Assembly (NCBI GenBank): GCA_028689055.1
Contig: JAQTWZ010000012.1
Location: forward strand, 1 to 54,229
Source: Sulfurimonas sp.
GTDB lineage: Bacteria; Campylobacterota; Campylobacteria; Campylobacterales; Sulfurimonadaceae
Length of the DNA: 54,229 nucleotides
Direction: 5' to 3'
Shown here: positions 1 to 54,229 of the stretch, piece after piece
Position numbering within the stretch: position 1 is the first letter of the stretch
How the letters are laid out: the number at the start of each line of letters is the position of its first letter
Made by a program: the position numbers and the translations under genes
The notes under the pieces: generated by a model
Told to the model about the DNA's origin: nothing
The model's database searches: none
Seen by the model: the letters and a program-made list of their open reading frames with translations, nothing else

Positions 1-269
1 AAGAAACTGGAGCTTAACAATCTCTCAGTTAGCCATCCATTTCGATGGACGGCTTGATGATGCTTTAGATTTGTGATACAATTTTAGGAACTATCCGATG
101 CTGACACGGAATCTTGAACACTCCCTTAAATTCGCATGCGGATCGTGATAATAAAAATGTTCCCTTTTTAATGGTGTTATCATTCTTATTGTTTAGGTCT
201 CAATACCACCAGCTTTTTTAAAGTTGCAATATGACAGCTTTAATCCAAGGCTAAATGTTTATATTTCAA
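1..269 (-). pseudogene. Remnant of an IS30-family transposase, N-terminal part
   Basis: Read on the minus strand from a TTG at 269, with a strong AGGAGG about 8 bases upstream, the sequence codes KYKHLALD and then, after a stop, CHIATLKK. This resembles the helix-turn-helix start of IS30-family transposases. Further on, in another frame, a stretch with ASSSRPSKW and EIVKLQFL resembles the region before the DDE domain of the same family. Stops and frame changes show that the gene is dead, and it runs off the left edge of the window. The family call rests on my reading of short similarities only. Confidence 0.5.
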
Positions 270-486
270 TCTTTACTTCCTCCTGTTTTGTAGTTAGAAT
301 TTAAAATATATTATAGAGTTTAAGCTCTTCAAAATCTAAAATTAAAACTTTTATTTTTTAATTCTCAAAAATTGCACTTCAGATTTAAATTTTGGCTGTA
401 GAAGAAAAGAAGTATCTAGGAATCGTAGGCAAACGCAAAGAGTCGAACTCTAAGCTTTTATCCTACAGAAGAGTCGCTTTTGAGAG

Positions 487-2700
487 TTAGATATCTCTCT
501 CGATTACTCTTTTAAATGTATTGAAGTAGTTGTCTTGGAGTTGTATCATGCTCATGTTCACATCGTTGATTTGGATGTTCTCACCGCCGACTGTTCCTAT
601 CTGCTCACATTTCAGCTCACCGAGCATCGCTTCAAACGCAGCGCAGTTTTCAGGTTTGACTTCGATGATAGCACGGCTCATGCTCTCTGCGAAGATATCT
701 CTCTCATCAGAAACACTCATATTAGTATCACAACCAAGACCTGAAGTCGCAGCCATTTTAGCTAAGGCTATAGCCACACCGCCGCTGCTTGCGTCTTTTG
801 CGCACTCAAGTAGATTTTGTTTATTTGCTTCGATGACTAAGTCCCAAAGTGCAAGTTCATTTTTGTAGTTTATCTCTGGAAGCACTCCTGCAACCGTGTG
901 ACAAATCTCTTTCATATAAAGAGACCCGCCAAACTCTGATCTGCTCTCTCCTACGAGATACAAAACATTTCCTGCGTTTTGAAATGATGACATGAGCACA
1001 TTGTTTTGGTCATCATTCACACCCACCGTCGCGATAGAAGGAGTCGGGAAAACAGAAACACCGTTTGTCTCGTTGTAAAGAGATACATTTCCGCCGATAA
1101 CGGGAGTCGTAAGTGCGGCGCACGCCTCTTTGATACCAAGACAACTTTGTCCAAACTGCCACATAACCTCAGGATTTTCCGGATTACCAAAGTTGAGACA
1201 ATCAGTGATAGCAAGAGGTCTTGCACCGCTCATGGCAACATTGCGCCCTGATTCGATAACAGCCGCAGCACCGCCACCCATAGGGTCGATATAACAATAA
1301 CGAACATTACAATCAGCTGACATCGCTAGTGCTTTGCCGTTTTCCTTAACACGGATAACAGAAGCATCAAGCATCCCGCCTTTTTTGATTGTGTTTGTCT
1401 GTACCATCGAATCGTATTGCGTATATATCCACGCTTTGTCCACGACTTCCATAGATTTTGTGAGTTTCTCAAATGCTTCTTGATTTGACACTTTTTCAAA
1501 ATCATTGATACTTACATGAGCGATTTTATCCAGATACGCAGGTCTTGTCATAGGACGGTTGAGTTCAGGTGCTTCTTCACTTACTGGATTTACAGGCACT
1601 TCAGCCACTTTATCTCCATGCCAGAAAAGCTCCATATTTCCTGTACTCGTCACTTCACCGATTACCGCAGCATCAAGGTCCCATTTTTCAAAGATATCGA
1701 TGATCGCCTGCTCTGAACCTTTTTTTGCACACAAAAGCATACGTTCTTGAGATTCTGAGAGCATAAAGTCATACGGCGTCATATTTTCTTCACGCGCAGG
1801 AACTTTGTCAAGGTGCATGATCATACCGCTTCCAGAGCGTCCAGCCATCTCAAAAGAAGAAGATGTAAGACCCGCAGCACCCATATCTTGGATACCGACA
1901 ACATAGTCCGTTTTGAAAAGTTCTAGACATGCTTCAAGTAAAAGTTTTTCCGTAAATGGATCCCCAACTTGAACAGTTGGACGCAAAGATTTTGACTCTT
2001 CCGTAAAACTATCAGAGCTCATGACGGCTCCACCTAAACCATCACGACCCGTTTTTGCACCGACATACATGACAGGATTGCCGATACCATCCGCACGACC
2101 ATAAAATATTTCATCAGATTTTGCAAGACCCAATGTAAATGCGTTTACAAGGATATTGCCGTTGTAACACTCATCAAAACTTGTCTCACCGCCGATAGTA
2201 GGAACACCCATACAGTTACCGTAACCACCGATACCGGCAACGACACCACGTACCAGATAACGTTGGTGTGCAGAGATTTTGTCATCATTTAAAACATTTC
2301 CAAAACGCAGTGCGTTTAAGTTTGCTATAGGACGCGCACCCATTGTAAATACGTCACGCATGATACCGCCGACACCTGTAGCAGCACCTTGATATGGCTC
2401 GATAAAACTCGGATGGTTGTGTGATTCCATCTTAAATACAGCCGCGTAACCACCGCCGATATCGATAACACCTGCGTTTTCACCCGGACCTTGGATAACC
2501 CATGGTGCGCTAACCGGAAAACCTTTTAAGTGTGCTTTTGAAGATTTGTAAGAACAGTGTTCACTCCACATAGCTGAAAAAATACCCAGCTCTACAAGAT
2601 TAGGCTCACGACCTAAAATCTGCTTGATATGCGCATAATCATCTTTGGATAATTTATGATTAGAGAGTTGTTTTTCTATATCTGGAAGTTGTTGGCTCAC
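487..2700 (-). CDS. purL: Phosphoribosylformylglycinamidine synthase, large subunit (PurL)
   Basis: Converts formylglycinamide ribonucleotide to the amidine form in purine synthesis, using ATP and ammonia delivered by the partner subunits PurQ and PurS. At 737 residues it has the length of the small PurL type, which lacks a fused glutaminase domain. Visible signatures are [13 protein letters not shown] (about 43-55), the metal/ATP motif [19 protein letters not shown] (about 91-109) and [13 protein letters not shown], with the two-repeat AIRS-type layout. No pur partner gene lies next to it. The gene is complete. Its 3' side faces a gap holding an IS30 remnant, and its upstream side faces another transposase remnant, so it stands alone between insertion scars. 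Confidence 0.98.
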
Positions 2701-2791
2701 GGGTGAATCCTAAAATTTGGTTTTTAAATGCGGATTATAGCAAAAAGCTTGTAAAAGTAGTTTTAAATCTTGAACATCATACACAGTGGAT

Positions 2792-2930
2792 TCATACAAA
2801 AAAGGAACATAGTTCTTTAATTTTACGAATCAGAGCGATAGAAGTCAGCATTAATTGTAGCGTGCACCTTTGACAAATCGATAATAGGCGTCTTTGCCAT
2901 ATGTATGAGCACATTACTTTAAAAATTCCG
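2792..2930 (-). pseudogene. Remnant of an IS5/IS1182-like transposase, C-terminal part
   Basis: On the minus strand one frame gives SKVH and the next frame continues LQLMLTSIALIRKIKEL before a stop. Together they match the pattern GLxKVHLQxLLTAxAxN that I know from the C-terminal end of IS5/IS1182-type transposases. Frame changes and the lack of an upstream body show a decayed fragment. No function is expected. Confidence 0.4.
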
Positions 2931-3463
2931 ATTAGCGTTTGTTCATAATGAGTATATATAAATCAAGAGAAGCAAAGCTGATGTCACGCTTGATAAAGCT
3001 GCTTCGAATGAGAATTTGTGAGATATTTATCTCTCAAAGTACACTTAAAATCGGATTCTTTAATACACTACTTACAGTGAGTGAGATAGAATTGTACATA
3101 CCCATAAAAAAGCTTTGTATAATTATTTTTAGTCGACTAAATTGTACTAATAAATGCCTGTTTAGGGTATTTCATAGATTGATTTTAGCTATATTCTTTA
3201 CTAGAATCTATGTGTGAAAGTTGAGGTACAATGTTATCAAACAAAAAAGCTTTGAACTATTTTACAGTAACTGACCTTACGCACTAGTTGACCAATAAGG
3301 TATAAAATCTGCTTTTGACAAAGTATGGAAACAGATTACCTTGAACTACTTTTGAGTAAATAGTAACTTTTTGAAACATTAAATTGATTTTATTGACAAT
3401 TTATTATGGAATTTTTAGTTAAAATTCTTTTTACTAAAACTAATCCAAATAAAGAGCCTGCTT
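2931..3463. other. Gene-poor AT-rich gap upstream of panB
   Basis: No convincing gene is visible here. A frame of 92 codons on the plus strand (2939-3217) has no recognisable domain, no good ribosome site and composition like the surrounding non-coding DNA. The gap contains a 17 bp sequence (3268-3284) that recurs inverted at 31816-31832, and is probably the end of a lost insertion sequence. The last 60 bases before panB are very AT-rich and probably hold its promoter. Confidence 0.5.
3268..3284 (+). repeat. 17 bp element end, inverted copy of 31816-31832
   Basis: The sequence TAACTGACCTTACGCAC is the exact reverse complement of GTGCGTAAGGTCAGTTA at 31816-31832. Both lie in gaps with transposase debris, which suggests terminal repeats of the same insertion-sequence family. 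The orientation implies the lost element extended to the right of 3268. Confidence 0.5.
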
Positions 3464-4255
3464 ATGACAAAAAAAATGACTTTATCTGCCATCGCTAAGA
3501 CTAAAGGGGTGCGACCTTTGGTAATGATAACGGCGTATGATGCACTTTTTGCTTCTCTTTTTGAGCAAAGTGCGGACATTTTGCTTGTGGGAGATAGTCT
3601 CAATATGAGTTTCGCAGGAAAACCCGATACACTCAGTGCCACGATGGATCAGATGCTCTATCATACAAACGCCGTGTGTATGGGTGCAAAAAATAGTTTT
3701 GTTATCTGTGATATGCCTTTTGGAACTTATACGACAAAAGAGATCGCTCTGCAAAACGCTATCCGCGTTTTTCGTGAGACACCTGCGGACTGTGTCAAGA
3801 TAGAAGGCGGTGCGGACAAAGCAGAAATCGTGCAATATCTCACAAATAATGCAATAGCTGTATGCGGACATATCGGACTTTTACCTCAATCTGTACGCAG
3901 TGAAGGCGGCTATAAAGTCAAAGGCAAAACGCAGCTAGAGGCAGAACAACTTATCAAAGATGCACAAGCCATAGAAGCTGCAGGGGCTTTTTGTATTGTC
4001 ATCGAAGGTGTCAAAGCAGAAGTTGCTACTGCAGTTGCACAGGCTGTAAATGTACCTGTTGTAGGTATAGGCGCTGGCAATGGAGTTGATGGGCAGGTAC
4101 TTGTTTTTTCTGATATGCTTGGACTTTTTGAAGCGTTTACGCCGAAGTTTGTCAAAAAATATCTTGATGGAGCTAGTCTCGTCAAAGAAGCAGTAGAAAA
4201 ATATGCGGATGAGGTGAAATCACGAGAGTTTCCTCAAGAGATACACACATATTGA
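3464..4255 (+). CDS. panB: 3-methyl-2-oxobutanoate hydroxymethyltransferase (PanB)
   Basis: Adds a hydroxymethyl group from methylenetetrahydrofolate to 2-oxoisovalerate to make ketopantoate, the first step towards pantothenate and coenzyme A. The 263 residue length is normal for the family. The TIM-barrel start has ITAYDALFA, then LLVGDSLNM carrying a metal-binding Asp, then the family region DTLSATMDQMLYHT. VKIEGG and GHIGLLPQS follow, with the catalytic Glu in IVIEGV and the VPVVGIGAG region further on. The chosen ATG has only a weak ribosome site. ruvB follows 27 bases downstream on the same strand, so the two are probably cotranscribed although the functions are unrelated. Confidence 0.97.
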   Translation: MTKKMTLSAIAKTKGVRPLVMITAYDALFASLFEQSADILLVGDSLNMSFAGKPDTLSATMDQMLYHTNAVCMGAKNSFVICDMPFGTYTTKEIALQNAIRVFRETPADCVKIEGGADKAEIVQYLTNNAIAVCGHIGLLPQSVRSEGGYKVKGKTQLEAEQLIKDAQAIEAAGAFCIVIEGVKAEVATAVAQAVNVPVVGIGAGNGVDGQVLVFSDMLGLFEAFTPKFVKKYLDGASLVKEAVEKYADEVKSREFPQEIHTY

Positions 4256-4282
4256 TTTTTTTAAAGTCACACTAGGAAGCGC

Positions 4283-5296
4283 ATGGAACGGTTGGTAGAG
4301 ATAGAGAGATTTAGTGCTGAAGATGAGAGTAGCGAAGTTACGCTGCGTCCTGATGTTTGGAGTGAATATATAGGTCAAGATCAGATCAAAAAAAATCTCG
4401 GTGTTTTTATAGAAGCAAGTAAAAAACGCAAGGAAGCCCTTGATCATGTACTGTTTTATGGCCCTCCGGGACTTGGTAAAACGACATTAGCACTTATTAT
4501 CGCCAATGAGATGAGTGCAAATATCAAAGTCACAGCGGCACCGATGATCGAAAAAAGTGGCGATTTGGCGGCGATTCTTACAAATTTGGAAGAGGGTGAT
4601 ATTCTTTTTATTGATGAGATTCATCGTCTTTCGCCGGCGGTTGAAGAGATACTTTACTCTTCTATGGAAGATTTTCGTATTGATATTATCATCGGGAGTG
4701 GACCTGCTGCGCAGACTGTCAAAATAGACCTGCCGCGTTTTACACTTATCGGAGCGACCACGCGTGCGGGCATGCTCTCAAATCCTCTTCGAGATAGATT
4801 TGGTATGAGTTTTAGGATGCAATTTTACTCTTCCGATGAGCTTGCAAAAATCATTTCGCAAGCCTCACTGAAACTGAACAAAGAGATTATCCATCAAGCA
4901 GCACTTGAAATAGCTAAACGCAGTCGCGGCACACCGCGTATTGCGCTGCGTTTATTGCGTCGTGTAAGGGATTTTGCAGAAGTTGCAAACGAAAATGACA
5001 TCAAACAACACCGCACAAAATATGCACTCGATGAGCTGGGTATCAACTCTCATGGTTTTGATGAGATGGACTTGCGTTTACTGAGTCTCTTAGCAGCTGC
5101 AAAGGGAAGGGCGATGGGACTGAGCACTATCGCCGCCGCACTGAGTGAAGACGAAGGCACGGTGGAAGATGTTTTGGAACCATATCTGCTGGCAAATGGG
5201 TATCTTGAACGCACGGCAAAAGGACGCAGAGCCACACGCGCGACTTACGATGTTCTCAACATAACACTTTCGATAGAAGAGGGGAAACTTTTTTAA
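4283..5296 (+). CDS. ruvB: Holliday junction branch migration ATPase RuvB
   Basis: Hexameric motor that drives branch migration of Holliday junctions together with RuvA, before RuvC cuts them. The 337 residues carry the Walker A motif GPPGLGKTT at 60-68, Walker B with DEIH at 111-114, the sensor region GATTRAG, the arginine-finger stretch LRDRFG, and the C-terminal winged helix. The stop codon overlaps the ATG of the next gene in the form TAATG, so translational coupling is likely. ruvA and ruvC are not in this window. Confidence 0.98.
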
Positions 5297-6336
5297 TGAA
5301 ACCACAATATTTTGTAGCGATACTTTTTGCAACTTCACTTTATTGGATGTATCTTTTGTATGCTCCGTTCTTACTGGGTATTACTATCGCGGCTCTGCTT
5401 GCTATTTCTACGGCAAATATCCAAAACTTTTTTGAGAAGATTTTGAAGTCAAAATTTTTAGCGGCACTCAGCTCAAGTTTTTTACTTGCTCTTTTATTTT
5501 TTGTTCCTCTTGGATATTTTTTGGCAACACTCACGATGAAACTCAATAGACTTGACCCTCAGGTTTTTATCAATATGGAGATGATGGTGCAGGCTTTTAT
5601 AGAAACACCACCTGAATATCTGCTTTTTTTGAAACCCTACGCGCTGGATATGATGAAAAATCTCAACATCAGCTCACTAACGACAAATGCTCTTTCTATT
5701 ACAGGTAACGTAGGTGCGTTTAGCGCCGGTTATCTCAAAAATGCGTTTCTTGTTATTATCTTTTATTTTTTCGCTCAGTATAACGGAGCTTTTATTGTAG
5801 AGCTTCTCAAACGTGTTGTGCAGATGTCTGTAGATGAAACAACAACACTTATCAAAGAACTCTCTTCCGTCATGAGCGTTGTTTTTTACTCCATCATCGT
5901 AAACGCAATGTTTCAGGGTGTTTTGTTTGGAGTTGCTATCTCTTCTATGGGCTATAATGGGCTTTTATTCGGTGTGATGTACGGATTTGCTTCTTTGATA
6001 CCTGTCGTCGGCGGTGTGCTCATGTGGCTTCCGTTTATGCTTTTTGAGTTTTCAAGCGGCAATGAAAGCGGAGCTATTTTCATAGCCCTTTATTCAGTTA
6101 TAGTTATCTCGATTATCGCAGATACATTTATAAAACCGCTGATTATCAAAGAGATCAATAAAAGACTTCTCAAAGAAGATGATGCGAGGATGAATGAACT
6201 TGTCATCTTTTTTTCCATCATCGCCGGACTAGCAACTTTTGGTTTTTGGGGGATGATACTTGGACCTGCTATCACTTCATTTTTTCTTACAATTCTTAAA
6301 CTTTTTGAAGCTAGAACAAAAGAGTGCGCAAATTAA
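5296..6336 (+). CDS. AI-2E family transporter / permease
   Basis: Predicted inner-membrane protein of 346 residues with about eight hydrophobic segments: paired segments at the N-terminus (about 5-35), another near 55-75, and a cluster from about 150 to the end. This is the layout of the AI-2E/PurR-type permease family. The stretch YGFASLIPVVGGVLMWLPF matches the conserved motif of that family. Members have been linked to autoinducer-2 export or to Na+/H+ exchange, and the substrate here cannot be told. It starts inside the ruvB stop codon, and its 3' end overlaps by 4 bases the end of the oppositely oriented htrB gene. Confidence 0.85.
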   Translation: MKPQYFVAILFATSLYWMYLLYAPFLLGITIAALLAISTANIQNFFEKILKSKFLAALSSSFLLALLFFVPLGYFLATLTMKLNRLDPQVFINMEMMVQAFIETPPEYLLFLKPYALDMMKNLNISSLTTNALSITGNVGAFSAGYLKNAFLVIIFYFFAQYNGAFIVELLKRVVQMSVDETTTLIKELSSVMSVVFYSIIVNAMFQGVLFGVAISSMGYNGLLFGVMYGFASLIPVVGGVLMWLPFMLFEFSSGNESGAIFIALYSVIVISIIADTFIKPLIIKEINKRLLKEDDARMNELVIFFSIIAGLATFGFWGMILGPAITSFFLTILKLFEARTKECAN

Positions 6337-7220
6337 ACACTTTTATAAATGTAAGCGTGCTCGTTTTTCCAGCGTCTATGGAGCCAGAACCAAAACTTTG
6401 GCTCTGTTTTTATCAGTGAAGTGAGCCAGTCAGCCTGAGCCTGCGTCGCTTTTTGTATATCTGCAGCCTCATCTTCACTTTTTTCTACAACTATTTCGTC
6501 AAAGAGCATAAGTGTATAGTTTTCTTCATCATCTGTGCGTATGCTTACCGGAATGATAGCCGCATCAAATTTGCGCGCTAGATACGCAGGCGTAGAAGTT
6601 TGGCGGATACTTTTTCCCATAAACTCCACTTCCAAACCTTCTCTTTTGTTGATATTTGTATCGATGAGTATCCCGCAGGCTGTTTTGTTTTTGAGGAGTT
6701 TTATGAGAGGTTTTATTACATTAGTCTTTTCAAGATTGATGTTGCCAAAGTGTGCGCGAGACTCCAAAACCCAGGCTTCATACTCTGCGTTTTGCATCTT
6801 TTTATAAACAGCTCCCAGCGGTTCTATAAGTGCACTGATAGCAGCACCGCCGAGTTCCCATGAAGAGTAGTGTGTTGTGATGTAAATGACGGCACGCCCT
6901 TGTTTATGGACTTTTTGCACGGCTTCGATGTTTTGAATCGTAACTTTTTCTTGGAGTTCTCCGGCGCTCATGTGGCGTATTTCCATAAGATGAAGAAAGT
7001 TGAGTAAAAGATTTTTAAAACTGTAGCGCGTTATCTCATCTATCTCTGGTTCACACAAAGTACCATCAAAGGCAAAGTTGAGATTTTGTCTGACAATCTT
7101 ACGGGATTTTGGAGAGAGGAGATAAGCCAGTTTGCCAAGAAATACAAAAAATGTTTTACGCCCCTTTTTTGGAAGTGCCATTAGGAGTTTTTCTAAAAGT
7201 AAAAAAAGTTTAAATCCCAT
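6333..7220 (-). CDS. htrB: Lipid A biosynthesis acyltransferase (HtrB/LpxL/WaaM-like)
   Basis: Predicted to transfer a secondary acyl chain to lipid A at the inner membrane. The 295 residues have the length of the family, and the catalytic H-x4-E motif is visible in TTHYSSWELGG near residue 117. The N-terminus is hydrophobic and basic, fitting membrane attachment. Its start overlaps the end of waaC by 11 bases on the same strand, so both are read as one transcript for LPS inner core and lipid A assembly, as in Campylobacter, where the corresponding genes are neighbours. Its 3' end meets the AI-2E permease gene tail to tail. Confidence 0.92.
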   Translation of the reverse strand: MGFKLFLLLEKLLMALPKKGRKTFFVFLGKLAYLLSPKSRKIVRQNLNFAFDGTLCEPEIDEITRYSFKNLLLNFLHLMEIRHMSAGELQEKVTIQNIEAVQKVHKQGRAVIYITTHYSSWELGGAAISALIEPLGAVYKKMQNAEYEAWVLESRAHFGNINLEKTNVIKPLIKLLKNKTACGILIDTNINKREGLEVEFMGKSIRQTSTPAYLARKFDAAIIPVSIRTDDEENYTLMLFDEIVVEKSEDEAADIQKATQAQADWLTSLIKTEPKFWFWLHRRWKNEHAYIYKSV

Positions 7221-8202
7221 TTGCCAAAAGCTCCCTTGCGTTTTTTACTATCTCTGCAACTTCTATATCTTTGAGTGAAAAATCATTTTTGTCTATCTTA
7301 TTGAGGTTGACTTTAGAGGGAGATTTGATGCCCCTGTTTTTTGGTGTTTCATAGATCATACGCGTGGTAGTCGGTCCCAAAAGTGTGATAGATGGGATGT
7401 TCTGCGCCCATGCCATATGTGTAGGTCCCGTGTCATTTCCGATAAGCAGATCGACTTGCGATATAAAAGAGACAAGCTCAGGAAGTGAGAGTTTTGGGGC
7501 AAGCGTCGCATAGTCGCTGTGTGCAGCTATAAACGCAGCTTCTTCTTTTTCTGCTTCATTTCCCCATATAATCAGGGCATTTTCTTTGAGGCTATTGCAG
7601 AGTTCTACGACACGCTCTTTTGGATATTTTTTTGATTCCCATGAAGCTCCGATGACGATAGCGATATTTTTTTGCTCGTGGTTTAAGTTATATTGTTTTT
7701 GCACTTCAAAAAGAGGCTTTTTTGCCAAAATCATCGCATCATCTATCTCAAAACCAAGTGCGTCAGCAACTAAAAAACAGTTGCGTTTGATGACATTTTG
7801 GGTGTAAGGGATAGATGAACTTGTTTTGTAAAAAAGTGAGCTGAGTGCTTCTCTGGATGAGTTTTTGTCAAAACCGTGCGTATTTTTTCCGATAAGTCTT
7901 GCGACAATAGCAGACTTCAAAAGCCCTTGCATATCGATGATAATGTCAAATGAACCAAGTGAACGAAGATGGGATATGGTCTCTTGAAGCAAAGTGAGGC
8001 TTTTTTCTTTTTTGAGGTGCTTGAGGTTTATAGTGTGGACTTTATGCACAAGCGGATGTCCTTGCAAAAGTGGAGCAAATACCTCTTCAGTGATCCATTC
8101 TATCCCTGCATTTGGGTAGTTTGCATGAATAAATTGCAATACAAGTGCAGAGTTGACAATGTCGCCTAGAGCCGAAAGTCTGACAATGGCTATTTTATGC
8201 AT
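7210..8202 (-). CDS. waaC: Lipopolysaccharide heptosyltransferase I (WaaC)
   Basis: Glycosyltransferase family 9 enzyme that adds the first heptose to Kdo in the LPS inner core. The N-terminus KIAIVRLSALGDIVNS is the typical start, so I place the start at the ATG of MHKIAI (8202). The frame is open to a TTG at 8232 with further ATGs at 8223 and 8214, but a TATAAT sequence at 8222-8227 on the same strand would place the transcription start inside that extension. The C-terminal donor-site motif LIGNDTGPTHMAWA is present. About 330 residues is the usual length. It is followed by htrB with overlap. Confidence 0.93.
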   Translation of the reverse strand: MHKIAIVRLSALGDIVNSALVLQFIHANYPNAGIEWITEEVFAPLLQGHPLVHKVHTINLKHLKKEKSLTLLQETISHLRSLGSFDIIIDMQGLLKSAIVARLIGKNTHGFDKNSSREALSSLFYKTSSSIPYTQNVIKRNCFLVADALGFEIDDAMILAKKPLFEVQKQYNLNHEQKNIAIVIGASWESKKYPKERVVELCNSLKENALIIWGNEAEKEEAAFIAAHSDYATLAPKLSLPELVSFISQVDLLIGNDTGPTHMAWAQNIPSITLLGPTTTRMIYETPKNRGIKSPSKVNLNKIDKNDFSLKDIEVAEIVKNARELLANGI

Positions 8203-8259
8203 ATCTTTTTTCATAAGCGACATTATACTCAAGTAAACTTATTGTTATTTAGCCTTTGG

Positions 8260-8265
8260 TATAAT
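8260..8265 (+). promoter_or_regulatory. Predicted -10 box of the gene at 8300
   Basis: TATAAT preceded by TTTGG, 35 bases before the ATG at 8300. It lies back to back with a TATAAT on the other strand at 8222-8227 for waaC, so the 100 base gap is a divergent promoter region. Called from consensus match only. Confidence 0.5.
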
Positions 8266-8299
8266 CCCGCTACATTAAAACAAAGGTGTGTAAACTCCA

Positions 8300-9205
8300 A
8301 TGGTCCCAGCAGATATTCAAGACTTTTCACTCGGTAGAACCAAAGCAAGAGCCTATTTTTGTTATCTCTTTTCTAAAAATATTCCCAACAGATTGCCATC
8401 TCTGACGCAAGAGATGATTATGCCTCGTCTTTTGAAGATCAAAGGCGATCTGGAAAACTGTGACGGTGTTTATCTTTTGGATAGCAAAGGCGTACAAATA
8501 ACACCGACTTTTGCGGCACATAGACAGATAGACGAAGATGCAGGGAAAATCCGTGCAGATAGAGCCTATTATTATCGTGCGGTACGAGAAGGCAGATGTA
8601 GCATCACCGACCCCTATCCCTCTTTGATGACCGGTGAGCTTTGTGTGACGGCATCTCAACCTATTTACTGTGAAAATGGCAATCTCAAATATGTAGCCTG
8701 TTTGGATATGCCTTTTGATGAAGTTTTAAAAATCACCCATCTCAATACTTTTGACACTTTTTTCAATAAATTTTTTAAATACTCTTACGGTTTGTTTGCT
8801 CTAGCCCTTATCGCCGTGGCACTTCTCCTTTTTGTAACAGGGGTGCAGAGCTTTTTTGTCTATGAAATAAGTGTAGCCCATTTTGAAGCAAAAAATGTTT
8901 TTGAAGCAACTATTCTTATCACCTTGTCTTTGGCTATTTTTGACCTCTCCAAAACCCTCATCGAAGAGGAGATTATGGGTCGTTCCAAAGAGCATAATAT
9001 CTCAGGACCACATAAAACGATGGTGAGATTTTTGGGTTCTATCATTATCGCTTTGTCCATTGAAGCGCTCATGCTGGTATTTAAATTTGCCATTACAGAC
9101 CCGGAAAAACTTATGTATGCGATGTATATCGTCGGTGGAGTTGCAATGCTTCTTGTAGGCTTGGCGATTTATATCCGATTTACAAAATTAAAAATTGAAG
9201 ATTAA
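8300..9205 (+). CDS. Membrane protein with an extracytoplasmic-type (PDC-like) sensor region
   Basis: A 301 residue protein. The first 165 residues are soluble and read like a PDC/Cache-type domain: DGVYLLDSKGVQITPTF, then YYYRAVREG, then ITDPYPS and the conserved strand pair around LKYVACLDMP. Residues about 165-300 hold four hydrophobic segments, and no kinase, HAMP or signalling output domain is present. Similar proteins are common in Campylobacterota and are annotated only as PDC sensor or membrane proteins. It ends 2 bases before hisH and may be cotranscribed with it. There is no N-terminal signal, so the side of the membrane the domain faces is unclear. The function is unknown. Confidence 0.65.
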   Translation: MVPADIQDFSLGRTKARAYFCYLFSKNIPNRLPSLTQEMIMPRLLKIKGDLENCDGVYLLDSKGVQITPTFAAHRQIDEDAGKIRADRAYYYRAVREGRCSITDPYPSLMTGELCVTASQPIYCENGNLKYVACLDMPFDEVLKITHLNTFDTFFNKFFKYSYGLFALALIAVALLLFVTGVQSFFVYEISVAHFEAKNVFEATILITLSLAIFDLSKTLIEEEIMGRSKEHNISGPHKTMVRFLGSIIIALSIEALMLVFKFAITDPEKLMYAMYIVGGVAMLLVGLAIYIRFTKLKIED

Positions 9206-9207
9206 AA

Positions 9208-9819
9208 ATGATAGCAATAGTAGATTATAATATGGGAAATCTGGCGAGTGTAAAAAACGCTTTTGCCAAACTTGGAAAAGAGACGGTTGTAGAGAGTGAT
9301 CCTGCAAAATTCAAAGAGTATGACAAGCTTATTTTGCCGGGAGTAGGGGCTTTTGGTGATGCGATGCAACACCTACATGAGCGCAATATGGTAGAAGCTA
9401 TCAAAGAGTTTGCAGCGAGCAAAAAACCTATACTTGGTATTTGTTTGGGAATGCAGCTTCTTTTTGAGAGCAGTGAGGAGTTTGGGCACCATGAAGGTTT
9501 GGGACTTATCAAAGGAAGTGTCGTTGCGTTTGACGAAGCTGCGTTTAGTGAACCTTTGAAAGTGCCGCACATGGGCTGGAACAGGATGTTTACAAAGCCT
9601 CATCCACTTTTTCTAAACCTTGATGAAGAACATTATCTCTATTTCGTACATAGTTATCATGTTATCTGCGATAATAAAGCTGACATCATTGGCACGACAA
9701 ATTATGGTTATGATTTTGCTTCAGCCGTGGCTCATGACAATATCATGGGTATCCAACCCCATCCTGAAAAAAGTCACAAAAACGGGCTTGCAATTTTAGA
9801 AAATTTTATCGGACTATGA
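9208..9819 (+). CDS. hisH: Imidazole glycerol phosphate synthase, glutaminase subunit (HisH)
   Basis: Glutamine amidotransferase subunit that supplies ammonia to HisF for making imidazole glycerol phosphate in histidine synthesis. The 203 residues show the start MIAIVDYNMGNLASVKNAF, the loop LPGVGAFGDAM, the nucleophile Cys in GICLGMQLLFE (about residue 80), and the His-x-Glu pair in GIQPHPEKS near the C-terminus. hisA follows after a 107 base gap containing hairpins. hisF is not present nearby. Confidence 0.97.
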   Translation: MIAIVDYNMGNLASVKNAFAKLGKETVVESDPAKFKEYDKLILPGVGAFGDAMQHLHERNMVEAIKEFAASKKPILGICLGMQLLFESSEEFGHHEGLGLIKGSVVAFDEAAFSEPLKVPHMGWNRMFTKPHPLFLNLDEEHYLYFVHSYHVICDNKADIIGTTNYGYDFASAVAHDNIMGIQPHPEKSHKNGLAILENFIGL

Positions 9820-9827
9820 TTTTACGC

Positions 9828-9900
9828 TATCGGAAGTAATTCCGCTAGCTACGTTAACACTAGGTTTTCTTCGGCAGAAAGCCCACGCCACTTGTGGCTT
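9828..9900 (+). repeat. Three consecutive hairpins between hisH and hisA
   Basis: The gap holds CGGAA-gtaa-TTCCG (flanked by near-complementary GCTAT and CTAGC), then TTTCT-tcggc-AGAAA, then GCCAC-tt-GTGGC. There is no open frame and no T-run after the last stem, so it is not a clear terminator. It could be an interspersed structural repeat, a processing site or a leader for hisA. Confidence 0.45.
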
Positions 9901-9926
9901 TACTATTTAAAATAAGGAAGACTCAT

Positions 9927-10637
9927 ATGACTTTATACCCAGCAATAGATTTAAAAGACGGAAAAGCGGTAAGACTTACAAAGGGTCTCATGAACAGTGC
10001 TAAGATTTACTCAGATGAGCCGTGGACTCTTGTCAAAAAGTTTGAAGAGATGGGAGCTGAGTGGGTGCACTTGGTCGATCTTAACGGGGCTTTTGCCGGT
10101 GAACCTAAAAATCTTGAACAGATTATTAAGATACGTGAAAACTGTAAAGTAAAACTTGAACTCGGAGGCGGTATCCGTGACGAAGAGACTATCAAAAAGA
10201 TGCTCTCTATCGGGATAGACCGAATTATTTTAGGTTCTATCGCAGTCAAAGATCCTGCATTTGTGCGCGAAATGGCCTCAAAATATCCTATTGCCGTGGG
10301 TATAGACGCGATAGACGGTTATGTCGCAGTTGAGGGATGGGGTGAAGTGAGCAATATGAAAGCAACAGATTTGGCTAAAGAGTTTGCAAACGCAGGCGTA
10401 GAAGCAATCATCTGCACGGATGTGGGCAAAGACGGTACTTTAAGCGGTGTTAATGTAGCGTTCACACTTGATATAGCAAGAGCAAGCGGGATCAGTACTA
10501 TCGCTAGCGGCGGAGTAAAAGATGCGAGTGATATAGAAGCACTTATAGCCACGAGAGAGGTAGATGGTGTTATTATCGGCAAAGCCTACTATGAAGGTAC
10601 GCTTGACTTGCCAAAGATGTTTAAACTGCTAAATTAA
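9927..10637 (+). CDS. hisA: ProFAR isomerase (HisA)
   Basis: Isomerises the aminoaldose ProFAR to the ketose PRFAR in histidine synthesis. It is a beta/alpha barrel of 236 residues when started at the ATG at 9927, which has AAGGAAG 6 bases upstream. The frame is open further upstream, but that would give an N-terminus foreign to the family. [20 protein letters not shown] carries the catalytic Asp. HLVDLNGAF, the phosphate-binding [22 protein letters not shown] with the second catalytic Asp, and IASGGV are all present. It is on the same strand as hisH and cheY but separated from both by short gaps. Confidence 0.97.
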
Positions 10638-10704
10638 TAGAAAAGCAAACAGATTTTTGCTATTATTGCCGGATAATTTTTAAATTTTTTATAAAGGATT
10701 TCAC

Positions 10705-11079
10705 TTGAAATTACTTGTTGTTGATGATAGTTCTACGATGCGTCGTATAATCAAAAATACTTTAGCACGTTTAGGGTATATTGATGTTTTAGAGGGAGGT
10801 GACGGTCTCGAAGGGTGGGCAGCTTTAGATGCGAACCCTGATGTTGAGATGCTTATAACCGACTGGAATATGCCAGAGATGAATGGGCTTGAGCTTGTCA
10901 AAAAAGTTCGTGCAGATGCGCGTTTTAAAGACCTTCCTATTATTATGGTAACAACTGAAGGCGGAAAAGCCGAAGTTATCACAGCGCTCAAAGCAGGTGT
11001 AAATAACTATATAGTAAAACCTTTTACTCCACAGGTACTCAAAGAAAAACTTGCTGCAGTTATGGGAGTTTCAGAATAA
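10705..11079 (+). CDS. cheY: Chemotaxis response regulator CheY
   Basis: Single-domain receiver of 124 residues that carries the phosphoryl signal from CheA to the flagellar motor switch. The acidic pair is D7 and D8, the phospho-acceptor is D53 in LITDWNMPEMNG, and the conserved Thr and Lys are in MVTTEGG and NYIVKPF. The start is TTG at 10705, with an AAAGGAT ribosome site about 6 bases upstream. The TAATG overlap with prmA suggests coupling. The order cheY-prmA-ftsH-psd-like-pssA is the Campylobacterota arrangement. No other che gene is near. Confidence 0.96.
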   Translation: MKLLVVDDSSTMRRIIKNTLARLGYIDVLEGGDGLEGWAALDANPDVEMLITDWNMPEMNGLELVKKVRADARFKDLPIIMVTTEGGKAEVITALKAGVNNYIVKPFTPQVLKEKLAAVMGVSE

Positions 11080-11906
11080 TGCAGGAGCATTATTTTGAGC
11101 TTGTCGTCAAAGTTTCATCACACCTTCCTCTTTACTCAGATTTTCTTATTGATACACTTCCTGTTGGTTTTGAAGAGACAGACGATGGTTTTATCATAAG
11201 AAGTGAAGATGAACTTGATACTATTGTGTGGGGTTTGGAACAGTTCACGGAAGCATTGCAAAAAGCCCTTGGACAAACGATAGAGCTTGAGTGTGTACAA
11301 ACAAAACAAAACAGCAGCGACTGGGTGAGTATGTACCAGCAAAGTATAGAACCTTTGGCAATCGATGGTTTTTATATACATCCTACATGGAATGAGCCAG
11401 ATCCGGATCTGATAAATATAGCTATTGATCCTGCTCTTGCATTTGGAACGGGACATCATCCTACCACGGCTTCTTCTCTTCGGGCAATCGGACGCTATGT
11501 AAAAGCAGGCGATACGCTGATAGATGTAGGATGCGGAAGCGGTATATTAGGCATTGCTGCGATGAAGCTTGGTGCGATAGTAGATGCGTGTGACACGGAT
11601 ATCGTATCGGTTGAAAACAGCATTGAAAACGCACAACTCAATGCACTGGAATTTTCCAAAATTTGGGAAGGCTCATGTAGTTTAAGTGAATCGACTTACA
11701 ACATAGTCGTCGCAAATATCGTGGCAGACGTTTTGACATTTATAGCAAAAGACCTCAAAAAAGCACTCAAAGAAGATGGAATCTTAATTTTATCCGGGAT
11801 ACTTGATAAATATGAAAATAAGGTTTTAGCATTTTATAAAGATTGTGATATTGTTGAAAGAATTGCTCAGGATGAGTGGGTAACACTCGTTTTAAAAAGA
11901 AAATAG
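11079..11906 (+). CDS. prmA: Ribosomal protein L11 methyltransferase (PrmA)
   Basis: SAM-dependent enzyme that methylates ribosomal protein L11 on lysines and the N-terminus. The 275 residues contain an N-terminal substrate-recognition region and a Rossmann methyltransferase domain. Family motifs are DPALAFGTGHHPTT (about 128-141), the SAM loop LIDVGCGSGILGIAA, and the catalytic-side motif NIVADVL. It starts in the cheY stop codon (TAATG). ftsH begins 12 bases after its stop, preceded by AGGAAAAA. Confidence 0.95.
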   Translation: MQEHYFELVVKVSSHLPLYSDFLIDTLPVGFEETDDGFIIRSEDELDTIVWGLEQFTEALQKALGQTIELECVQTKQNSSDWVSMYQQSIEPLAIDGFYIHPTWNEPDPDLINIAIDPALAFGTGHHPTTASSLRAIGRYVKAGDTLIDVGCGSGILGIAAMKLGAIVDACDTDIVSVENSIENAQLNALEFSKIWEGSCSLSESTYNIVVANIVADVLTFIAKDLKKALKEDGILILSGILDKYENKVLAFYKDCDIVERIAQDEWVTLVLKRK

Positions 11907-11918
11907 GAAAAATAAACC

Positions 11919-13919
11919 ATGTCAAAAAAAGAACAAAATAGTAATGACAACAACTTTTTTAATAAAAATCCATTAATAACATTTGCCATTTTTTCTGTTG
12001 TTATAATTTTACTCTTTAAGGTTGTTGTCGGTGAAGGCGGATCTGTTGATGGTTCTGCTACTGGAGTCAATACAAAAACAAAGCAGATAAGTTATTCAGA
12101 GCTGAAAAATCTTGTTGCAGCAAAAGAGGTATCGAAGGTAGATATAGGTCAGACCTACATCAAAGCACTCTCTGCAGACGGTAGAACTCTTTATACTACA
12201 CGAATCGTCAAAAACGACACAAAACTTACAGAAGAACTTGATAAACAAAATATCGACTATGAGGGTTTTAGCGAAACTAATTGGTTTACAGAGATGTTTG
12301 GATGGTTATTTCCATTTTTGATCATTATCGCAATCTGGATGTTTTTTGCAGGACGTATGCAAAAAAGTATGGGTGGCGGTATCCTCGGCATGGGGAACTC
12401 AAAAAAAATGGTCAACTCTGAAAAACCTAAAACAAAATTTGATGACGTTGCCGGTGTAGAAGAGGCAAAAGAAGAAGTGCAAGAGATAGTTGACTTCTTG
12501 AAATATCCTGCTCGTTATGTAGAAATAGGCGCAAAAATACCAAAAGGCGTACTTCTTGTAGGCTCTCCGGGAACAGGTAAAACACTCCTTGCAAAAGCGG
12601 TTGCAGGTGAAGCGGATGTTCCATTTTTCTCTGTAAGCGGCTCAAGTTTTATTGAGATGTTTGTGGGTGTAGGTGCAGCGCGTGTACGTGATCTTTTTGA
12701 ACAGGCAAAAAAAGATGCCCCAAGTATCATCTTTATCGATGAGATAGACGCTATCGGTAAAAGTCGTGCAGCAGGCGCTATGATGGGTGGAAATGATGAG
12801 AGAGAACAGACTCTTAATCAGCTTTTAGCAGAGATGGACGGTTTTGGTACAGATATTCCTGTTATCGTTTTAGCAGCTACAAATAGACCTGAAATACTTG
12901 ATCAGGCGCTCATGAGACCGGGTCGTTTTGATAGACAGGTTCTTGTTGATAAGCCTGACTTTGCGGGACGTGTAAAAATCCTCAAGGTACATATGCGTAA
13001 TGTAAAAATGGATGATGATGTTGAGATCGAAGAGATAGCCCGTCTTACAGCCGGTCTTGCAGGAGCGGATCTTGCAAATGTTATCAACGAAGCAGCACTT
13101 TTGGCTGGAAGAAAAAGTCAAAAAACAGTCAAACAAAAAGATCTATTTGAAGCGGTTGAACGTGCTATAGCGGGACTTGCTAAAAAATCACGCCGCATCA
13201 ATCCAAAAGAGAAAAAAATAGTAGCTTACCATGAAAGTGGCCATGCACTTTTGGCTGAGACAACTGTGGGTGCGAGAAAAGTATCAAAAGTTTCTATCGT
13301 TCCTCGTGGTTTAGCTGCTTTGGGCTATACCCTTAATAAACCAGAAGAAGATAAATTTATGATGCAACGTCATGAGATGTGGGCTGAAGTCGATGTTCTT
13401 CTTGGCGGTCGTGCGGCTGAGCAAGTTTTTATCGGTGAGATATCTACAGGTGCGGGCAACGACCTTGAACGCGCGACGGATATTATCAAATCTATGGTAC
13501 AAACTTATGGTATGAGTGATGTAGCAGGTTTGATGGTTCTTGAAAAAAGCAGACACTCTTTCCTTGGCGGCGGTGGACAAGCAAGTAGAGAATACAGTGA
13601 TAAGATGGCTGAGAGTATGGATGATTTTATCAAGACATCTCTTCATGAGCGATATGAAATCGTTGTGGCAAGACTTGAAGAGTATAGAGAGGCTATCGAA
13701 GAGATGGTGGCACTTTTATATAAAAAAGAAAATATTGAAGGTTCAGAGGTAAGAGAGATTATTCTCAACTTTGAAAAAGCGAACAATATCGACTCTAAAG
13801 TAACGCAAGACACAAGTCATATAGAAGATGAGCTCAAGCAGGATGCTACTATGTCTCCTAACAAAGAGACAAATAAAGCTCCAGTAGATGAAGATAGAGA
13901 GCAAGAAGATGAGAAGTAA
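11919..13919 (+). CDS. ftsH: ATP-dependent zinc metalloprotease FtsH
   Basis: Membrane-bound AAA protease that degrades misfolded membrane proteins and short-lived regulators. The 666 residues show one hydrophobic segment at about 18-37, a short periplasmic part, a second segment at about 127-145, and then the AAA domain. Walker A is GSPGTGKT at 215-222, with Ser in place of the more usual Pro. Walker B is IIFIDEID, and the second region of homology ends in RPGRFDRQ. The zinc site is HESGH at 438-442, and the third ligand Asp is in [10 protein letters not shown]. The C-terminal tail after about 610 is acidic and low in complexity. The last 11 bases overlap the next gene. Confidence 0.98.
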
Positions 13920-14541
13920 TCTTTTACCGGTTTTAAGACAGGGTTGGGGCTATATCGGCTGGGCATTTGGGCTTTTTATTCTTTTTGCTTTATTTGACTA
14001 CACTATATTAGAGTTTTTATCTTTTGTAGCTTTTGTTGCGTTTATTTATATGTATAGAAATCCAGAACGAGAGTTGCCTTTGTTTCAAAATTCAAGTGTT
14101 ACAAGTCCTGTGGATGGGACTGTTGTCTCCATCGAAGAGCTTGATGATCTTGAATATGGATACAAAGTAGAGGTAGAAAGTGATTTTTCAGATGTAGCAG
14201 TTTTACGTGTGCCGATGAGTGGTTCTTTACTTTTTGCTACGCATCAAAATGGTACACGTCTTGCAAAAAATTCTCCTTTGTTTACAAAAACAAATGAAAA
14301 CGCAGTCCTTATTTTTGAAAACAGAGATGCAAACAAAGTCAAAGTTGTGCATCGATGTAAACAAAGTTTTGATGGGATTCATATAGATATTATTACAGCG
14401 CAACATCTCGCCCAATCTTACAGATATGGCTCGATGATTCACGGTATAACTACGATTTATCTACCGAGAAACTTTAGACTTAGTATCAATGTCTCCAATG
14501 AACTTATAGGTTCTGAAACTTTGATAGGGTATTTTTCATAA
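13909..14541 (+). CDS. Phosphatidylserine decarboxylase-related membrane protein, probably not catalytic
   Basis: A 210 residue protein started at the ATG at 13909, inside the end of ftsH. A longer start at 13888 is possible. Two hydrophobic segments near 14-45 are followed by YMYRNPEREL and SSVTSPVDGTVVSI, which match the Psd family start F-x-RxPxR...SPxDGxV. TNENAV and TIYLPRNF also align. The Gly-Ser pair that is cleaved to form the pyruvoyl cofactor should lie just before that last motif, but the sequence reads YGSMIHGITTIYLP, with His-Gly-Ile at the aligned place. The only GS pair (174-175) is several residues too early. I infer loss of self-cleavage. The gene sits 3 bases before pssA, so a role linked to phosphatidylserine is plausible. 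Confidence 0.7.
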   Translation: MRSNLLPVLRQGWGYIGWAFGLFILFALFDYTILEFLSFVAFVAFIYMYRNPERELPLFQNSSVTSPVDGTVVSIEELDDLEYGYKVEVESDFSDVAVLRVPMSGSLLFATHQNGTRLAKNSPLFTKTNENAVLIFENRDANKVKVVHRCKQSFDGIHIDIITAQHLAQSYRYGSMIHGITTIYLPRNFRLSINVSNELIGSETLIGYFS

Positions 14542-14544
14542 GCT

Positions 14545-15267
14545 ATGAAAAATCCCCCTCCAAACCTCTTTTACATACTGCCTAACTTTTTTACTGCTGC
14601 TTCTATTTTCTCCGGTACGTTTAGTATGATCAATGCTATCAACGGTGACTTTACAGAAGCTGCTTGGCTGATTATGCTTGCGCTGATCTTTGATGGTCTC
14701 GATGGAAGAGTCGCAAGACTTACAAATACCTGTTCAAAGTTCGGGATAGAGTTTGATTCTCTTGCAGATATCGTTGCGTTTGGCGTTGCTCCTGCTCTGC
14801 TTATCTATCTTTTTGTAGGGCATGATTATGGAAGATTTGGTATAGTCGTTTCTGCGTTATTTGTGATGTTTGGAGCTATTAGACTTGCAAGATTTAATGT
14901 GATGACTTCTCATAGTGAGCCTTCGGTATTTATTGGGATTCCTATTCCAACGGCGGCTGTCTCTATCTCTTTACTTGTATTGCTTTTTGAAGAGTACAAT
15001 CTCAAAGTAGAGTTTGGCTCATGGATATTGGTCTTTGCAATAGTGGTTTCGTTGTTGATGGTGAGTAATATCCGTTATCCAAGTTTTAAGAAGATGGACT
15101 TTACGCCAAAACATATGATGAAACTTTTTGTGCTCATCCTCTCACTCTCTTTGCTGATTTTTATGTTTCCGGTTGAGGGTTTTACACTGGTATTTGTTTT
15201 TTATATTTTGTATGGACCGCTGCGGGTTATCGGACTTTTTGCGAAGTTTTTACTCAAGAAGAAGTAG
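14545..15267 (+). CDS. pssA: CDP-diacylglycerol-serine O-phosphatidyltransferase (PssA)
   Basis: Integral membrane enzyme that makes phosphatidylserine, the precursor of phosphatidylethanolamine. At 240 residues with about eight hydrophobic segments it is the Gram-positive/Campylobacterota type of PssA, not the soluble E. coli type. The CDP-alcohol phosphotransferase motif is complete in the stretch DGRVARLTNTCSKFG followed by IEFDSLAD, at about residues 52-76. Its 3' end overlaps by 14 bases the end of the TPR gene on the other strand. Confidence 0.95.
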   Translation: MKNPPPNLFYILPNFFTAASIFSGTFSMINAINGDFTEAAWLIMLALIFDGLDGRVARLTNTCSKFGIEFDSLADIVAFGVAPALLIYLFVGHDYGRFGIVVSALFVMFGAIRLARFNVMTSHSEPSVFIGIPIPTAAVSISLLVLLFEEYNLKVEFGSWILVFAIVVSLLMVSNIRYPSFKKMDFTPKHMMKLFVLILSLSLLIFMFPVEGFTLVFVFYILYGPLRVIGLFAKFLLKKK

Positions 15268-17638
15268 GACTTTTCTCTTCTTTCTCTTTCTCTATGCTTT
15301 GTTTTTCAAACAAAAGTTTATCCAGGTCTATCTCAAAGTTAAAATACTCTGACACAAAACCATTGTCTCCCACTTTGGAGAACTGTATAGCCGCACCTTC
15401 ACTATTTTGTACTTGAAGATAGAGAAGTCCCAGCGCATAACGACTCTCTACGAAATTCGTATCTTTCATCTTAGAGAGTTCAAGAAGTGCGATAGCATTT
15501 TCATGGTGACCCGCTGCGGTAGAAGCTACGGCACCCAAGAAGAGTGTCAGTGCATCACGTACTTTTTGCTCGTCAATGAGATAGTTGTAAAGTGTAAATG
15601 ACTCTTCATAAGCCTTATCATAGAGTGATGCCAAAGCAAGTGCACTTGTGATTTCTTGCGTATTTGCATCCGTAGAAGCCAATGTTTTTTTGAGTTCTTC
15701 ACGAAGGAAATAGAGTTTACCCGTAAAAAGATGTTGTTGGATATACAGATAGCGCGTTATGTAGGGTCCAAAATGCAAATCATCAAAGTGAAATTTTTGT
15801 TCTTTGAGGTAGTTAAGTGATTTACTTGCATACTCTTTTGGTTTGAGATCTCCAAAGTGAGCATCAATATAAATCATGTGAGGCAAGATATCACTAGGCA
15901 GAAGCAGACTAAGTTTATCTGCTGAGCTTTGTGCTTTATCTACTTTGTTGATACCAAGTCCGATGATGACATCCATAGCCAGATATAGGGGCTGCTGTTC
16001 ATAGTTGCGGTCGAGCCATTCGATTGCTGAAATCATATTATTGTCAGATATATGCAAAAGATTGATATAGAGGTCTATCTCCTCATTTTGCGTTTCGTTC
16101 ATAACAGAGTCTTTCACGATTGATGCAAGTTTGGTGCTATCTTTGCCTATAAGTTGGCTTGTCATGATTGCAAAGATACCTGAGAGATAGTTTTTTGCAT
16201 CAAGATGATATGAGCGCAAGAAGTGCTCATTAGCTTTTACCATATCACCGAGTTGCGTATAGGTGAGTGCTAGGTTATAGTGCAGTATAGAGTGTTTAGG
16301 CTGGATTTTTAGAAGCTCTTGCAACTCTTCATTTGCTTCGCGTATCTTAAACGCAAGGGCTTTTTTGATTGCTTTTGCGATACCATAGTTTACATTTGAA
16401 GAAGAGGCACTTTTTTGTAAGTATTCTTTCGCTTCACCCATATTGTCTATAAAGATGTTTGCAGTTCCTTTGCGAATATAGCTGATAGTTTGGTTTGCGT
16501 TAAAGACCTTGTAAGGAGAAAAATAGAAGAGTTTTTGATAGATTATTGACTTTGAGTTTTCTATCTTTTCTCTATAGTGCACCTGCGCTTTTTCGGGTTC
16601 AAAAAGAGCTTCTTTGAGTCTTACTTTGATAGGATAGTGTAAATAAGCTTCTTCAGGAAACATATCTACGGCATTTTTTATATCTTGACCGCCACTACTA
16701 ATCTTGCCTGCTTTGAGTTTTACAAGTCCTTGTGCGAGTTGTGACTTTACGGGTTCGATATTTTTTACTATAGACTCTTTAAAGTGACTGATAGCAAGCG
16801 GATAATCTCCGATTCTTGCGTATAAAAGTCCTATACTGAAATCATCAAGATAATCAAAATCCTGCTCCATTGTTTCGATGGCTTCATAATCATTGCCAAA
16901 AAGGGCATTTATTTTTGCGAGAAGGTGCTTTTGTGTATTTGGATATTCATTTGATGTGGTATTTTTAAGAGCCGCAAGTGCTTCAAGATAGTTTTGATTG
17001 TAGTAGTTTATCAGGGCATAATAGTAAGAATAAAGAGGAGAGTCCTGTTCAAAAGGAAGATAGGCGTATGCAAGATCGATGTAATATCTGAACTTCTCAG
17101 GATTTTGTAGATGCAAAGAACATACGGCTGCGTTTATAGCGCTGACACATCTTTTTTCATCGTTTTGTATTGCTTTGGAAAATGTATCAAGTGCCTGTTC
17201 GTATTGTTTGTCTTTGAGTTGCGCTACACCTAGATTGTATTGGGATATGGCTTCACTGTAAAGTGCTATTTTTTCATACAAAAAGAGGGCTTCATTTTTG
17301 GACCCGTTTGAATAGAGATAGTTAGCTTTGGCAATCATGTTTTCGAGTTGGCTTGGTTCTATCGGTACTGTGTTGTTTTGGTCAAGTTTTTCTTCTATAG
17401 TATTCATAGAAAGAAGGTTTTCATCGGGAGACTTTTTAAATACAAGTAGCAATACGATAACTATAACAAGGATCAGTGCGATAGCAGAAGCACTTATGAT
17501 GATGATTTTTTTCTTTTTGGCATCCGAATCAGAAGATAGATCGGCAGCTGCGTTTAGTGGTGTCTCGGCTGAAACATCCGTAAACGCAGCCGCCTCCTTA
17601 TCTTCAATAATGATGATATCTTCTATCAGTTCTGCCAT
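15254..17638 (-). CDS. Large membrane-anchored TPR-repeat protein
   Basis: A 794 residue protein with a short acidic N-terminal tail, a KKKK stop-transfer signal and one transmembrane helix at about 44-67. The rest is built of tetratricopeptide-like helical pairs, for example YLYSNGSKNEALFLYEKIAL, QYNLGVAQLKDKQYEQALDT and LHYNLALTYTQLGDMVKANE. The C-terminus ends in a Lys/Glu-rich tail. The topology suggests a type II anchor with the repeats in the periplasm, serving as a scaffold for protein complexes. It stands alone, converging with pssA and preceded by AAGGTAGAG before the ATG. No partner is identified. Single-copy TPR proteins of this kind occur in Sulfurimonas, with unknown function. 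Confidence 0.7.
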   Translation of the reverse strand: MAELIEDIIIIEDKEAAAFTDVSAETPLNAAADLSSDSDAKKKKIIIISASAIALILVIVIVLLLVFKKSPDENLLSMNTIEEKLDQNNTVPIEPSQLENMIAKANYLYSNGSKNEALFLYEKIALYSEAISQYNLGVAQLKDKQYEQALDTFSKAIQNDEKRCVSAINAAVCSLHLQNPEKFRYYIDLAYAYLPFEQDSPLYSYYYALINYYNQNYLEALAALKNTTSNEYPNTQKHLLAKINALFGNDYEAIETMEQDFDYLDDFSIGLLYARIGDYPLAISHFKESIVKNIEPVKSQLAQGLVKLKAGKISSGGQDIKNAVDMFPEEAYLHYPIKVRLKEALFEPEKAQVHYREKIENSKSIIYQKLFYFSPYKVFNANQTISYIRKGTANIFIDNMGEAKEYLQKSASSSNVNYGIAKAIKKALAFKIREANEELQELLKIQPKHSILHYNLALTYTQLGDMVKANEHFLRSYHLDAKNYLSGIFAIMTSQLIGKDSTKLASIVKDSVMNETQNEEIDLYINLLHISDNNMISAIEWLDRNYEQQPLYLAMDVIIGLGINKVDKAQSSADKLSLLLPSDILPHMIYIDAHFGDLKPKEYASKSLNYLKEQKFHFDDLHFGPYITRYLYIQQHLFTGKLYFLREELKKTLASTDANTQEITSALALASLYDKAYEESFTLYNYLIDEQKVRDALTLFLGAVASTAAGHHENAIALLELSKMKDTNFVESRYALGLLYLQVQNSEGAAIQFSKVGDNGFVSEYFNFEIDLDKLLFEKQSIEKEKEEKSPTSS

Positions 17639-17822
17639 TCTCTACCTTATGCTTCTACTTAGAACAATATTTAAGCAAGAAAGATACCATTGTTTTTATA
17701 AATATAGCTAATAAGTAAGAGAACTTTTCAAATTGAAAAAAGCTAAGCAAGACTTTTTTATTGATTTAAGTCAATAACTTGCACTTTTTCATGCTATATA
17801 CTTGTAAAAAATAGGAATTGAC

Positions 17823-17987
17823 ATGCAAAATATCAGTATAAAAGTAAGATTAATGGTACTGGTTCTGGTGCCAATATTGGTTATTTTAGCACTTTCAGTA
17901 GGCAGAATTTTTTACGATGTCGGCATAAAAGAGAATCTTGAAACTACAAAACATCGTATTCAAGAGGTATATAATATTACTAGATAA
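17823..17987 (+). pseudogene. N-terminal fragment of a membrane sensor (chemoreceptor or GGDEF type)
   Basis: A 54 codon frame with a good ribosome site (AGGAATTGAC before the ATG) codes MQNISIKVRLMVLVLVPILV and on to KENLETTKHRIQEV. This is the usual first transmembrane helix and the start of the outside domain of methyl-accepting or diguanylate cyclase proteins. It stops at TAA, and no continuation in another frame is seen downstream. I read it as the leftover 5' end of a deleted sensor gene, although a small membrane peptide cannot be excluded. Confidence 0.5.
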
Positions 17988-18103
17988 AAATATCTGAGTT
18001 ATCGAAAATTTAGCTAATAAAAAGTGAGTAAACTATAGATAATAATTGTGTATAAGGTTAATATATTAAACTAGTTGATAGATATTGTCTGAAGGAGTTT
18101 GTC

Positions 18104-18310
18104 ATGAGAAAAAAACTCAGTAGATATTTTAATATATATGTAGTAATCTGGTTTATAGGAGTGTTTTCAATTTTATATCTTCTCTCTTTTGCATTTATAC
18201 TCAATGATGTTGCCGGTGGTTCAAGTAGAGAAATGAAAAAAATATATTGTACAGAAAACCCCGAGGAGTGTAATGTATCTATTAAGAAAGAGAGAACGCA
18301 AGAGAAATAG
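18104..18310 (+). CDS. Small single-pass membrane protein, unknown
   Basis: A 68 residue protein with a good ribosome site (GAAGGAG, 8 bases before the ATG). A basic start MRKKLSR is followed by a hydrophobic helix at about 10-35, and then a short polar tail with two Cys residues (KIYCTENPEECN) and a Lys/Glu-rich end. I do not recognise the family. It lies alone between the chemoreceptor-like fragment and the convergent serS gene. The clear start signal and membrane-protein composition make it more than a chance frame, but no homologue was identified. Confidence 0.45.
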   Translation: MRKKLSRYFNIYVVIWFIGVFSILYLLSFAFILNDVAGGSSREMKKIYCTENPEECNVSIKKERTQEK

Positions 18311-18428
18311 CTACCAACTCTAAAAAACTAGCTTGCTACGCTTTGCTTGCTAAAACAAAGCCTTGCAATTGTCATGTTATGAAAAAAATGGGAGTTAATA
18401 GGCAGTTGCATCTACCTCTTTGTAGTAT

Positions 18429-19679
18429 TTACATCCCCAAATAAGGTTTTAAAACCTCAGGAATAGTGATACTTCCATCTTCTTGCTGGTTGTTTTCCAT
18501 AATAGCGACAAGTGTACGGCCAACAGCCAAAGAAGAGCCGTTGAGTGTGTGGACTAGGGTGTTTTCTTTGCCGTCTTTGAAACGGATCTTCGCGCGTCTT
18601 GCTTGGAAGTCTCTTGTATTACTTACAGAAGATATCTCACGGTAGGTCGCTTGTCCCGGTAACCACACTTCTAGGTCGATAGTTTTTGCTGCTCCAAAAC
18701 CCAAATCCCCGGTACAAAGAGTAACAAGGCGGTGTGGAAGTTCTAGTGCTGTTAAAAGATCAGACGCACATGCGACCATCTCTTCAAATATCTTGTCGCT
18801 CTCATCTGGTTTTGCAAGTGCGACAAGTTCTACTTTGTGAAATTGGTGCTGACGAATCATCCCTCTTGTGTCACGACCTGCAGCACCTGCTTCTTTTCTA
18901 AAACATGAAGTATAGGCTGTCATTTTTTTAGGAAGCTCATCTGCTGCGAGTATCTCATCTTGATAGAGATTTGTCACAGGGACTTCCGCTGTAGGGATGA
19001 GAAAAAGTTCTTGACCTTCGACTTTATAAAGATCATCTTCAAACTTTGGAAGCTGACCTGTTCCCTCAAGTGCCCCGCGGTTTACGAGTGCAGGAACACT
19101 GACCTCTTCAAAGCCGCGTTTTGCGTTGAAGTTTAGCATAAAGTTTATCAGTGCGCGTTCGAGTTTCGCACCCATGCCAAATGAGACGCTAAAACGACTC
19201 GTAGCAAGTTTGACACCGCGTTCAAAGTCTATCCAACCGTTTTGTTCGGCAAGTTCCCAATGCTCTTTTGGTGTAAAGCTAAACTCTCTTGGAGTAAGCA
19301 CTTTTTTGATCTCTATATTGTCATTTTCATCTGCACCGTCTGGAACATCATCATCAGGGATATTTGGGATAGACATAGCGATAGACTCAAGTGTTTCTTG
19401 CGCTACTCTTTGTGTCTCAAGTGCTTGCGTGATGTTGATTTTGTTTGCATCGACTTTTGCTTTGAGTTCAGTGACATCTTTTTTCTCACGCATAAGTTGA
19501 CCAAACTCTTTACTCATTGCGTTTTGGTCTGCTTGTAGGCTTTCATAGGCAGTTTTTGCTGCTTTAAGTTCTTCATTTTTTTTCTTGAGCGCTTCTATAA
19601 GTGTGTTGTCCACACCCTTTCTCATGAGTTTTGCGCTCATGACATCAAAATCTTTTTGGAGTAGTTTTAAATCAATCAT
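18429..19679 (-). CDS. serS: Seryl-tRNA synthetase
   Basis: Charges tRNA-Ser with serine and also serves tRNA-Sec where present. The 416 residues show the N-terminal coiled-coil arm (about 25-105) that grips the long variable arm of the tRNA, then the class II catalytic core. Motif 2 is around [20 protein letters not shown] and motif 3 is around [19 protein letters not shown]. The ATG has AAGGAAAA upstream. A methylenetetrahydrofolate reductase-like gene lies 12 bases upstream on the same strand, so the two are probably cotranscribed. Confidence 0.98.
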
Positions 19680-19691
19680 TTTTTTCCTTGC

Positions 19692-20603
19692 TTATAATAA
19701 TATATCTTTTGCTATTTGAAACTGGTTCGCCGTCATAAGATGAATCTTTGGATGATGGGCTTTGAGTGAATCAAAGAGGTTTTTGCTGAGTTCAAAACCG
19801 ACTTTGTACTCTTCTTCTGCACCTTTGTCATGAGCGTTTCTAAGTGCTTCTATCCAATAATTTGGCACATTTATCCCCGGTACATGAGCTGAGAGAAATT
19901 GTGCGGTACGAAGTTTGGTGATGGGAAAAACTCCCAAAATAAGTTCTGCGCTTTTGTTTTCACTACTGACTTCTTTGTTCGCGAGTTCTTTGAGTTCGAT
20001 AAGCTGCTTCGCCCCTTCGAGATCATACACAGGTTGTGTGATGATGCCGATTGCTCCGTGTTTTATCTTTTTTTGCATCTTTTTTTGCAGAGTTTTTGGA
20101 TTTTTGGCATAGGAGTTGATGACGGCAAATGGATAAATATGCTCAGGCGCAAACGCAAATGGTTTGCCTGCATAGTTCATGCCTGAGTTAAACGCAGAGA
20201 TGATATCAAGTAACAAAGAGCTATCTCCCTCAAAAACACCTTTGGCATGAGGCTGATCGGACAAAGTGGCAGGATCTCCCGTAAGTGCCAATATAGCGCG
20301 AATATCGACTTCGTTAGCTCCAAGCAAATCAGATTGCAAAGCAATTTTGTTGCGATCACGCATGCTCATGGTAGCAATAACGGGTTTATTAAATCTCTCT
20401 TGAAGCATCTTCGCAGCAAAAAGAGCATTGTATTTGAGTTTGGCTAGAGGATTGTCTGTTGTTGAGAAACCATCAACTAGTTTGTCAAGTCCCAGCTCTT
20501 GTATCTTATCTATGATAGGCGCAAACTGCGGAGAATGCCCCGGAGTTGTCTCTAGGGTGATATATGTGCCATTTTGCAGTTTATCTATGAGTGTATCAAA
20601 CAA
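19692..20603 (-). CDS. Methylenetetrahydrofolate reductase family protein
   Basis: A 303 residue TIM-barrel protein. The early strand ITLETTPGHSPQF has the Glu placed as in the MTHFR family, ILALTGDPATLSDQPHAKG matches the flavin-binding region, and YPFAVINSYA, IITQPVYDLEGA and LGVFPITKLRTAQFLS follow the order of conserved MTHFR strands. It is divergent from E. coli MetF, so it may be a second folate- or C1-linked reductase and not the methionine-pathway enzyme. The start is TTG at 20603, with AGGA upstream. It lies just before serS and diverges from serB, which has a possible link to C1 and serine metabolism. Confidence 0.75.
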   Translation of the reverse strand: MFDTLIDKLQNGTYITLETTPGHSPQFAPIIDKIQELGLDKLVDGFSTTDNPLAKLKYNALFAAKMLQERFNKPVIATMSMRDRNKIALQSDLLGANEVDIRAILALTGDPATLSDQPHAKGVFEGDSSLLLDIISAFNSGMNYAGKPFAFAPEHIYPFAVINSYAKNPKTLQKKMQKKIKHGAIGIITQPVYDLEGAKQLIELKELANKEVSSENKSAELILGVFPITKLRTAQFLSAHVPGINVPNYWIEALRNAHDKGAEEEYKVGFELSKNLFDSLKAHHPKIHLMTANQFQIAKDILL

Positions 20604-20657
20604 AAAAAATCCTAATTCGCTATAATTGCGACATTATAACTAAGAGAGAAAAAATAT

Positions 20658-21287
20658 ATGCTAAAACTAGCCGTTTTTGATTTTGATTCAACGCTTATGG
20701 ATGGGGAAACTATCGATTTTTTTGCAGAAGAACTCGGGCTTGGCAAAGAAGTCGCGTACATCACCGAAGAAGCAATGAGCGGAAGACTTGACTTTTTTGA
20801 GTCACTGCAAAAAAGAGTGGGACTATTAAAAGGTCTGGACTATTCTATAGTAGAAAAAATTAGCCAAAACCTTCCTTATATGCCGGGTGCAAAAGAGACG
20901 ATAAGCGAACTCAAAAAACGCGGTATCAAAGTTGTATGTTTTAGCGGCGGTTTTAGAAGTGCTACGGGCTACGCGAAAAATATCCTCGGCTATGATGCGG
21001 ATTTTTCAAATGTCTTGCATCAAAAAGATGGCAAACTTACAGGTCTTGTCGGTGGAGATATGATGTTTAACTTCTCCAAGGGCGATATGCTGACGCGACT
21101 GCAAAATATTCTTGGTATAAGTGAAGAAGAGACTTTGGTCTGCGGAGATGGAGCAAATGATTTGTCAATGTTCGCTCATGCAGGAACACGTGTTGCGTTT
21201 TGCGCAAGAGAAATACTAAGAAAAGAGGCAAATATCGTGATTGAGACGAAAGATTTGACACAGATTTTAGCAAAGATAGAAGGATAA
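20658..21287 (+). CDS. serB: Phosphoserine phosphatase (SerB)
   Basis: HAD-family phosphatase that hydrolyses phosphoserine, the last step of serine synthesis. The 209 residues match the short SerB form without the extra ACT domain. The catalytic motif is DFDSTLMDGE (residues 8-17), with the cap recognised by the acidic residues of LMDGETIDFF. Motif II is CFSGGF, the conserved Lys is in FSKGDML, and motif III is CGDGANDLSMF. A small conserved gene follows after 2 bases. It is divergent from the MTHFR-like gene. Confidence 0.93.
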   Translation: MLKLAVFDFDSTLMDGETIDFFAEELGLGKEVAYITEEAMSGRLDFFESLQKRVGLLKGLDYSIVEKISQNLPYMPGAKETISELKKRGIKVVCFSGGFRSATGYAKNILGYDADFSNVLHQKDGKLTGLVGGDMMFNFSKGDMLTRLQNILGISEEETLVCGDGANDLSMFAHAGTRVAFCAREILRKEANIVIETKDLTQILAKIEG

Positions 21288-21289
21288 AA

Positions 21290-21610
21290 ATGTTAGAAAG
21301 TACAGTTTGGAGACAATACCACAGTGAAAACAACTTCAGAGAAAAATTGGCAGAGTTTTCCCATATAGAAATAGGTGAGATCGTTGCAAACGATAAAGAT
21401 CTCTACAACATCCTCAAAGCAAAACTTACAAAAAAAGAGCTCAAGCTTTTTGCTATGGACAGCGCAAATGTGAGTGATGCAGAGATGATGGCTGCGTTTT
21501 CATATGATGCAGAAGCACTCAAAGAAGCAAAATACAAAGTATATAAAAAACTCAAACAAGACAAAATGCGTGCGAGTCTTAAAGCTGTAAAGTTTGATGA
21601 AGTAGAGTAA
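21290..21610 (+). CDS. Conserved hypothetical protein of the serB transcript
   Basis: A 106 residue soluble, charged and mostly helical protein without Cys and without a signal peptide. Its ribosome site AAGGA lies in the last codons of serB, so translation is coupled. I do not recognise a domain. The Lys-rich C-terminal half (YKVYKKLKQDKMRASLK) could contact nucleic acid, but this is a guess. The tight spacing to serB argues that it is real. Confidence 0.7.
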   Translation: MLESTVWRQYHSENNFREKLAEFSHIEIGEIVANDKDLYNILKAKLTKKELKLFAMDSANVSDAEMMAAFSYDAEALKEAKYKVYKKLKQDKMRASLKAVKFDEVE

Positions 21611-21729
21611 ACAAAAAAATTGTGAATTATTCTCCAAAAAGATAAATATTTTTTGGCAGAATATAAGATTAATCTATAATTTATCAAATAGCTTGTACAC
21701 TATCACAGATTTATCACAGAGGAAAAGAT

Positions 21730-22068
21730 ATGAAAAAAACAACTTCGTTATTATTAGCTGCAATGGTTGCAGGCTCTTTATTTGCGACAAACGCAATGGC
21801 GGATGCTAAAGCGGGTCAAAAATACTACCTTAAAAAGTTAAAAGATTGTAAAAAAGACGGTATAGCTAACGGTGGAAACTTCGCAACTAAACATGATCGT
21901 GACACATGGGCTGAGAAAAAAGAAAGTGGTGAACTTATAGACGCATGGAAAGAGATTTGTCCTTCAGGCGCTAGTAAAATTGACAAAATGAAACCAAATG
22001 ATGTCACTGACCTTTATGACTTCTGCTGGCAATATGCTTCAGATGGTGATGTTCCATCTTGTGGTTAA
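21730..22068 (+). CDS. Small periplasmic Cys-containing protein, unknown
   Basis: A 112 residue protein with a clear Sec signal peptide (MKKTTSLLLAAMVAGSLFA, cleavage near AMA-DA). The mature part has four Cys residues (DCKK, EICPSG, DFCWQ, PSCG) and the phrase GQKYYLKKLKD, which resembles small cytochrome c-like proteins of this phylum, but no CxxCH heme motif is present. Disulfide bonds are likely. The ribosome site GAGGAAAAG is good. A hairpin follows at 22081-22107. Confidence 0.6.
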   Translation: MKKTTSLLLAAMVAGSLFATNAMADAKAGQKYYLKKLKDCKKDGIANGGNFATKHDRDTWAEKKESGELIDAWKEICPSGASKIDKMKPNDVTDLYDFCWQYASDGDVPSCG

Positions 22069-22080
22069 TCCCTCAAAACT

Positions 22081-22107
22081 AAGAGTTTAAGCTTAGCTTG
22101 AACTCTT
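22081..22107. terminator. Hairpin between convergent genes
   Basis: AAGAGTTTAAGCT and AGCTTGAACTCTT form a 13 bp stem with one mismatched pair and a 1 base loop, placed exactly between the ends of two convergent genes. It probably ends transcription from both sides. The T-runs are poor. Confidence 0.55.
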
Positions 22108-23828
22108 TACTTCTTCGCAACTATCTTAAACGTAACTCTTCTAGACTTTTCAAAATCTTCGCCACTTTCAAATAGTACCTTTTTAGAAAAACTAAAACCG
22201 CTGCCTACAAGTATTTTGCTCAGCCATTTTTGTGTTGCTGCGTTTTGTTTTGTAAAAAGATAGGAGAGTACAGAGTAAGAGCGCTCCATAGAGAGTTTCT
22301 CATTGTTGAGGTACTGCTGCGTAAAATCAACGCCACCCCATTCGCTTGATGTATGCCCGTTTACTTCGAGTGCTTCTATAGATTTTTTGTGAGTATCAAG
22401 AAATTTTATAAGTTTCATTCCAAAACTGCTCATGAAAGTTTTTTGAGCTTCTGTGAGTTTATATTCTGCTACTTTAAAATATAAAGACGGATCGATAAGT
22501 TCGATTGTAAGGTCACTTTTTATCGTTAAAATATTTTTATCTATTTCATCCGCAAAAGTTTTTTTCAGAGCTGCAAAAAGTGTCTCACTATTTGATGAAA
22601 TCTGTGCCATGCTCCCATCTTTGTTGAGTTTGGCTATCCACATATTTGATTCTTGGGAATTGTCATAAGTATATGCACCCGCAACGGCTACCTGCGAGTT
22701 GTGGAGTATTTTCAGTGCGTTAAAACTTTCATAGTTTTTTGTACCGTAGTGCTCTTGCGTTTTCATATTGAGATTTGCATCTAAGAGCATCATGAGCGCA
22801 TCGGTATTTTGTTTGTCACGAACATATCCGACACCCATAAGAGAAAAGTCCGAAAACTCAGCTATATCTTTGAGAGCACTTGCGTAAGTCGTAGTTATTG
22901 TTTTATCTAAAAGAATGTTTTTCTCAAGATCAAATTTGATAAGACGGATTTGTTCTTTTTTTGTTGTGTCATTTTGCGTGAGTGAGAGTAAAAAGTTTGT
23001 GTCTCTTAGCTGGATAAGCTTGTAGGGTTTGAGTGGGAGTGGAGAGTTATACTCTTTGAGCCATATTTTTTCTCCATTTTCACTCAAGCGCATCAAAAGA
23101 AGCGTATTGTCTGCACCATTGGCACTTGTCCCTACGATGACGAGTGAACCGTCATTTGCTTCGACTGCACTGATGCCTTTATCATCATTTTTAGTGCCAT
23201 ATTTATTACTCCAGAGTATCTCACCCTCTTTAGATAGCCTTGTTAGAGATATATCGCCAAGACCGAGTCCGCTTGCAAAAAGCGGATCGCTTGCATCTCT
23301 GGAAGTGGTTGAAGAACCGATTGCGAGAGCACCTCCGTCTTTTAGTGCGATGAGTTTACTCATTGTGTCATTGAATTTTGTTCCAAATGTCTTGGTGAAG
23401 ACAATATTTGCATTAGCATCGAGTTTTATAAATAAGAATGAACCCTCAAGTGTGTGACCGCCTACAAAATAACCATTATCGGGTCTCTTGAGTACAGAGA
23501 CGGCTTCATTACACAAAGATAAAGCTGCGGCTTTTGAGAGAACTATATCACCATCCGTACCGATTTTGACAAAGTGCATTTGTGTGCCTTGCCCGCCAGA
23601 GAGACTTGCCAGATATTCAAAAGGATCTGTATATTCTTGCGTTTCTTGAGAGCTTGTAGATACGAAGTTTTGAGAAAAGCCTACAGCACTGATACTTCTA
23701 TCATAATCTTCAGTGATGTCGTAAAGTGCATCGCTAAAAGGTTTGTCGATAATAATGGAAAAGCCCATATTTTTTGCAAAGAGATCAGTTAATAGGAGTA
23801 AAGAGAAAAATAGTTTTTTCATTGGCAT
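22107..23828 (-). CDS. Periplasmic repeat protein with a C-terminal OmpA-like domain
   Basis: A 573 residue protein with a signal peptide (MKKLFFSLLLLTDLFA) after a possible extra MP from an upstream ATG. Residues about 40-400 hold repeated units of the type G-x-D-x-SLTRLSKEGEILWSNKYG and LDANANIVFTKTFG, spaced about 45-50 residues apart, which suggests a beta-propeller. Residues about 450-573 carry an OmpA-like part with LEVNGHTSSEWGG and the later ERSYSVLSYLF and SRRVTFKI, which normally binds peptidoglycan. It is convergent with the small periplasmic gene. The partner is unknown. Confidence 0.7.
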   Translation of the reverse strand: MPMKKLFFSLLLLTDLFAKNMGFSIIIDKPFSDALYDITEDYDRSISAVGFSQNFVSTSSQETQEYTDPFEYLASLSGGQGTQMHFVKIGTDGDIVLSKAAALSLCNEAVSVLKRPDNGYFVGGHTLEGSFLFIKLDANANIVFTKTFGTKFNDTMSKLIALKDGGALAIGSSTTSRDASDPLFASGLGLGDISLTRLSKEGEILWSNKYGTKNDDKGISAVEANDGSLVIVGTSANGADNTLLLMRLSENGEKIWLKEYNSPLPLKPYKLIQLRDTNFLLSLTQNDTTKKEQIRLIKFDLEKNILLDKTITTTYASALKDIAEFSDFSLMGVGYVRDKQNTDALMMLLDANLNMKTQEHYGTKNYESFNALKILHNSQVAVAGAYTYDNSQESNMWIAKLNKDGSMAQISSNSETLFAALKKTFADEIDKNILTIKSDLTIELIDPSLYFKVAEYKLTEAQKTFMSSFGMKLIKFLDTHKKSIEALEVNGHTSSEWGGVDFTQQYLNNEKLSMERSYSVLSYLFTKQNAATQKWLSKILVGSGFSFSKKVLFESGEDFEKSRRVTFKIVAKK

Positions 23829-23938
23829 ACTTTTTATTTTTTTAGCAGCAAGAAATATTCCTAAAAATAGACAAATTAATATTGACTATGCTAAAGTATA
23901 TTTTTATGTAAAAAAATTCATATTTAGAGTGAGATTGT

Positions 23939-25399
23939 TTGATATTTCGGGCATTTATAGATAAATTTACTTTTTTCTTTTGGCTTATTTTTTTGGTTGT
24001 AAATGTTCCAATCTATGTCTTTGGTAGTATCTATTTTCAAGAGATACTCAAAAAATCCGAACAAGAAAAAATCACACTTATGATGACTACTTTAGCTCCT
24101 GCAATAGCCTTTAACATCTCTTTTGATCAAGAAAATCAACTGAGTGAGATTTTAAACGGCATACTCAAATACGAGGATATACAGAAAATAGAGTTGGATT
24201 CTTTAGCTCATAAAAAGAATTTATCAAAACAAACCGATCCAACTCTTGAGCTTTTTCAATATGAACATTCCATTATCGATCCCTTTGAAAAAATAGAGAT
24301 AGCCAAAATCACTCTTTACTATTCAAATACAAATTTGAAAAATATTACGCAGCAGATTTTCATAACAATCTTTTTTATCTTTATTTTTGCCTTGATTGTT
24401 TTTGCCATCATATTTTATTCAATTCGTACAGACTTAAATGCTCTCAAAACTATCGCGAATGCCATGAAAGAGTACTCTGTTACAAAAAAAATGCAACCCA
24501 TTTTACTTGAGTGTAAAAGCGAAGAGATCAATACTATTGCTAATGTTACAAACCAGATGATTGACAGTATCTCACACTATCTTATGCAGCTTAAATCTTT
24601 TAATAATGAACTTCAGGAACAAATAGAAGACGAAATTCTTAAGCAACAACAACAAGAGCGGCTCATGATACATCAGTCTCGTCAAGCGGCTATGGGTGAG
24701 ATGCTTGAGTCTATAGCGCACCAGTGGAGACAGCCTCTAAACATCATCGGTTTGGCAACAGCAAATATAGAAACGGAATATAAATTGGGTGTTTTAAATG
24801 AAAAGAAGTTTGATGAGAAGATGGAGATTGTCTCGCTAAACTTGCAGCATATGTCCAATACTATTGATGATTTTCGTAATTTTCTCAATCCTGAACGAAA
24901 GTTGGAGCGCTTTCATCCGTACAAAAGCATTGGAGAGATTCTCAATATCCTTGATGCACAGTTTAGCAACAGTAACATTCGCTTTAAGCTTATAGAAGAG
25001 TCAAACGTTACTTTTTATGGCGTTGAAAACGAGCTTAAGCAGGTGATGTTTATTTTGCTCAGCAATGCAAAAGATGCAATTATGTTGCAAATACAAAAAC
25101 AGAAGATCTCTCAGGGCTTGATTACAATTACTATCAAAGAGCAAAGCGCTGAGGGAATTATTGAAGTATGTGACAATGGCGGCGGTGTAGAAGAGAGTAT
25201 TGTAAATACTATATTTGATCCTTATGTTACCACCAAGTCAAACGCAAACGGGACGGGTATTGGGCTTTATATTGCAAAAAATATTATTGAATCAAGAATG
25301 AAAGGGAGTCTGCGCGTTCAAAACACTCAAGAAGGAAGCTGTTTTATAATCAGGATTTCATTAGAAAATTTAGACAAAAAGGAGAATGAAGTTTTATGA
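23939..25399 (+). CDS. Membrane-bound sensor histidine kinase
   Basis: A 486 residue protein with transmembrane helices at about 10-32 and 138-160 and a short periplasmic domain between them. A coiled-coil and the dimerisation domain with H261 in SIAHQWRQPLN follow. The ATPase domain has the N box around LLSNAKDAI, the G1 box DNGGG (412-416) and the G2 box GTGIGLY (438-444). The start is TTG at 23939, preceded by GAGTGAGA. The next ATG would remove the first helix. There is no receiver domain or neighbouring regulator. It overlaps the TonB receptor gene by ATGA, so signal input from that receptor or from the third gene is likely. Confidence 0.9.
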   Translation: MIFRAFIDKFTFFFWLIFLVVNVPIYVFGSIYFQEILKKSEQEKITLMMTTLAPAIAFNISFDQENQLSEILNGILKYEDIQKIELDSLAHKKNLSKQTDPTLELFQYEHSIIDPFEKIEIAKITLYYSNTNLKNITQQIFITIFFIFIFALIVFAIIFYSIRTDLNALKTIANAMKEYSVTKKMQPILLECKSEEINTIANVTNQMIDSISHYLMQLKSFNNELQEQIEDEILKQQQQERLMIHQSRQAAMGEMLESIAHQWRQPLNIIGLATANIETEYKLGVLNEKKFDEKMEIVSLNLQHMSNTIDDFRNFLNPERKLERFHPYKSIGEILNILDAQFSNSNIRFKLIEESNVTFYGVENELKQVMFILLSNAKDAIMLQIQKQKISQGLITITIKEQSAEGIIEVCDNGGGVEESIVNTIFDPYVTTKSNANGTGIGLYIAKNIIESRMKGSLRVQNTQEGSCFIIRISLENLDKKENEVL

Positions 25400-27387
25400 A
25401 AAAAATAGTATTAATACTTATAACGGCCTGTCTGCTTTTTGCTCATGATGATACTTTGGATTTGCTCGAAGATCTGCAAGATGCCTCTGAAATTGCTACA
25501 CGTACAAAGCTTAATATGAATAAAACGCCATCTGTAGTTTCAGTGCTTCATGCTGAAGAGCTGAAAAAACTAGGAATGACAAATCTTTATGAGGCACTTG
25601 AGAGTGTACCGGGTATAGAGATATCTATGGGTGCTGCGGGAGCAAAACAGATCAATATGCGAGGTAATAAATCAATCCTCAGAGATAAGATAAAGCTCAT
25701 GATAAACGGTATCAGTGTTAACAGTGAACTTGCGGGAACTAGTTATTTTTATTTGGATATGCCTTTGGAATTAATTGAGCGCATAGAGATTGTACGCGGT
25801 CCGGCATCAGTACTTTATGGTTCTTTTGCTCATATAGGTGTTATCAATGTTATTACAAAAAGCGCAACAAATGAAAAGGGTCTGTTTTTTACGAAGATGA
25901 GTTCAAAAAACTTCAAGGAGGCCGGTTTCACACAAAATCTTCATACAGAAAATATGAAGATAGCGCTTGATGGTTTTTTCCAGGACAACAAGTCTAGTCG
26001 AAGTTACGGTTCGTATCAAGATGAACCTTATGGTTTCATGGCTGGAAAAGAGTTTACTTCCTATGAAAACTTTACAAATAACTCTTTAGGCCTTAATATC
26101 TCTTATGGAGAAGATATTTCACTTCAGGCAAGATGGCTCAAAGTTGATACACAAAACTTTTTTGGCTATGGAAGCTGGCCCATAAATAAAGATCCAAAAA
26201 GCCTACAAACGACATCATTTGTAAGCGAATTTCTCTACGCACCAAAACTCTCAAGAGATATTTCGATGGATTTGAAAGTCGGATATAAGCAGTATGAATA
26301 TGAAGGGGATGCCAGATATGTGCCGTACTCTTTACTTCCAACACCTCCAACCCCGCCTTATGACCTTATCGGAGGCGGATACTATAAAGAGCAGGCAATC
26401 TATACAGACGCTGCGTTTAAGTACGCTGTTGCCAATCATAAAATTCTTTTTGGCACCTCACTTTCTTATGCCAAAGTAGCTGATACATATTATTTTATCA
26501 ACAATCCGGCTCTTGACGAGACGCTCATCATCCCTGTAGAAAACATCAAACAAGATATTTCAAGAGAACAATACGCTTTGTATCTCAATGACATCTACTC
26601 TATCTCAGATGTTTGGACACTCAATCTTGGAGGCCGCTACGACTATTATAGTGATGCTGATGCGAGCTTCGTTCCTAAAATAGCCCTGCTGTATAACTAT
26701 GATGAGTTACAGAGCTATAAGCTCATCTATCAACGCTCTTTTAGAGTACCTGCTTGGGTAGAACTTTATGGAGAAGATAGACCTTATTTTGGTGATCCGT
26801 CTCTGAGCTCAGAGACGATTGATACTATGGAGCTTGCATATCGTTATCAGCCAAAACTTGATAATTGGCTCACACTTAATCTTTTTTACTCAGAGATGCA
26901 GGGCTTTATCAATCGTGACGCTGCGTTTTATTTTTTTAACGATGAAGATATTTATTCGTATGGAGCAGAATTTGAGGCAAGAACTACCTTCAACACTATA
27001 ACACTTCAAGGAAATTACAGTTATATTCACATAGAAGATGAGGCGGGAAGAGCACTTCCTTTTGTTGCTACACATTTAGCCAATCTTATGCTCTCTAAAA
27101 AAATCGATAGAAACTGGAATACAGGCGGAAGATTAAGATATGTCGGAGAAAAAAAGAGAGAACTCACAGATACAAGAGAAGATATGGAGGCTTATGTTAC
27201 GTATGATCACTCTCTGACATATAATTATAATGCTTTTACTTTTGGTGCATCTGTTAAAAATCTCTTTGACAAAGATGTTGCGTTTCCTTCACAATTTGGA
27301 ACTTCTGCAACCGCAGGAACATATCTAGAAGATTTTCCTCGTGATGGGCGAACATTTTGGCTCTCTTTAGAGTGGAGAATGCCTTGA
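25396..27387 (+). CDS. TonB-dependent outer membrane receptor
   Basis: A 663 residue outer membrane protein with a signal peptide ending around LLFAHDD. The plug domain is at about 42-160, with TPSVVSVLHAEELKKLGM and VRGPASVLYGSFA, followed by a 22-strand type barrel rich in aromatic residues. The end (WLSLEWRMP) has a Trp close to the C-terminus but not the usual final aromatic residue. The substrate cannot be read from the sequence and may be a siderophore, a cobalamin or another compound. It overlaps the kinase gene by 4 bases (ATGA) and the YfiR-like gene by 4 bases (TTGA). Confidence 0.9.
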   Translation: MKKIVLILITACLLFAHDDTLDLLEDLQDASEIATRTKLNMNKTPSVVSVLHAEELKKLGMTNLYEALESVPGIEISMGAAGAKQINMRGNKSILRDKIKLMINGISVNSELAGTSYFYLDMPLELIERIEIVRGPASVLYGSFAHIGVINVITKSATNEKGLFFTKMSSKNFKEAGFTQNLHTENMKIALDGFFQDNKSSRSYGSYQDEPYGFMAGKEFTSYENFTNNSLGLNISYGEDISLQARWLKVDTQNFFGYGSWPINKDPKSLQTTSFVSEFLYAPKLSRDISMDLKVGYKQYEYEGDARYVPYSLLPTPPTPPYDLIGGGYYKEQAIYTDAAFKYAVANHKILFGTSLSYAKVADTYYFINNPALDETLIIPVENIKQDISREQYALYLNDIYSISDVWTLNLGGRYDYYSDADASFVPKIALLYNYDELQSYKLIYQRSFRVPAWVELYGEDRPYFGDPSLSSETIDTMELAYRYQPKLDNWLTLNLFYSEMQGFINRDAAFYFFNDEDIYSYGAEFEARTTFNTITLQGNYSYIHIEDEAGRALPFVATHLANLMLSKKIDRNWNTGGRLRYVGEKKRELTDTREDMEAYVTYDHSLTYNYNAFTFGASVKNLFDKDVAFPSQFGTSATAGTYLEDFPRDGRTFWLSLEWRMP

Positions 27388-27914
27388 CACAAAGAGTCTT
27401 CTTTTTTCTTTTGACTCTCTTTACTCTTCTTAATGCAAAAGAGTATGATGCTACCGTTATGGATATTGAGGCAAAACTCTTTCCAAAAATAGCAATTCTT
27501 GAAGAGAATATAGCAAACAATCCTTCGCCATATCTGAGTATTATTATTGTATATAAAGAGCCAGATTACGATGCCGCGCAAAATTTCAAACAAAAGATAG
27601 AGTCCACTTATCCGGATAAAATACGTAAAAAAAAGGTGATTGTTGGTTTGGCGCAGTTTGAATCTTTAGAGATTGCAAATATGGATGCACTTCTGGTACT
27701 CTCTCATGAGCCAGATGAGCTTGAGAGGATTGCACTTTGGGCGAATAAAAATAAAATAGTAACTTTTGCTTATGAACCAGCATTTTTGGAATATGGTTTC
27801 GTTGCCTCGATCTACATCGGTAAAACTACAAAGCCTTATCTTAATAGCCAGACAATCAAAAAGTATAATTTTATTTTTGATTCATATCTTCTTCAGCTTT
27901 CAAAATTTAATTAG
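27384..27914 (+). CDS. Periplasmic YfiR-like (DUF4154) protein
   Basis: I place the start at TTG 27384, which overlaps the TGA of the receptor gene. A longer frame begins at 27357. The product of about 176 residues has a signal peptide (VFFFLLTLFTLLNA). The mature part shows the order of strands seen in YfiR/DUF4154 proteins, with YLSIIIVYKEPDY, ANMDALLVLSHEP and the end pattern IYIGKTTKPYLNSQTIKKYN. YfiR in Pseudomonas is a periplasmic repressor of a diguanylate cyclase. Here the neighbouring sensor is a histidine kinase, so it may be a periplasmic modulator or ligand-binding partner. The family call is moderate. Confidence 0.55.
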   Translation: MTQRVFFFLLTLFTLLNAKEYDATVMDIEAKLFPKIAILEENIANNPSPYLSIIIVYKEPDYDAAQNFKQKIESTYPDKIRKKKVIVGLAQFESLEIANMDALLVLSHEPDELERIALWANKNKIVTFAYEPAFLEYGFVASIYIGKTTKPYLNSQTIKKYNFIFDSYLLQLSKFN

Positions 27915-27933
27915 TAGAGTTTTTTATGTGATG

Positions 27934-27955
27934 TAAGTCCCCAGAAAGGGAACTT
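27934..27955 (-). terminator. Hairpin downstream of rpsR
   Basis: On the minus strand AAGTTCCC and GGGGACTT form a stem with one mismatch and a short loop, shortly after the rpsR stop and between convergent genes. An A/T-rich stretch follows. It may serve both the ribosomal operon and the receptor operon. Confidence 0.4.
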
Positions 27956-27961
27956 AGAGAA

Positions 27962-28225
27962 CTATTTTAAGTTCTCGAAAGGTGCAGTTACAACAGCTTT
28001 ACGAGTTACTGTGTATGGAATAAGTGCCGCAGCACGAGCTCTTTTGATTACGATAGTAATCATGTCTTGGTGACGTTTACAGTTACCTGTTAAACGACGT
28101 GGCATAATTTTATATCTTTCTGAAAGAGAGAAACGTAACGCTCCTACATCTTTATAATCCATGAAGTCAACTTTTGCTTCACAGTACTTACAAAATCTTT
28201 TTTTGTATTTTCTTTTTTCTGACAT
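27962..28225 (-). CDS. rpsR: Ribosomal protein S18
   Basis: Small-subunit protein of 87 residues that pairs with S6 on the central domain of 16S rRNA. The start [20 protein letters not shown], the core [14 protein letters not shown] and the helix [12 protein letters not shown] are typical. It is the last gene of the rpsF-ssb-rpsR operon, a layout found in most bacteria. The Cys residues (KRFCKYCE and GNCKRHQ) keep the zinc-type pattern of S18 variants. Confidence 0.98.
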
Positions 28226-28249
28226 GGTATTTCCTTTTGTTATCTATTT

Positions 28250-28798
28250 CTAAAATGGAATTTCATCTTCGTCTATGTCAATAGTAGGAATATCATTGCT
28301 ACTTGGCATTTGACGACTCTGTTCTCTAGCTTTGTTATAGCTAGGCTGTTGTTGTGGTTGTTGATAACTTTGCGCTCTTCCTTGTTGCGGTGCATAAGAG
28401 TCTTGTCCATAATCCTGAGAAGGTGCGGGCATACTGTTATTATAGCCGCCGCCTTGGCTTGCGCCTTGGTTGTCACCTTTAGAATCAAGCATTTGCATCG
28501 TTTCAACTACAACTGAATGCTTTGAACGCTTTTGCCCATTTTGGTCAACCCATTGATCAAAACTAAGTCTTCCTTCTACGAGGATTTTACTCCCTTTACG
28601 AAGATATTGATTGGCAATCTCTGCACTTCTTGCAAAAAATGTAATATCAACGAAACAGACTTCTTCTTTTTTCTCACCATTGCTAGTGAATTTACGGCTT
28701 GTGGCAAGACCTGTGCTTGCTATACCCATTCCGCCTTGAGAGTATCTGAGTTCGATGTCGCGCGTTAAGTTTCCAACTAATATGACTTTATTAAACAT
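28250..28798 (-). CDS. ssb: Single-stranded DNA-binding protein
   Basis: Protects single-stranded DNA in replication, repair and transformation. It has 182 residues, with the OB-fold at 1-105 (start MFNKVILVGNLTRDIELRY, then KKEEVCFVDITFFARSAE). A Gln/Gly/Ser-rich linker follows, then the acidic partner-binding tip DIDEDEIPF. It lies between rpsF and rpsR, read in the same direction. DprA, a partner in natural transformation, lies close by but on the other strand. Confidence 0.98.
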   Translation of the reverse strand: MFNKVILVGNLTRDIELRYSQGGMGIASTGLATSRKFTSNGEKKEEVCFVDITFFARSAEIANQYLRKGSKILVEGRLSFDQWVDQNGQKRSKHSVVVETMQMLDSKGDNQGASQGGGYNNSMPAPSQDYGQDSYAPQQGRAQSYQQPQQQPSYNKAREQSRQMPSSNDIPTIDIDEDEIPF

Positions 28799-28827
28799 GG
28801 GTTTTCCTTAATGTTTAGCGTTTGCTA

Positions 28828-29250
28828 TTACTCTGCTGCTGCTTCTGCTTCTACAGCTACTTCTGCAACTGTTTCTTCTGCCGCTACTTCAGTTTCTGCT
28901 TTTGGAGCAGTTGTCCCTTTTTTAGCTTTTTCAACAAGCTTAGTCCAAGCTGCGATTTCGCGGTTTGTATCGTATTTGATAGTTACGAAACGAAGTAGTT
29001 CTTCGTTGATACGGAAACGTCTTTCGATTTCAGAGATTGCTGCTGGAGCAATTGTATAATAAATAACATGGAAATATCCACGCTCATTTTTGTTAATAGG
29101 GTATGCTAATTTTCTCATTCCCATTGCGTCTGTAGTTGCGATTTCGCCACCGTTTGAAGTAATAACTTCTTCGATAGCAGCAAGGCTACTTTGAATTTCT
29201 TCTGCTGTAAGTGTAGGTTTTACGATTACTAAGTTTTCGTAGTGTCTCAT
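28828..29250 (-). CDS. rpsF: Ribosomal protein S6
   Basis: Small-subunit protein that pairs with S18. The frame is open further upstream, but the ATG at 29250 has AAAAGGAGATC before it and gives the family start MRHYENLVIVKPTLTAEEI. The product has 140 residues. The S6 fold ends near residue 100, and the rest is a tail of Ala, Glu, Val and Thr ending in EAEAAAE. In E. coli glutamates are added to the S6 C-terminus after translation. Here an acidic tail is coded directly. It is the first gene of the operon. Confidence 0.97.
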   Translation of the reverse strand: MRHYENLVIVKPTLTAEEIQSSLAAIEEVITSNGGEIATTDAMGMRKLAYPINKNERGYFHVIYYTIAPAAISEIERRFRINEELLRFVTIKYDTNREIAAWTKLVEKAKKGTTAPKAETEVAAEETVAEVAVEAEAAAE

Positions 29251-29352
29251 AGAGTATGATCTCCTTTTGGTATTTGCCTGTAGTGGCACTTGTTTCCCTT
29301 TCGGATTTAAATATATCTTTATTTCAAAGATACAAAGAGAAAGGAACGCGGA

Positions 29353-29358
29353 ATTATA
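29353..29358 (-). promoter_or_regulatory. Predicted -10 box of the rpsF operon
   Basis: TATAAT on the minus strand, about 100 bases before the rpsF ATG. The transcribed leader would contain short inverted repeats (around GTGCC and GGCA) close to the place where many bacteria have an S6:S18 autoregulatory leader. The leader identity is only a possibility. Confidence 0.45.
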
Positions 29359-29499
29359 TAGAGTTTAAGCTTAAAATAAGCAAATAAGAGAGGTGTTTTG
29401 ACTGATAAACTTGATTTTTTGATGACAAAATGCAAAGAAATACTCACCTTTTTGTTTTAGTAGGGTATAGTTTTGAAAAATCAAAAAAAAGTTTAAAAT

Positions 29500-30576
29500 A
29501 TGCCAAAAAGAAAAAAAAACAAAGCCAATCCCCAATCAAATTTTCTCACAGCTGTAGCATGGATGCTGGCGATTATCGCCTTGATACTCAGCGCACTCGT
29601 CGGAGGATATTATTTTGGTTATGAAAACGCAAAAGAGGATTTTGCCAAACAAGAAAATATAGAAAAACAAAAGAAAGTAGCTTATCTCAAAAAACTTGAA
29701 GAAGAAACAAAGAAGCAAGAAGCAAAAAGTGTGAATGAAAAACTAAAAGATGTACTCAAAAAAGAAGAAGGGCAAAAAGAAGAAACAATCGAAGCAGAGC
29801 CCTCTAAAGTCGAAGTATCCAAACCCCTAGTCAAAGGAGAAAGTGTTAATTACACTTCTGCCTCACATGAAATAGATGATGAAAAACTTGATACGGAAGC
29901 CCCTGAAAAAAGAGAGATAAAAAGAACTTCTGCAAAACCAAAAGTTGCTATTATCATTGATGATGTCAGTACGCCTGCGCATGTCAAAGCGATCAAAAAC
30001 CTTTCTATGCCTATAACGATGTCTTTTTTACCTCCAAGCCAAGGACGTGCACAGTCTGCAAAACTAGCAGCGAATGAGGATCTTTATATGGTGCATCTCC
30101 CTATGGAAGCACAAACCTTTAGTGCAGAAGAACCTGCTACATTGAGAATAAATGATTCTCAAGAAAAAATCTCTTCGCGTATTGCAGAGATAAAATCACT
30201 CTTCCCAAAAGTGCACTATATCAACAACCACACAGGGAGCAAATTTACCTCGGATGAAGCGGCTATGAAAAGATTGGTGCAGGCACTTCAAGCAGAAGGA
30301 ATCAGTTTTGTAGATAGCAGGACAACGGGCACGACAAAGGCGCCTAAAGTGATGAAAAGTTTTGGACTAAACTACATAGCAAGAGATGTTTTTTTGGATC
30401 ATCATATGGATAAGGCTTTTATCCATAAACAGATAAAAAAGGTCGTGGAAATAGCTAAAAAACACGGAAGCGCAGTGGCTATAGGGCATCCTCACGCAAA
30501 TACGCTGTTGACTCTTCAAGAATCGAAAAAGCTTTTTGAAGATGTCGAACTGGTCTATATCAATAAGATTGATTGA
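29500..30576 (+). CDS. Divergent polysaccharide deacetylase family protein (YibQ-like)
   Basis: A 358 residue protein with a basic start, a transmembrane helix at about 18-42 and a Lys/Glu-rich coiled linker to about 145. A NodB-like fold of the divergent deacetylase family follows. It shows KVAIIIDDVST with the metal-type Asp pair, ITMSFLPPS, MVHLPMEAQ, INNHTGSKFTS, FVDSRTTG and AIGHPHANTL. It probably acts on the cell wall or a periplasmic glycan. The stop overlaps the upstream TTG of dprA. The promoter may be TATAGT at 29466. Confidence 0.85.
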   Translation: MPKRKKNKANPQSNFLTAVAWMLAIIALILSALVGGYYFGYENAKEDFAKQENIEKQKKVAYLKKLEEETKKQEAKSVNEKLKDVLKKEEGQKEETIEAEPSKVEVSKPLVKGESVNYTSASHEIDDEKLDTEAPEKREIKRTSAKPKVAIIIDDVSTPAHVKAIKNLSMPITMSFLPPSQGRAQSAKLAANEDLYMVHLPMEAQTFSAEEPATLRINDSQEKISSRIAEIKSLFPKVHYINNHTGSKFTSDEAAMKRLVQALQAEGISFVDSRTTGTTKAPKVMKSFGLNYIARDVFLDHHMDKAFIHKQIKKVVEIAKKHGSAVAIGHPHANTLLTLQESKKLFEDVELVYINKID

Positions 30577-30581
30577 TATTT

Positions 30582-31355
30582 ATGCATAAACTTGACTCTA
30601 TGCCGGAAACTTTGCAACTTCTGAAAAATTGTCCAAAAGAGCTTTTTTATCTTGGAGATAATACCCTGTTAGATAGAAAAAAAATCTCTATAGTCGGCAG
30701 TAGAAAACCAACAAAATATTCTCGTCAGATGACTCAGGAACTCGCCTCAAAACTCTCAAAAGTAGGTGTTTGTGTAGTGAGCGGTGGCGCTATGGGGATA
30801 GATGCTATGGCGCATAACGGAGCAGGAAGTGCGAACACTATTGCTGTTTTGCCATGTGGGCTTGAGCATAAATATCCTGCAGTAAACGCAGCACTTTTAT
30901 GTGACATAGAAAAAAAAGGATTGCTTCTGAGTCAGTTTGCTCCTGCGTTTAGAGCAACTGCATGGAGTTTTGTTTTACGTAATGAAATAGTCGTCGCACT
31001 CGGGGATGTTTTGGTTGTGAGTGAAGCTGAGCTTGGAAGTGGAAGTATGCGAAGCGTAGAGTTTGCACTTGCTATGGGCAAAGAGATTTATGTTTTGCCG
31101 CATCATATCGGGGAGAGTTCCGCCACACAAAAACTTTTGGAAGAGGGTAAAGCAAAAGCTATCTATGACATTGATACTTTTGTGGCAAAGTTTGGACTCA
31201 TGGAAGCCGCTCATGTAGAAGAAGATGATTTCTTGCTCTTTTGCAAAACAAACCCAAATTACGAAGAACTTTTACGAAAATTCCCGCAAAGAGCCTTTGA
31301 AGCAGAACTCAGCGGGGAGATAGAAGTGAAAAACGCAAAAGTCTTTTTGCTTTAA
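30582..31355 (+). CDS. dprA: DNA processing protein DprA
   Basis: Loads RecA onto incoming single-stranded DNA in natural transformation. It is about 257 residues, the short form usual in Campylobacterota. The Rossmann-like core has ISIVGSRKPTKYS, VVSGGAMGIDAMAHNGA (single-strand binding and dimer region), TIAVLPCGLEHKYP and the Glu-rich VVSEAELGSGSM. The start is ATG at 30582 or a TTG at 30573 overlapping the previous stop. Neither has a strong ribosome site, so translation is probably coupled. Its presence suggests natural competence, which would fit the repeated octamer AAACGCAG being an uptake signal. Confidence 0.93.
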   Translation: MHKLDSMPETLQLLKNCPKELFYLGDNTLLDRKKISIVGSRKPTKYSRQMTQELASKLSKVGVCVVSGGAMGIDAMAHNGAGSANTIAVLPCGLEHKYPAVNAALLCDIEKKGLLLSQFAPAFRATAWSFVLRNEIVVALGDVLVVSEAELGSGSMRSVEFALAMGKEIYVLPHHIGESSATQKLLEEGKAKAIYDIDTFVAKFGLMEAAHVEEDDFLLFCKTNPNYEELLRKFPQRAFEAELSGEIEVKNAKVFLL

Positions 31356-31495
31356 TTGACTATCTTATAGTATCAACATCATATCGCCAAATGATTTAAG
31401 CCTCTTATCTAAGGGTATAAAAAAATTATAATACGCTATAAATGTAGCGCATCTCTAAAACCCCAACATATTTTAGAAACAGCACAGAGGATTAT

Positions 31496-31630
31496 TTGAT
31501 AAACGCACACCAGCCAGCTCTTCCAAAACTTAATTCTGTCATAGATTGGGAGATCTTTTGTAAGCCAATCGAAGAAGCATTCTATGTATCTATTGATTTG
31601 CTTAATCTGACATATAACCTTACAAGGTGA
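31496..31630 (+). pseudogene. Remnant of an IS5/IS1182-like transposase, N-terminal part
   Basis: A 44 codon frame with ALPKLNSVIDWEIFCKPIEE and then a LTYNLT resembles the N-terminal part of IS5/IS1182-type transposases (LxxVIDWExFRPxLEEAL...LYNLSD). The residues normally between these two motifs are missing, so an internal deletion is apparent. The gap 31356-31829 otherwise holds only AT-rich DNA and the 17 bp element end at 31816. Confidence 0.6.
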
Positions 31631-31815
31631 TATGTGTGTCCCTGAGGCTATTAAGCACTCAAATTAAATGCTGCTTTGGCTAAATCGCCAATTAAGACCC
31701 AAATGAACTAGGTGTATATGACAATATACTTAGTATTCAAACCTGAATGTTTGAAAATTAAAACTGCTCATCAGAGCCAATCAAATGGTTTTTGCTGAAT
31801 TGTAGAGGTTGAAAG

Positions 31816-31832
31816 GTGCGTAAGGTCAGTTA
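31816..31832 (-). repeat. 17 bp element end, inverted copy of 3268-3284
   Basis: GTGCGTAAGGTCAGTTA on the plus strand is the exact reverse complement of 3268-3284. It forms the right edge of the transposase debris and reaches into the stop codon of the cation efflux gene, so an insertion landed at the very end of that gene. Confidence 0.5.
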
Positions 31833-32723
31833 GTAAACATCCTCAGCAAGATTTATTTTAGAATCATCATATGGGTCCATGTGGATGAGAATATGCGCTT
31901 TTTTGTCTTTAAAGAGTTTGCGTATTTTTTCCTCTACTCTGTCTGAGATAAGATGGGCATCGTAAAGAGAGATACTGACATTAAACACAGCATGTACGGA
32001 GATAAAGATATCTGAGCCACTTTCTCTCGTTTTGAGATCATGATAGGCGCTGATAACGGGTTCATTTTTTATGATATCTTGAATACTTTTTATATCTTCA
32101 TGAGAGAGTGCTGCATCTAGCAACATGAGCACCCCTTCTTTTATGATAGGAAACGCAGAATAAATCATATAAAACGCAATAGCAATACCAAGAATAGGGT
32201 CGATAAGATGTTCGCCAGTGTAGGAAATAAGCGCAAGAGCCATCAAAACTGCACCGTTTGAAAAGAGGTCGGTTTTATAGTGGAGCGCATCTGCTCTAAT
32301 AACCATGTTTTTTGTCTTTTTTGCAACATAGTTTAAAAACATAACCAAAAACGCAGTGATGACAAAAGAGACAATCATAACGATAACACCCTCTTGTATA
32401 TGTTCCATAGGTGAGGGGTGTGCTATTTTTCCTAGTGCTTCATAGAGGATAAACAGAGCTGAAAGAGAGATGACGGTACCTTCTATAACAGCAGCAAGCG
32501 GCTCTATTTTGCCCCTTCCGTAGTGAAAATTGTCATCGGGATTTTTTTCTGCGTTATGAAGAGCAAAATAGTTAAAGAGAGAAACAGTAAGATCTAAGAA
32601 TGAATCGATTGCTGAAGCTAAAACGGCTATAGAACCACTAAATATAGCAACTACCATTTTGATAATCACCAGTAAGCCGGCGACACTCGTGGAGACGACA
32701 GTAGCTTTTTTTTCTAAACGCAT
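31830..32723 (-). CDS. Cation diffusion facilitator (FieF/CDF family)
   Basis: Inner-membrane exporter of divalent metals by proton exchange. It has 297 residues when started at the ATG at 32723, which has AAAGGAT upstream. An upstream extension in frame lacks a ribosome site. The metal site residues are in ASAIDSFLDL (D-x3-D) and ADALHYKTDLFSN (H-x3-D). There are six hydrophobic helices to about residue 200 and a cytosolic C-terminal domain with HDLKTRESGSDIFISVH. FieF-like members export iron and zinc, and the metal here cannot be told. The last codon lies in the IS end repeat. Confidence 0.93.
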   Translation of the reverse strand: MRLEKKATVVSTSVAGLLVIIKMVVAIFSGSIAVLASAIDSFLDLTVSLFNYFALHNAEKNPDDNFHYGRGKIEPLAAVIEGTVISLSALFILYEALGKIAHPSPMEHIQEGVIVMIVSFVITAFLVMFLNYVAKKTKNMVIRADALHYKTDLFSNGAVLMALALISYTGEHLIDPILGIAIAFYMIYSAFPIIKEGVLMLLDAALSHEDIKSIQDIIKNEPVISAYHDLKTRESGSDIFISVHAVFNVSISLYDAHLISDRVEEKIRKLFKDKKAHILIHMDPYDDSKINLAEDVY

Positions 32724-32800
32724 ACAAAATCCTTTAGGACGTTTATAGCCCTCTTTATTAGGGTACAATTATATTAAAATTTACATAGATAAAGCATAAA

Positions 32801-33694
32801 ATGAATTTAGAACTATTAAGACAAGAGAGACAAAAATGGATGAGTTGGAAGAATATTGCACCACTCAGAGAGGCTTTGGCGCGTTTAGATGACGCTTCGT
32901 ATGAGGTTGTACTTGCAGATGTCATAAAAATAAGCGCTCATGTAGATGAAGCAAAAATCTATGATGTTGCAAGAGCTTTGATGCCTTGGAGAAAAGGACC
33001 TTTTGAAGTTTGCGGTACATTTATTGATACGGAATGGAAGAGTAATATCAAATATAATCTTCTGCGTCCTCATTTTAATTTAAAAGATAAGCGTGTGGCC
33101 GATATAGGATGTAATAATGGTTATTATATGTTTCGTATGCAAGAAGATGCACCCAAACTTTTAGTCGGTTTTGATCCTTCTCCTTTATACAAAACGCAGT
33201 TTGATTTTATCAACCATTTTGTCAAGAGTGAAATCGTTTATGAGCTTTTGGGTGTCGAACATCTTGAGTTTTATGAAGAGAAATTTGATACTATCTTTTG
33301 TTTGGGTGTTTTATACCATAGAAGCGATCCTGTAGCGATGCTCAAGTCGCTTTATCGCGGTTTGGATAAAAAGGGCGAAGTTATACTGGATACTTTTTAT
33401 ATTGAGGGTGAAGGTGAGATGTGTCTGTGTCCTGAGTCTTCTTATTCAAAGATACCCAATATCTATTTTGTTCCAACGATCGGGGCACTCAAAAATTGGT
33501 GTTTACGCGCCGGATTTAGCTCTTTTGAGGTGCTTGAAACTTCCGTGACCGAGGCAAATGAGCAAAGAAAAACAGAGTGGATAGAAGGACAGTCTTTGGA
33601 AGATTTTCTCGATCCAAATGATGCGAGTAAGACGATTGAAGGGTATCCTGCGCCTGCTAGAGTATATGTGAAATTGATAAAGGAGTCCAAATGA
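32801..33694 (+). CDS. cmoB: tRNA U34 carboxymethyltransferase (CmoB)
   Basis: Transfers a carboxymethyl group from carboxy-SAM to 5-hydroxyuridine at the tRNA wobble position. The 297 residues show [11 protein letters not shown] and [12 protein letters not shown] (substrate region), the SAM loop [15 protein letters not shown], and the CmoB-specific [27 protein letters not shown] and [13 protein letters not shown]. No cmoA gene is seen next to it. It overlaps by 4 bases (ATGA) a hotdog-fold thioesterase gene. Confidence 0.96.
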
Positions 33695-34167
33695 GACAAA
33701 CCCAAGAGAGTGATGAAGAAGAGTTTGAAATACATGATTATAAGTCGGACAAAGAGGATGTTCTTTTAAATACGCATGACCAGATCAATCAAGGACTCAG
33801 CGGTGAAATCGTTGTGATGGAAGTCGGTTATGTTGAGGTATTACTCACAACACTTCCTGAGATGCTTGCAGATAATGTTGGGCTTGTACACGGCGGTTTT
33901 ATCTTCAGTGCTGCTGATTATGCTGCGATGGCTGCGGTAAATGAGCGTAATGTTGTTTTAGTCGCCAGTGATTGCCAGTTTCTCTCACCCGTCAAAATCC
34001 ACGATGAGGTGCTCTTCAAGGCAAGAGTACGACATAAAGAGGGAAGAAAACGCAATGTTCATGTTGAAGGTTATGTCCATGATATTAAGGTTTTTGAAGG
34101 CGAGTTTAAGACCGTGATCACCGAAAAACACGTGCTCAGACTCCACCTTTTGGAAGAAGAAAAATAA
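33691..34167 (+). CDS. Hotdog-fold thioesterase (PaaI-like)
   Basis: A 158 residue protein with the hotdog core [20 protein letters not shown] around residues 65-84, [20 protein letters not shown], and a long final strand. The N-terminal 30 residues are acidic. The product probably hydrolyses an acyl-CoA or related thioester. The substrate is unknown. It is coupled to cmoB by an ATGA overlap, and its end lies 3 bases from the end of a convergent methyltransferase gene. Confidence 0.75.
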
Positions 34168-34170
34168 AAA

Positions 34171-34770
34171 CTAGACTCTAGCCGTAAGTAAAAATATTCC
34201 AAAATCTCTATGAGGTTTTTGGATAGTGTTTATCTGCTCAAATGCAACATCTTTAAAACCACACTCTGCTACAAGTGCGCAAAGTCTCTCTTTGTCAAAA
34301 CCAAAATGAAAAACGCCTTCGTTATCTGAATGAAATGTCCCATCTTCAGACTCCAAATCCGCTATAGCAATAAATCCGTTTTCTTTGATATTGTTTTTGA
34401 TAGTAGTGAAAAAAGCGTGAAGATCTTCTATGTGGTGCAGAGTCATAGAACTTATCAGCCCATCAAAGCATTGAGTTAGCGGCGTTTGGATGATGTCTTG
34501 ATGGATGGCTTCTATACTGAGTGCGTCCGTATTTTTTTCTTGAAGTTTCTCAAGCATACTTGCAGAAGTATCGACTCCATAAACTTTTCCTACATGAGCG
34601 GCTATTTCAAAGCCTAAAAGTCCTGTTCCTACACCAAAATCCAAGATTTCCATCTTTGTATGAAGAGAAAAATTTTCCAAAATAGCTTCCGAGATGGTTT
34701 TTGTATTTTGGACTCTTTCACTGCCTGTGTCCCAAGTTTTGGATTTTATATCAAAGTGATCTTTTTGCAT
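34171..34770 (-). CDS. SAM-dependent class I methyltransferase
   Basis: A 199 residue protein with a Rossmann fold: ILDFGVGTGLLGFEIA (SAM loop, about 44-59), VYGVDTSASMLEKL, DGLISSMTLHHIED and GFIAIADLESEDG. The closest general class is methyltransferase type 11/UbiE-like. The substrate cannot be read. AAGGAA precedes the ATG. It is followed upstream by the metallo-hydrolase gene on the same strand at 18 bases, so the pair may be cotranscribed. Confidence 0.8.
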   Translation of the reverse strand: MQKDHFDIKSKTWDTGSERVQNTKTISEAILENFSLHTKMEILDFGVGTGLLGFEIAAHVGKVYGVDTSASMLEKLQEKNTDALSIEAIHQDIIQTPLTQCFDGLISSMTLHHIEDLHAFFTTIKNNIKENGFIAIADLESEDGTFHSDNEGVFHFGFDKERLCALVAECGFKDVAFEQINTIQKPHRDFGIFLLTARV

Positions 34771-34788
34771 TTTTTTCCTTTGTTGCGT

Positions 34789-35382
34789 TTATATAGTTTG
34801 TATCCAGTAGTCTGTATATTGCTGTTCTTGTTTTATCGTTGTTTTGTTGCCGTGACCGGGATAGATGACCTTGTCAAAGTCAAGTTTTTTAAATCTTTGC
34901 AGGCTCTCTTTCATATCCTCTGCATTTGAATAAGGAAAGTCATATCTCCCGATAGAGCGTTCAAAGATAAAATCTCCGCTAAACATCACATCGCCTATTT
35001 CAATAGTAGAACATCCCGGACAGTGACCCGGAAAGTGACGAAACTTCACTTTTGTCCCATCAAAGTCAAGTTCTTCGTCTCCCTCGACAATATAATCAGG
35101 TGTAGAAGGGGGAAGGTCGGGCATCCAGCTACTCTCACTTAAAAGCATCACATCCCCTTTGGGTGTGTAGAGTGGAATACCCAGCTTTTTTTGGAGTTGC
35201 GCATTTGACCAGACATGATCAAAATGACCGTGAGTATTGAGGATGGCGACAGGATTTTTGACATTTTGCATCACCCAGTCCGTTGCGTTTACTCCCGGGT
35301 CGATAATGAACTCTTTGCCATCGATACTCGCGATGTAACAGTTTGTCTGATACGGCCCCATCGGCTGAACTTTTATCTGCAT
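34789..35382 (-). CDS. Metallo-beta-lactamase fold hydrolase (GloB-like)
   Basis: A 197 residue protein with the metal motif in NTHGHFDHVWSNAQ (about 49-62), FRHFPGHCPGC, MFSGDFIFERSIGRYDFP and IYPGHGNKT. These are the four metal-binding steps of glyoxalase II-like hydrolases. The size is that of the short stand-alone type found in many bacteria. Possible substrates are S-lactoylglutathione-like thioesters, but this phylum often lacks glutathione, so the true substrate is open. Confidence 0.85.
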   Translation of the reverse strand: MQIKVQPMGPYQTNCYIASIDGKEFIIDPGVNATDWVMQNVKNPVAILNTHGHFDHVWSNAQLQKKLGIPLYTPKGDVMLLSESSWMPDLPPSTPDYIVEGDEELDFDGTKVKFRHFPGHCPGCSTIEIGDVMFSGDFIFERSIGRYDFPYSNAEDMKESLQRFKKLDFDKVIYPGHGNKTTIKQEQQYTDYWIQTI

Positions 35383-35421
35383 ATAATCTCTTTTTTAGCG
35401 TGATTATAGCATGATGCTTCC

Positions 35422-36237
35422 ATGAATTTTTATAAAGAATTAGAGCTAATCCTCACCACTAAAAATCCCCAAGAGAAGATTGAGCGTTTTGAATCTTTTT
35501 ATATTTGGTACAAATCCGCTTGTGTAGCGTTTGAAGAAAATACGCAAGTCAAAGAGTTTATGGAGCCTTCATACAGTGAAATATGTGAGGTAGTTCCGCC
35601 GCAAGTCGTCCCTAAACGTAGCAACCTCACCACAAAAGAGGGGCAGATAAATTTGCTTCATGCTATCACACATATAGAATACAGTGCTATTGACCTAGCA
35701 CTTGATGCGGCGTATAGATTTCATGGACTGCCGCGTGCTTATTATAATGACTGGCTTGAAGTCGCTCATGATGAGGTGCGACACTTTGTTTTGCTTGAAA
35801 AACTCTTACATGAGCTAGGAGCAAAATATGGCGATGTGCAAGTCCATAATGCACTTTTTGAAGCAAGCCAAAAAACGCAAACACTACTGGAACGTATGGC
35901 GGTTGTACCGAGATATCTTGAGGCCAACGGACTCGACGCGACACCTATGATACTGGAAAAACTCCACAGACTGCCACAAAACGCAATGATTGAGAAGATT
36001 ATAAATGCACTGAGTATTATTTTGGAAGAAGAGATAGACCATGTCAGAAAAGGCGATGTTTGGTTTACTTATGCCTGCGAAGAAGAAAACGCAAGCCTAG
36101 ATATCTATTTTGATATTATAGAAAAATACTTTCCACAAGGTTTTCTGCGTCCAAAAAATCTCAATACACAAGCAAGAAAAGAGGCAGGATTTTCTTGTCA
36201 TGAGCTAAACTTTATGGCAAAAAAAAGTGTTTGTTAG
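35422..36237 (+). CDS. Ferritin-like DUF455 family protein
   Basis: A 271 residue all-helical protein with likely di-metal ligands in ITHIEYSAIDLALDAAYRF, VAHDEVRHFVLLEKLL and ILEEEIDHVRKGDVWF, and an ERMAVVPRYLEANGLDATP region typical of DUF455. Distant relation to MiaE-type tRNA hydroxylases has been proposed for such folds. The reaction is unknown. No ribosome site is visible before the ATG at 35422, and TTATAG lies about 15 bases upstream, so a short leader is possible. Confidence 0.8.
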   Translation: MNFYKELELILTTKNPQEKIERFESFYIWYKSACVAFEENTQVKEFMEPSYSEICEVVPPQVVPKRSNLTTKEGQINLLHAITHIEYSAIDLALDAAYRFHGLPRAYYNDWLEVAHDEVRHFVLLEKLLHELGAKYGDVQVHNALFEASQKTQTLLERMAVVPRYLEANGLDATPMILEKLHRLPQNAMIEKIINALSIILEEEIDHVRKGDVWFTYACEEENASLDIYFDIIEKYFPQGFLRPKNLNTQARKEAGFSCHELNFMAKKSVC

Positions 36238-36244
36238 ACGCAGA

Positions 36245-36413
36245 TTATTGACATCCCTCTAGCATTAAAACGGCTGTTTGCTCAAGATAGCTTGATAAAG
36301 AGTCCCAAGGATCCCCATCAAAACTATTTTCCTCGGATAACAATCCAAGAAAAGTTAAAAATGAAGTGGGTACTTTTAGGCTACTGTTAAGGTGTATTTT
36401 AGAGCTACCCCCT
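36245..36413 (-). pseudogene. C-terminal end of an unknown gene cut by a MITE-like element
   Basis: Read on the minus strand, an open frame runs from the edge of the 181 bp element (36413) to a TAA at 36245-36247. It includes KVPTSFLTFLGLLSEENSF and GDPWDSLSSYLEQTAV. It has no start of its own, so it looks like the tail of a gene into which the element inserted. The other side of the element (36595-36687) holds no convincing matching frame. The family is not recognised. Confidence 0.35.
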
Positions 36414-36594
36414 CCAACCCCATTGACTTAAGGAAAAAATGCATCAATTAATCTTTGTAACGCTTTCGTAAGCTTGTTTAGAAAATTTACAAGTTTTTCT
36501 TTTGAATCATTAAGTGTATTCTGTAATGATTGGCTACTTTTTTTGAGCATAATATTGAAGATCAAGTTTTATTCTTTTAAGTCAATGGGGTTGG
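36414..36594 (-). mobile_element. MITE-like 181 bp element with perfect 18 bp terminal inverted repeats
   Basis: CCAACCCCATTGACTTAA at 36414-36431 and its exact reverse complement at 36577-36594 bound the element. Inside, on the minus strand, a 45 codon frame (TTG 36565 to TAA 36428) includes NTLNDSKEKLVNFLNKLTKA and ALQRLIDAFFP. This looks like the C-terminal tail of a transposase, so the element is probably an internally deleted insertion sequence. No obvious target duplication is seen. Confidence 0.7.
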
Positions 36595-36687
36595 GGATAC
36601 TCTATAAATAAATGCTGTTTTTATCAAGGAAATTTGATCGAAATTTCTAGCTTAATGGCGATTATTTTGTTAAAGTAAAAAATCTCA

Positions 36688-37377
36688 TCAAGGGATTGAA
36701 AAATTGAGTTTATAACCAAGACCGCTGTAGTTGATAAAAAGTTTTGGATAGCTTTTTTTGCGTATGCTGCGTACTAAAGTGCGGAGTGAATCGATATGAA
36801 CATACGCATCTTCCCAAACATAAAGTTCGATGATATCGTAGGGTATAAGTTTTTGTGTGTTTTTTAAAAAAAGTTCAATCAAAAGAGACTCTTTTTTTGT
36901 TAATTGTGCGTGTTTACCCTCAGAGCTCATAATAGATTTGTTGTCCGAATCATAACTAAACCCGCAGCCTAGGTCTTTCGTCATCCATTTTGTGACTCTC
37001 AAGATTTTTTTGGAAGCTATCTCCAAAGCCTCAAGCAACTGATACTTCTCAAAAGGTTTCACTAAAAAGCGTGTGACATCAAGATTGATTGCATCAAGTA
37101 AAACCTCCTGTTTGGCATCAGACGCAGTGATAATAAGAGGTGCTAGGATATCTTTGTTGCGGAGAAATCGGATAAAGTTCATTCTGTTTTTTTCATGAAG
37201 ATTGAGGTCGATGAGTATCAAATCTATACTGTTTTGTACAAAAAGATTATTTGCTGTTTCTATGGTGTCCGACTCTATGACATTGATATTATTTTCACGT
37301 AAAAACGCAGCAGTTTGCAGACGAAATTGTTCATCGTTTTCAAGATATAAAAGGGTTAAATTCTTCGGTTTTTTCAC
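36688..37377 (-). CDS. OmpR-type response regulator
   Basis: A 229 residue protein with a receiver domain (1-120) and a winged-helix DNA-binding domain (about 135-229, ending SIRKKSYPKLFINYSGLGYK). The phospho-acceptor is D57 in LILIDLNLHE, the acidic pocket is END at 13-15, and the Lys is in FLVKPFEKY. The start is GTG at 37377, with GGGGAA upstream. No kinase gene is adjacent. The divergent neighbour at 37587 is a close paralogue with the same layout but a degenerate receiver. Confidence 0.9.
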   Translation of the reverse strand: MKKPKNLTLLYLENDEQFRLQTAAFLRENNINVIESDTIETANNLFVQNSIDLILIDLNLHEKNRMNFIRFLRNKDILAPLIITASDAKQEVLLDAINLDVTRFLVKPFEKYQLLEALEIASKKILRVTKWMTKDLGCGFSYDSDNKSIMSSEGKHAQLTKKESLLIELFLKNTQKLIPYDIIELYVWEDAYVHIDSLRTLVRSIRKKSYPKLFINYSGLGYKLNFSIP

Positions 37378-37586
37378 TGGAATTGTTCCCCATTTCTTGA
37401 ATCAATAGTTATTTTTTATTTGATTATAGGGACATTATACTTGATTAGTAGGGCGATAGCTATAAAATATCATTTATTTATCATATATATATTATTTAAG
37501 CATCATTTTATATAGATAAAATTTATTAATAATTTATAAAAAATAAATAGCGTCTTTTCAGGCCGCGTTCTATAAGGGAATAATTG

Positions 37587-38267
37587 ATGTTCAGTTCACA
37601 GCATTTGAGTATTTTGTATATAGAAGATGATATGCATTTTCGAGAAAAAAATGCTGCGTTTTTGCGTGAAAATGGTATGCGCGTTTTTACGGCAAATACT
37701 ACAGATAGAGGATATGAACTCTTTAAAGTTCATGATATAGCGGTGATAGTGATAAATCTGCCGTTGCCTAATGAAAATGGCTTGGATTTCATCATCCATT
37801 TGCGTCAGCTGGATATTCATATCCCTATCGTTATCACAACTACCGAAGCTGATAAAAAGATACTCATCGATGCCATCAACCTTGATATCTCTCGCCATCT
37901 TATCAAATCTTATAAAACAACGGAACTTTTGGATACGCTCAAACGCATAAGTCATAAACTCCCCTCTGCGCAAACTTCTGTACTGAGTGATTTGTCAAAC
38001 GGCTATACTTACAATTATGACACCAAAAGTGTTATCCAGCCAGATGGAAGTTCGGTTGTACTTACAAAAAAAGAGTATCTTTTTATCGAACTTCTTCTCA
38101 ATAGCAAATCAAAAATACTCACATACGAGATGCTTGAAAACACCCTCTGGCCACAATCTTCGATGAGTATGGATTCTCTTCGTACTTTGGTGCGTTCTAT
38201 CCGTAAAAAAACTTATCCAGAAATAATCATCAATCATAACGGCACGGGATATTTGAGTAATATATAG
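37587..38267 (+). CDS. OmpR-type regulator with a degenerate receiver domain
   Basis: 226 residues from the ATG at 37587, with AAGGGAA 6 bases upstream. The receiver keeps the acidic residues in YIEDD, but the phospho-acceptor position reads VIVINLPLP, with Asn at residue 57 in place of Asp. The usual KP is KS (LIKSYKTTE). The winged helix is intact, with LTKKEYLFIELLL and LRTLVRSIRKKTYPE. It is a paralogue of the gene at 36688-37377, divergent from it across a 200 base AT-rich region that probably holds both promoters. I infer phosphorylation-independent control or dimerisation with the paralogue. Confidence 0.88.
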   Translation: MFSSQHLSILYIEDDMHFREKNAAFLRENGMRVFTANTTDRGYELFKVHDIAVIVINLPLPNENGLDFIIHLRQLDIHIPIVITTTEADKKILIDAINLDISRHLIKSYKTTELLDTLKRISHKLPSAQTSVLSDLSNGYTYNYDTKSVIQPDGSSVVLTKKEYLFIELLLNSKSKILTYEMLENTLWPQSSMSMDSLRTLVRSIRKKTYPEIIINHNGTGYLSNI

Positions 38268-38323
38268 CTTAGAATGATTGTAATATATGAGATTTTTTAT
38301 CCCGTTTTGTAATTTGGAGTTCG

Positions 38324-38713
38324 TTAGAGTTCGAAATGTGCAAAAGCGCCTTCTACACTTAACACATTTTTATAGCTAGTCTTTGAAATTCTTACATTTT
38401 TGGTGTTCAAGTCGCACACCGCGATACGAAAGTTTGAGCTCATGTACGGCTCGACGATGCAGATGATCTTATTGTCAATCTGTCTTGTCGCATGGATGAC
38501 ACCTTGGAGCGTATGAAAAAAATATTTTGGATAACTAAGAGGTGTGATCTCTACAACCTCCGCAATTATCTTTTTGCCAAGATTTTGTCTTATAAGATTG
38601 GCATCTTCATAGGTCTCAAACTGAACACACCAGTCGTCAAACTCTTTGTTGAAGCGTTTTAAACCTTCATCCAAAAAACCGCCTGCGGCTGACTGTAGGG
38701 CAAATATACTCAT
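38324..38713 (-). CDS. Conserved hypothetical protein
   Basis: 129 residues from the ATG at 38713, which has AGGAAT upstream. The frame is open to 38740 without a ribosome site. It starts MSIFALQSAAGGFLDEGLKR and continues as a soluble mixed alpha/beta protein with IICIVEPYMSSNFRIAVCDL. No domain is recognised, and there is no signal peptide. It converges with the degenerate regulator and marks about the left border of the foreign region. Confidence 0.55.
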   Translation of the reverse strand: MSIFALQSAAGGFLDEGLKRFNKEFDDWCVQFETYEDANLIRQNLGKKIIAEVVEITPLSYPKYFFHTLQGVIHATRQIDNKIICIVEPYMSSNFRIAVCDLNTKNVRISKTSYKNVLSVEGAFAHFEL

Positions 38714-38814
38714 GTGCAAAATTCCTATAAAAATATTCACAATTATACTTGTTAGCCTCTTTGATATCCTTTACAGCTCGGCATTTGCGTTGGAATGTTT
38801 GAGCATGTTAAACC

Positions 38815-38831
38815 GGTCACAATTTGTGACC
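38815..38831. promoter_or_regulatory. 17 bp perfect palindrome
   Basis: GGTCACAA-T-TTGTGACC has 8 bp perfect arms. It is followed by CAAGTTTGGTATG. The same 13 bases follow a second, shorter hairpin (GGTCG...CGACC, about 40114) with one base between, so it may be part of a dispersed repeat and not an operator. Confidence 0.4.
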
Positions 38832-38853
38832 TCAAGTTTGGTATGAAGACTCT

Positions 38854-38997
38854 TTGCGTGAGACCGACTTCTACTCGTGCTCGCTTGAGCATTTCACCGA
38901 TTTTAAACTCTTCATACCCAGAGTCAAAATCTTTTGTAAACTTAGCATCATCCTTTTTTCTTTTTTGAATGTTAATATAGAAGTTAACTTTTGCCAA
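38854..38997 (-). pseudogene. Truncated HigA-like (XRE) antitoxin gene
   Basis: From a TTG at 38997 the frame codes a protein including KFTKDFDSGYEEFKIGEMLK and then RARVEVGLTQ. This is the start of HigA-type antitoxins that pair with RelE/HigB toxins. After GLTQ, where the DNA-binding helices should follow, the sequence changes to unrelated residues (RVFIPNLRSQ) that coincide with the dispersed repeat containing the palindrome. No toxin frame is seen upstream. It is a broken remnant. Confidence 0.6.
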
Positions 38998-39268
38998 TGT
39001 TGGTTTATAGGTAAATATTCTGAAATCATGATGATTGGAATTTTAATTATTCTATATAAAGATAACAAAATAGTTGAAAATATGACAGTTTGAAATGTTT
39101 ATTTTAAGCTAATTTCTCGTTTTCAAGTTTTACTTTGGAATGCATACTTCAAGTAAAAAATCTATATTCCAAAACTCAGTATGGGAGGGAAGAATTAATC
39201 TTAATAATTATCCAGCACTCACCAAACTTGCGTTATAATCATAGAAATAAAAATCATTGGAGAATCTT

Positions 39269-39526
39269 ATGAAAACTTTAACTATAGAAGTCGAAGATAA
39301 TTTTATGAATGATTTTCTTAATTTTGTCGGCACTTGCAAAGACAAAATCAAGATAACAAAAGATAAAAATTTGGAGTATGATTCTTATTTTTATGCGAGA
39401 CAAGAAGAGCTGCAACAAATAAGAGATGATATAAAAAGCGGCAAAATCGAAACCTTATCACAAGAGCAGTACGACCAAGAGATGGAACAGTTTTTTGCAG
39501 ATTTAAAAAAGCAAAATGCTAGTTAA
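39269..39526 (+). CDS. Antitoxin of a RelE/ParE-type pair
   Basis: 85 residues from the ATG at 39269, which has GGAG 7 bases upstream. It starts MKTLTIEVEDNFMNDFLNF, and the rest is a charged helix (YFYARQEELQQIRDDIKSGK) and a final acidic segment, like RelB/Phd-size antitoxins that bind the toxin with their tail. It overlaps the toxin gene by 11 bases. It probably also represses its own promoter, as such proteins do. Confidence 0.75.
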   Translation: MKTLTIEVEDNFMNDFLNFVGTCKDKIKITKDKNLEYDSYFYARQEELQQIRDDIKSGKIETLSQEQYDQEMEQFFADLKKQNAS

Positions 39527-39797
39527 GCGTACCAGAAAATATCAAACAAATTTTTTAGACATTTTACAATATATCGCAAAAGACAAAATAAGTGCTAGCG
39601 AAAACTTTAAAAATGAACTCGATGAATTAATCAACAATCTTCCAAACTTTCCGTATAAATATAGAGAATCTTTATACTCTGATGATAAAAATGTCAGAGA
39701 TATGACGTATAAAAAATATACGATTATTTATGAAGTAAATTTAGATAAAAACACCATAGATATTTTAAATATTTTTAATAAAAATAAGCCCTTGTAA
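39516..39797 (+). CDS. RelE/ParE-family toxin
   Basis: 93 residues with the family pattern VKRTRKYQTNFLDILQYIA, NLPNFPYKYRESLY, VRDMTYKKYTIIYEVN and IDILNIFNKNK at the end. ParE members poison gyrase and RelE members cut mRNA at the ribosome. The two cannot be told apart here. It is complete and coupled to the antitoxin, so the pair may be active. Confidence 0.8.
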   Translation: MLVKRTRKYQTNFLDILQYIAKDKISASENFKNELDELINNLPNFPYKYRESLYSDDKNVRDMTYKKYTIIYEVNLDKNTIDILNIFNKNKPL

Positions 39798-39947
39798 TTT
39801 CTAAAATTATTTATGTCTAGAAAAAATGGTCTAAATAAGTTTGGCACGAGATTGTTGAAATGAGGTGAAAAACTTCACGTTATTTTAGACTATGGTTGCT
39901 CGGTAGCGCTGTGAGCGAAGCGAGGAAGTCTTCTTGGAAGGTAGAAG

Positions 39948-40011
39948 TTGCGCTGAAAGCAACAAGTAGCTTTCAGCAATCTAAATTTTAATTTAGATTA
40001 TTTTTCAGAAA
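39948..40011 (+). repeat. 64 bp direct repeat, copy A
   Basis: Starts TTGCGCTGAAAGCAACAAG and ends near a T-run. It contains the perfect 9 bp stem GCTGAAAGC/GCTTTCAGC. Copy B at 40151-40214 is close to 90 percent identical by eye. Confidence 0.7.
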
Positions 40012-40150
40012 AGTGGAGATTCACTCACTGGGTGTAAGACGTAAGATGCAATTATTATATATAAAGATAAAAAAAGTAGTTACAAATATGACAGTTTGTT
40101 ATGTTTATTGTGCGGTCGAAAAATACGACCACAAGTTTGGTATGTGGAAA

Positions 40151-40214
40151 TTGCGCTGAAAGCAACAAGTAGTTTTCAACAATCCAAATTAAAATTTAGA
40201 TTATTTTTAAGAAA
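40151..40214 (+). repeat. 64 bp direct repeat, copy B
   Basis: Second copy of the repeat at 39948-40011. Its stem is partly degraded (GTTTTCAAC in place of GCTTTCAGC). It ends just before the dyad upstream of the ParA-like gene. Confidence 0.7.
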
Positions 40215-40218
40215 TAAG

Positions 40219-40239
40219 AAGATAACTTATTGTTATCTT
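40219..40239. promoter_or_regulatory. Dyad upstream of the ParA-like gene, candidate operator
   Basis: AAGATAAC-ttatt-GTTATCTT is a perfect 8 bp inverted repeat 60 bases before the ATG at 40300. A TATACT sequence lies shortly downstream (about 40263). The position fits self-regulation of the ParA-HEPN operon. Confidence 0.4.
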
Positions 40240-40299
40240 AGTAATGTGAAAGAAACTAGTGTATACTAAGAAAATTATTAATGAACTGAGGATAAAGTT

Positions 40300-41337
40300 A
40301 TGAAAATTGTTTTTTTTAATCATAAAGGTGGTGTTAGTAAAACAACTACTGCATATAATATTGGCTGGATGCTTGGGATACTTGGTAAAAAGGTATTATT
40401 AGTAGATGCAGATCCTCAATGTAATTTATCAGGATTGATATTAGGTGATAAATTCGATGAGTATTACTTTGAAGAATTAACAAAAGAACAGAATATTAAA
40501 GATAGTGTTAAAATGGCGTTTGGTGGTAAACCTATACCTATTTCAGCTGCAACATGTTATTCTCCAGAGAGGAATAAAAATGTATTTTTATTAGCGGGGC
40601 ATGCAAATTTGAGTGAATATGATGCATCTTTAAGTTTAGCTCAAAATTCAAATAATGCAATAAGTGCACTTCAAAATTTACCAGGTGCTTTTAATGAATT
40701 AATTAATCTAACATCTCAAAAATATCAGATAGATTTTGTGTTAATTGATTTAAATCCAGGACTTAGTGCTATTAATCAAAATCTTTTTATATTAAGTGAT
40801 GCTTTCTTGATTCCAACTAATCCAGACCCTTTCTCAATTATGGCATTAGACACACTTGCCAATGTATTGCCAAAATGGGTGGATTGGTCAGACCGTATGA
40901 AAGACTTATTTTCTGAAGCAGCTTATCCTTTATCTGATAGTCGTCCTAAATTTATCGGTGGATTAATACAAAGATTTAATATAAGAAATGGTAAAGCAGC
41001 TAAGCCTTATAGAGAAAATATTGAAGAGATTAAAGACCTTATGCAAGGTAAACTTTATGAATCATTTAAAAAATTAAATATGGTATTTGATAGAGAAACT
41101 TATTCTGCGGCATCTATTCCTGTAGATTTCTGTATAGCTGAAATTCCTGATTTTCAGGGACTTTTACCAAAAGCATATGAATCAGGTGTCCCTGTGTTTG
41201 CAATAGATGATGATGAAATTCATGAATCCGGAACGGTTCAAACAGAGATGAAGACTAAGCGTGATCGTTTTTATCAAGAGTTTGAAACTATTGCAAAACA
41301 GTTAATTATAGTAAAAAATCATGCAAAGAGCATATAA
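40300..41337 (+). CDS. ParA/MinD-like ATPase of a ParA-HEPN pair
   Basis: A 345 residue soluble ATPase. The deviant Walker A is HKGGVSKTT (K9, K14, T15), the switch I-like region is VDADPQCNLSG with D38, and the Walker B-like strand is VLIDLNPGLSAINQN. Such proteins usually form ATP-dependent dimers and bind DNA. No ParB or centromere-like array follows. The next gene overlaps by 17 bases and codes a HEPN protein, so plasmid partition is unlikely and a toxin or defence role is more probable. GAGGATAA precedes the ATG. Codon use is AT-rich, and the octamer AAACGCAG is absent, which supports acquisition. Confidence 0.85.
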   Translation: MKIVFFNHKGGVSKTTTAYNIGWMLGILGKKVLLVDADPQCNLSGLILGDKFDEYYFEELTKEQNIKDSVKMAFGGKPIPISAATCYSPERNKNVFLLAGHANLSEYDASLSLAQNSNNAISALQNLPGAFNELINLTSQKYQIDFVLIDLNPGLSAINQNLFILSDAFLIPTNPDPFSIMALDTLANVLPKWVDWSDRMKDLFSEAAYPLSDSRPKFIGGLIQRFNIRNGKAAKPYRENIEEIKDLMQGKLYESFKKLNMVFDRETYSAASIPVDFCIAEIPDFQGLLPKAYESGVPVFAIDDDEIHESGTVQTEMKTKRDRFYQEFETIAKQLIIVKNHAKSI

Positions 41338-41977
41338 TGAATTTAGTGAGCAAATAAAGTCGTGCAATGAATTGTATGCTATTCATGATCATTTAAAAAA
41401 TACGCTTGCTTACCCTCAAGATTTGTCAGATTTATTAAGAGCACAGATTGTTTATTCAGTGAGTGCTTTAGATAAACTAATTCATGATTTCGTAAAAATT
41501 GGAATGATAGAAGCTTTCAATAATCAACGGCAAAAAACAAATAAATTTTCTAATTTTGGAATTTCACTAAACACTTTAATTCAAATACAAAAAGTTTCGT
41601 TGATTACAATCCCCCAATCACCAGAAGAAACTGCTATATATTGGTTTGAACAAGAAATTGTTTTAAGACATAAAACATTTAGTTTTCAAGACCCAGATAA
41701 AATATCTGATGCTTTGAGCTTAATTTGGAGTGAAGAGCACAAGTGGCGAAAAATTTATTTAAATTTGTCTCAGCCAATTAGAACTTTGACATTAACAACA
41801 GAGAAAGACATTAAGATATATTTAAAAAATATTATTATGCGTCGTAATCAGATTGTGCACGAAGGAGACATAAGTCTTTTGCTTAATAAAAAAGATACAA
41901 TAGACGAAGAAGAAGCTAAGACAATGGTTGATTTTATTGGTGCATTATGTAAAAGTATATATGACTGTGTGAATTGA
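41321..41977 (+). CDS. HEPN-domain protein (RiboL-PSP-like), probable RNase effector
   Basis: A 218 residue helical protein. RAQIVYSVSALDKLIHDFV at 41-59 is like the first helices of RiboL-PSP-type HEPN domains, and RNQIVHEGD at 175-183 has the R-x4-H signature (R175, H180) that forms the RNase site in active HEPN proteins. The gene starts inside the end of the ParA-like gene without its own ribosome site, so both are coupled. Known HEPN toxins cut tRNA, rRNA or mRNA in defence. The target here is unknown, and the sensor is inferred to be the ATPase. Confidence 0.75.
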   Translation: MQRAYNEFSEQIKSCNELYAIHDHLKNTLAYPQDLSDLLRAQIVYSVSALDKLIHDFVKIGMIEAFNNQRQKTNKFSNFGISLNTLIQIQKVSLITIPQSPEETAIYWFEQEIVLRHKTFSFQDPDKISDALSLIWSEEHKWRKIYLNLSQPIRTLTLTTEKDIKIYLKNIIMRRNQIVHEGDISLLLNKKDTIDEEEAKTMVDFIGALCKSIYDCVN

Positions 41978-42088
41978 TTTCTAAATTAATATTTTCCATT
42001 TACTTTTTAAAATTATATGAATTATAGCTAATAAAAATCGAATTCATAAAAAATATAACAAATTGCAATATATAATATAAATAATTGC

Positions 42089-42121
42089 TTACAACTCCAC
42101 AACCCGCTCAAACATCTCTTT
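42089..42121 (-). pseudogene. Leftover 3' end of an sbcC gene (short copy)
   Basis: On the minus strand it codes KEMFERVVEL and a TAA stop, the same ten final residues as the intact sbcC (stop at 45867), but with different synonymous codons and its own stop. Upstream coding sequence is gone and is replaced by short repeats containing ACCCCT. Confidence 0.7.
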
Positions 42122-42175
42122 AAAATTACACCCCTAAAATTACAAATTACACCCCTCAAATTACACCCCTGAGAA

Positions 42176-43669
42176 GAATGGCACTAAGATAAGCAAAAAA
42201 GAGTAAAAATCAAGAGGGGAATCGCGAAGTGGAACATAACTAGCTTAGAAATTAAAATCATGACCAAATGAAATTTTCTTTCAAAGCTAATCAGAATGAA
42301 TCATAACCAAAAAGCGATAAAAATACAAAAAAAAGCTAGTTTCAATAGAGTTAAAAATTCTACATCAGAGTTTATACAAGAAATCATTACAGATAAATCT
42401 TTAGAACATCCAAAGTTTCATAAACATAGAGAGCGTATTTATACACCTATGCAAACTTTATCAATGCTTGTTTCGCAGTCTTTGAATCAAGATAGTTCTT
42501 GCCAAAATATAGTCAATAAAGTAGCTCTCAATAGAAAAGAAAAGACATCAGTATCAACAAGTGCGTATTGTCAAGCACGCAACAGATTAGATATAGCAAC
42601 TGTGTTATCTTTAACTAAACAAATTGCCATCAAAGATGCTTCAAAAGTTGATAAGAGCTGGAAGTTTAGAGGAAGAGATGTTTATCTTATAGATGGAACT
42701 ACATTAACAATGGCAGATACTAAAAAGAACCAAGAGATATATCCTCAACCAAAATGGCACAAAGAAGGGTTGGGGTTTCCAATATTACGAGTAGTGGCAA
42801 TAATCTCTTTAGATACTGGTTCGATTACTGATGCACAAGTAGGGTCACTAAAAGGTAAAGGTTCAGGAGAACAAGGGCTCTTGCGCAGCATGTTGGGACA
42901 ATTTAAAAAAGGTGATATTCTTTTGGCAGATGCTATGTTTAGTACATATAGCTTGTTAAGTTATGTGATAAAGCATGGCATTGATATTGTATTTGTGCAA
43001 AATGGAGCACGATCGCGAAAGGTAGATTTTACCAAGGGAGAGATATTAGGAGAAGATGATCATATCATTACCATAAAAAGACCAAAAGATACTCCAGAAT
43101 GGATGAATGAAAAAGAGATAGATTCACGACCAAAGGAGATAAAAATTCGTGAAATTAAAGTAGCTGGAAAAATTCTTATAACAACAATGATGTGTCCAAA
43201 AAAGAGTAATGCAAAAACAATAAAAGAACTTTATAAAGAGCGTTGGAATATTGAAGTTGATTTTAGAAATATAAAAATAACACTTGGATTAAATGCATTA
43301 AAATGCAAAACGCCAGAAATGGTAATAAAAGAGATGTGGAGTTATTTTTTGGGATACAATATCATCCGCTCTCTTATGCTAAAATCTGCTGTCTATAACA
43401 AAACAGTACCAAGAAGAATGAGCTTTAAACATAGCTTGCAACTTTATCTCTTCTATCTTGAAAATACTCAAAATATAAACTACAATAACCTTTTGAAATT
43501 AATAGGTGAAAAAGTAATTGGAAACCGAGCAGGACGCATAGAACCTAGAGCTATTAAAAAACGGCATAATGGTTTTTCTTTACTCATGCAACCTAGAGAC
43601 ATCGCAAGAAACGAGATTAAAAAAAATGGACATCCCAAAAGAATGAAATAGCTTATCTTAGTGCCATTC
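42176..43669 (+). mobile_element. Intact IS4-family insertion sequence, 1494 bp
   Basis: Bounded by perfect 19 bp inverted repeats GAATGGCACTAAGATAAGC (42176-42194 and 43651-43669). The target duplication ACCCCTGAGAA (11 bp) is present on both sides (42165-42175 and 43670-43680). It carries one transposase gene without frameshifts. The perfect repeats and target duplication suggest a fairly recent insertion. Confidence 0.95.
42296..43651 (+). CDS. IS4-family transposase
   Basis: A 451 residue DDE transposase. The three acidic residues can be placed in YLIDGTTLTMADT (first Asp), DILLADAMFST (second Asp) and the Y-(2)-R-(3)-E-(6)-K pattern YKERWNIEVDFRNIK (Glu). The C-terminus is basic. The only frame inside the 19 bp inverted repeats, it is full length and probably functional. 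Its last base touches the right inverted repeat. Confidence 0.95.
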   Translation: MNHNQKAIKIQKKASFNRVKNSTSEFIQEIITDKSLEHPKFHKHRERIYTPMQTLSMLVSQSLNQDSSCQNIVNKVALNRKEKTSVSTSAYCQARNRLDIATVLSLTKQIAIKDASKVDKSWKFRGRDVYLIDGTTLTMADTKKNQEIYPQPKWHKEGLGFPILRVVAIISLDTGSITDAQVGSLKGKGSGEQGLLRSMLGQFKKGDILLADAMFSTYSLLSYVIKHGIDIVFVQNGARSRKVDFTKGEILGEDDHIITIKRPKDTPEWMNEKEIDSRPKEIKIREIKVAGKILITTMMCPKKSNAKTIKELYKERWNIEVDFRNIKITLGLNALKCKTPEMVIKEMWSYFLGYNIIRSLMLKSAVYNKTVPRRMSFKHSLQLYLFYLENTQNINYNNLLKLIGEKVIGNRAGRIEPRAIKKRHNGFSLLMQPRDIARNEIKKNGHPKRMK

Positions 43670-43726
43670 ACCCCTGAGAATGAATCTCCACTTTTGTGAT
43701 ACAGCTTTTTGAAAATATGCTCCGCC

Positions 43727-44620
43727 TCATCTCTCCAACCTCTTCAAAATATCAAAACTCTCCATATCAAACTTAGAAAAGGCGAACCATTTTTTGCCTA
43801 AATCTTTGAGGCTTGCTCCTATGTGGTAGAGTTCTTTACTATCAAGGATGAGAAATCTGTCATGTGAGGCATCGAATTTTTTGAGGGTGATTTTTGGGTA
43901 TTGGGCGTTGTGTTTTTTGATATCTAGTTCTAACTGCGCGGTGATGTTTTTGGTGTAGATGGCGACGCTTACATCTGCTTGCCTTTTTGAGAGCATGGTT
44001 AAAACGCTCTCATCGAGGTAGTTGTCCACAAGCATTATGCTCTTTTTGGCACTTTTGATAAGATTTGAGACGAAGAGATAGGCATCGTAAACCTCTCCGT
44101 CATAAAAGATGCCTTGTGTTGGTTGGATGGATTTTGCTTCTATGGCTTCAAATAGTTTGTTGAATTTTCCATCTGTTTGGAGTTGTTTCTCTTTCACTTT
44201 GGTTTGAAGAAGTTTCAAATCATTTGCTAAAAGAGTTATTTTCTGCTCTGTGAGTTTTGCACTGTTTAACGCATATCCGTTTTGAATATAGTTTTTAAGA
44301 ACCCCATTTGCCCACTGTCTAAATTTTGTTGCTTTTTTTGAGTTGACTCTGTATCCCACCGAGATAATCATGTCAAGATTATAAAAGTTCATATTTCGTA
44401 GTTTGCCATCTGGTGCAAGTTGTTCCAAAATGGAACAGGTTCTGTTTTTACTCAGTTCATCAGTTTTGTAAATATTTCCGATGTGCTTCACGATTGCTGG
44501 ACGGTTCACGCCAAATATACTTGCTATATCGTTTGCACTGAGCCATATATCATTCTCATTGAGAGAAATTTTAAGTTCAATTTCTCCCGTATTGTATATG
44601 ACTACATCTGTAGATTGCAT
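43727..44620 (-). CDS. RhuM-family protein with a C-terminal phospholipase D-like part
   Basis: A 297 residue protein. Residues 1-120 match the RhuM/Fic-island type N-terminus: IWLSANDIASIFGVNRPAIV, then HIGNIYKTDEL, YNLDMIISVGYRVNSKKATK and FRQWANGVLKNYI. A coiled-coil linker follows. Residues about 175-297 read like a PLD-fold module, with SIMLVDNYLDESVL and HDRFLILDSKELYHIGAS. RhuM genes travel on islands and near restriction or toxin genes. The function is unsettled. AAGGAAAA precedes the ATG. It lies between the IS and a leftover sbcC end. Confidence 0.8.
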   Translation of the reverse strand: MQSTDVVIYNTGEIELKISLNENDIWLSANDIASIFGVNRPAIVKHIGNIYKTDELSKNRTCSILEQLAPDGKLRNMNFYNLDMIISVGYRVNSKKATKFRQWANGVLKNYIQNGYALNSAKLTEQKITLLANDLKLLQTKVKEKQLQTDGKFNKLFEAIEAKSIQPTQGIFYDGEVYDAYLFVSNLIKSAKKSIMLVDNYLDESVLTMLSKRQADVSVAIYTKNITAQLELDIKKHNAQYPKITLKKFDASHDRFLILDSKELYHIGASLKDLGKKWFAFSKFDMESFDILKRLER

Positions 44621-44703
44621 CGATTTTCCTTAAGACTTTTATTTATCATGGCATAAAAAAATGGTTTTATTTAAAATATGACATTTTGAAATAATTTTAA
44701 ATT

Positions 44704-44825
44704 TTATAGTTCCACAAGCCGCTCAAACATCTCCTTAATCTCCATCTCGTGGCTGATTAAAAATATCTGTCGGTATTGCTCTTATAGGCTGGATGGCTTC
44801 GAGTATTTTTATACGTTTTAGCTTA
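44704..44825 (-). pseudogene. Leftover 3' end of an sbcC gene (long copy)
   Basis: About 120 bases resembling the last 40 codons of the intact sbcC (45867-45990) at roughly 80-85 percent by eye. The end codes ISHEMEIKEMFERLVEL and a TAA. A one-base loss near 44776 breaks the frame upstream. It is a different allele from the intact gene, so it is not a recent duplicate. Confidence 0.75.
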
Positions 44826-44841
44826 TATATGCTCAGTAAAA

Positions 44842-44871
44842 TTCTGAATATTCTAGCTAAAATATTCAGAA
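44842..44871. repeat. Perfect 11 bp inverted repeat upstream of dinD
   Basis: TTCTGAATATT and AATATTCAGAA are separated by 8 bases, with further partial pairing outside (TATATGCT and AGCATATA). The position, about 100 bases before dinD and just after the sbcC remnant, fits a transcription stop or an operator. Confidence 0.5.
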
Positions 44872-44972
44872 TAAGCATATAAATAAATAATATATGGCAA
44901 ATTGCAATGCATTCAACAAGTTATTATTTTTTTAGATAGTATATTTTAAATTGATTGTTTTGGAGTTTTGAG

Positions 44973-45812
44973 ATGATAGAAAGAGAACTTATCCATAGCT
45001 TGATGAAAAAATTTGAAGAGTTTTCAAATAAGACAGATGAAGGTATTGAATTTTGGTTGGCTAGAGATTTACAACATCTTTTGGGATATAAAGAGTGGCG
45101 TAATTTTCAAAATATTATCGCAAAAGCGAAAACTGCTTGTGAAATATCTGGGCAAAATATTTTAGACCATTTTGTTGACATTAACAAAATGGTCGAGATA
45201 GGTTCCGGTGCGCTAAAAGAAGTAGATGACATGATGCTCACTCGTTATGCTTGTTACCTCATAGCTCAAAATGGAGACAGTAAAAAAGAGCAGATAGCTT
45301 TTGCCCAAACATACTTTGCAATTCAAAGTAGAAAAGCTGAACTCATCGAGCAACGATTGCTCGAATATGAAAGAGTCCAAGCGAGACACAAACTTGCTCA
45401 AACTGAAAAAGAACTCTCAAAAGTCATCTATGAACAAACTGGGAAAAATGAAAACTTTGCACTTATAAGGAGCAAAGGAGACCAAGCACTTTTTAGCCGA
45501 ACAACTGCACAGATGAAAGAAAAGTGGAAAATCATCAACAAGCCTTTGGCTGATTTTATGCCTACCATTTTGCTCAAGGCAAAAGATTTTGCAACGGAGA
45601 TCACCATCTACAATGCAAAAGAAAAAAACATGAGTAGCGAGAGTGAAATTTCAAATGAACATATTACAAATAACAAGGCAGTGCGAGATACATTACTCTC
45701 TCGTGGCATCACTCCTGAAAATATAAAGCCTCAAGAAGATATAAAAAAAGTTGAGCGAAAACTCAAGGCTGAAAATAAAAAAGCTTTAGACGCAAAAGAT
45801 AGTTTAAAGTAG
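44973..45812 (+). CDS. dinD: DNA damage-inducible protein D (DinD)
   Basis: 279 residues from the ATG at 44973, preceded by GGAG. The frame is open to a TTG at 44955. It shows the BRO/DinD-type N-terminus EFWLARDLQHLLGYKEWRNF, then DMMLTRYACYLIAQNGDSKK, FAQTYFAIQSRKAELIEQRL, and the C-terminal DinD region with LIRSKGDQALFSR and KPLADFMPTI. In E. coli DinD inhibits RecA strand exchange. No LexA box was identified. It lies directly after the end of sbcC, transcribed towards it, in imported DNA. Confidence 0.88.
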   Translation: MIERELIHSLMKKFEEFSNKTDEGIEFWLARDLQHLLGYKEWRNFQNIIAKAKTACEISGQNILDHFVDINKMVEIGSGALKEVDDMMLTRYACYLIAQNGDSKKEQIAFAQTYFAIQSRKAELIEQRLLEYERVQARHKLAQTEKELSKVIYEQTGKNENFALIRSKGDQALFSRTTAQMKEKWKIINKPLADFMPTILLKAKDFATEITIYNAKEKNMSSESEISNEHITNNKAVRDTLLSRGITPENIKPQEDIKKVERKLKAENKKALDAKDSLK

Positions 45813-45866
45813 AAACTCTTCAGAGTAAACGCTTTTCTAAACAGTTGGAATTCGACGGGTTTAAAA

Positions 45867-48236
45867 CTAAAGCTCCACAACCCGCTCAAACATCTCCTTT
45901 ATCTCCATCTCGTGGCTTATCAGAAATATCTGTCGGTATTGCTCTTTTATGGTGTGGAAGGCTTCTAGTATCTCCATCCTTCTTGCTTCATCTTGACTTC
46001 CGAAGACTTCATCAAACGCTAAAAATCCTACACTTGTCGCACCGCTGAGTTCCGTGAGCGTTTTACTTATGGCGATGCGTAGGACTAGGTTTGCTAGGTC
46101 TATTTCTCCGCCGCTAAATCTTTCTATCGGGTATTTTTTGCCCTCGTCGTAGATGAAAAAGTCGAAGTCGTTGCTTACTTCGATGTGCTGGTATTTGCCT
46201 TTGGTTATTTGGGCGTACATCTCTGAAGCGATACTAGAGATGCGCGGTGCGACTTTTGCATTGAGGCGGGTTTTGAACTCCGCTAGGCTTGTTTTTATCT
46301 TGTCGTAGTCTATGAGATCGTCTTTTTTTGTTTGGACTTTTTTGAGCTGCGTTTCGTTGTTATCGACTGCGTTTTGGATGGTCTTTATCTCGCCGAGGAT
46401 CGTGGCGATTTGCACTTTGAGTTCGTTTATCTCTGTACTCTGCGCCTCTCTTGTTTTTGCTATTTCGAGTGCTTCAAGCTCTTTGGTTTTGTGCTGCGTT
46501 TCATCGTAATGCACCATCTCAAACGCAGCCTCTTTGCTCTGATGTGTTGTGCCCAGTTCTGCGATTTTTTTGCTAAGCGTTTCAAGTTCAGATTTAAGAG
46601 CAGGGCTGCGTTTGAGTTCCGTCTCCAGACTCAGAGCGTGTTTGTATTTTGGTTCGAGTGCGGCGAAAGAGTTTTGCAGTTCTTTGTGTTGCTCTGCATC
46701 ATAGCTGCAGTGTTCAAGCGCTTGCAGTTCTGTTTTGTTTTGCAGACCTTTTTGCTCTACTATTTTGAAATACTCCTGCGCTTTTACGAGGTCTTTCATC
46801 TTGCTTTGGACTATGTTGAGATTTTTACTCAGCTCCACAAACTCTTTGTCTTTGAGTTTCTTCTGCGTTTCATACTCGGCTTTTTGCGTTTGGATGTTCA
46901 TGAGCTGTTTTTTGTATTCGTCTATTTTGACTTGGTGCGTGTCGTTGACTATGCCCACAAGAGCGCGCATGACATTGTCGTACTCTTCTAGCAGCGGTCT
47001 GGTGCAGGTAGGGCACGCAGACTCACTGCCGAGCTCTTTTAGTTTTTCTATCTTTTTATTTGTAAGTTCTATCTGCTTTTGTTCGCCCGCTATTTCGGCC
47101 AAAAGTTCGCGTTCTATGGTGTGTCTGTTTTTGATATTTTCATCAAATCCCGCAAGTGTGAACTCCAGATTTTTGAGGTTAAACGCAAGTTCCTCATGCG
47201 CTTCGCACTCTTTTTCAAGCGTCGTGATATCGGCTTTGCTTTTTGTATATTGTTCTCTGAGATTTGCCTGCTCTTTGAGAATGCCTTCTTTTTTGAGCTG
47301 GATTTCCTTGCGTTTTTCCTCTTCTTTGAGCGCTGTTTGAAGTTTTGCGTATGTCTCTTTGATATCGCCAAGTTTTGTGAGTTCGTGCTCTTTTTTTTCT
47401 AGCTCATGGAGCTCATGTACCAGCTTAGTTTGATTTGTACTTTGCGCTGTGATGGAGTTTTTGAGTAGTGCTATCTCACTTTGGAGTTTTTGTTTTTCTT
47501 CTTTGGTCTTTGCAAAAGCCTCAAGCTGCGTTTTACTTTCTAGCTCTTTGACTCGCGTTTGGTTTAACGCTATAGTTTTTAGCTCTGTCTCTTTCATGAG
47601 CGCTGCGTTTTGCGCCTCTTTTTCTTTGACTGCGTTTTTATGATGTGTGAGCTCTTCTTCGCCGAGCAATACTTCGGCAAACGCAGCTATCTCGCGTTTG
47701 AGTTCACGGCTTTTTTCTATGAGAATATTTTCTATAAAGTCGATTTTTTCCAGTCCCAAAAGCTTGCGAATCATCTTTTTTCTATCTTCATTTTTGAGTG
47801 TGCTCAGACTTGAGAGTTCTTTTTGAGAGGCAAAAAGCGTGTGCATAAAAGCATCTTTACTCATCTTTGTGAGTTTGATGATAGCGGCGGTGACCTCTTT
47901 TGCGCCCGTAGTAGTGAGCTCTGCGTTTTTGTAGAGTTTGGCGTTTGCGCTGAGTGCTTTGCCGCGAAACTCACGCACGACTTTGTACTCCAAGCCCTCA
48001 AACTCAAAGTCGAGTTCTACGACTACGGCATCTTTTGGAGTTGCGTTTGCGTTTTTGATGAGCTCTTTGTTGCCTCTGTTTTTTGCTTCACCGTAGAGCG
48101 CAAAAAGTATCGCTTCAAAAAGAGTCGATTTGCCGCTGCCGTTTTTGCCGATGATACCGATGAGTCCTTCGCCGAACTCTATCTCGTAAGCGGTGTATTT
48201 TTTGAAGTTTTCAAGGTGGAGTTTAGAGAGTATCAT
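45867..48236 (-). CDS. sbcC: Exonuclease SbcC (Rad50-like ATPase subunit)
   Basis: SMC-like ATPase that works with SbcD in processing DNA ends and hairpins. It has 789 residues, shorter than the 1048 of E. coli but normal for this phylum. Walker A is GIIGKNGSGKST near 29-40, two long coiled-coil arms meet at the zinc hook ACPTC (about 411), the ABC signature is RFSGGEIDLANL, and Walker B is FLAFDEVFGSQDEARR. TAAGGA precedes the ATG, supplied by the end of the HNH gene. The octamer AAACGCAG or its complement occurs more than ten times, unlike in the two genes upstream. Confidence 0.95.
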   Translation of the reverse strand: MILSKLHLENFKKYTAYEIEFGEGLIGIIGKNGSGKSTLFEAILFALYGEAKNRGNKELIKNANATPKDAVVVELDFEFEGLEYKVVREFRGKALSANAKLYKNAELTTTGAKEVTAAIIKLTKMSKDAFMHTLFASQKELSSLSTLKNEDRKKMIRKLLGLEKIDFIENILIEKSRELKREIAAFAEVLLGEEELTHHKNAVKEKEAQNAALMKETELKTIALNQTRVKELESKTQLEAFAKTKEEKQKLQSEIALLKNSITAQSTNQTKLVHELHELEKKEHELTKLGDIKETYAKLQTALKEEEKRKEIQLKKEGILKEQANLREQYTKSKADITTLEKECEAHEELAFNLKNLEFTLAGFDENIKNRHTIERELLAEIAGEQKQIELTNKKIEKLKELGSESACPTCTRPLLEEYDNVMRALVGIVNDTHQVKIDEYKKQLMNIQTQKAEYETQKKLKDKEFVELSKNLNIVQSKMKDLVKAQEYFKIVEQKGLQNKTELQALEHCSYDAEQHKELQNSFAALEPKYKHALSLETELKRSPALKSELETLSKKIAELGTTHQSKEAAFEMVHYDETQHKTKELEALEIAKTREAQSTEINELKVQIATILGEIKTIQNAVDNNETQLKKVQTKKDDLIDYDKIKTSLAEFKTRLNAKVAPRISSIASEMYAQITKGKYQHIEVSNDFDFFIYDEGKKYPIERFSGGEIDLANLVLRIAISKTLTELSGATSVGFLAFDEVFGSQDEARRMEILEAFHTIKEQYRQIFLISHEMEIKEMFERVVEL

Positions 48237-48240
48237 CGCT
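48232..48240 (-). repeat. 9 bp direct repeat at the sbcC-side edge of the cassette
   Basis: AGCGATGAT on the minus strand includes the sbcC start codon. The identical 9 bases occur at 52427-52435, where they include the start codon of the ATPase gene and the end of sbcD. The two copies enclose the ATPase-HNH cassette. Confidence 0.65.
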
Positions 48241-48247
48241 TATTTCC

Positions 48248-49354
48248 TTACACATAAATATCCCTTTTTAATTTTGTAAAAGGCTCTTCTTGCAGTTCAC
48301 CTTCAAAAATTTCTTTGCCAAATAAATCTTTTTCTATTTCTTTTTTTGATTTGCCTACTATCTTTGAAATTTCATCAATTCTTGAATTACTATAATCCTG
48401 CTTTTTATTTAAAAGTTCCAAGATTATATTTTTATGGTACCTGTATCTATCATTCAGTTTAAATATCTTTATATAATCATCAAATAAATTTTCATTATCT
48501 TTTAATAATACATCTATATCATCTATTGATTTAACGGTTAAATCAGTTACAGCGCTAGAAAACAAAAGTTTAAATTTTACTTTTTCGTCAAAATGAAATC
48601 CTGAGTGTGTTGGGCTTTTGTAATGTTCTAAACTATTATTTGTGAACTGCTCTGATTTTTTAAATTTTGAGTTGCAAGAGTAGCACGATGGGACAAAGTT
48701 AAATAGTGAAAGAGCCACTATTGGATTTGTTGCTTTATCTATTACATGGTCAAGTGTAAAATGATTTTTTTGAATATACTGAGGATAACTTTGATTGTTT
48801 ATTGTTTCAATTATTTCATCTAAATTTTGAATTTTCTTTGAGTTAAGTTTCTGTTGAAAATCATCTACAGATATATAAGGTCTTATTGCATCAATTTTTT
48901 TAAAAGTAGCCTCACCAACATTTGAGATTTTGGTAAATATTTCTTGATTTGCATTGTTGATAAAATCCAACTTATTGGGATAGTTATCACTTACAAAAGC
49001 ATTAATGTAGTCAATATTGCAATAATAACAAGTTGAAAGTTTCATTTCACTTTTGTATTTCATAAAAAAATTTGCTATTTGAGGTTGATATTTATCATAA
49101 TCAAATATCTTTTTCAATTTATAAAGTTTTATCTTATTTTTAATATCAGAAATAGGATAAGCAATCTTTAACGATTTGTCTAGTAAAAAATTAAAATCTC
49201 CTTTCAATATATCCTGAACTGTAAAATTACAATTTTGCAAGTTATAAGTAGTTTTATAAGTGTTCCAATCTTGTTCTAATTGAACTAAATCGAAAATAGC
49301 TAAATACTCATTAACAAAATCAGATGAGCTGTGAGGATATTTAATTTGTATCAT
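48248..49354 (-). CDS. HNH endonuclease of the cassette inside sbcDC
   Basis: A 368 residue protein. CYYC at 109-112 and CYSCNSKFKKSEQF (C224, C227) are two zinc-binding pairs that frame HFTLDHVIDK (D202, H203), which gives an HNH/McrA-type nuclease core with N228. The layout resembles PtuB-like nucleases of Septu and some retrons, but those are usually shorter and this N-terminal 100 residue part is not recognised. It starts in the stop codon of the ATPase gene (TAATG) with GAGGAA upstream. sbcC follows after 11 bases. The gene is AT-rich and lacks the host octamer. An antiphage role is inferred. Confidence 0.8.
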   Translation of the reverse strand: MIQIKYPHSSSDFVNEYLAIFDLVQLEQDWNTYKTTYNLQNCNFTVQDILKGDFNFLLDKSLKIAYPISDIKNKIKLYKLKKIFDYDKYQPQIANFFMKYKSEMKLSTCYYCNIDYINAFVSDNYPNKLDFINNANQEIFTKISNVGEATFKKIDAIRPYISVDDFQQKLNSKKIQNLDEIIETINNQSYPQYIQKNHFTLDHVIDKATNPIVALSLFNFVPSCYSCNSKFKKSEQFTNNSLEHYKSPTHSGFHFDEKVKFKLLFSSAVTDLTVKSIDDIDVLLKDNENLFDDYIKIFKLNDRYRYHKNIILELLNKKQDYSNSRIDEISKIVGKSKKEIEKDLFGKEIFEGELQEEPFTKLKRDIYV

Positions 49355-52300
49355 TAGGATTCCTCTTCTAATTTCGCTAGCTCATCCCTTAAAGCCTTTA
49401 TTCGTTGAGTTCTGAAGTCATTTTCAACTAATTTGTTTTCAATCTCATCAATGTGATTTTGAATAATATTTGATATATATTTCTCACCTATACTATTCTG
49501 AATAAAATGGAATCGTTGCTTCTTCTCTTGATACTTTTCTTGTAAACTTAATATTTTAGTTTTATCTGTCCGTATGACTGCATCATAAAAGTTTACAATT
49601 TCTTTTATTGTTTCTAATGCAAACTCACCTATGGAATTTTGCATAAAAAATCCATTTATTAGGAGCTCATGAATATTTGCACCAAAGGTTTTAACACCTT
49701 CTACGGAAAGACTTTTTGCATTAATGCTATCATTTTTTTTATCTAAAAAAAGTATCTTAGTATCAGGAATATCAGAGAGTATAAAAGGCGAATGAGTTAC
49801 AAATAAAATATTAATCGCTAATATTTTATTTGTATCAGCTTTAGATATAGCATGTCTAAGATGTTTTAAATACTGTCTTTGAAGTTCAGGATGAAAATAT
49901 AACTCTATCTCATCTAAAATAATATTGACATAACCATATTTTGTTGATTTTTCATCTACTGAGTTAATATTATTTAAATGATATAAAATTGAATTTACTG
50001 AGTATATTTTTTGTTTTTCACCAGAGCTTAAAGTATTGAAATTTATATTATTCTCAAGGATAATTTCCACATCAAAAAAAGCTGGTGCTATTAGCTCGTT
50101 AGTTGTTAGTTCTTCTGCGGTATGTTTTTCTTTAAACTCTTCAATTCTTTTTGATAATTCTTCTATATTGAACTGCTGTTCGGTTTCAACTTTTTGGATT
50201 AATGTATCAAATCTCAAAAAATATAGAGCTTGTTTAAGTTTATAGCATATATGACTTTTGTCTTCATAAATTTCATTTACACATGCTTGAAGATTTTGAA
50301 ATGTAGATGTTTGAGTATTAAAATAGTCTTGATATTTCTCATATCGAATAACGATGCTAACCAATTTTTTCAATACATAAAGATGAACTTTATCTTCAAA
50401 TGTATATGAACTAAAATTATCATTTCGAAAATGTTTTGTTGGTAATACGCGTACTCCAAATTTTTCATATAATAGACGAAGAGTATCAATATAGCTATGT
50501 TCAAATGCACCAAATGTTATCATGATTTTATTTTCTTCGTCTCTATAAATATGTTTAAGAAGTATTTGTTTGATTTCATCTGTTTTATAAAATATTTTAT
50601 TTAGATTAAAAGTAAATTTTAAAGCTTCTGCTCTATAAAATTCTGTTAATTGCCTAGGGCTGTTTTTAATGTCATCTAAGTCTTCTTTTAATAGTAAATT
50701 ACTCAATAATCTTCGTTTGATTAGCTCTTCTTGTCTGTTAACATCTATGTTTCCATCTTTTCTATACGGTTCAATGACTATGGGGGTTTTGTAGCTATCA
50801 TTTTTATGAAATAGACTATGAATCCAATCACCAAGAGTTAATTTGTTAAATGAGTGTTGTGAATAATTTACGGCTATGGTGTAACAAAACTCTCTGATGT
50901 CATATGAGCTTGTACAATCTATGTATTGATTGTTTTTTTCATCATATTTAAAAACTTCCAATAATTGATTATTTAAATGTATTTTATAAATATATTGACT
51001 TCGATAAATCAATTCAATATTTAAATTTTTTATTGGATTGAGATTAGGATTTAGATTTTGAAGATGTGACATATCGTGTATCAATGCAAATATCAACTCA
51101 ACTATAGTACTTTTCCCTGTACCATTTTTTCCAACAATAGCATTTATATTCAAATTGACATTGGTTAAATTAAATAAAGATATATTTTTATTTTCATCAA
51201 TAAAAATTTTGTCATCTTTTATACTATAAGCATGGTCAAAAATATAGTATTCATTTTCTGTAAGAGTTTTTACATAATCTGGGCTACATCCCTTATGAGC
51301 TTTTATTGCAATAAGTTTAAAGTCATTAGAACTTGAAATTATGGTCTCTGAACTATCACTCTCAGCTATTCCTAAATATACATCCAACTCATCTTTTTCG
51401 TAATAACTAAGCTTTTCAAGCTTATTATCATCATACGCAACGAGAACTAAGCTGATATAGAGTTTTGTGTTTTGTTTTGTGAGCAAACCCTTATATTCAC
51501 TATATGTTTGAGGATAATTAGTTAGTTTACTATACTTGTTTAAAAATACTTCCGTATTTTTATCAAGCGATAAAAAGTTTTTGGCATCTATCCAAAATAA
51601 AAATATAGTAAACGAAGCTATATCAAGACCATGCCAGTTTTGAAGTAAGTTGAAATCTATCTTTGCAGATTGTGAGTTTTTGAATACATCATTAAACATA
51701 TTCCAAATTTCGTTTTGAGCGTCTTTGTTTCTAGCCCCAATTATTTGAGTGATGACTGGAGCTGGACATCCATTGAAATCAATCTCAGGATAATCTTCTT
51801 TGAAGGAAGTATCTAGAAGTCGAAACAATATATTAATTCTTTTAATTCTGTTGTCATTTTTCAGTTTATTGCTGTTGATGCTAGCAAAAATATGTATAGG
51901 GTCTAAACTTTTTATTGTTTCAAAATTATTAATCCATTGGTTGTATTCTACAAATTCTTTATCAGCTTGGAGTTTTGAATATAATAATTCACCTTTCGTT
52001 GTATATTGGGTAAATAGGGTGTTGATATTGTTGAGATAACTTGATAATTTTTTATATACGAAATGCCATTTTGGAGTGTAATGATATTCCATGCGTTCAT
52101 ATTGATTATCTTGAAATTTTAAAAGAGTATCGAATTCTATAGTCATGCTGTCGTAACTAAAACCATCGTTTGGAGTAGAAGCTTCATAGGAACCCGTTGG
52201 ATATTGCTCCTTTAAGATTTGTAAAACATCTTCATTATCTGTATAAATATTACCTTTATAATAATAGAGAATAAAATGCGTGCTTAATTGTGTCGCTATC

Positions 52301-52431
52301 CGCTGTGCCAAATCTTTAAGTCGTAAACCTCTACCTTCATATTCTGCTATAGTGTAGTGTTCAGTATTTTTAATGGTACCACTTGCTCTCATACCAATAT
52401 TAACGAATTGGTTTTTATTAATATTAATCAT
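49354..52431 (-). CDS. Large ABC/AAA-type ATPase of the cassette inside sbcDC
   Basis: A 1025 residue protein. The P-loop IVGKNGTGKST lies at 432-442, unusually far from the N-terminus. The ABC signature LSSGEKQ is at 801-807, Walker B IILDEIELYFHPEL at 837-850 and the His switch VTHSPFILSD around 878-887. Residues 1-415 have no recognised domain and could be the sensor. The insert between P-loop and signature is long and helical, and the C-terminus (950-1025) is coiled-coil. The head is like RecF/OLD/PtuA-type defence ATPases. AGGAGGTGA, inside the end of sbcD, precedes the ATG. The partner is the HNH protein. Confidence 0.82.
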   Translation of the reverse strand: MININKNQFVNIGMRASGTIKNTEHYTIAEYEGRGLRLKDLAQRIATQLSTHFILYYYKGNIYTDNEDVLQILKEQYPTGSYEASTPNDGFSYDSMTIEFDTLLKFQDNQYERMEYHYTPKWHFVYKKLSSYLNNINTLFTQYTTKGELLYSKLQADKEFVEYNQWINNFETIKSLDPIHIFASINSNKLKNDNRIKRINILFRLLDTSFKEDYPEIDFNGCPAPVITQIIGARNKDAQNEIWNMFNDVFKNSQSAKIDFNLLQNWHGLDIASFTIFLFWIDAKNFLSLDKNTEVFLNKYSKLTNYPQTYSEYKGLLTKQNTKLYISLVLVAYDDNKLEKLSYYEKDELDVYLGIAESDSSETIISSSNDFKLIAIKAHKGCSPDYVKTLTENEYYIFDHAYSIKDDKIFIDENKNISLFNLTNVNLNINAIVGKNGTGKSTIVELIFALIHDMSHLQNLNPNLNPIKNLNIELIYRSQYIYKIHLNNQLLEVFKYDEKNNQYIDCTSSYDIREFCYTIAVNYSQHSFNKLTLGDWIHSLFHKNDSYKTPIVIEPYRKDGNIDVNRQEELIKRRLLSNLLLKEDLDDIKNSPRQLTEFYRAEALKFTFNLNKIFYKTDEIKQILLKHIYRDEENKIMITFGAFEHSYIDTLRLLYEKFGVRVLPTKHFRNDNFSSYTFEDKVHLYVLKKLVSIVIRYEKYQDYFNTQTSTFQNLQACVNEIYEDKSHICYKLKQALYFLRFDTLIQKVETEQQFNIEELSKRIEEFKEKHTAEELTTNELIAPAFFDVEIILENNINFNTLSSGEKQKIYSVNSILYHLNNINSVDEKSTKYGYVNIILDEIELYFHPELQRQYLKHLRHAISKADTNKILAINILFVTHSPFILSDIPDTKILFLDKKNDSINAKSLSVEGVKTFGANIHELLINGFFMQNSIGEFALETIKEIVNFYDAVIRTDKTKILSLQEKYQEKKQRFHFIQNSIGEKYISNIIQNHIDEIENKLVENDFRTQRIKALRDELAKLEEES

Positions 52432-53566
52432 CGCTCACCTCCTCATACGCGCTAAAGAGCTCTTGTATCTTGCCCTTGAGGCGCTCGTACTCTTTGGCAT
52501 CTGCATCTTCTTTGATGTGTTCAAGAAAATGATTTTCCAGCGACAAAACCTCTATATCATCGACTATACCTGCGTTTTGGCTGCGTTTAAACTCGCGTTT
52601 GACACTCACAAACATTGCTTCGGGGAAGAGTTTTTTTATCTCTGCGTTTTGGATATCTATGGATTGCAGGGCGGTGAGATTTGTGAGTTTTACTTCGACT
52701 ATTGCGTTTGCTGTATCACTTGTATCTACATTTGAGGCTGCGTTTTCATACGCTTCGCAGTCTATCTCTCTTTGGAGGATAGGGCGGATTTGTATCTCTT
52801 TGTACTCTACATGAGCGGCATCAAAAAGTGAAGGCGTTTTTGCGTTTGCACCATCAAGCGTGACGAGGATGAAGCCTTTGGAGTTGCGTTTGTCGCCCAG
52901 ACTTGTACGCTCGGTAGAGCCGCTGTAATAGACATTTTCATGTTTGCCCACCGCGCCAAATCCGTGCCAATGACCCAAAGCCACATAGTCCATCATCTTG
53001 AAGATATACTCTTTTTCACTCGGATAGACCCACTCGCCAAACTCCTGCATCAGGTACCACGCTCCGACTGAGCAGTGCATCATCATGATATTTTTTTTGC
53101 TTTTATGGACATTTTCTTCACACAGTTCTATCTGTGAGAGCGCCTGCGTTTCGTCGTTCATGTGCGGCAGAGTGTGGAAGATGACATCAGCAAACTCTAT
53201 CATTTTGTACGTTTGATCGTAGGAGAGATAGATATTCTCAAACCCTTCAAATATCTTCAAAATCGGAGCGCTCATGTTGGTTCTGGGAGTAGAATGGTTG
53301 CCTGCGATGAGGATAAAAGGGATGTTCAAAGAGTTGATGATCCCAAACTGCTCCAGCGCAAAAGCGATGGCACGGTTGGATGGACTTGCACGGTGAAAAA
53401 GGTCGCCCGTGTGGATGATATAGTCAGGTCGTATCTCTTGTATCTGCGTCACAACCTGAGCAAACGCATCATAAAAATCCGCCTCTCTTTGGTTGATATT
53501 TTCTGCGTTTAGAACCTCTAAGTCGTTGTATCCTAAGTGCGTATCGCTAAAGTGGAGTATTTTCAC
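52424..53566 (-). CDS. sbcD: Exonuclease SbcD (Mre11-like nuclease subunit)
   Basis: Metal-dependent phosphodiesterase subunit of SbcCD. The 380 residues have the Mre11 motifs HFSDTHLGYND, HTGDLFHRASPSNRA, LIAGNHSTPRT, MMHCSVGAW and GHWHGFG, then the capping and SbcC-binding region. The start is GTG at 53566, with AGGAGCTCAT directly upstream. Its stop lies 8 bases inside the ATPase gene. If the foreign cassette is removed at the 9 bp repeat, the frame would continue to S-D-D-T-L and a TAA inside sbcC, giving a normal short sbcD/sbcC overlap. The octamer CTGCGTTT or its complement is frequent. Confidence 0.95.
   Translation of the reverse strand: MKILHFSDTHLGYNDLEVLNAENINQREADFYDAFAQVVTQIQEIRPDYIIHTGDLFHRASPSNRAIAFALEQFGIINSLNIPFILIAGNHSTPRTNMSAPILKIFEGFENIYLSYDQTYKMIEFADVIFHTLPHMNDETQALSQIELCEENVHKSKKNIMMMHCSVGAWYLMQEFGEWVYPSEKEYIFKMMDYVALGHWHGFGAVGKHENVYYSGSTERTSLGDKRNSKGFILVTLDGANAKTPSLFDAAHVEYKEIQIRPILQREIDCEAYENAASNVDTSDTANAIVEVKLTNLTALQSIDIQNAEIKKLFPEAMFVSVKREFKRSQNAGIVDDIEVLSLENHFLEHIKEDADAKEYERLKGKIQELFSAYEEVSDD
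52427..52435 (-). repeat. 9 bp direct repeat at the sbcD-side edge of the cassette
   Basis: AGCGATGAT on the minus strand, identical to 48232-48240. It marks the other edge of the ATPase-HNH insertion. Confidence 0.65.
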
Positions 53567-53677
53567 ATGAGCTCCTGAATGTTTTGACTATTTTATCCAA
53601 AAACACTCAAAATAGACTTTCTTTAAAACAAGGATAAATAAATTTTTGAAAAAGAAATATTTTTACAATCCATGCAT

Positions 53678-53683
53678 TATAAT
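53678..53683 (+). promoter_or_regulatory. Predicted -10 box of the biotin carboxylase gene
   Basis: TATAAT 44 bases before the ATG at 53727, in a 160 base divergent gap with sbcD. The upstream stretch has the AT periodicity usual for this phylum in place of a clear -35 box. Confidence 0.5.
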
Positions 53684-53726
53684 GCCGAATTCTATTGATG
53701 TTGCATTTAAAAACAAGGGTGTGCGT

Positions 53727-54229
53727 ATGAAAAAAATCTCCAAAATATTAGTAGCTAATCGTGGCGAAATAGCGCTTCGAATCATCCGAGCTTGTAAAGA
53801 GCTCTCAATCAAATCGGTTGTCGTTTTTTCAGAGGTCGATGTCAACGGTATCTGGGTCGCAAGAGCGGATGAATGTTATCCGATTTTGGGCAATCCGATA
53901 GACGCCTATTTGAAATATGACAAGATCATCGATATAGCAAAAAAGACAAAATGTGATGCTATTCACCCCGGTTACGGCTTTTTGTCTGAGAGTGCTGAGT
54001 TCGCGCAGGCTTGTGAGGACAACGGCATCATATTTATAGGTCCAAAACCTGAACATATCGCACTTTTTGGCGATAAAATGGCCTCAAAAGTCGCGATGAA
54101 AAAGATAGGAGTTCCCGTTCTTGAAGGAACGGACACGCCTCTTATCAACAAAGACGAAGGTGAGAAAATCGCTACGGAGATAGGTTTTCCAGTCATCATA
54201 AAAGCTGCGTTTGGCGGTGGCGGAAGAGG
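53727..54229 (+). CDS. Biotin carboxylase subunit (AccC or PycA type), 5' part only
   Basis: The first 167 codons are present and the gene runs off the right edge. KILVANRGEIALRIIRACKE is the family start, followed by CDAIHPGYGFLSESAEFAQA, GIIFIGPKPEHIALFGDKMA and the beginning of the ATP-grasp glycine loop (KAAFGGGGR). It carboxylates biotin on a carrier protein using ATP and bicarbonate. Whether it serves acetyl-CoA, pyruvate or 2-oxoglutarate carboxylase cannot be decided, because this phylum has more than one paralogue. AAGGG precedes the ATG. It is divergent from sbcD. Confidence 0.92.
   Translation, partial: MKKISKILVANRGEIALRIIRACKELSIKSVVVFSEVDVNGIWVARADECYPILGNPIDAYLKYDKIIDIAKKTKCDAIHPGYGFLSESAEFAQACEDNGIIFIGPKPEHIALFGDKMASKVAMKKIGVPVLEGTDTPLINKDEGEKIATEIGFPVIIKAAFGGGGR

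Follow-up and report, generated by a model that had tools for sequence, protein, structure and literature searches.

A Septu-like candidate defence cassette inserted at the start of sbcC in a Sulfurimonas genome

Two genes of foreign composition lie between sbcD and sbcC on a Sulfurimonas contig, and the locus raises the question of how they came to be there, what they encode and whether they have anything to do with SbcCD. The stretch of DNA analysed, referred to below as the window, is 54,229 nucleotides long, and the features of the locus are given in Table 1. On the minus strand the order is sbcD, an ABC-type ATPase gene, an HNH nuclease gene and sbcC. The first two genes overlap by 8 nt, the ATPase and HNH genes overlap by 1 nt, and 11 nt separate the HNH gene from sbcC, so that the order, overlaps and 11-base gap described in an earlier note on this DNA are borne out by the coordinates. 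The GC content of the cassette genes is 25-28%, against 44-45% for sbcD and sbcC, and their GC3 is 20%, against 49-52%. Immediately downstream of sbcC (43727-45812) are two Bro-N domain genes, one RhuM-like and one DinD-like.

Table 1. Features of the sbcD-sbcC locus, in window coordinates
Feature	Position	Strand	Description
sbcD	52424-53566	-	380 aa; last two residues of relatives (T-L) missing
AGCGATGAT, left copy	52427-52435	-	Outer imperfect repeat 52427-52451
ABC-type ATPase	49354-52431	-	1025 aa, PDC-M62A-like
ATPase N-terminal domain	51367-52071	-	Residues ~121-355 (DPIHIF...G268...D290KNT), tentatively MagIII-like HhH-GPD glycosylase fold
HNH nuclease	48248-49354	-	368 aa, PDC-M62B-like
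HNH protein insert between zinc-knuckle halves	48785-48973	-	Residues ~128-190, weakly ComEA/PsbU-like helix-hairpin-helix
AGCGATGAT, right copy	48232-48240	-	Outer imperfect repeat 48232-48256, includes AAGGA ribosome site
sbcC	45867-48236	-	789 aa

The 9-bp repeat that had been reported at both edges of the cassette is indeed found at both, and has no other copy in the window. Removal of the cassette and one repeat in silico restored an sbcD that ends in S-D-D-T-L and has its stop 14 nt inside sbcC, again as the earlier note had described. The same arrangement is seen in relatives. In the 28 members of the genus compared, sbcC starts inside the end of sbcD, and in most of them the native stop lies 14 nt into sbcC. 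The closest relatives have a single AGCGATGATACTC at the junction, and in G099, the closest by sbcD (85% identity), the junction reads GAGGAGAGCAGCGATGATACTCTCTAA, ie a precise empty site, at base level, with one AGCGATGAT. DNA-level matches of this relative to the region of the two Bro-N genes are short pieces only. A 9-bp match of the kind seen at the cassette edges occurs in only 0.19% of ATG-start pairs and is therefore unlikely to be due to chance. The GC contrast and the empty sites together support the view that a foreign ATPase-HNH cassette was placed precisely at the sbcD/sbcC junction.

The frequency of such insertions was determined in a phylum sample of 397 genomes, counting operons whose two genes share a contig and taking gaps from match coordinates. 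Apart from that of the window, 53 complete sbcDC operons (in 51 genomes) were found, and every one is uninterrupted, with a gap between sbcD and sbcC of -5 to +1 nt, compared to 4190 nt in the window genome. The cassette is a true insertion, found in the window genome alone within this sample, and with 53 uninterrupted operons it is a one-off event. The junction as an insertion hotspot was also considered, and is ruled out by the same 53 operons.

The direct repeat extends upstream imperfectly to a total of 25 nt, of which 17 are identical and 8 are transitions, with 0 transversions. Likeness of this degree was seen in 1 of 7260 pairs of start-upstream regions, by a criterion picked after seeing the data. 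The ribosome site for sbcC (TAAGGA), which the earlier note took to be supplied by the cassette, does sit at the cassette edge, but it may not have come from the cassette: the imperfect 25-nt repeat suggests that sbcC now uses a copy of the native site that has diverged. The cassette may have entered by microhomology or by target duplication. Direct repeats exactly at the borders could also be the footprint of a transposon or an integrase-mobilised element. Neither a transposase nor an integrase is encoded between sbcD and sbcC, the only genes there being the two of the cassette; terminal inverted repeats are absent from the cassette (13/30 matches, the random mean being 12.2); and the imperfect repeat seems to be longer than 9 bp. 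On this evidence a mobile-element footprint is very improbable.

In PADLOC the ATPase is best matched by PDC-M62A (1.6e-44, covering residues 399-1012) and the HNH protein by PDC-M62B (1.9e-33), and the two genes are adjacent here as in PDC-M62. The same two models are also the best for the ATPases of four relatives and the HNH proteins of two. In Bacillus cereus genomes, PDC-M62 calls coincide with Septu calls in 203 cases (PMC11811056), which supports the suggestion that the pair is a defence-type system. The ATPase has intact Walker A (G434-T442), signature (L801-Q807), Walker B (I837-E841) and H-loop (H880) motifs, invariant in the four ATPase members aligned. The motifs of the HNH protein are C109xxC112, D202-H203, N219 and C224xxC227N, and C109, C112, D202, H203, N219, C224, C227 and N228 are invariant in 12 members. 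An ABC-type ATPase with Walker A, signature and Walker B motifs thus adjoins an HNH gene, as in Septu (PtuA/PtuB), with the catalytic motifs conserved. In Septu Ec-B88 the Walker A/B and H-N-H residues are required for defence (PMC13096335).

The pair also differs from the known systems. The PDC-M62A match is not full-length: the models are about 600 aa long and residues 1-398 of the ATPase, an extension common to the subfamily, fall outside them. Solved PtuA chains, at about 460-550 aa, likewise lack the extra N-terminal domain, and the ATPase missed the cut-off of the PtuA equivalog NCBIfam NF041760 (48.9 bits against 500). Among solved structures, retron Ec78 and Septu PtuA come closest to the profile of the ATPase, the best matches being to the retron Ec78/Eco7 effector PtuAB (9u9y, 9kjx). 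Unlike those retrons, the cassette has no adjoining reverse transcriptase or msDNA gene; no msr-msd is present, and only two genes separate sbcD from sbcC, so that the make-up of a type I-A retron was not found. The HNH protein differs from PDC-M62 in having an insert with a weak likeness to helix-hairpin-helix domains (HHH_6, 0.033; HHH_3, 0.049, in a relative; PsbU, 0.36). Its predicted structure (pLDDT 47) is of too low confidence for use. By models and motifs, the pair belongs to PDC-M62, a candidate defence system of the Septu-like class, and its function would accordingly be defence.

Residues 1-400 of the ATPase matched 5/397 phylum genomes, including the window's own, and a complete ATPase-HNH pair is found at other locations in three of them (G069, G472 and G544). 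A first scan of genome contigs with a single-protein query gave no match. The collection-wide scan gave 12 loci, mostly from Bacteroidota, with the ATPase gene followed by the HNH gene in 11. As the G544 locus (L086) is present in both collections it was counted once, giving 13 complete pairs besides that of the window (11 loci, G069 and G472), again mostly from Bacteroidota. Among plasmids, phages and viral contigs there was no full-length match to the cassette proteins. In the ATPase tree the window protein falls together with proteins from Terrimonas (Bacteroidota) and from a single congener (G069), not according to host phylogeny, as expected under horizontal transfer. The Terrimonas HNH protein also shares the window protein's insert between the zinc-knuckle halves.

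At least four relatives share an operon with, or adjoin, restriction/modification genes, these being a type ISP restriction gene (L082), type I M and S genes (L083), an Mrr gene (L077) and a C5-methylase gene (L076). A HerA-type helicase is encoded upstream of the cassette in L078. A DUF2779 gene (Pfam) directly follows the HNH gene at L082:11926-13389, and an ORF that looks similar is found just downstream of it at L074:11387-12868; it is possible that this gene is a third component in some members. The G472 cassette occupies a TetR/AraC intergenic spot, and a long direct repeat was not clearly seen at its edges. In the genus of G472, such a TetR/AraC-type regulator spot (L073:9395-13427) is a small variable site, where the inserts differ between genomes or are absent.

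In the earlier note the cassette was proposed to parasitise SbcCD or cooperate with it, perhaps guarding against its inhibition by phages. By layout, the cassette and sbcDC form one transcription unit and are likely to be co-expressed, with translational overlap and the sbcC start site preserved, and phage factors that inhibit SbcCD/Mre11-Rad50 exist, such as TelN of N15 (PMC12624138). The cassette could then be a partner or guard of SbcCD, either firing when phage inhibitors block it or making the ends that it degrades. The arrangement is, however, confined to one genome, and the other complete sbcDC operons of the phylum sample are all free of any insert. Neither sbcD nor sbcC was present in the fetched flanks of any relative, and two of the relatives' host genomes have no sbcD (G069, and G472, in which no more than a remnant of sbcC is left). 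As the arrangement does not recur, the relatives show no such association and some of their hosts lack sbcD, a special link to SbcCD is unsupported and a partnership is improbable; most likely the cassette merely rides the transcription of the operon. Remnants of the sbcC C-terminus alone were observed at G472:C1:322472-322714 and G449:C8:252361-252510, where sbcD was not found, and in G493 and G527 stops fall within the sbcC matches. SbcCD seems to have been lost repeatedly in the phylum.

The extra N-terminal domain of the ATPase, about 235 residues, is common to the subfamily and is not part of the PDC-M62 or Septu models. Residues 121-355 are predicted to be all-helical, mostly with high confidence. 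By sequence, the segment GIxIxSFTIFLFWIDSDNFLPLDKNT resembles the part of HhH-GPD DNA glycosylases that holds the hairpin and the catalytic Asp. The best four PDB matches in Foldseek are MagIII, endonuclease III, MutY and 8-oxoguanine glycosylase, the best E-value being only 0.056, and the HhH-GPD superfamily accounts for 18 among the best 50 matches listed. Alignment to 3n0u with VIA-align gave a weak match (Z 4.6, 139 residues, 4.4 A). A spacing of 22 residues between the hairpin Gly and the conserved Asp was found in each of the 14 members whose motif could be located, exactly the spacing of Nth, MutY and MagIII; D-x-x-T also occurs in MagIII. In profile-profile comparison (hhalign) with MagIII, 1 of 200 column permutations was as good (p about 0.01), and against Nth and MutY the alignments were no better than with permuted columns (55/200 and 88/200 as good). 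In single-sequence searches the PF00730 family HMM matched 0/12 members, and the Pfam and NCBIfam HMM libraries gave no HhH-GPD match in any member. With a 40-column glycosylase PSSM the window protein ranked 74/337, which is not significant, with its best position at the predicted hairpin. A search of a viral fold library found nothing. Taken together, the domain probably has an HhH-GPD fold. It differs from the known glycosylases in being fused to an ATPase and in lacking the catalytic Lys of endonuclease III. At that position Lys is not conserved among the members, and the domain, if it is a glycosylase, would therefore be monofunctional or inactive.

Three side observations concern the same end of the protein. 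The G069 ATPase (L061:5643-9494, 1283 aa) has about 240 further N-terminal residues compared to the window protein. A 1323-aa protein that looks like a KAP-type NTPase (L062:2522-6493) contains 68 residues with 49% identity to residues 13-80 of the window ATPase, suggesting, from the sequence, that this segment may be a swappable N-terminal module. In G123 (Sulfuricurvum-type), the fifth of the phylum genomes matched by residues 1-400, part of the N-terminal domain is instead fused with leucine-rich repeats, in an ORF that exits the contig end (L063:2-1513, minus strand).

The explanation we favour, and consider probable, is a horizontally acquired Septu-like (PDC-M62) anti-phage cassette, inserted once, with a glycosylase-like sensor and an ATPase-HNH effector. 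The cassette would have entered in the window lineage at the sbcC start codon, duplicating a short target stretch, and would now ride sbcDC transcription. The N-terminal domain may inspect incoming DNA for modified or damaged bases, and its engagement would lead to ATP-dependent clamping by the ABC ATPase and activation of the HNH nuclease. The nuclease would then cut nucleic acid, whether the DNA of the phage or, as some Septu and retron PtuAB do, tRNA of the host. SbcCD would have no dedicated role beyond co-expression and could degrade the ends produced. Our best guess is a Septu-like effector to which a sensor of nucleic acid has been joined, with the sensing role of the domain held only tentatively; that members of the subfamily carry a built-in MagIII-type glycosylase domain which recognises modified or damaged phage bases and triggers the effector is a slightly more doubtful proposition.

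Alternatively, the cassette may be a solitary passenger, tolerated since sbcC translation is kept, that cleaves host tRNA in a Septu- or retron-like abortive infection, with the N-terminal domain as a protein- or RNA-binding scaffold. The PtuAB of retron-Eco7 and of Septu Ec-B88 deplete or cleave tRNA-Tyr, cleavage being reported for Ec-B88 (PMC11555353, PMC13096335), and the glycosylase likeness of the domain is individually non-significant by HMM and PSSM. Against a scaffold role are the top fold matches to DNA glycosylases with the identical hairpin-Asp spacing, and the insert of DNA-binding type, if a weak one, in the HNH protein. We consider a tRNA-cleaving passenger somewhat unlikely, and prefer the sensor-effector cassette.

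The locus documents, at base level, a candidate defence cassette that entered the overlap between two core repair genes and broke neither. Its striking position reflects one event, and does not mark a system that needs SbcCD. The locus singles out a small subfamily, in Campylobacterota and Bacteroidota and often beside restriction genes, in which the front domain of the ATPase might sense DNA bases. The anti-phage glycosylases Brig1 and Brig3 (PMC11078745, PMC13160076) have in common with it the idea of a glycosylase that recognises modified phage bases. Both are stand-alone and belong to the uracil-DNA-glycosylase superfamily, unlike the domain described here, and a search for HhH-GPD domains in defence, or for a glycosylase with an ATPase and HNH nuclease, found nothing relevant in the literature. 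A glycosylase-like domain joined to a Septu-like effector would thus, if confirmed, extend a known type of system: base-excision recognition would be fused to such an effector, a combination not described in the literature searched. The subfamily raises the question of what triggers Septu-like ATPase-HNH systems.
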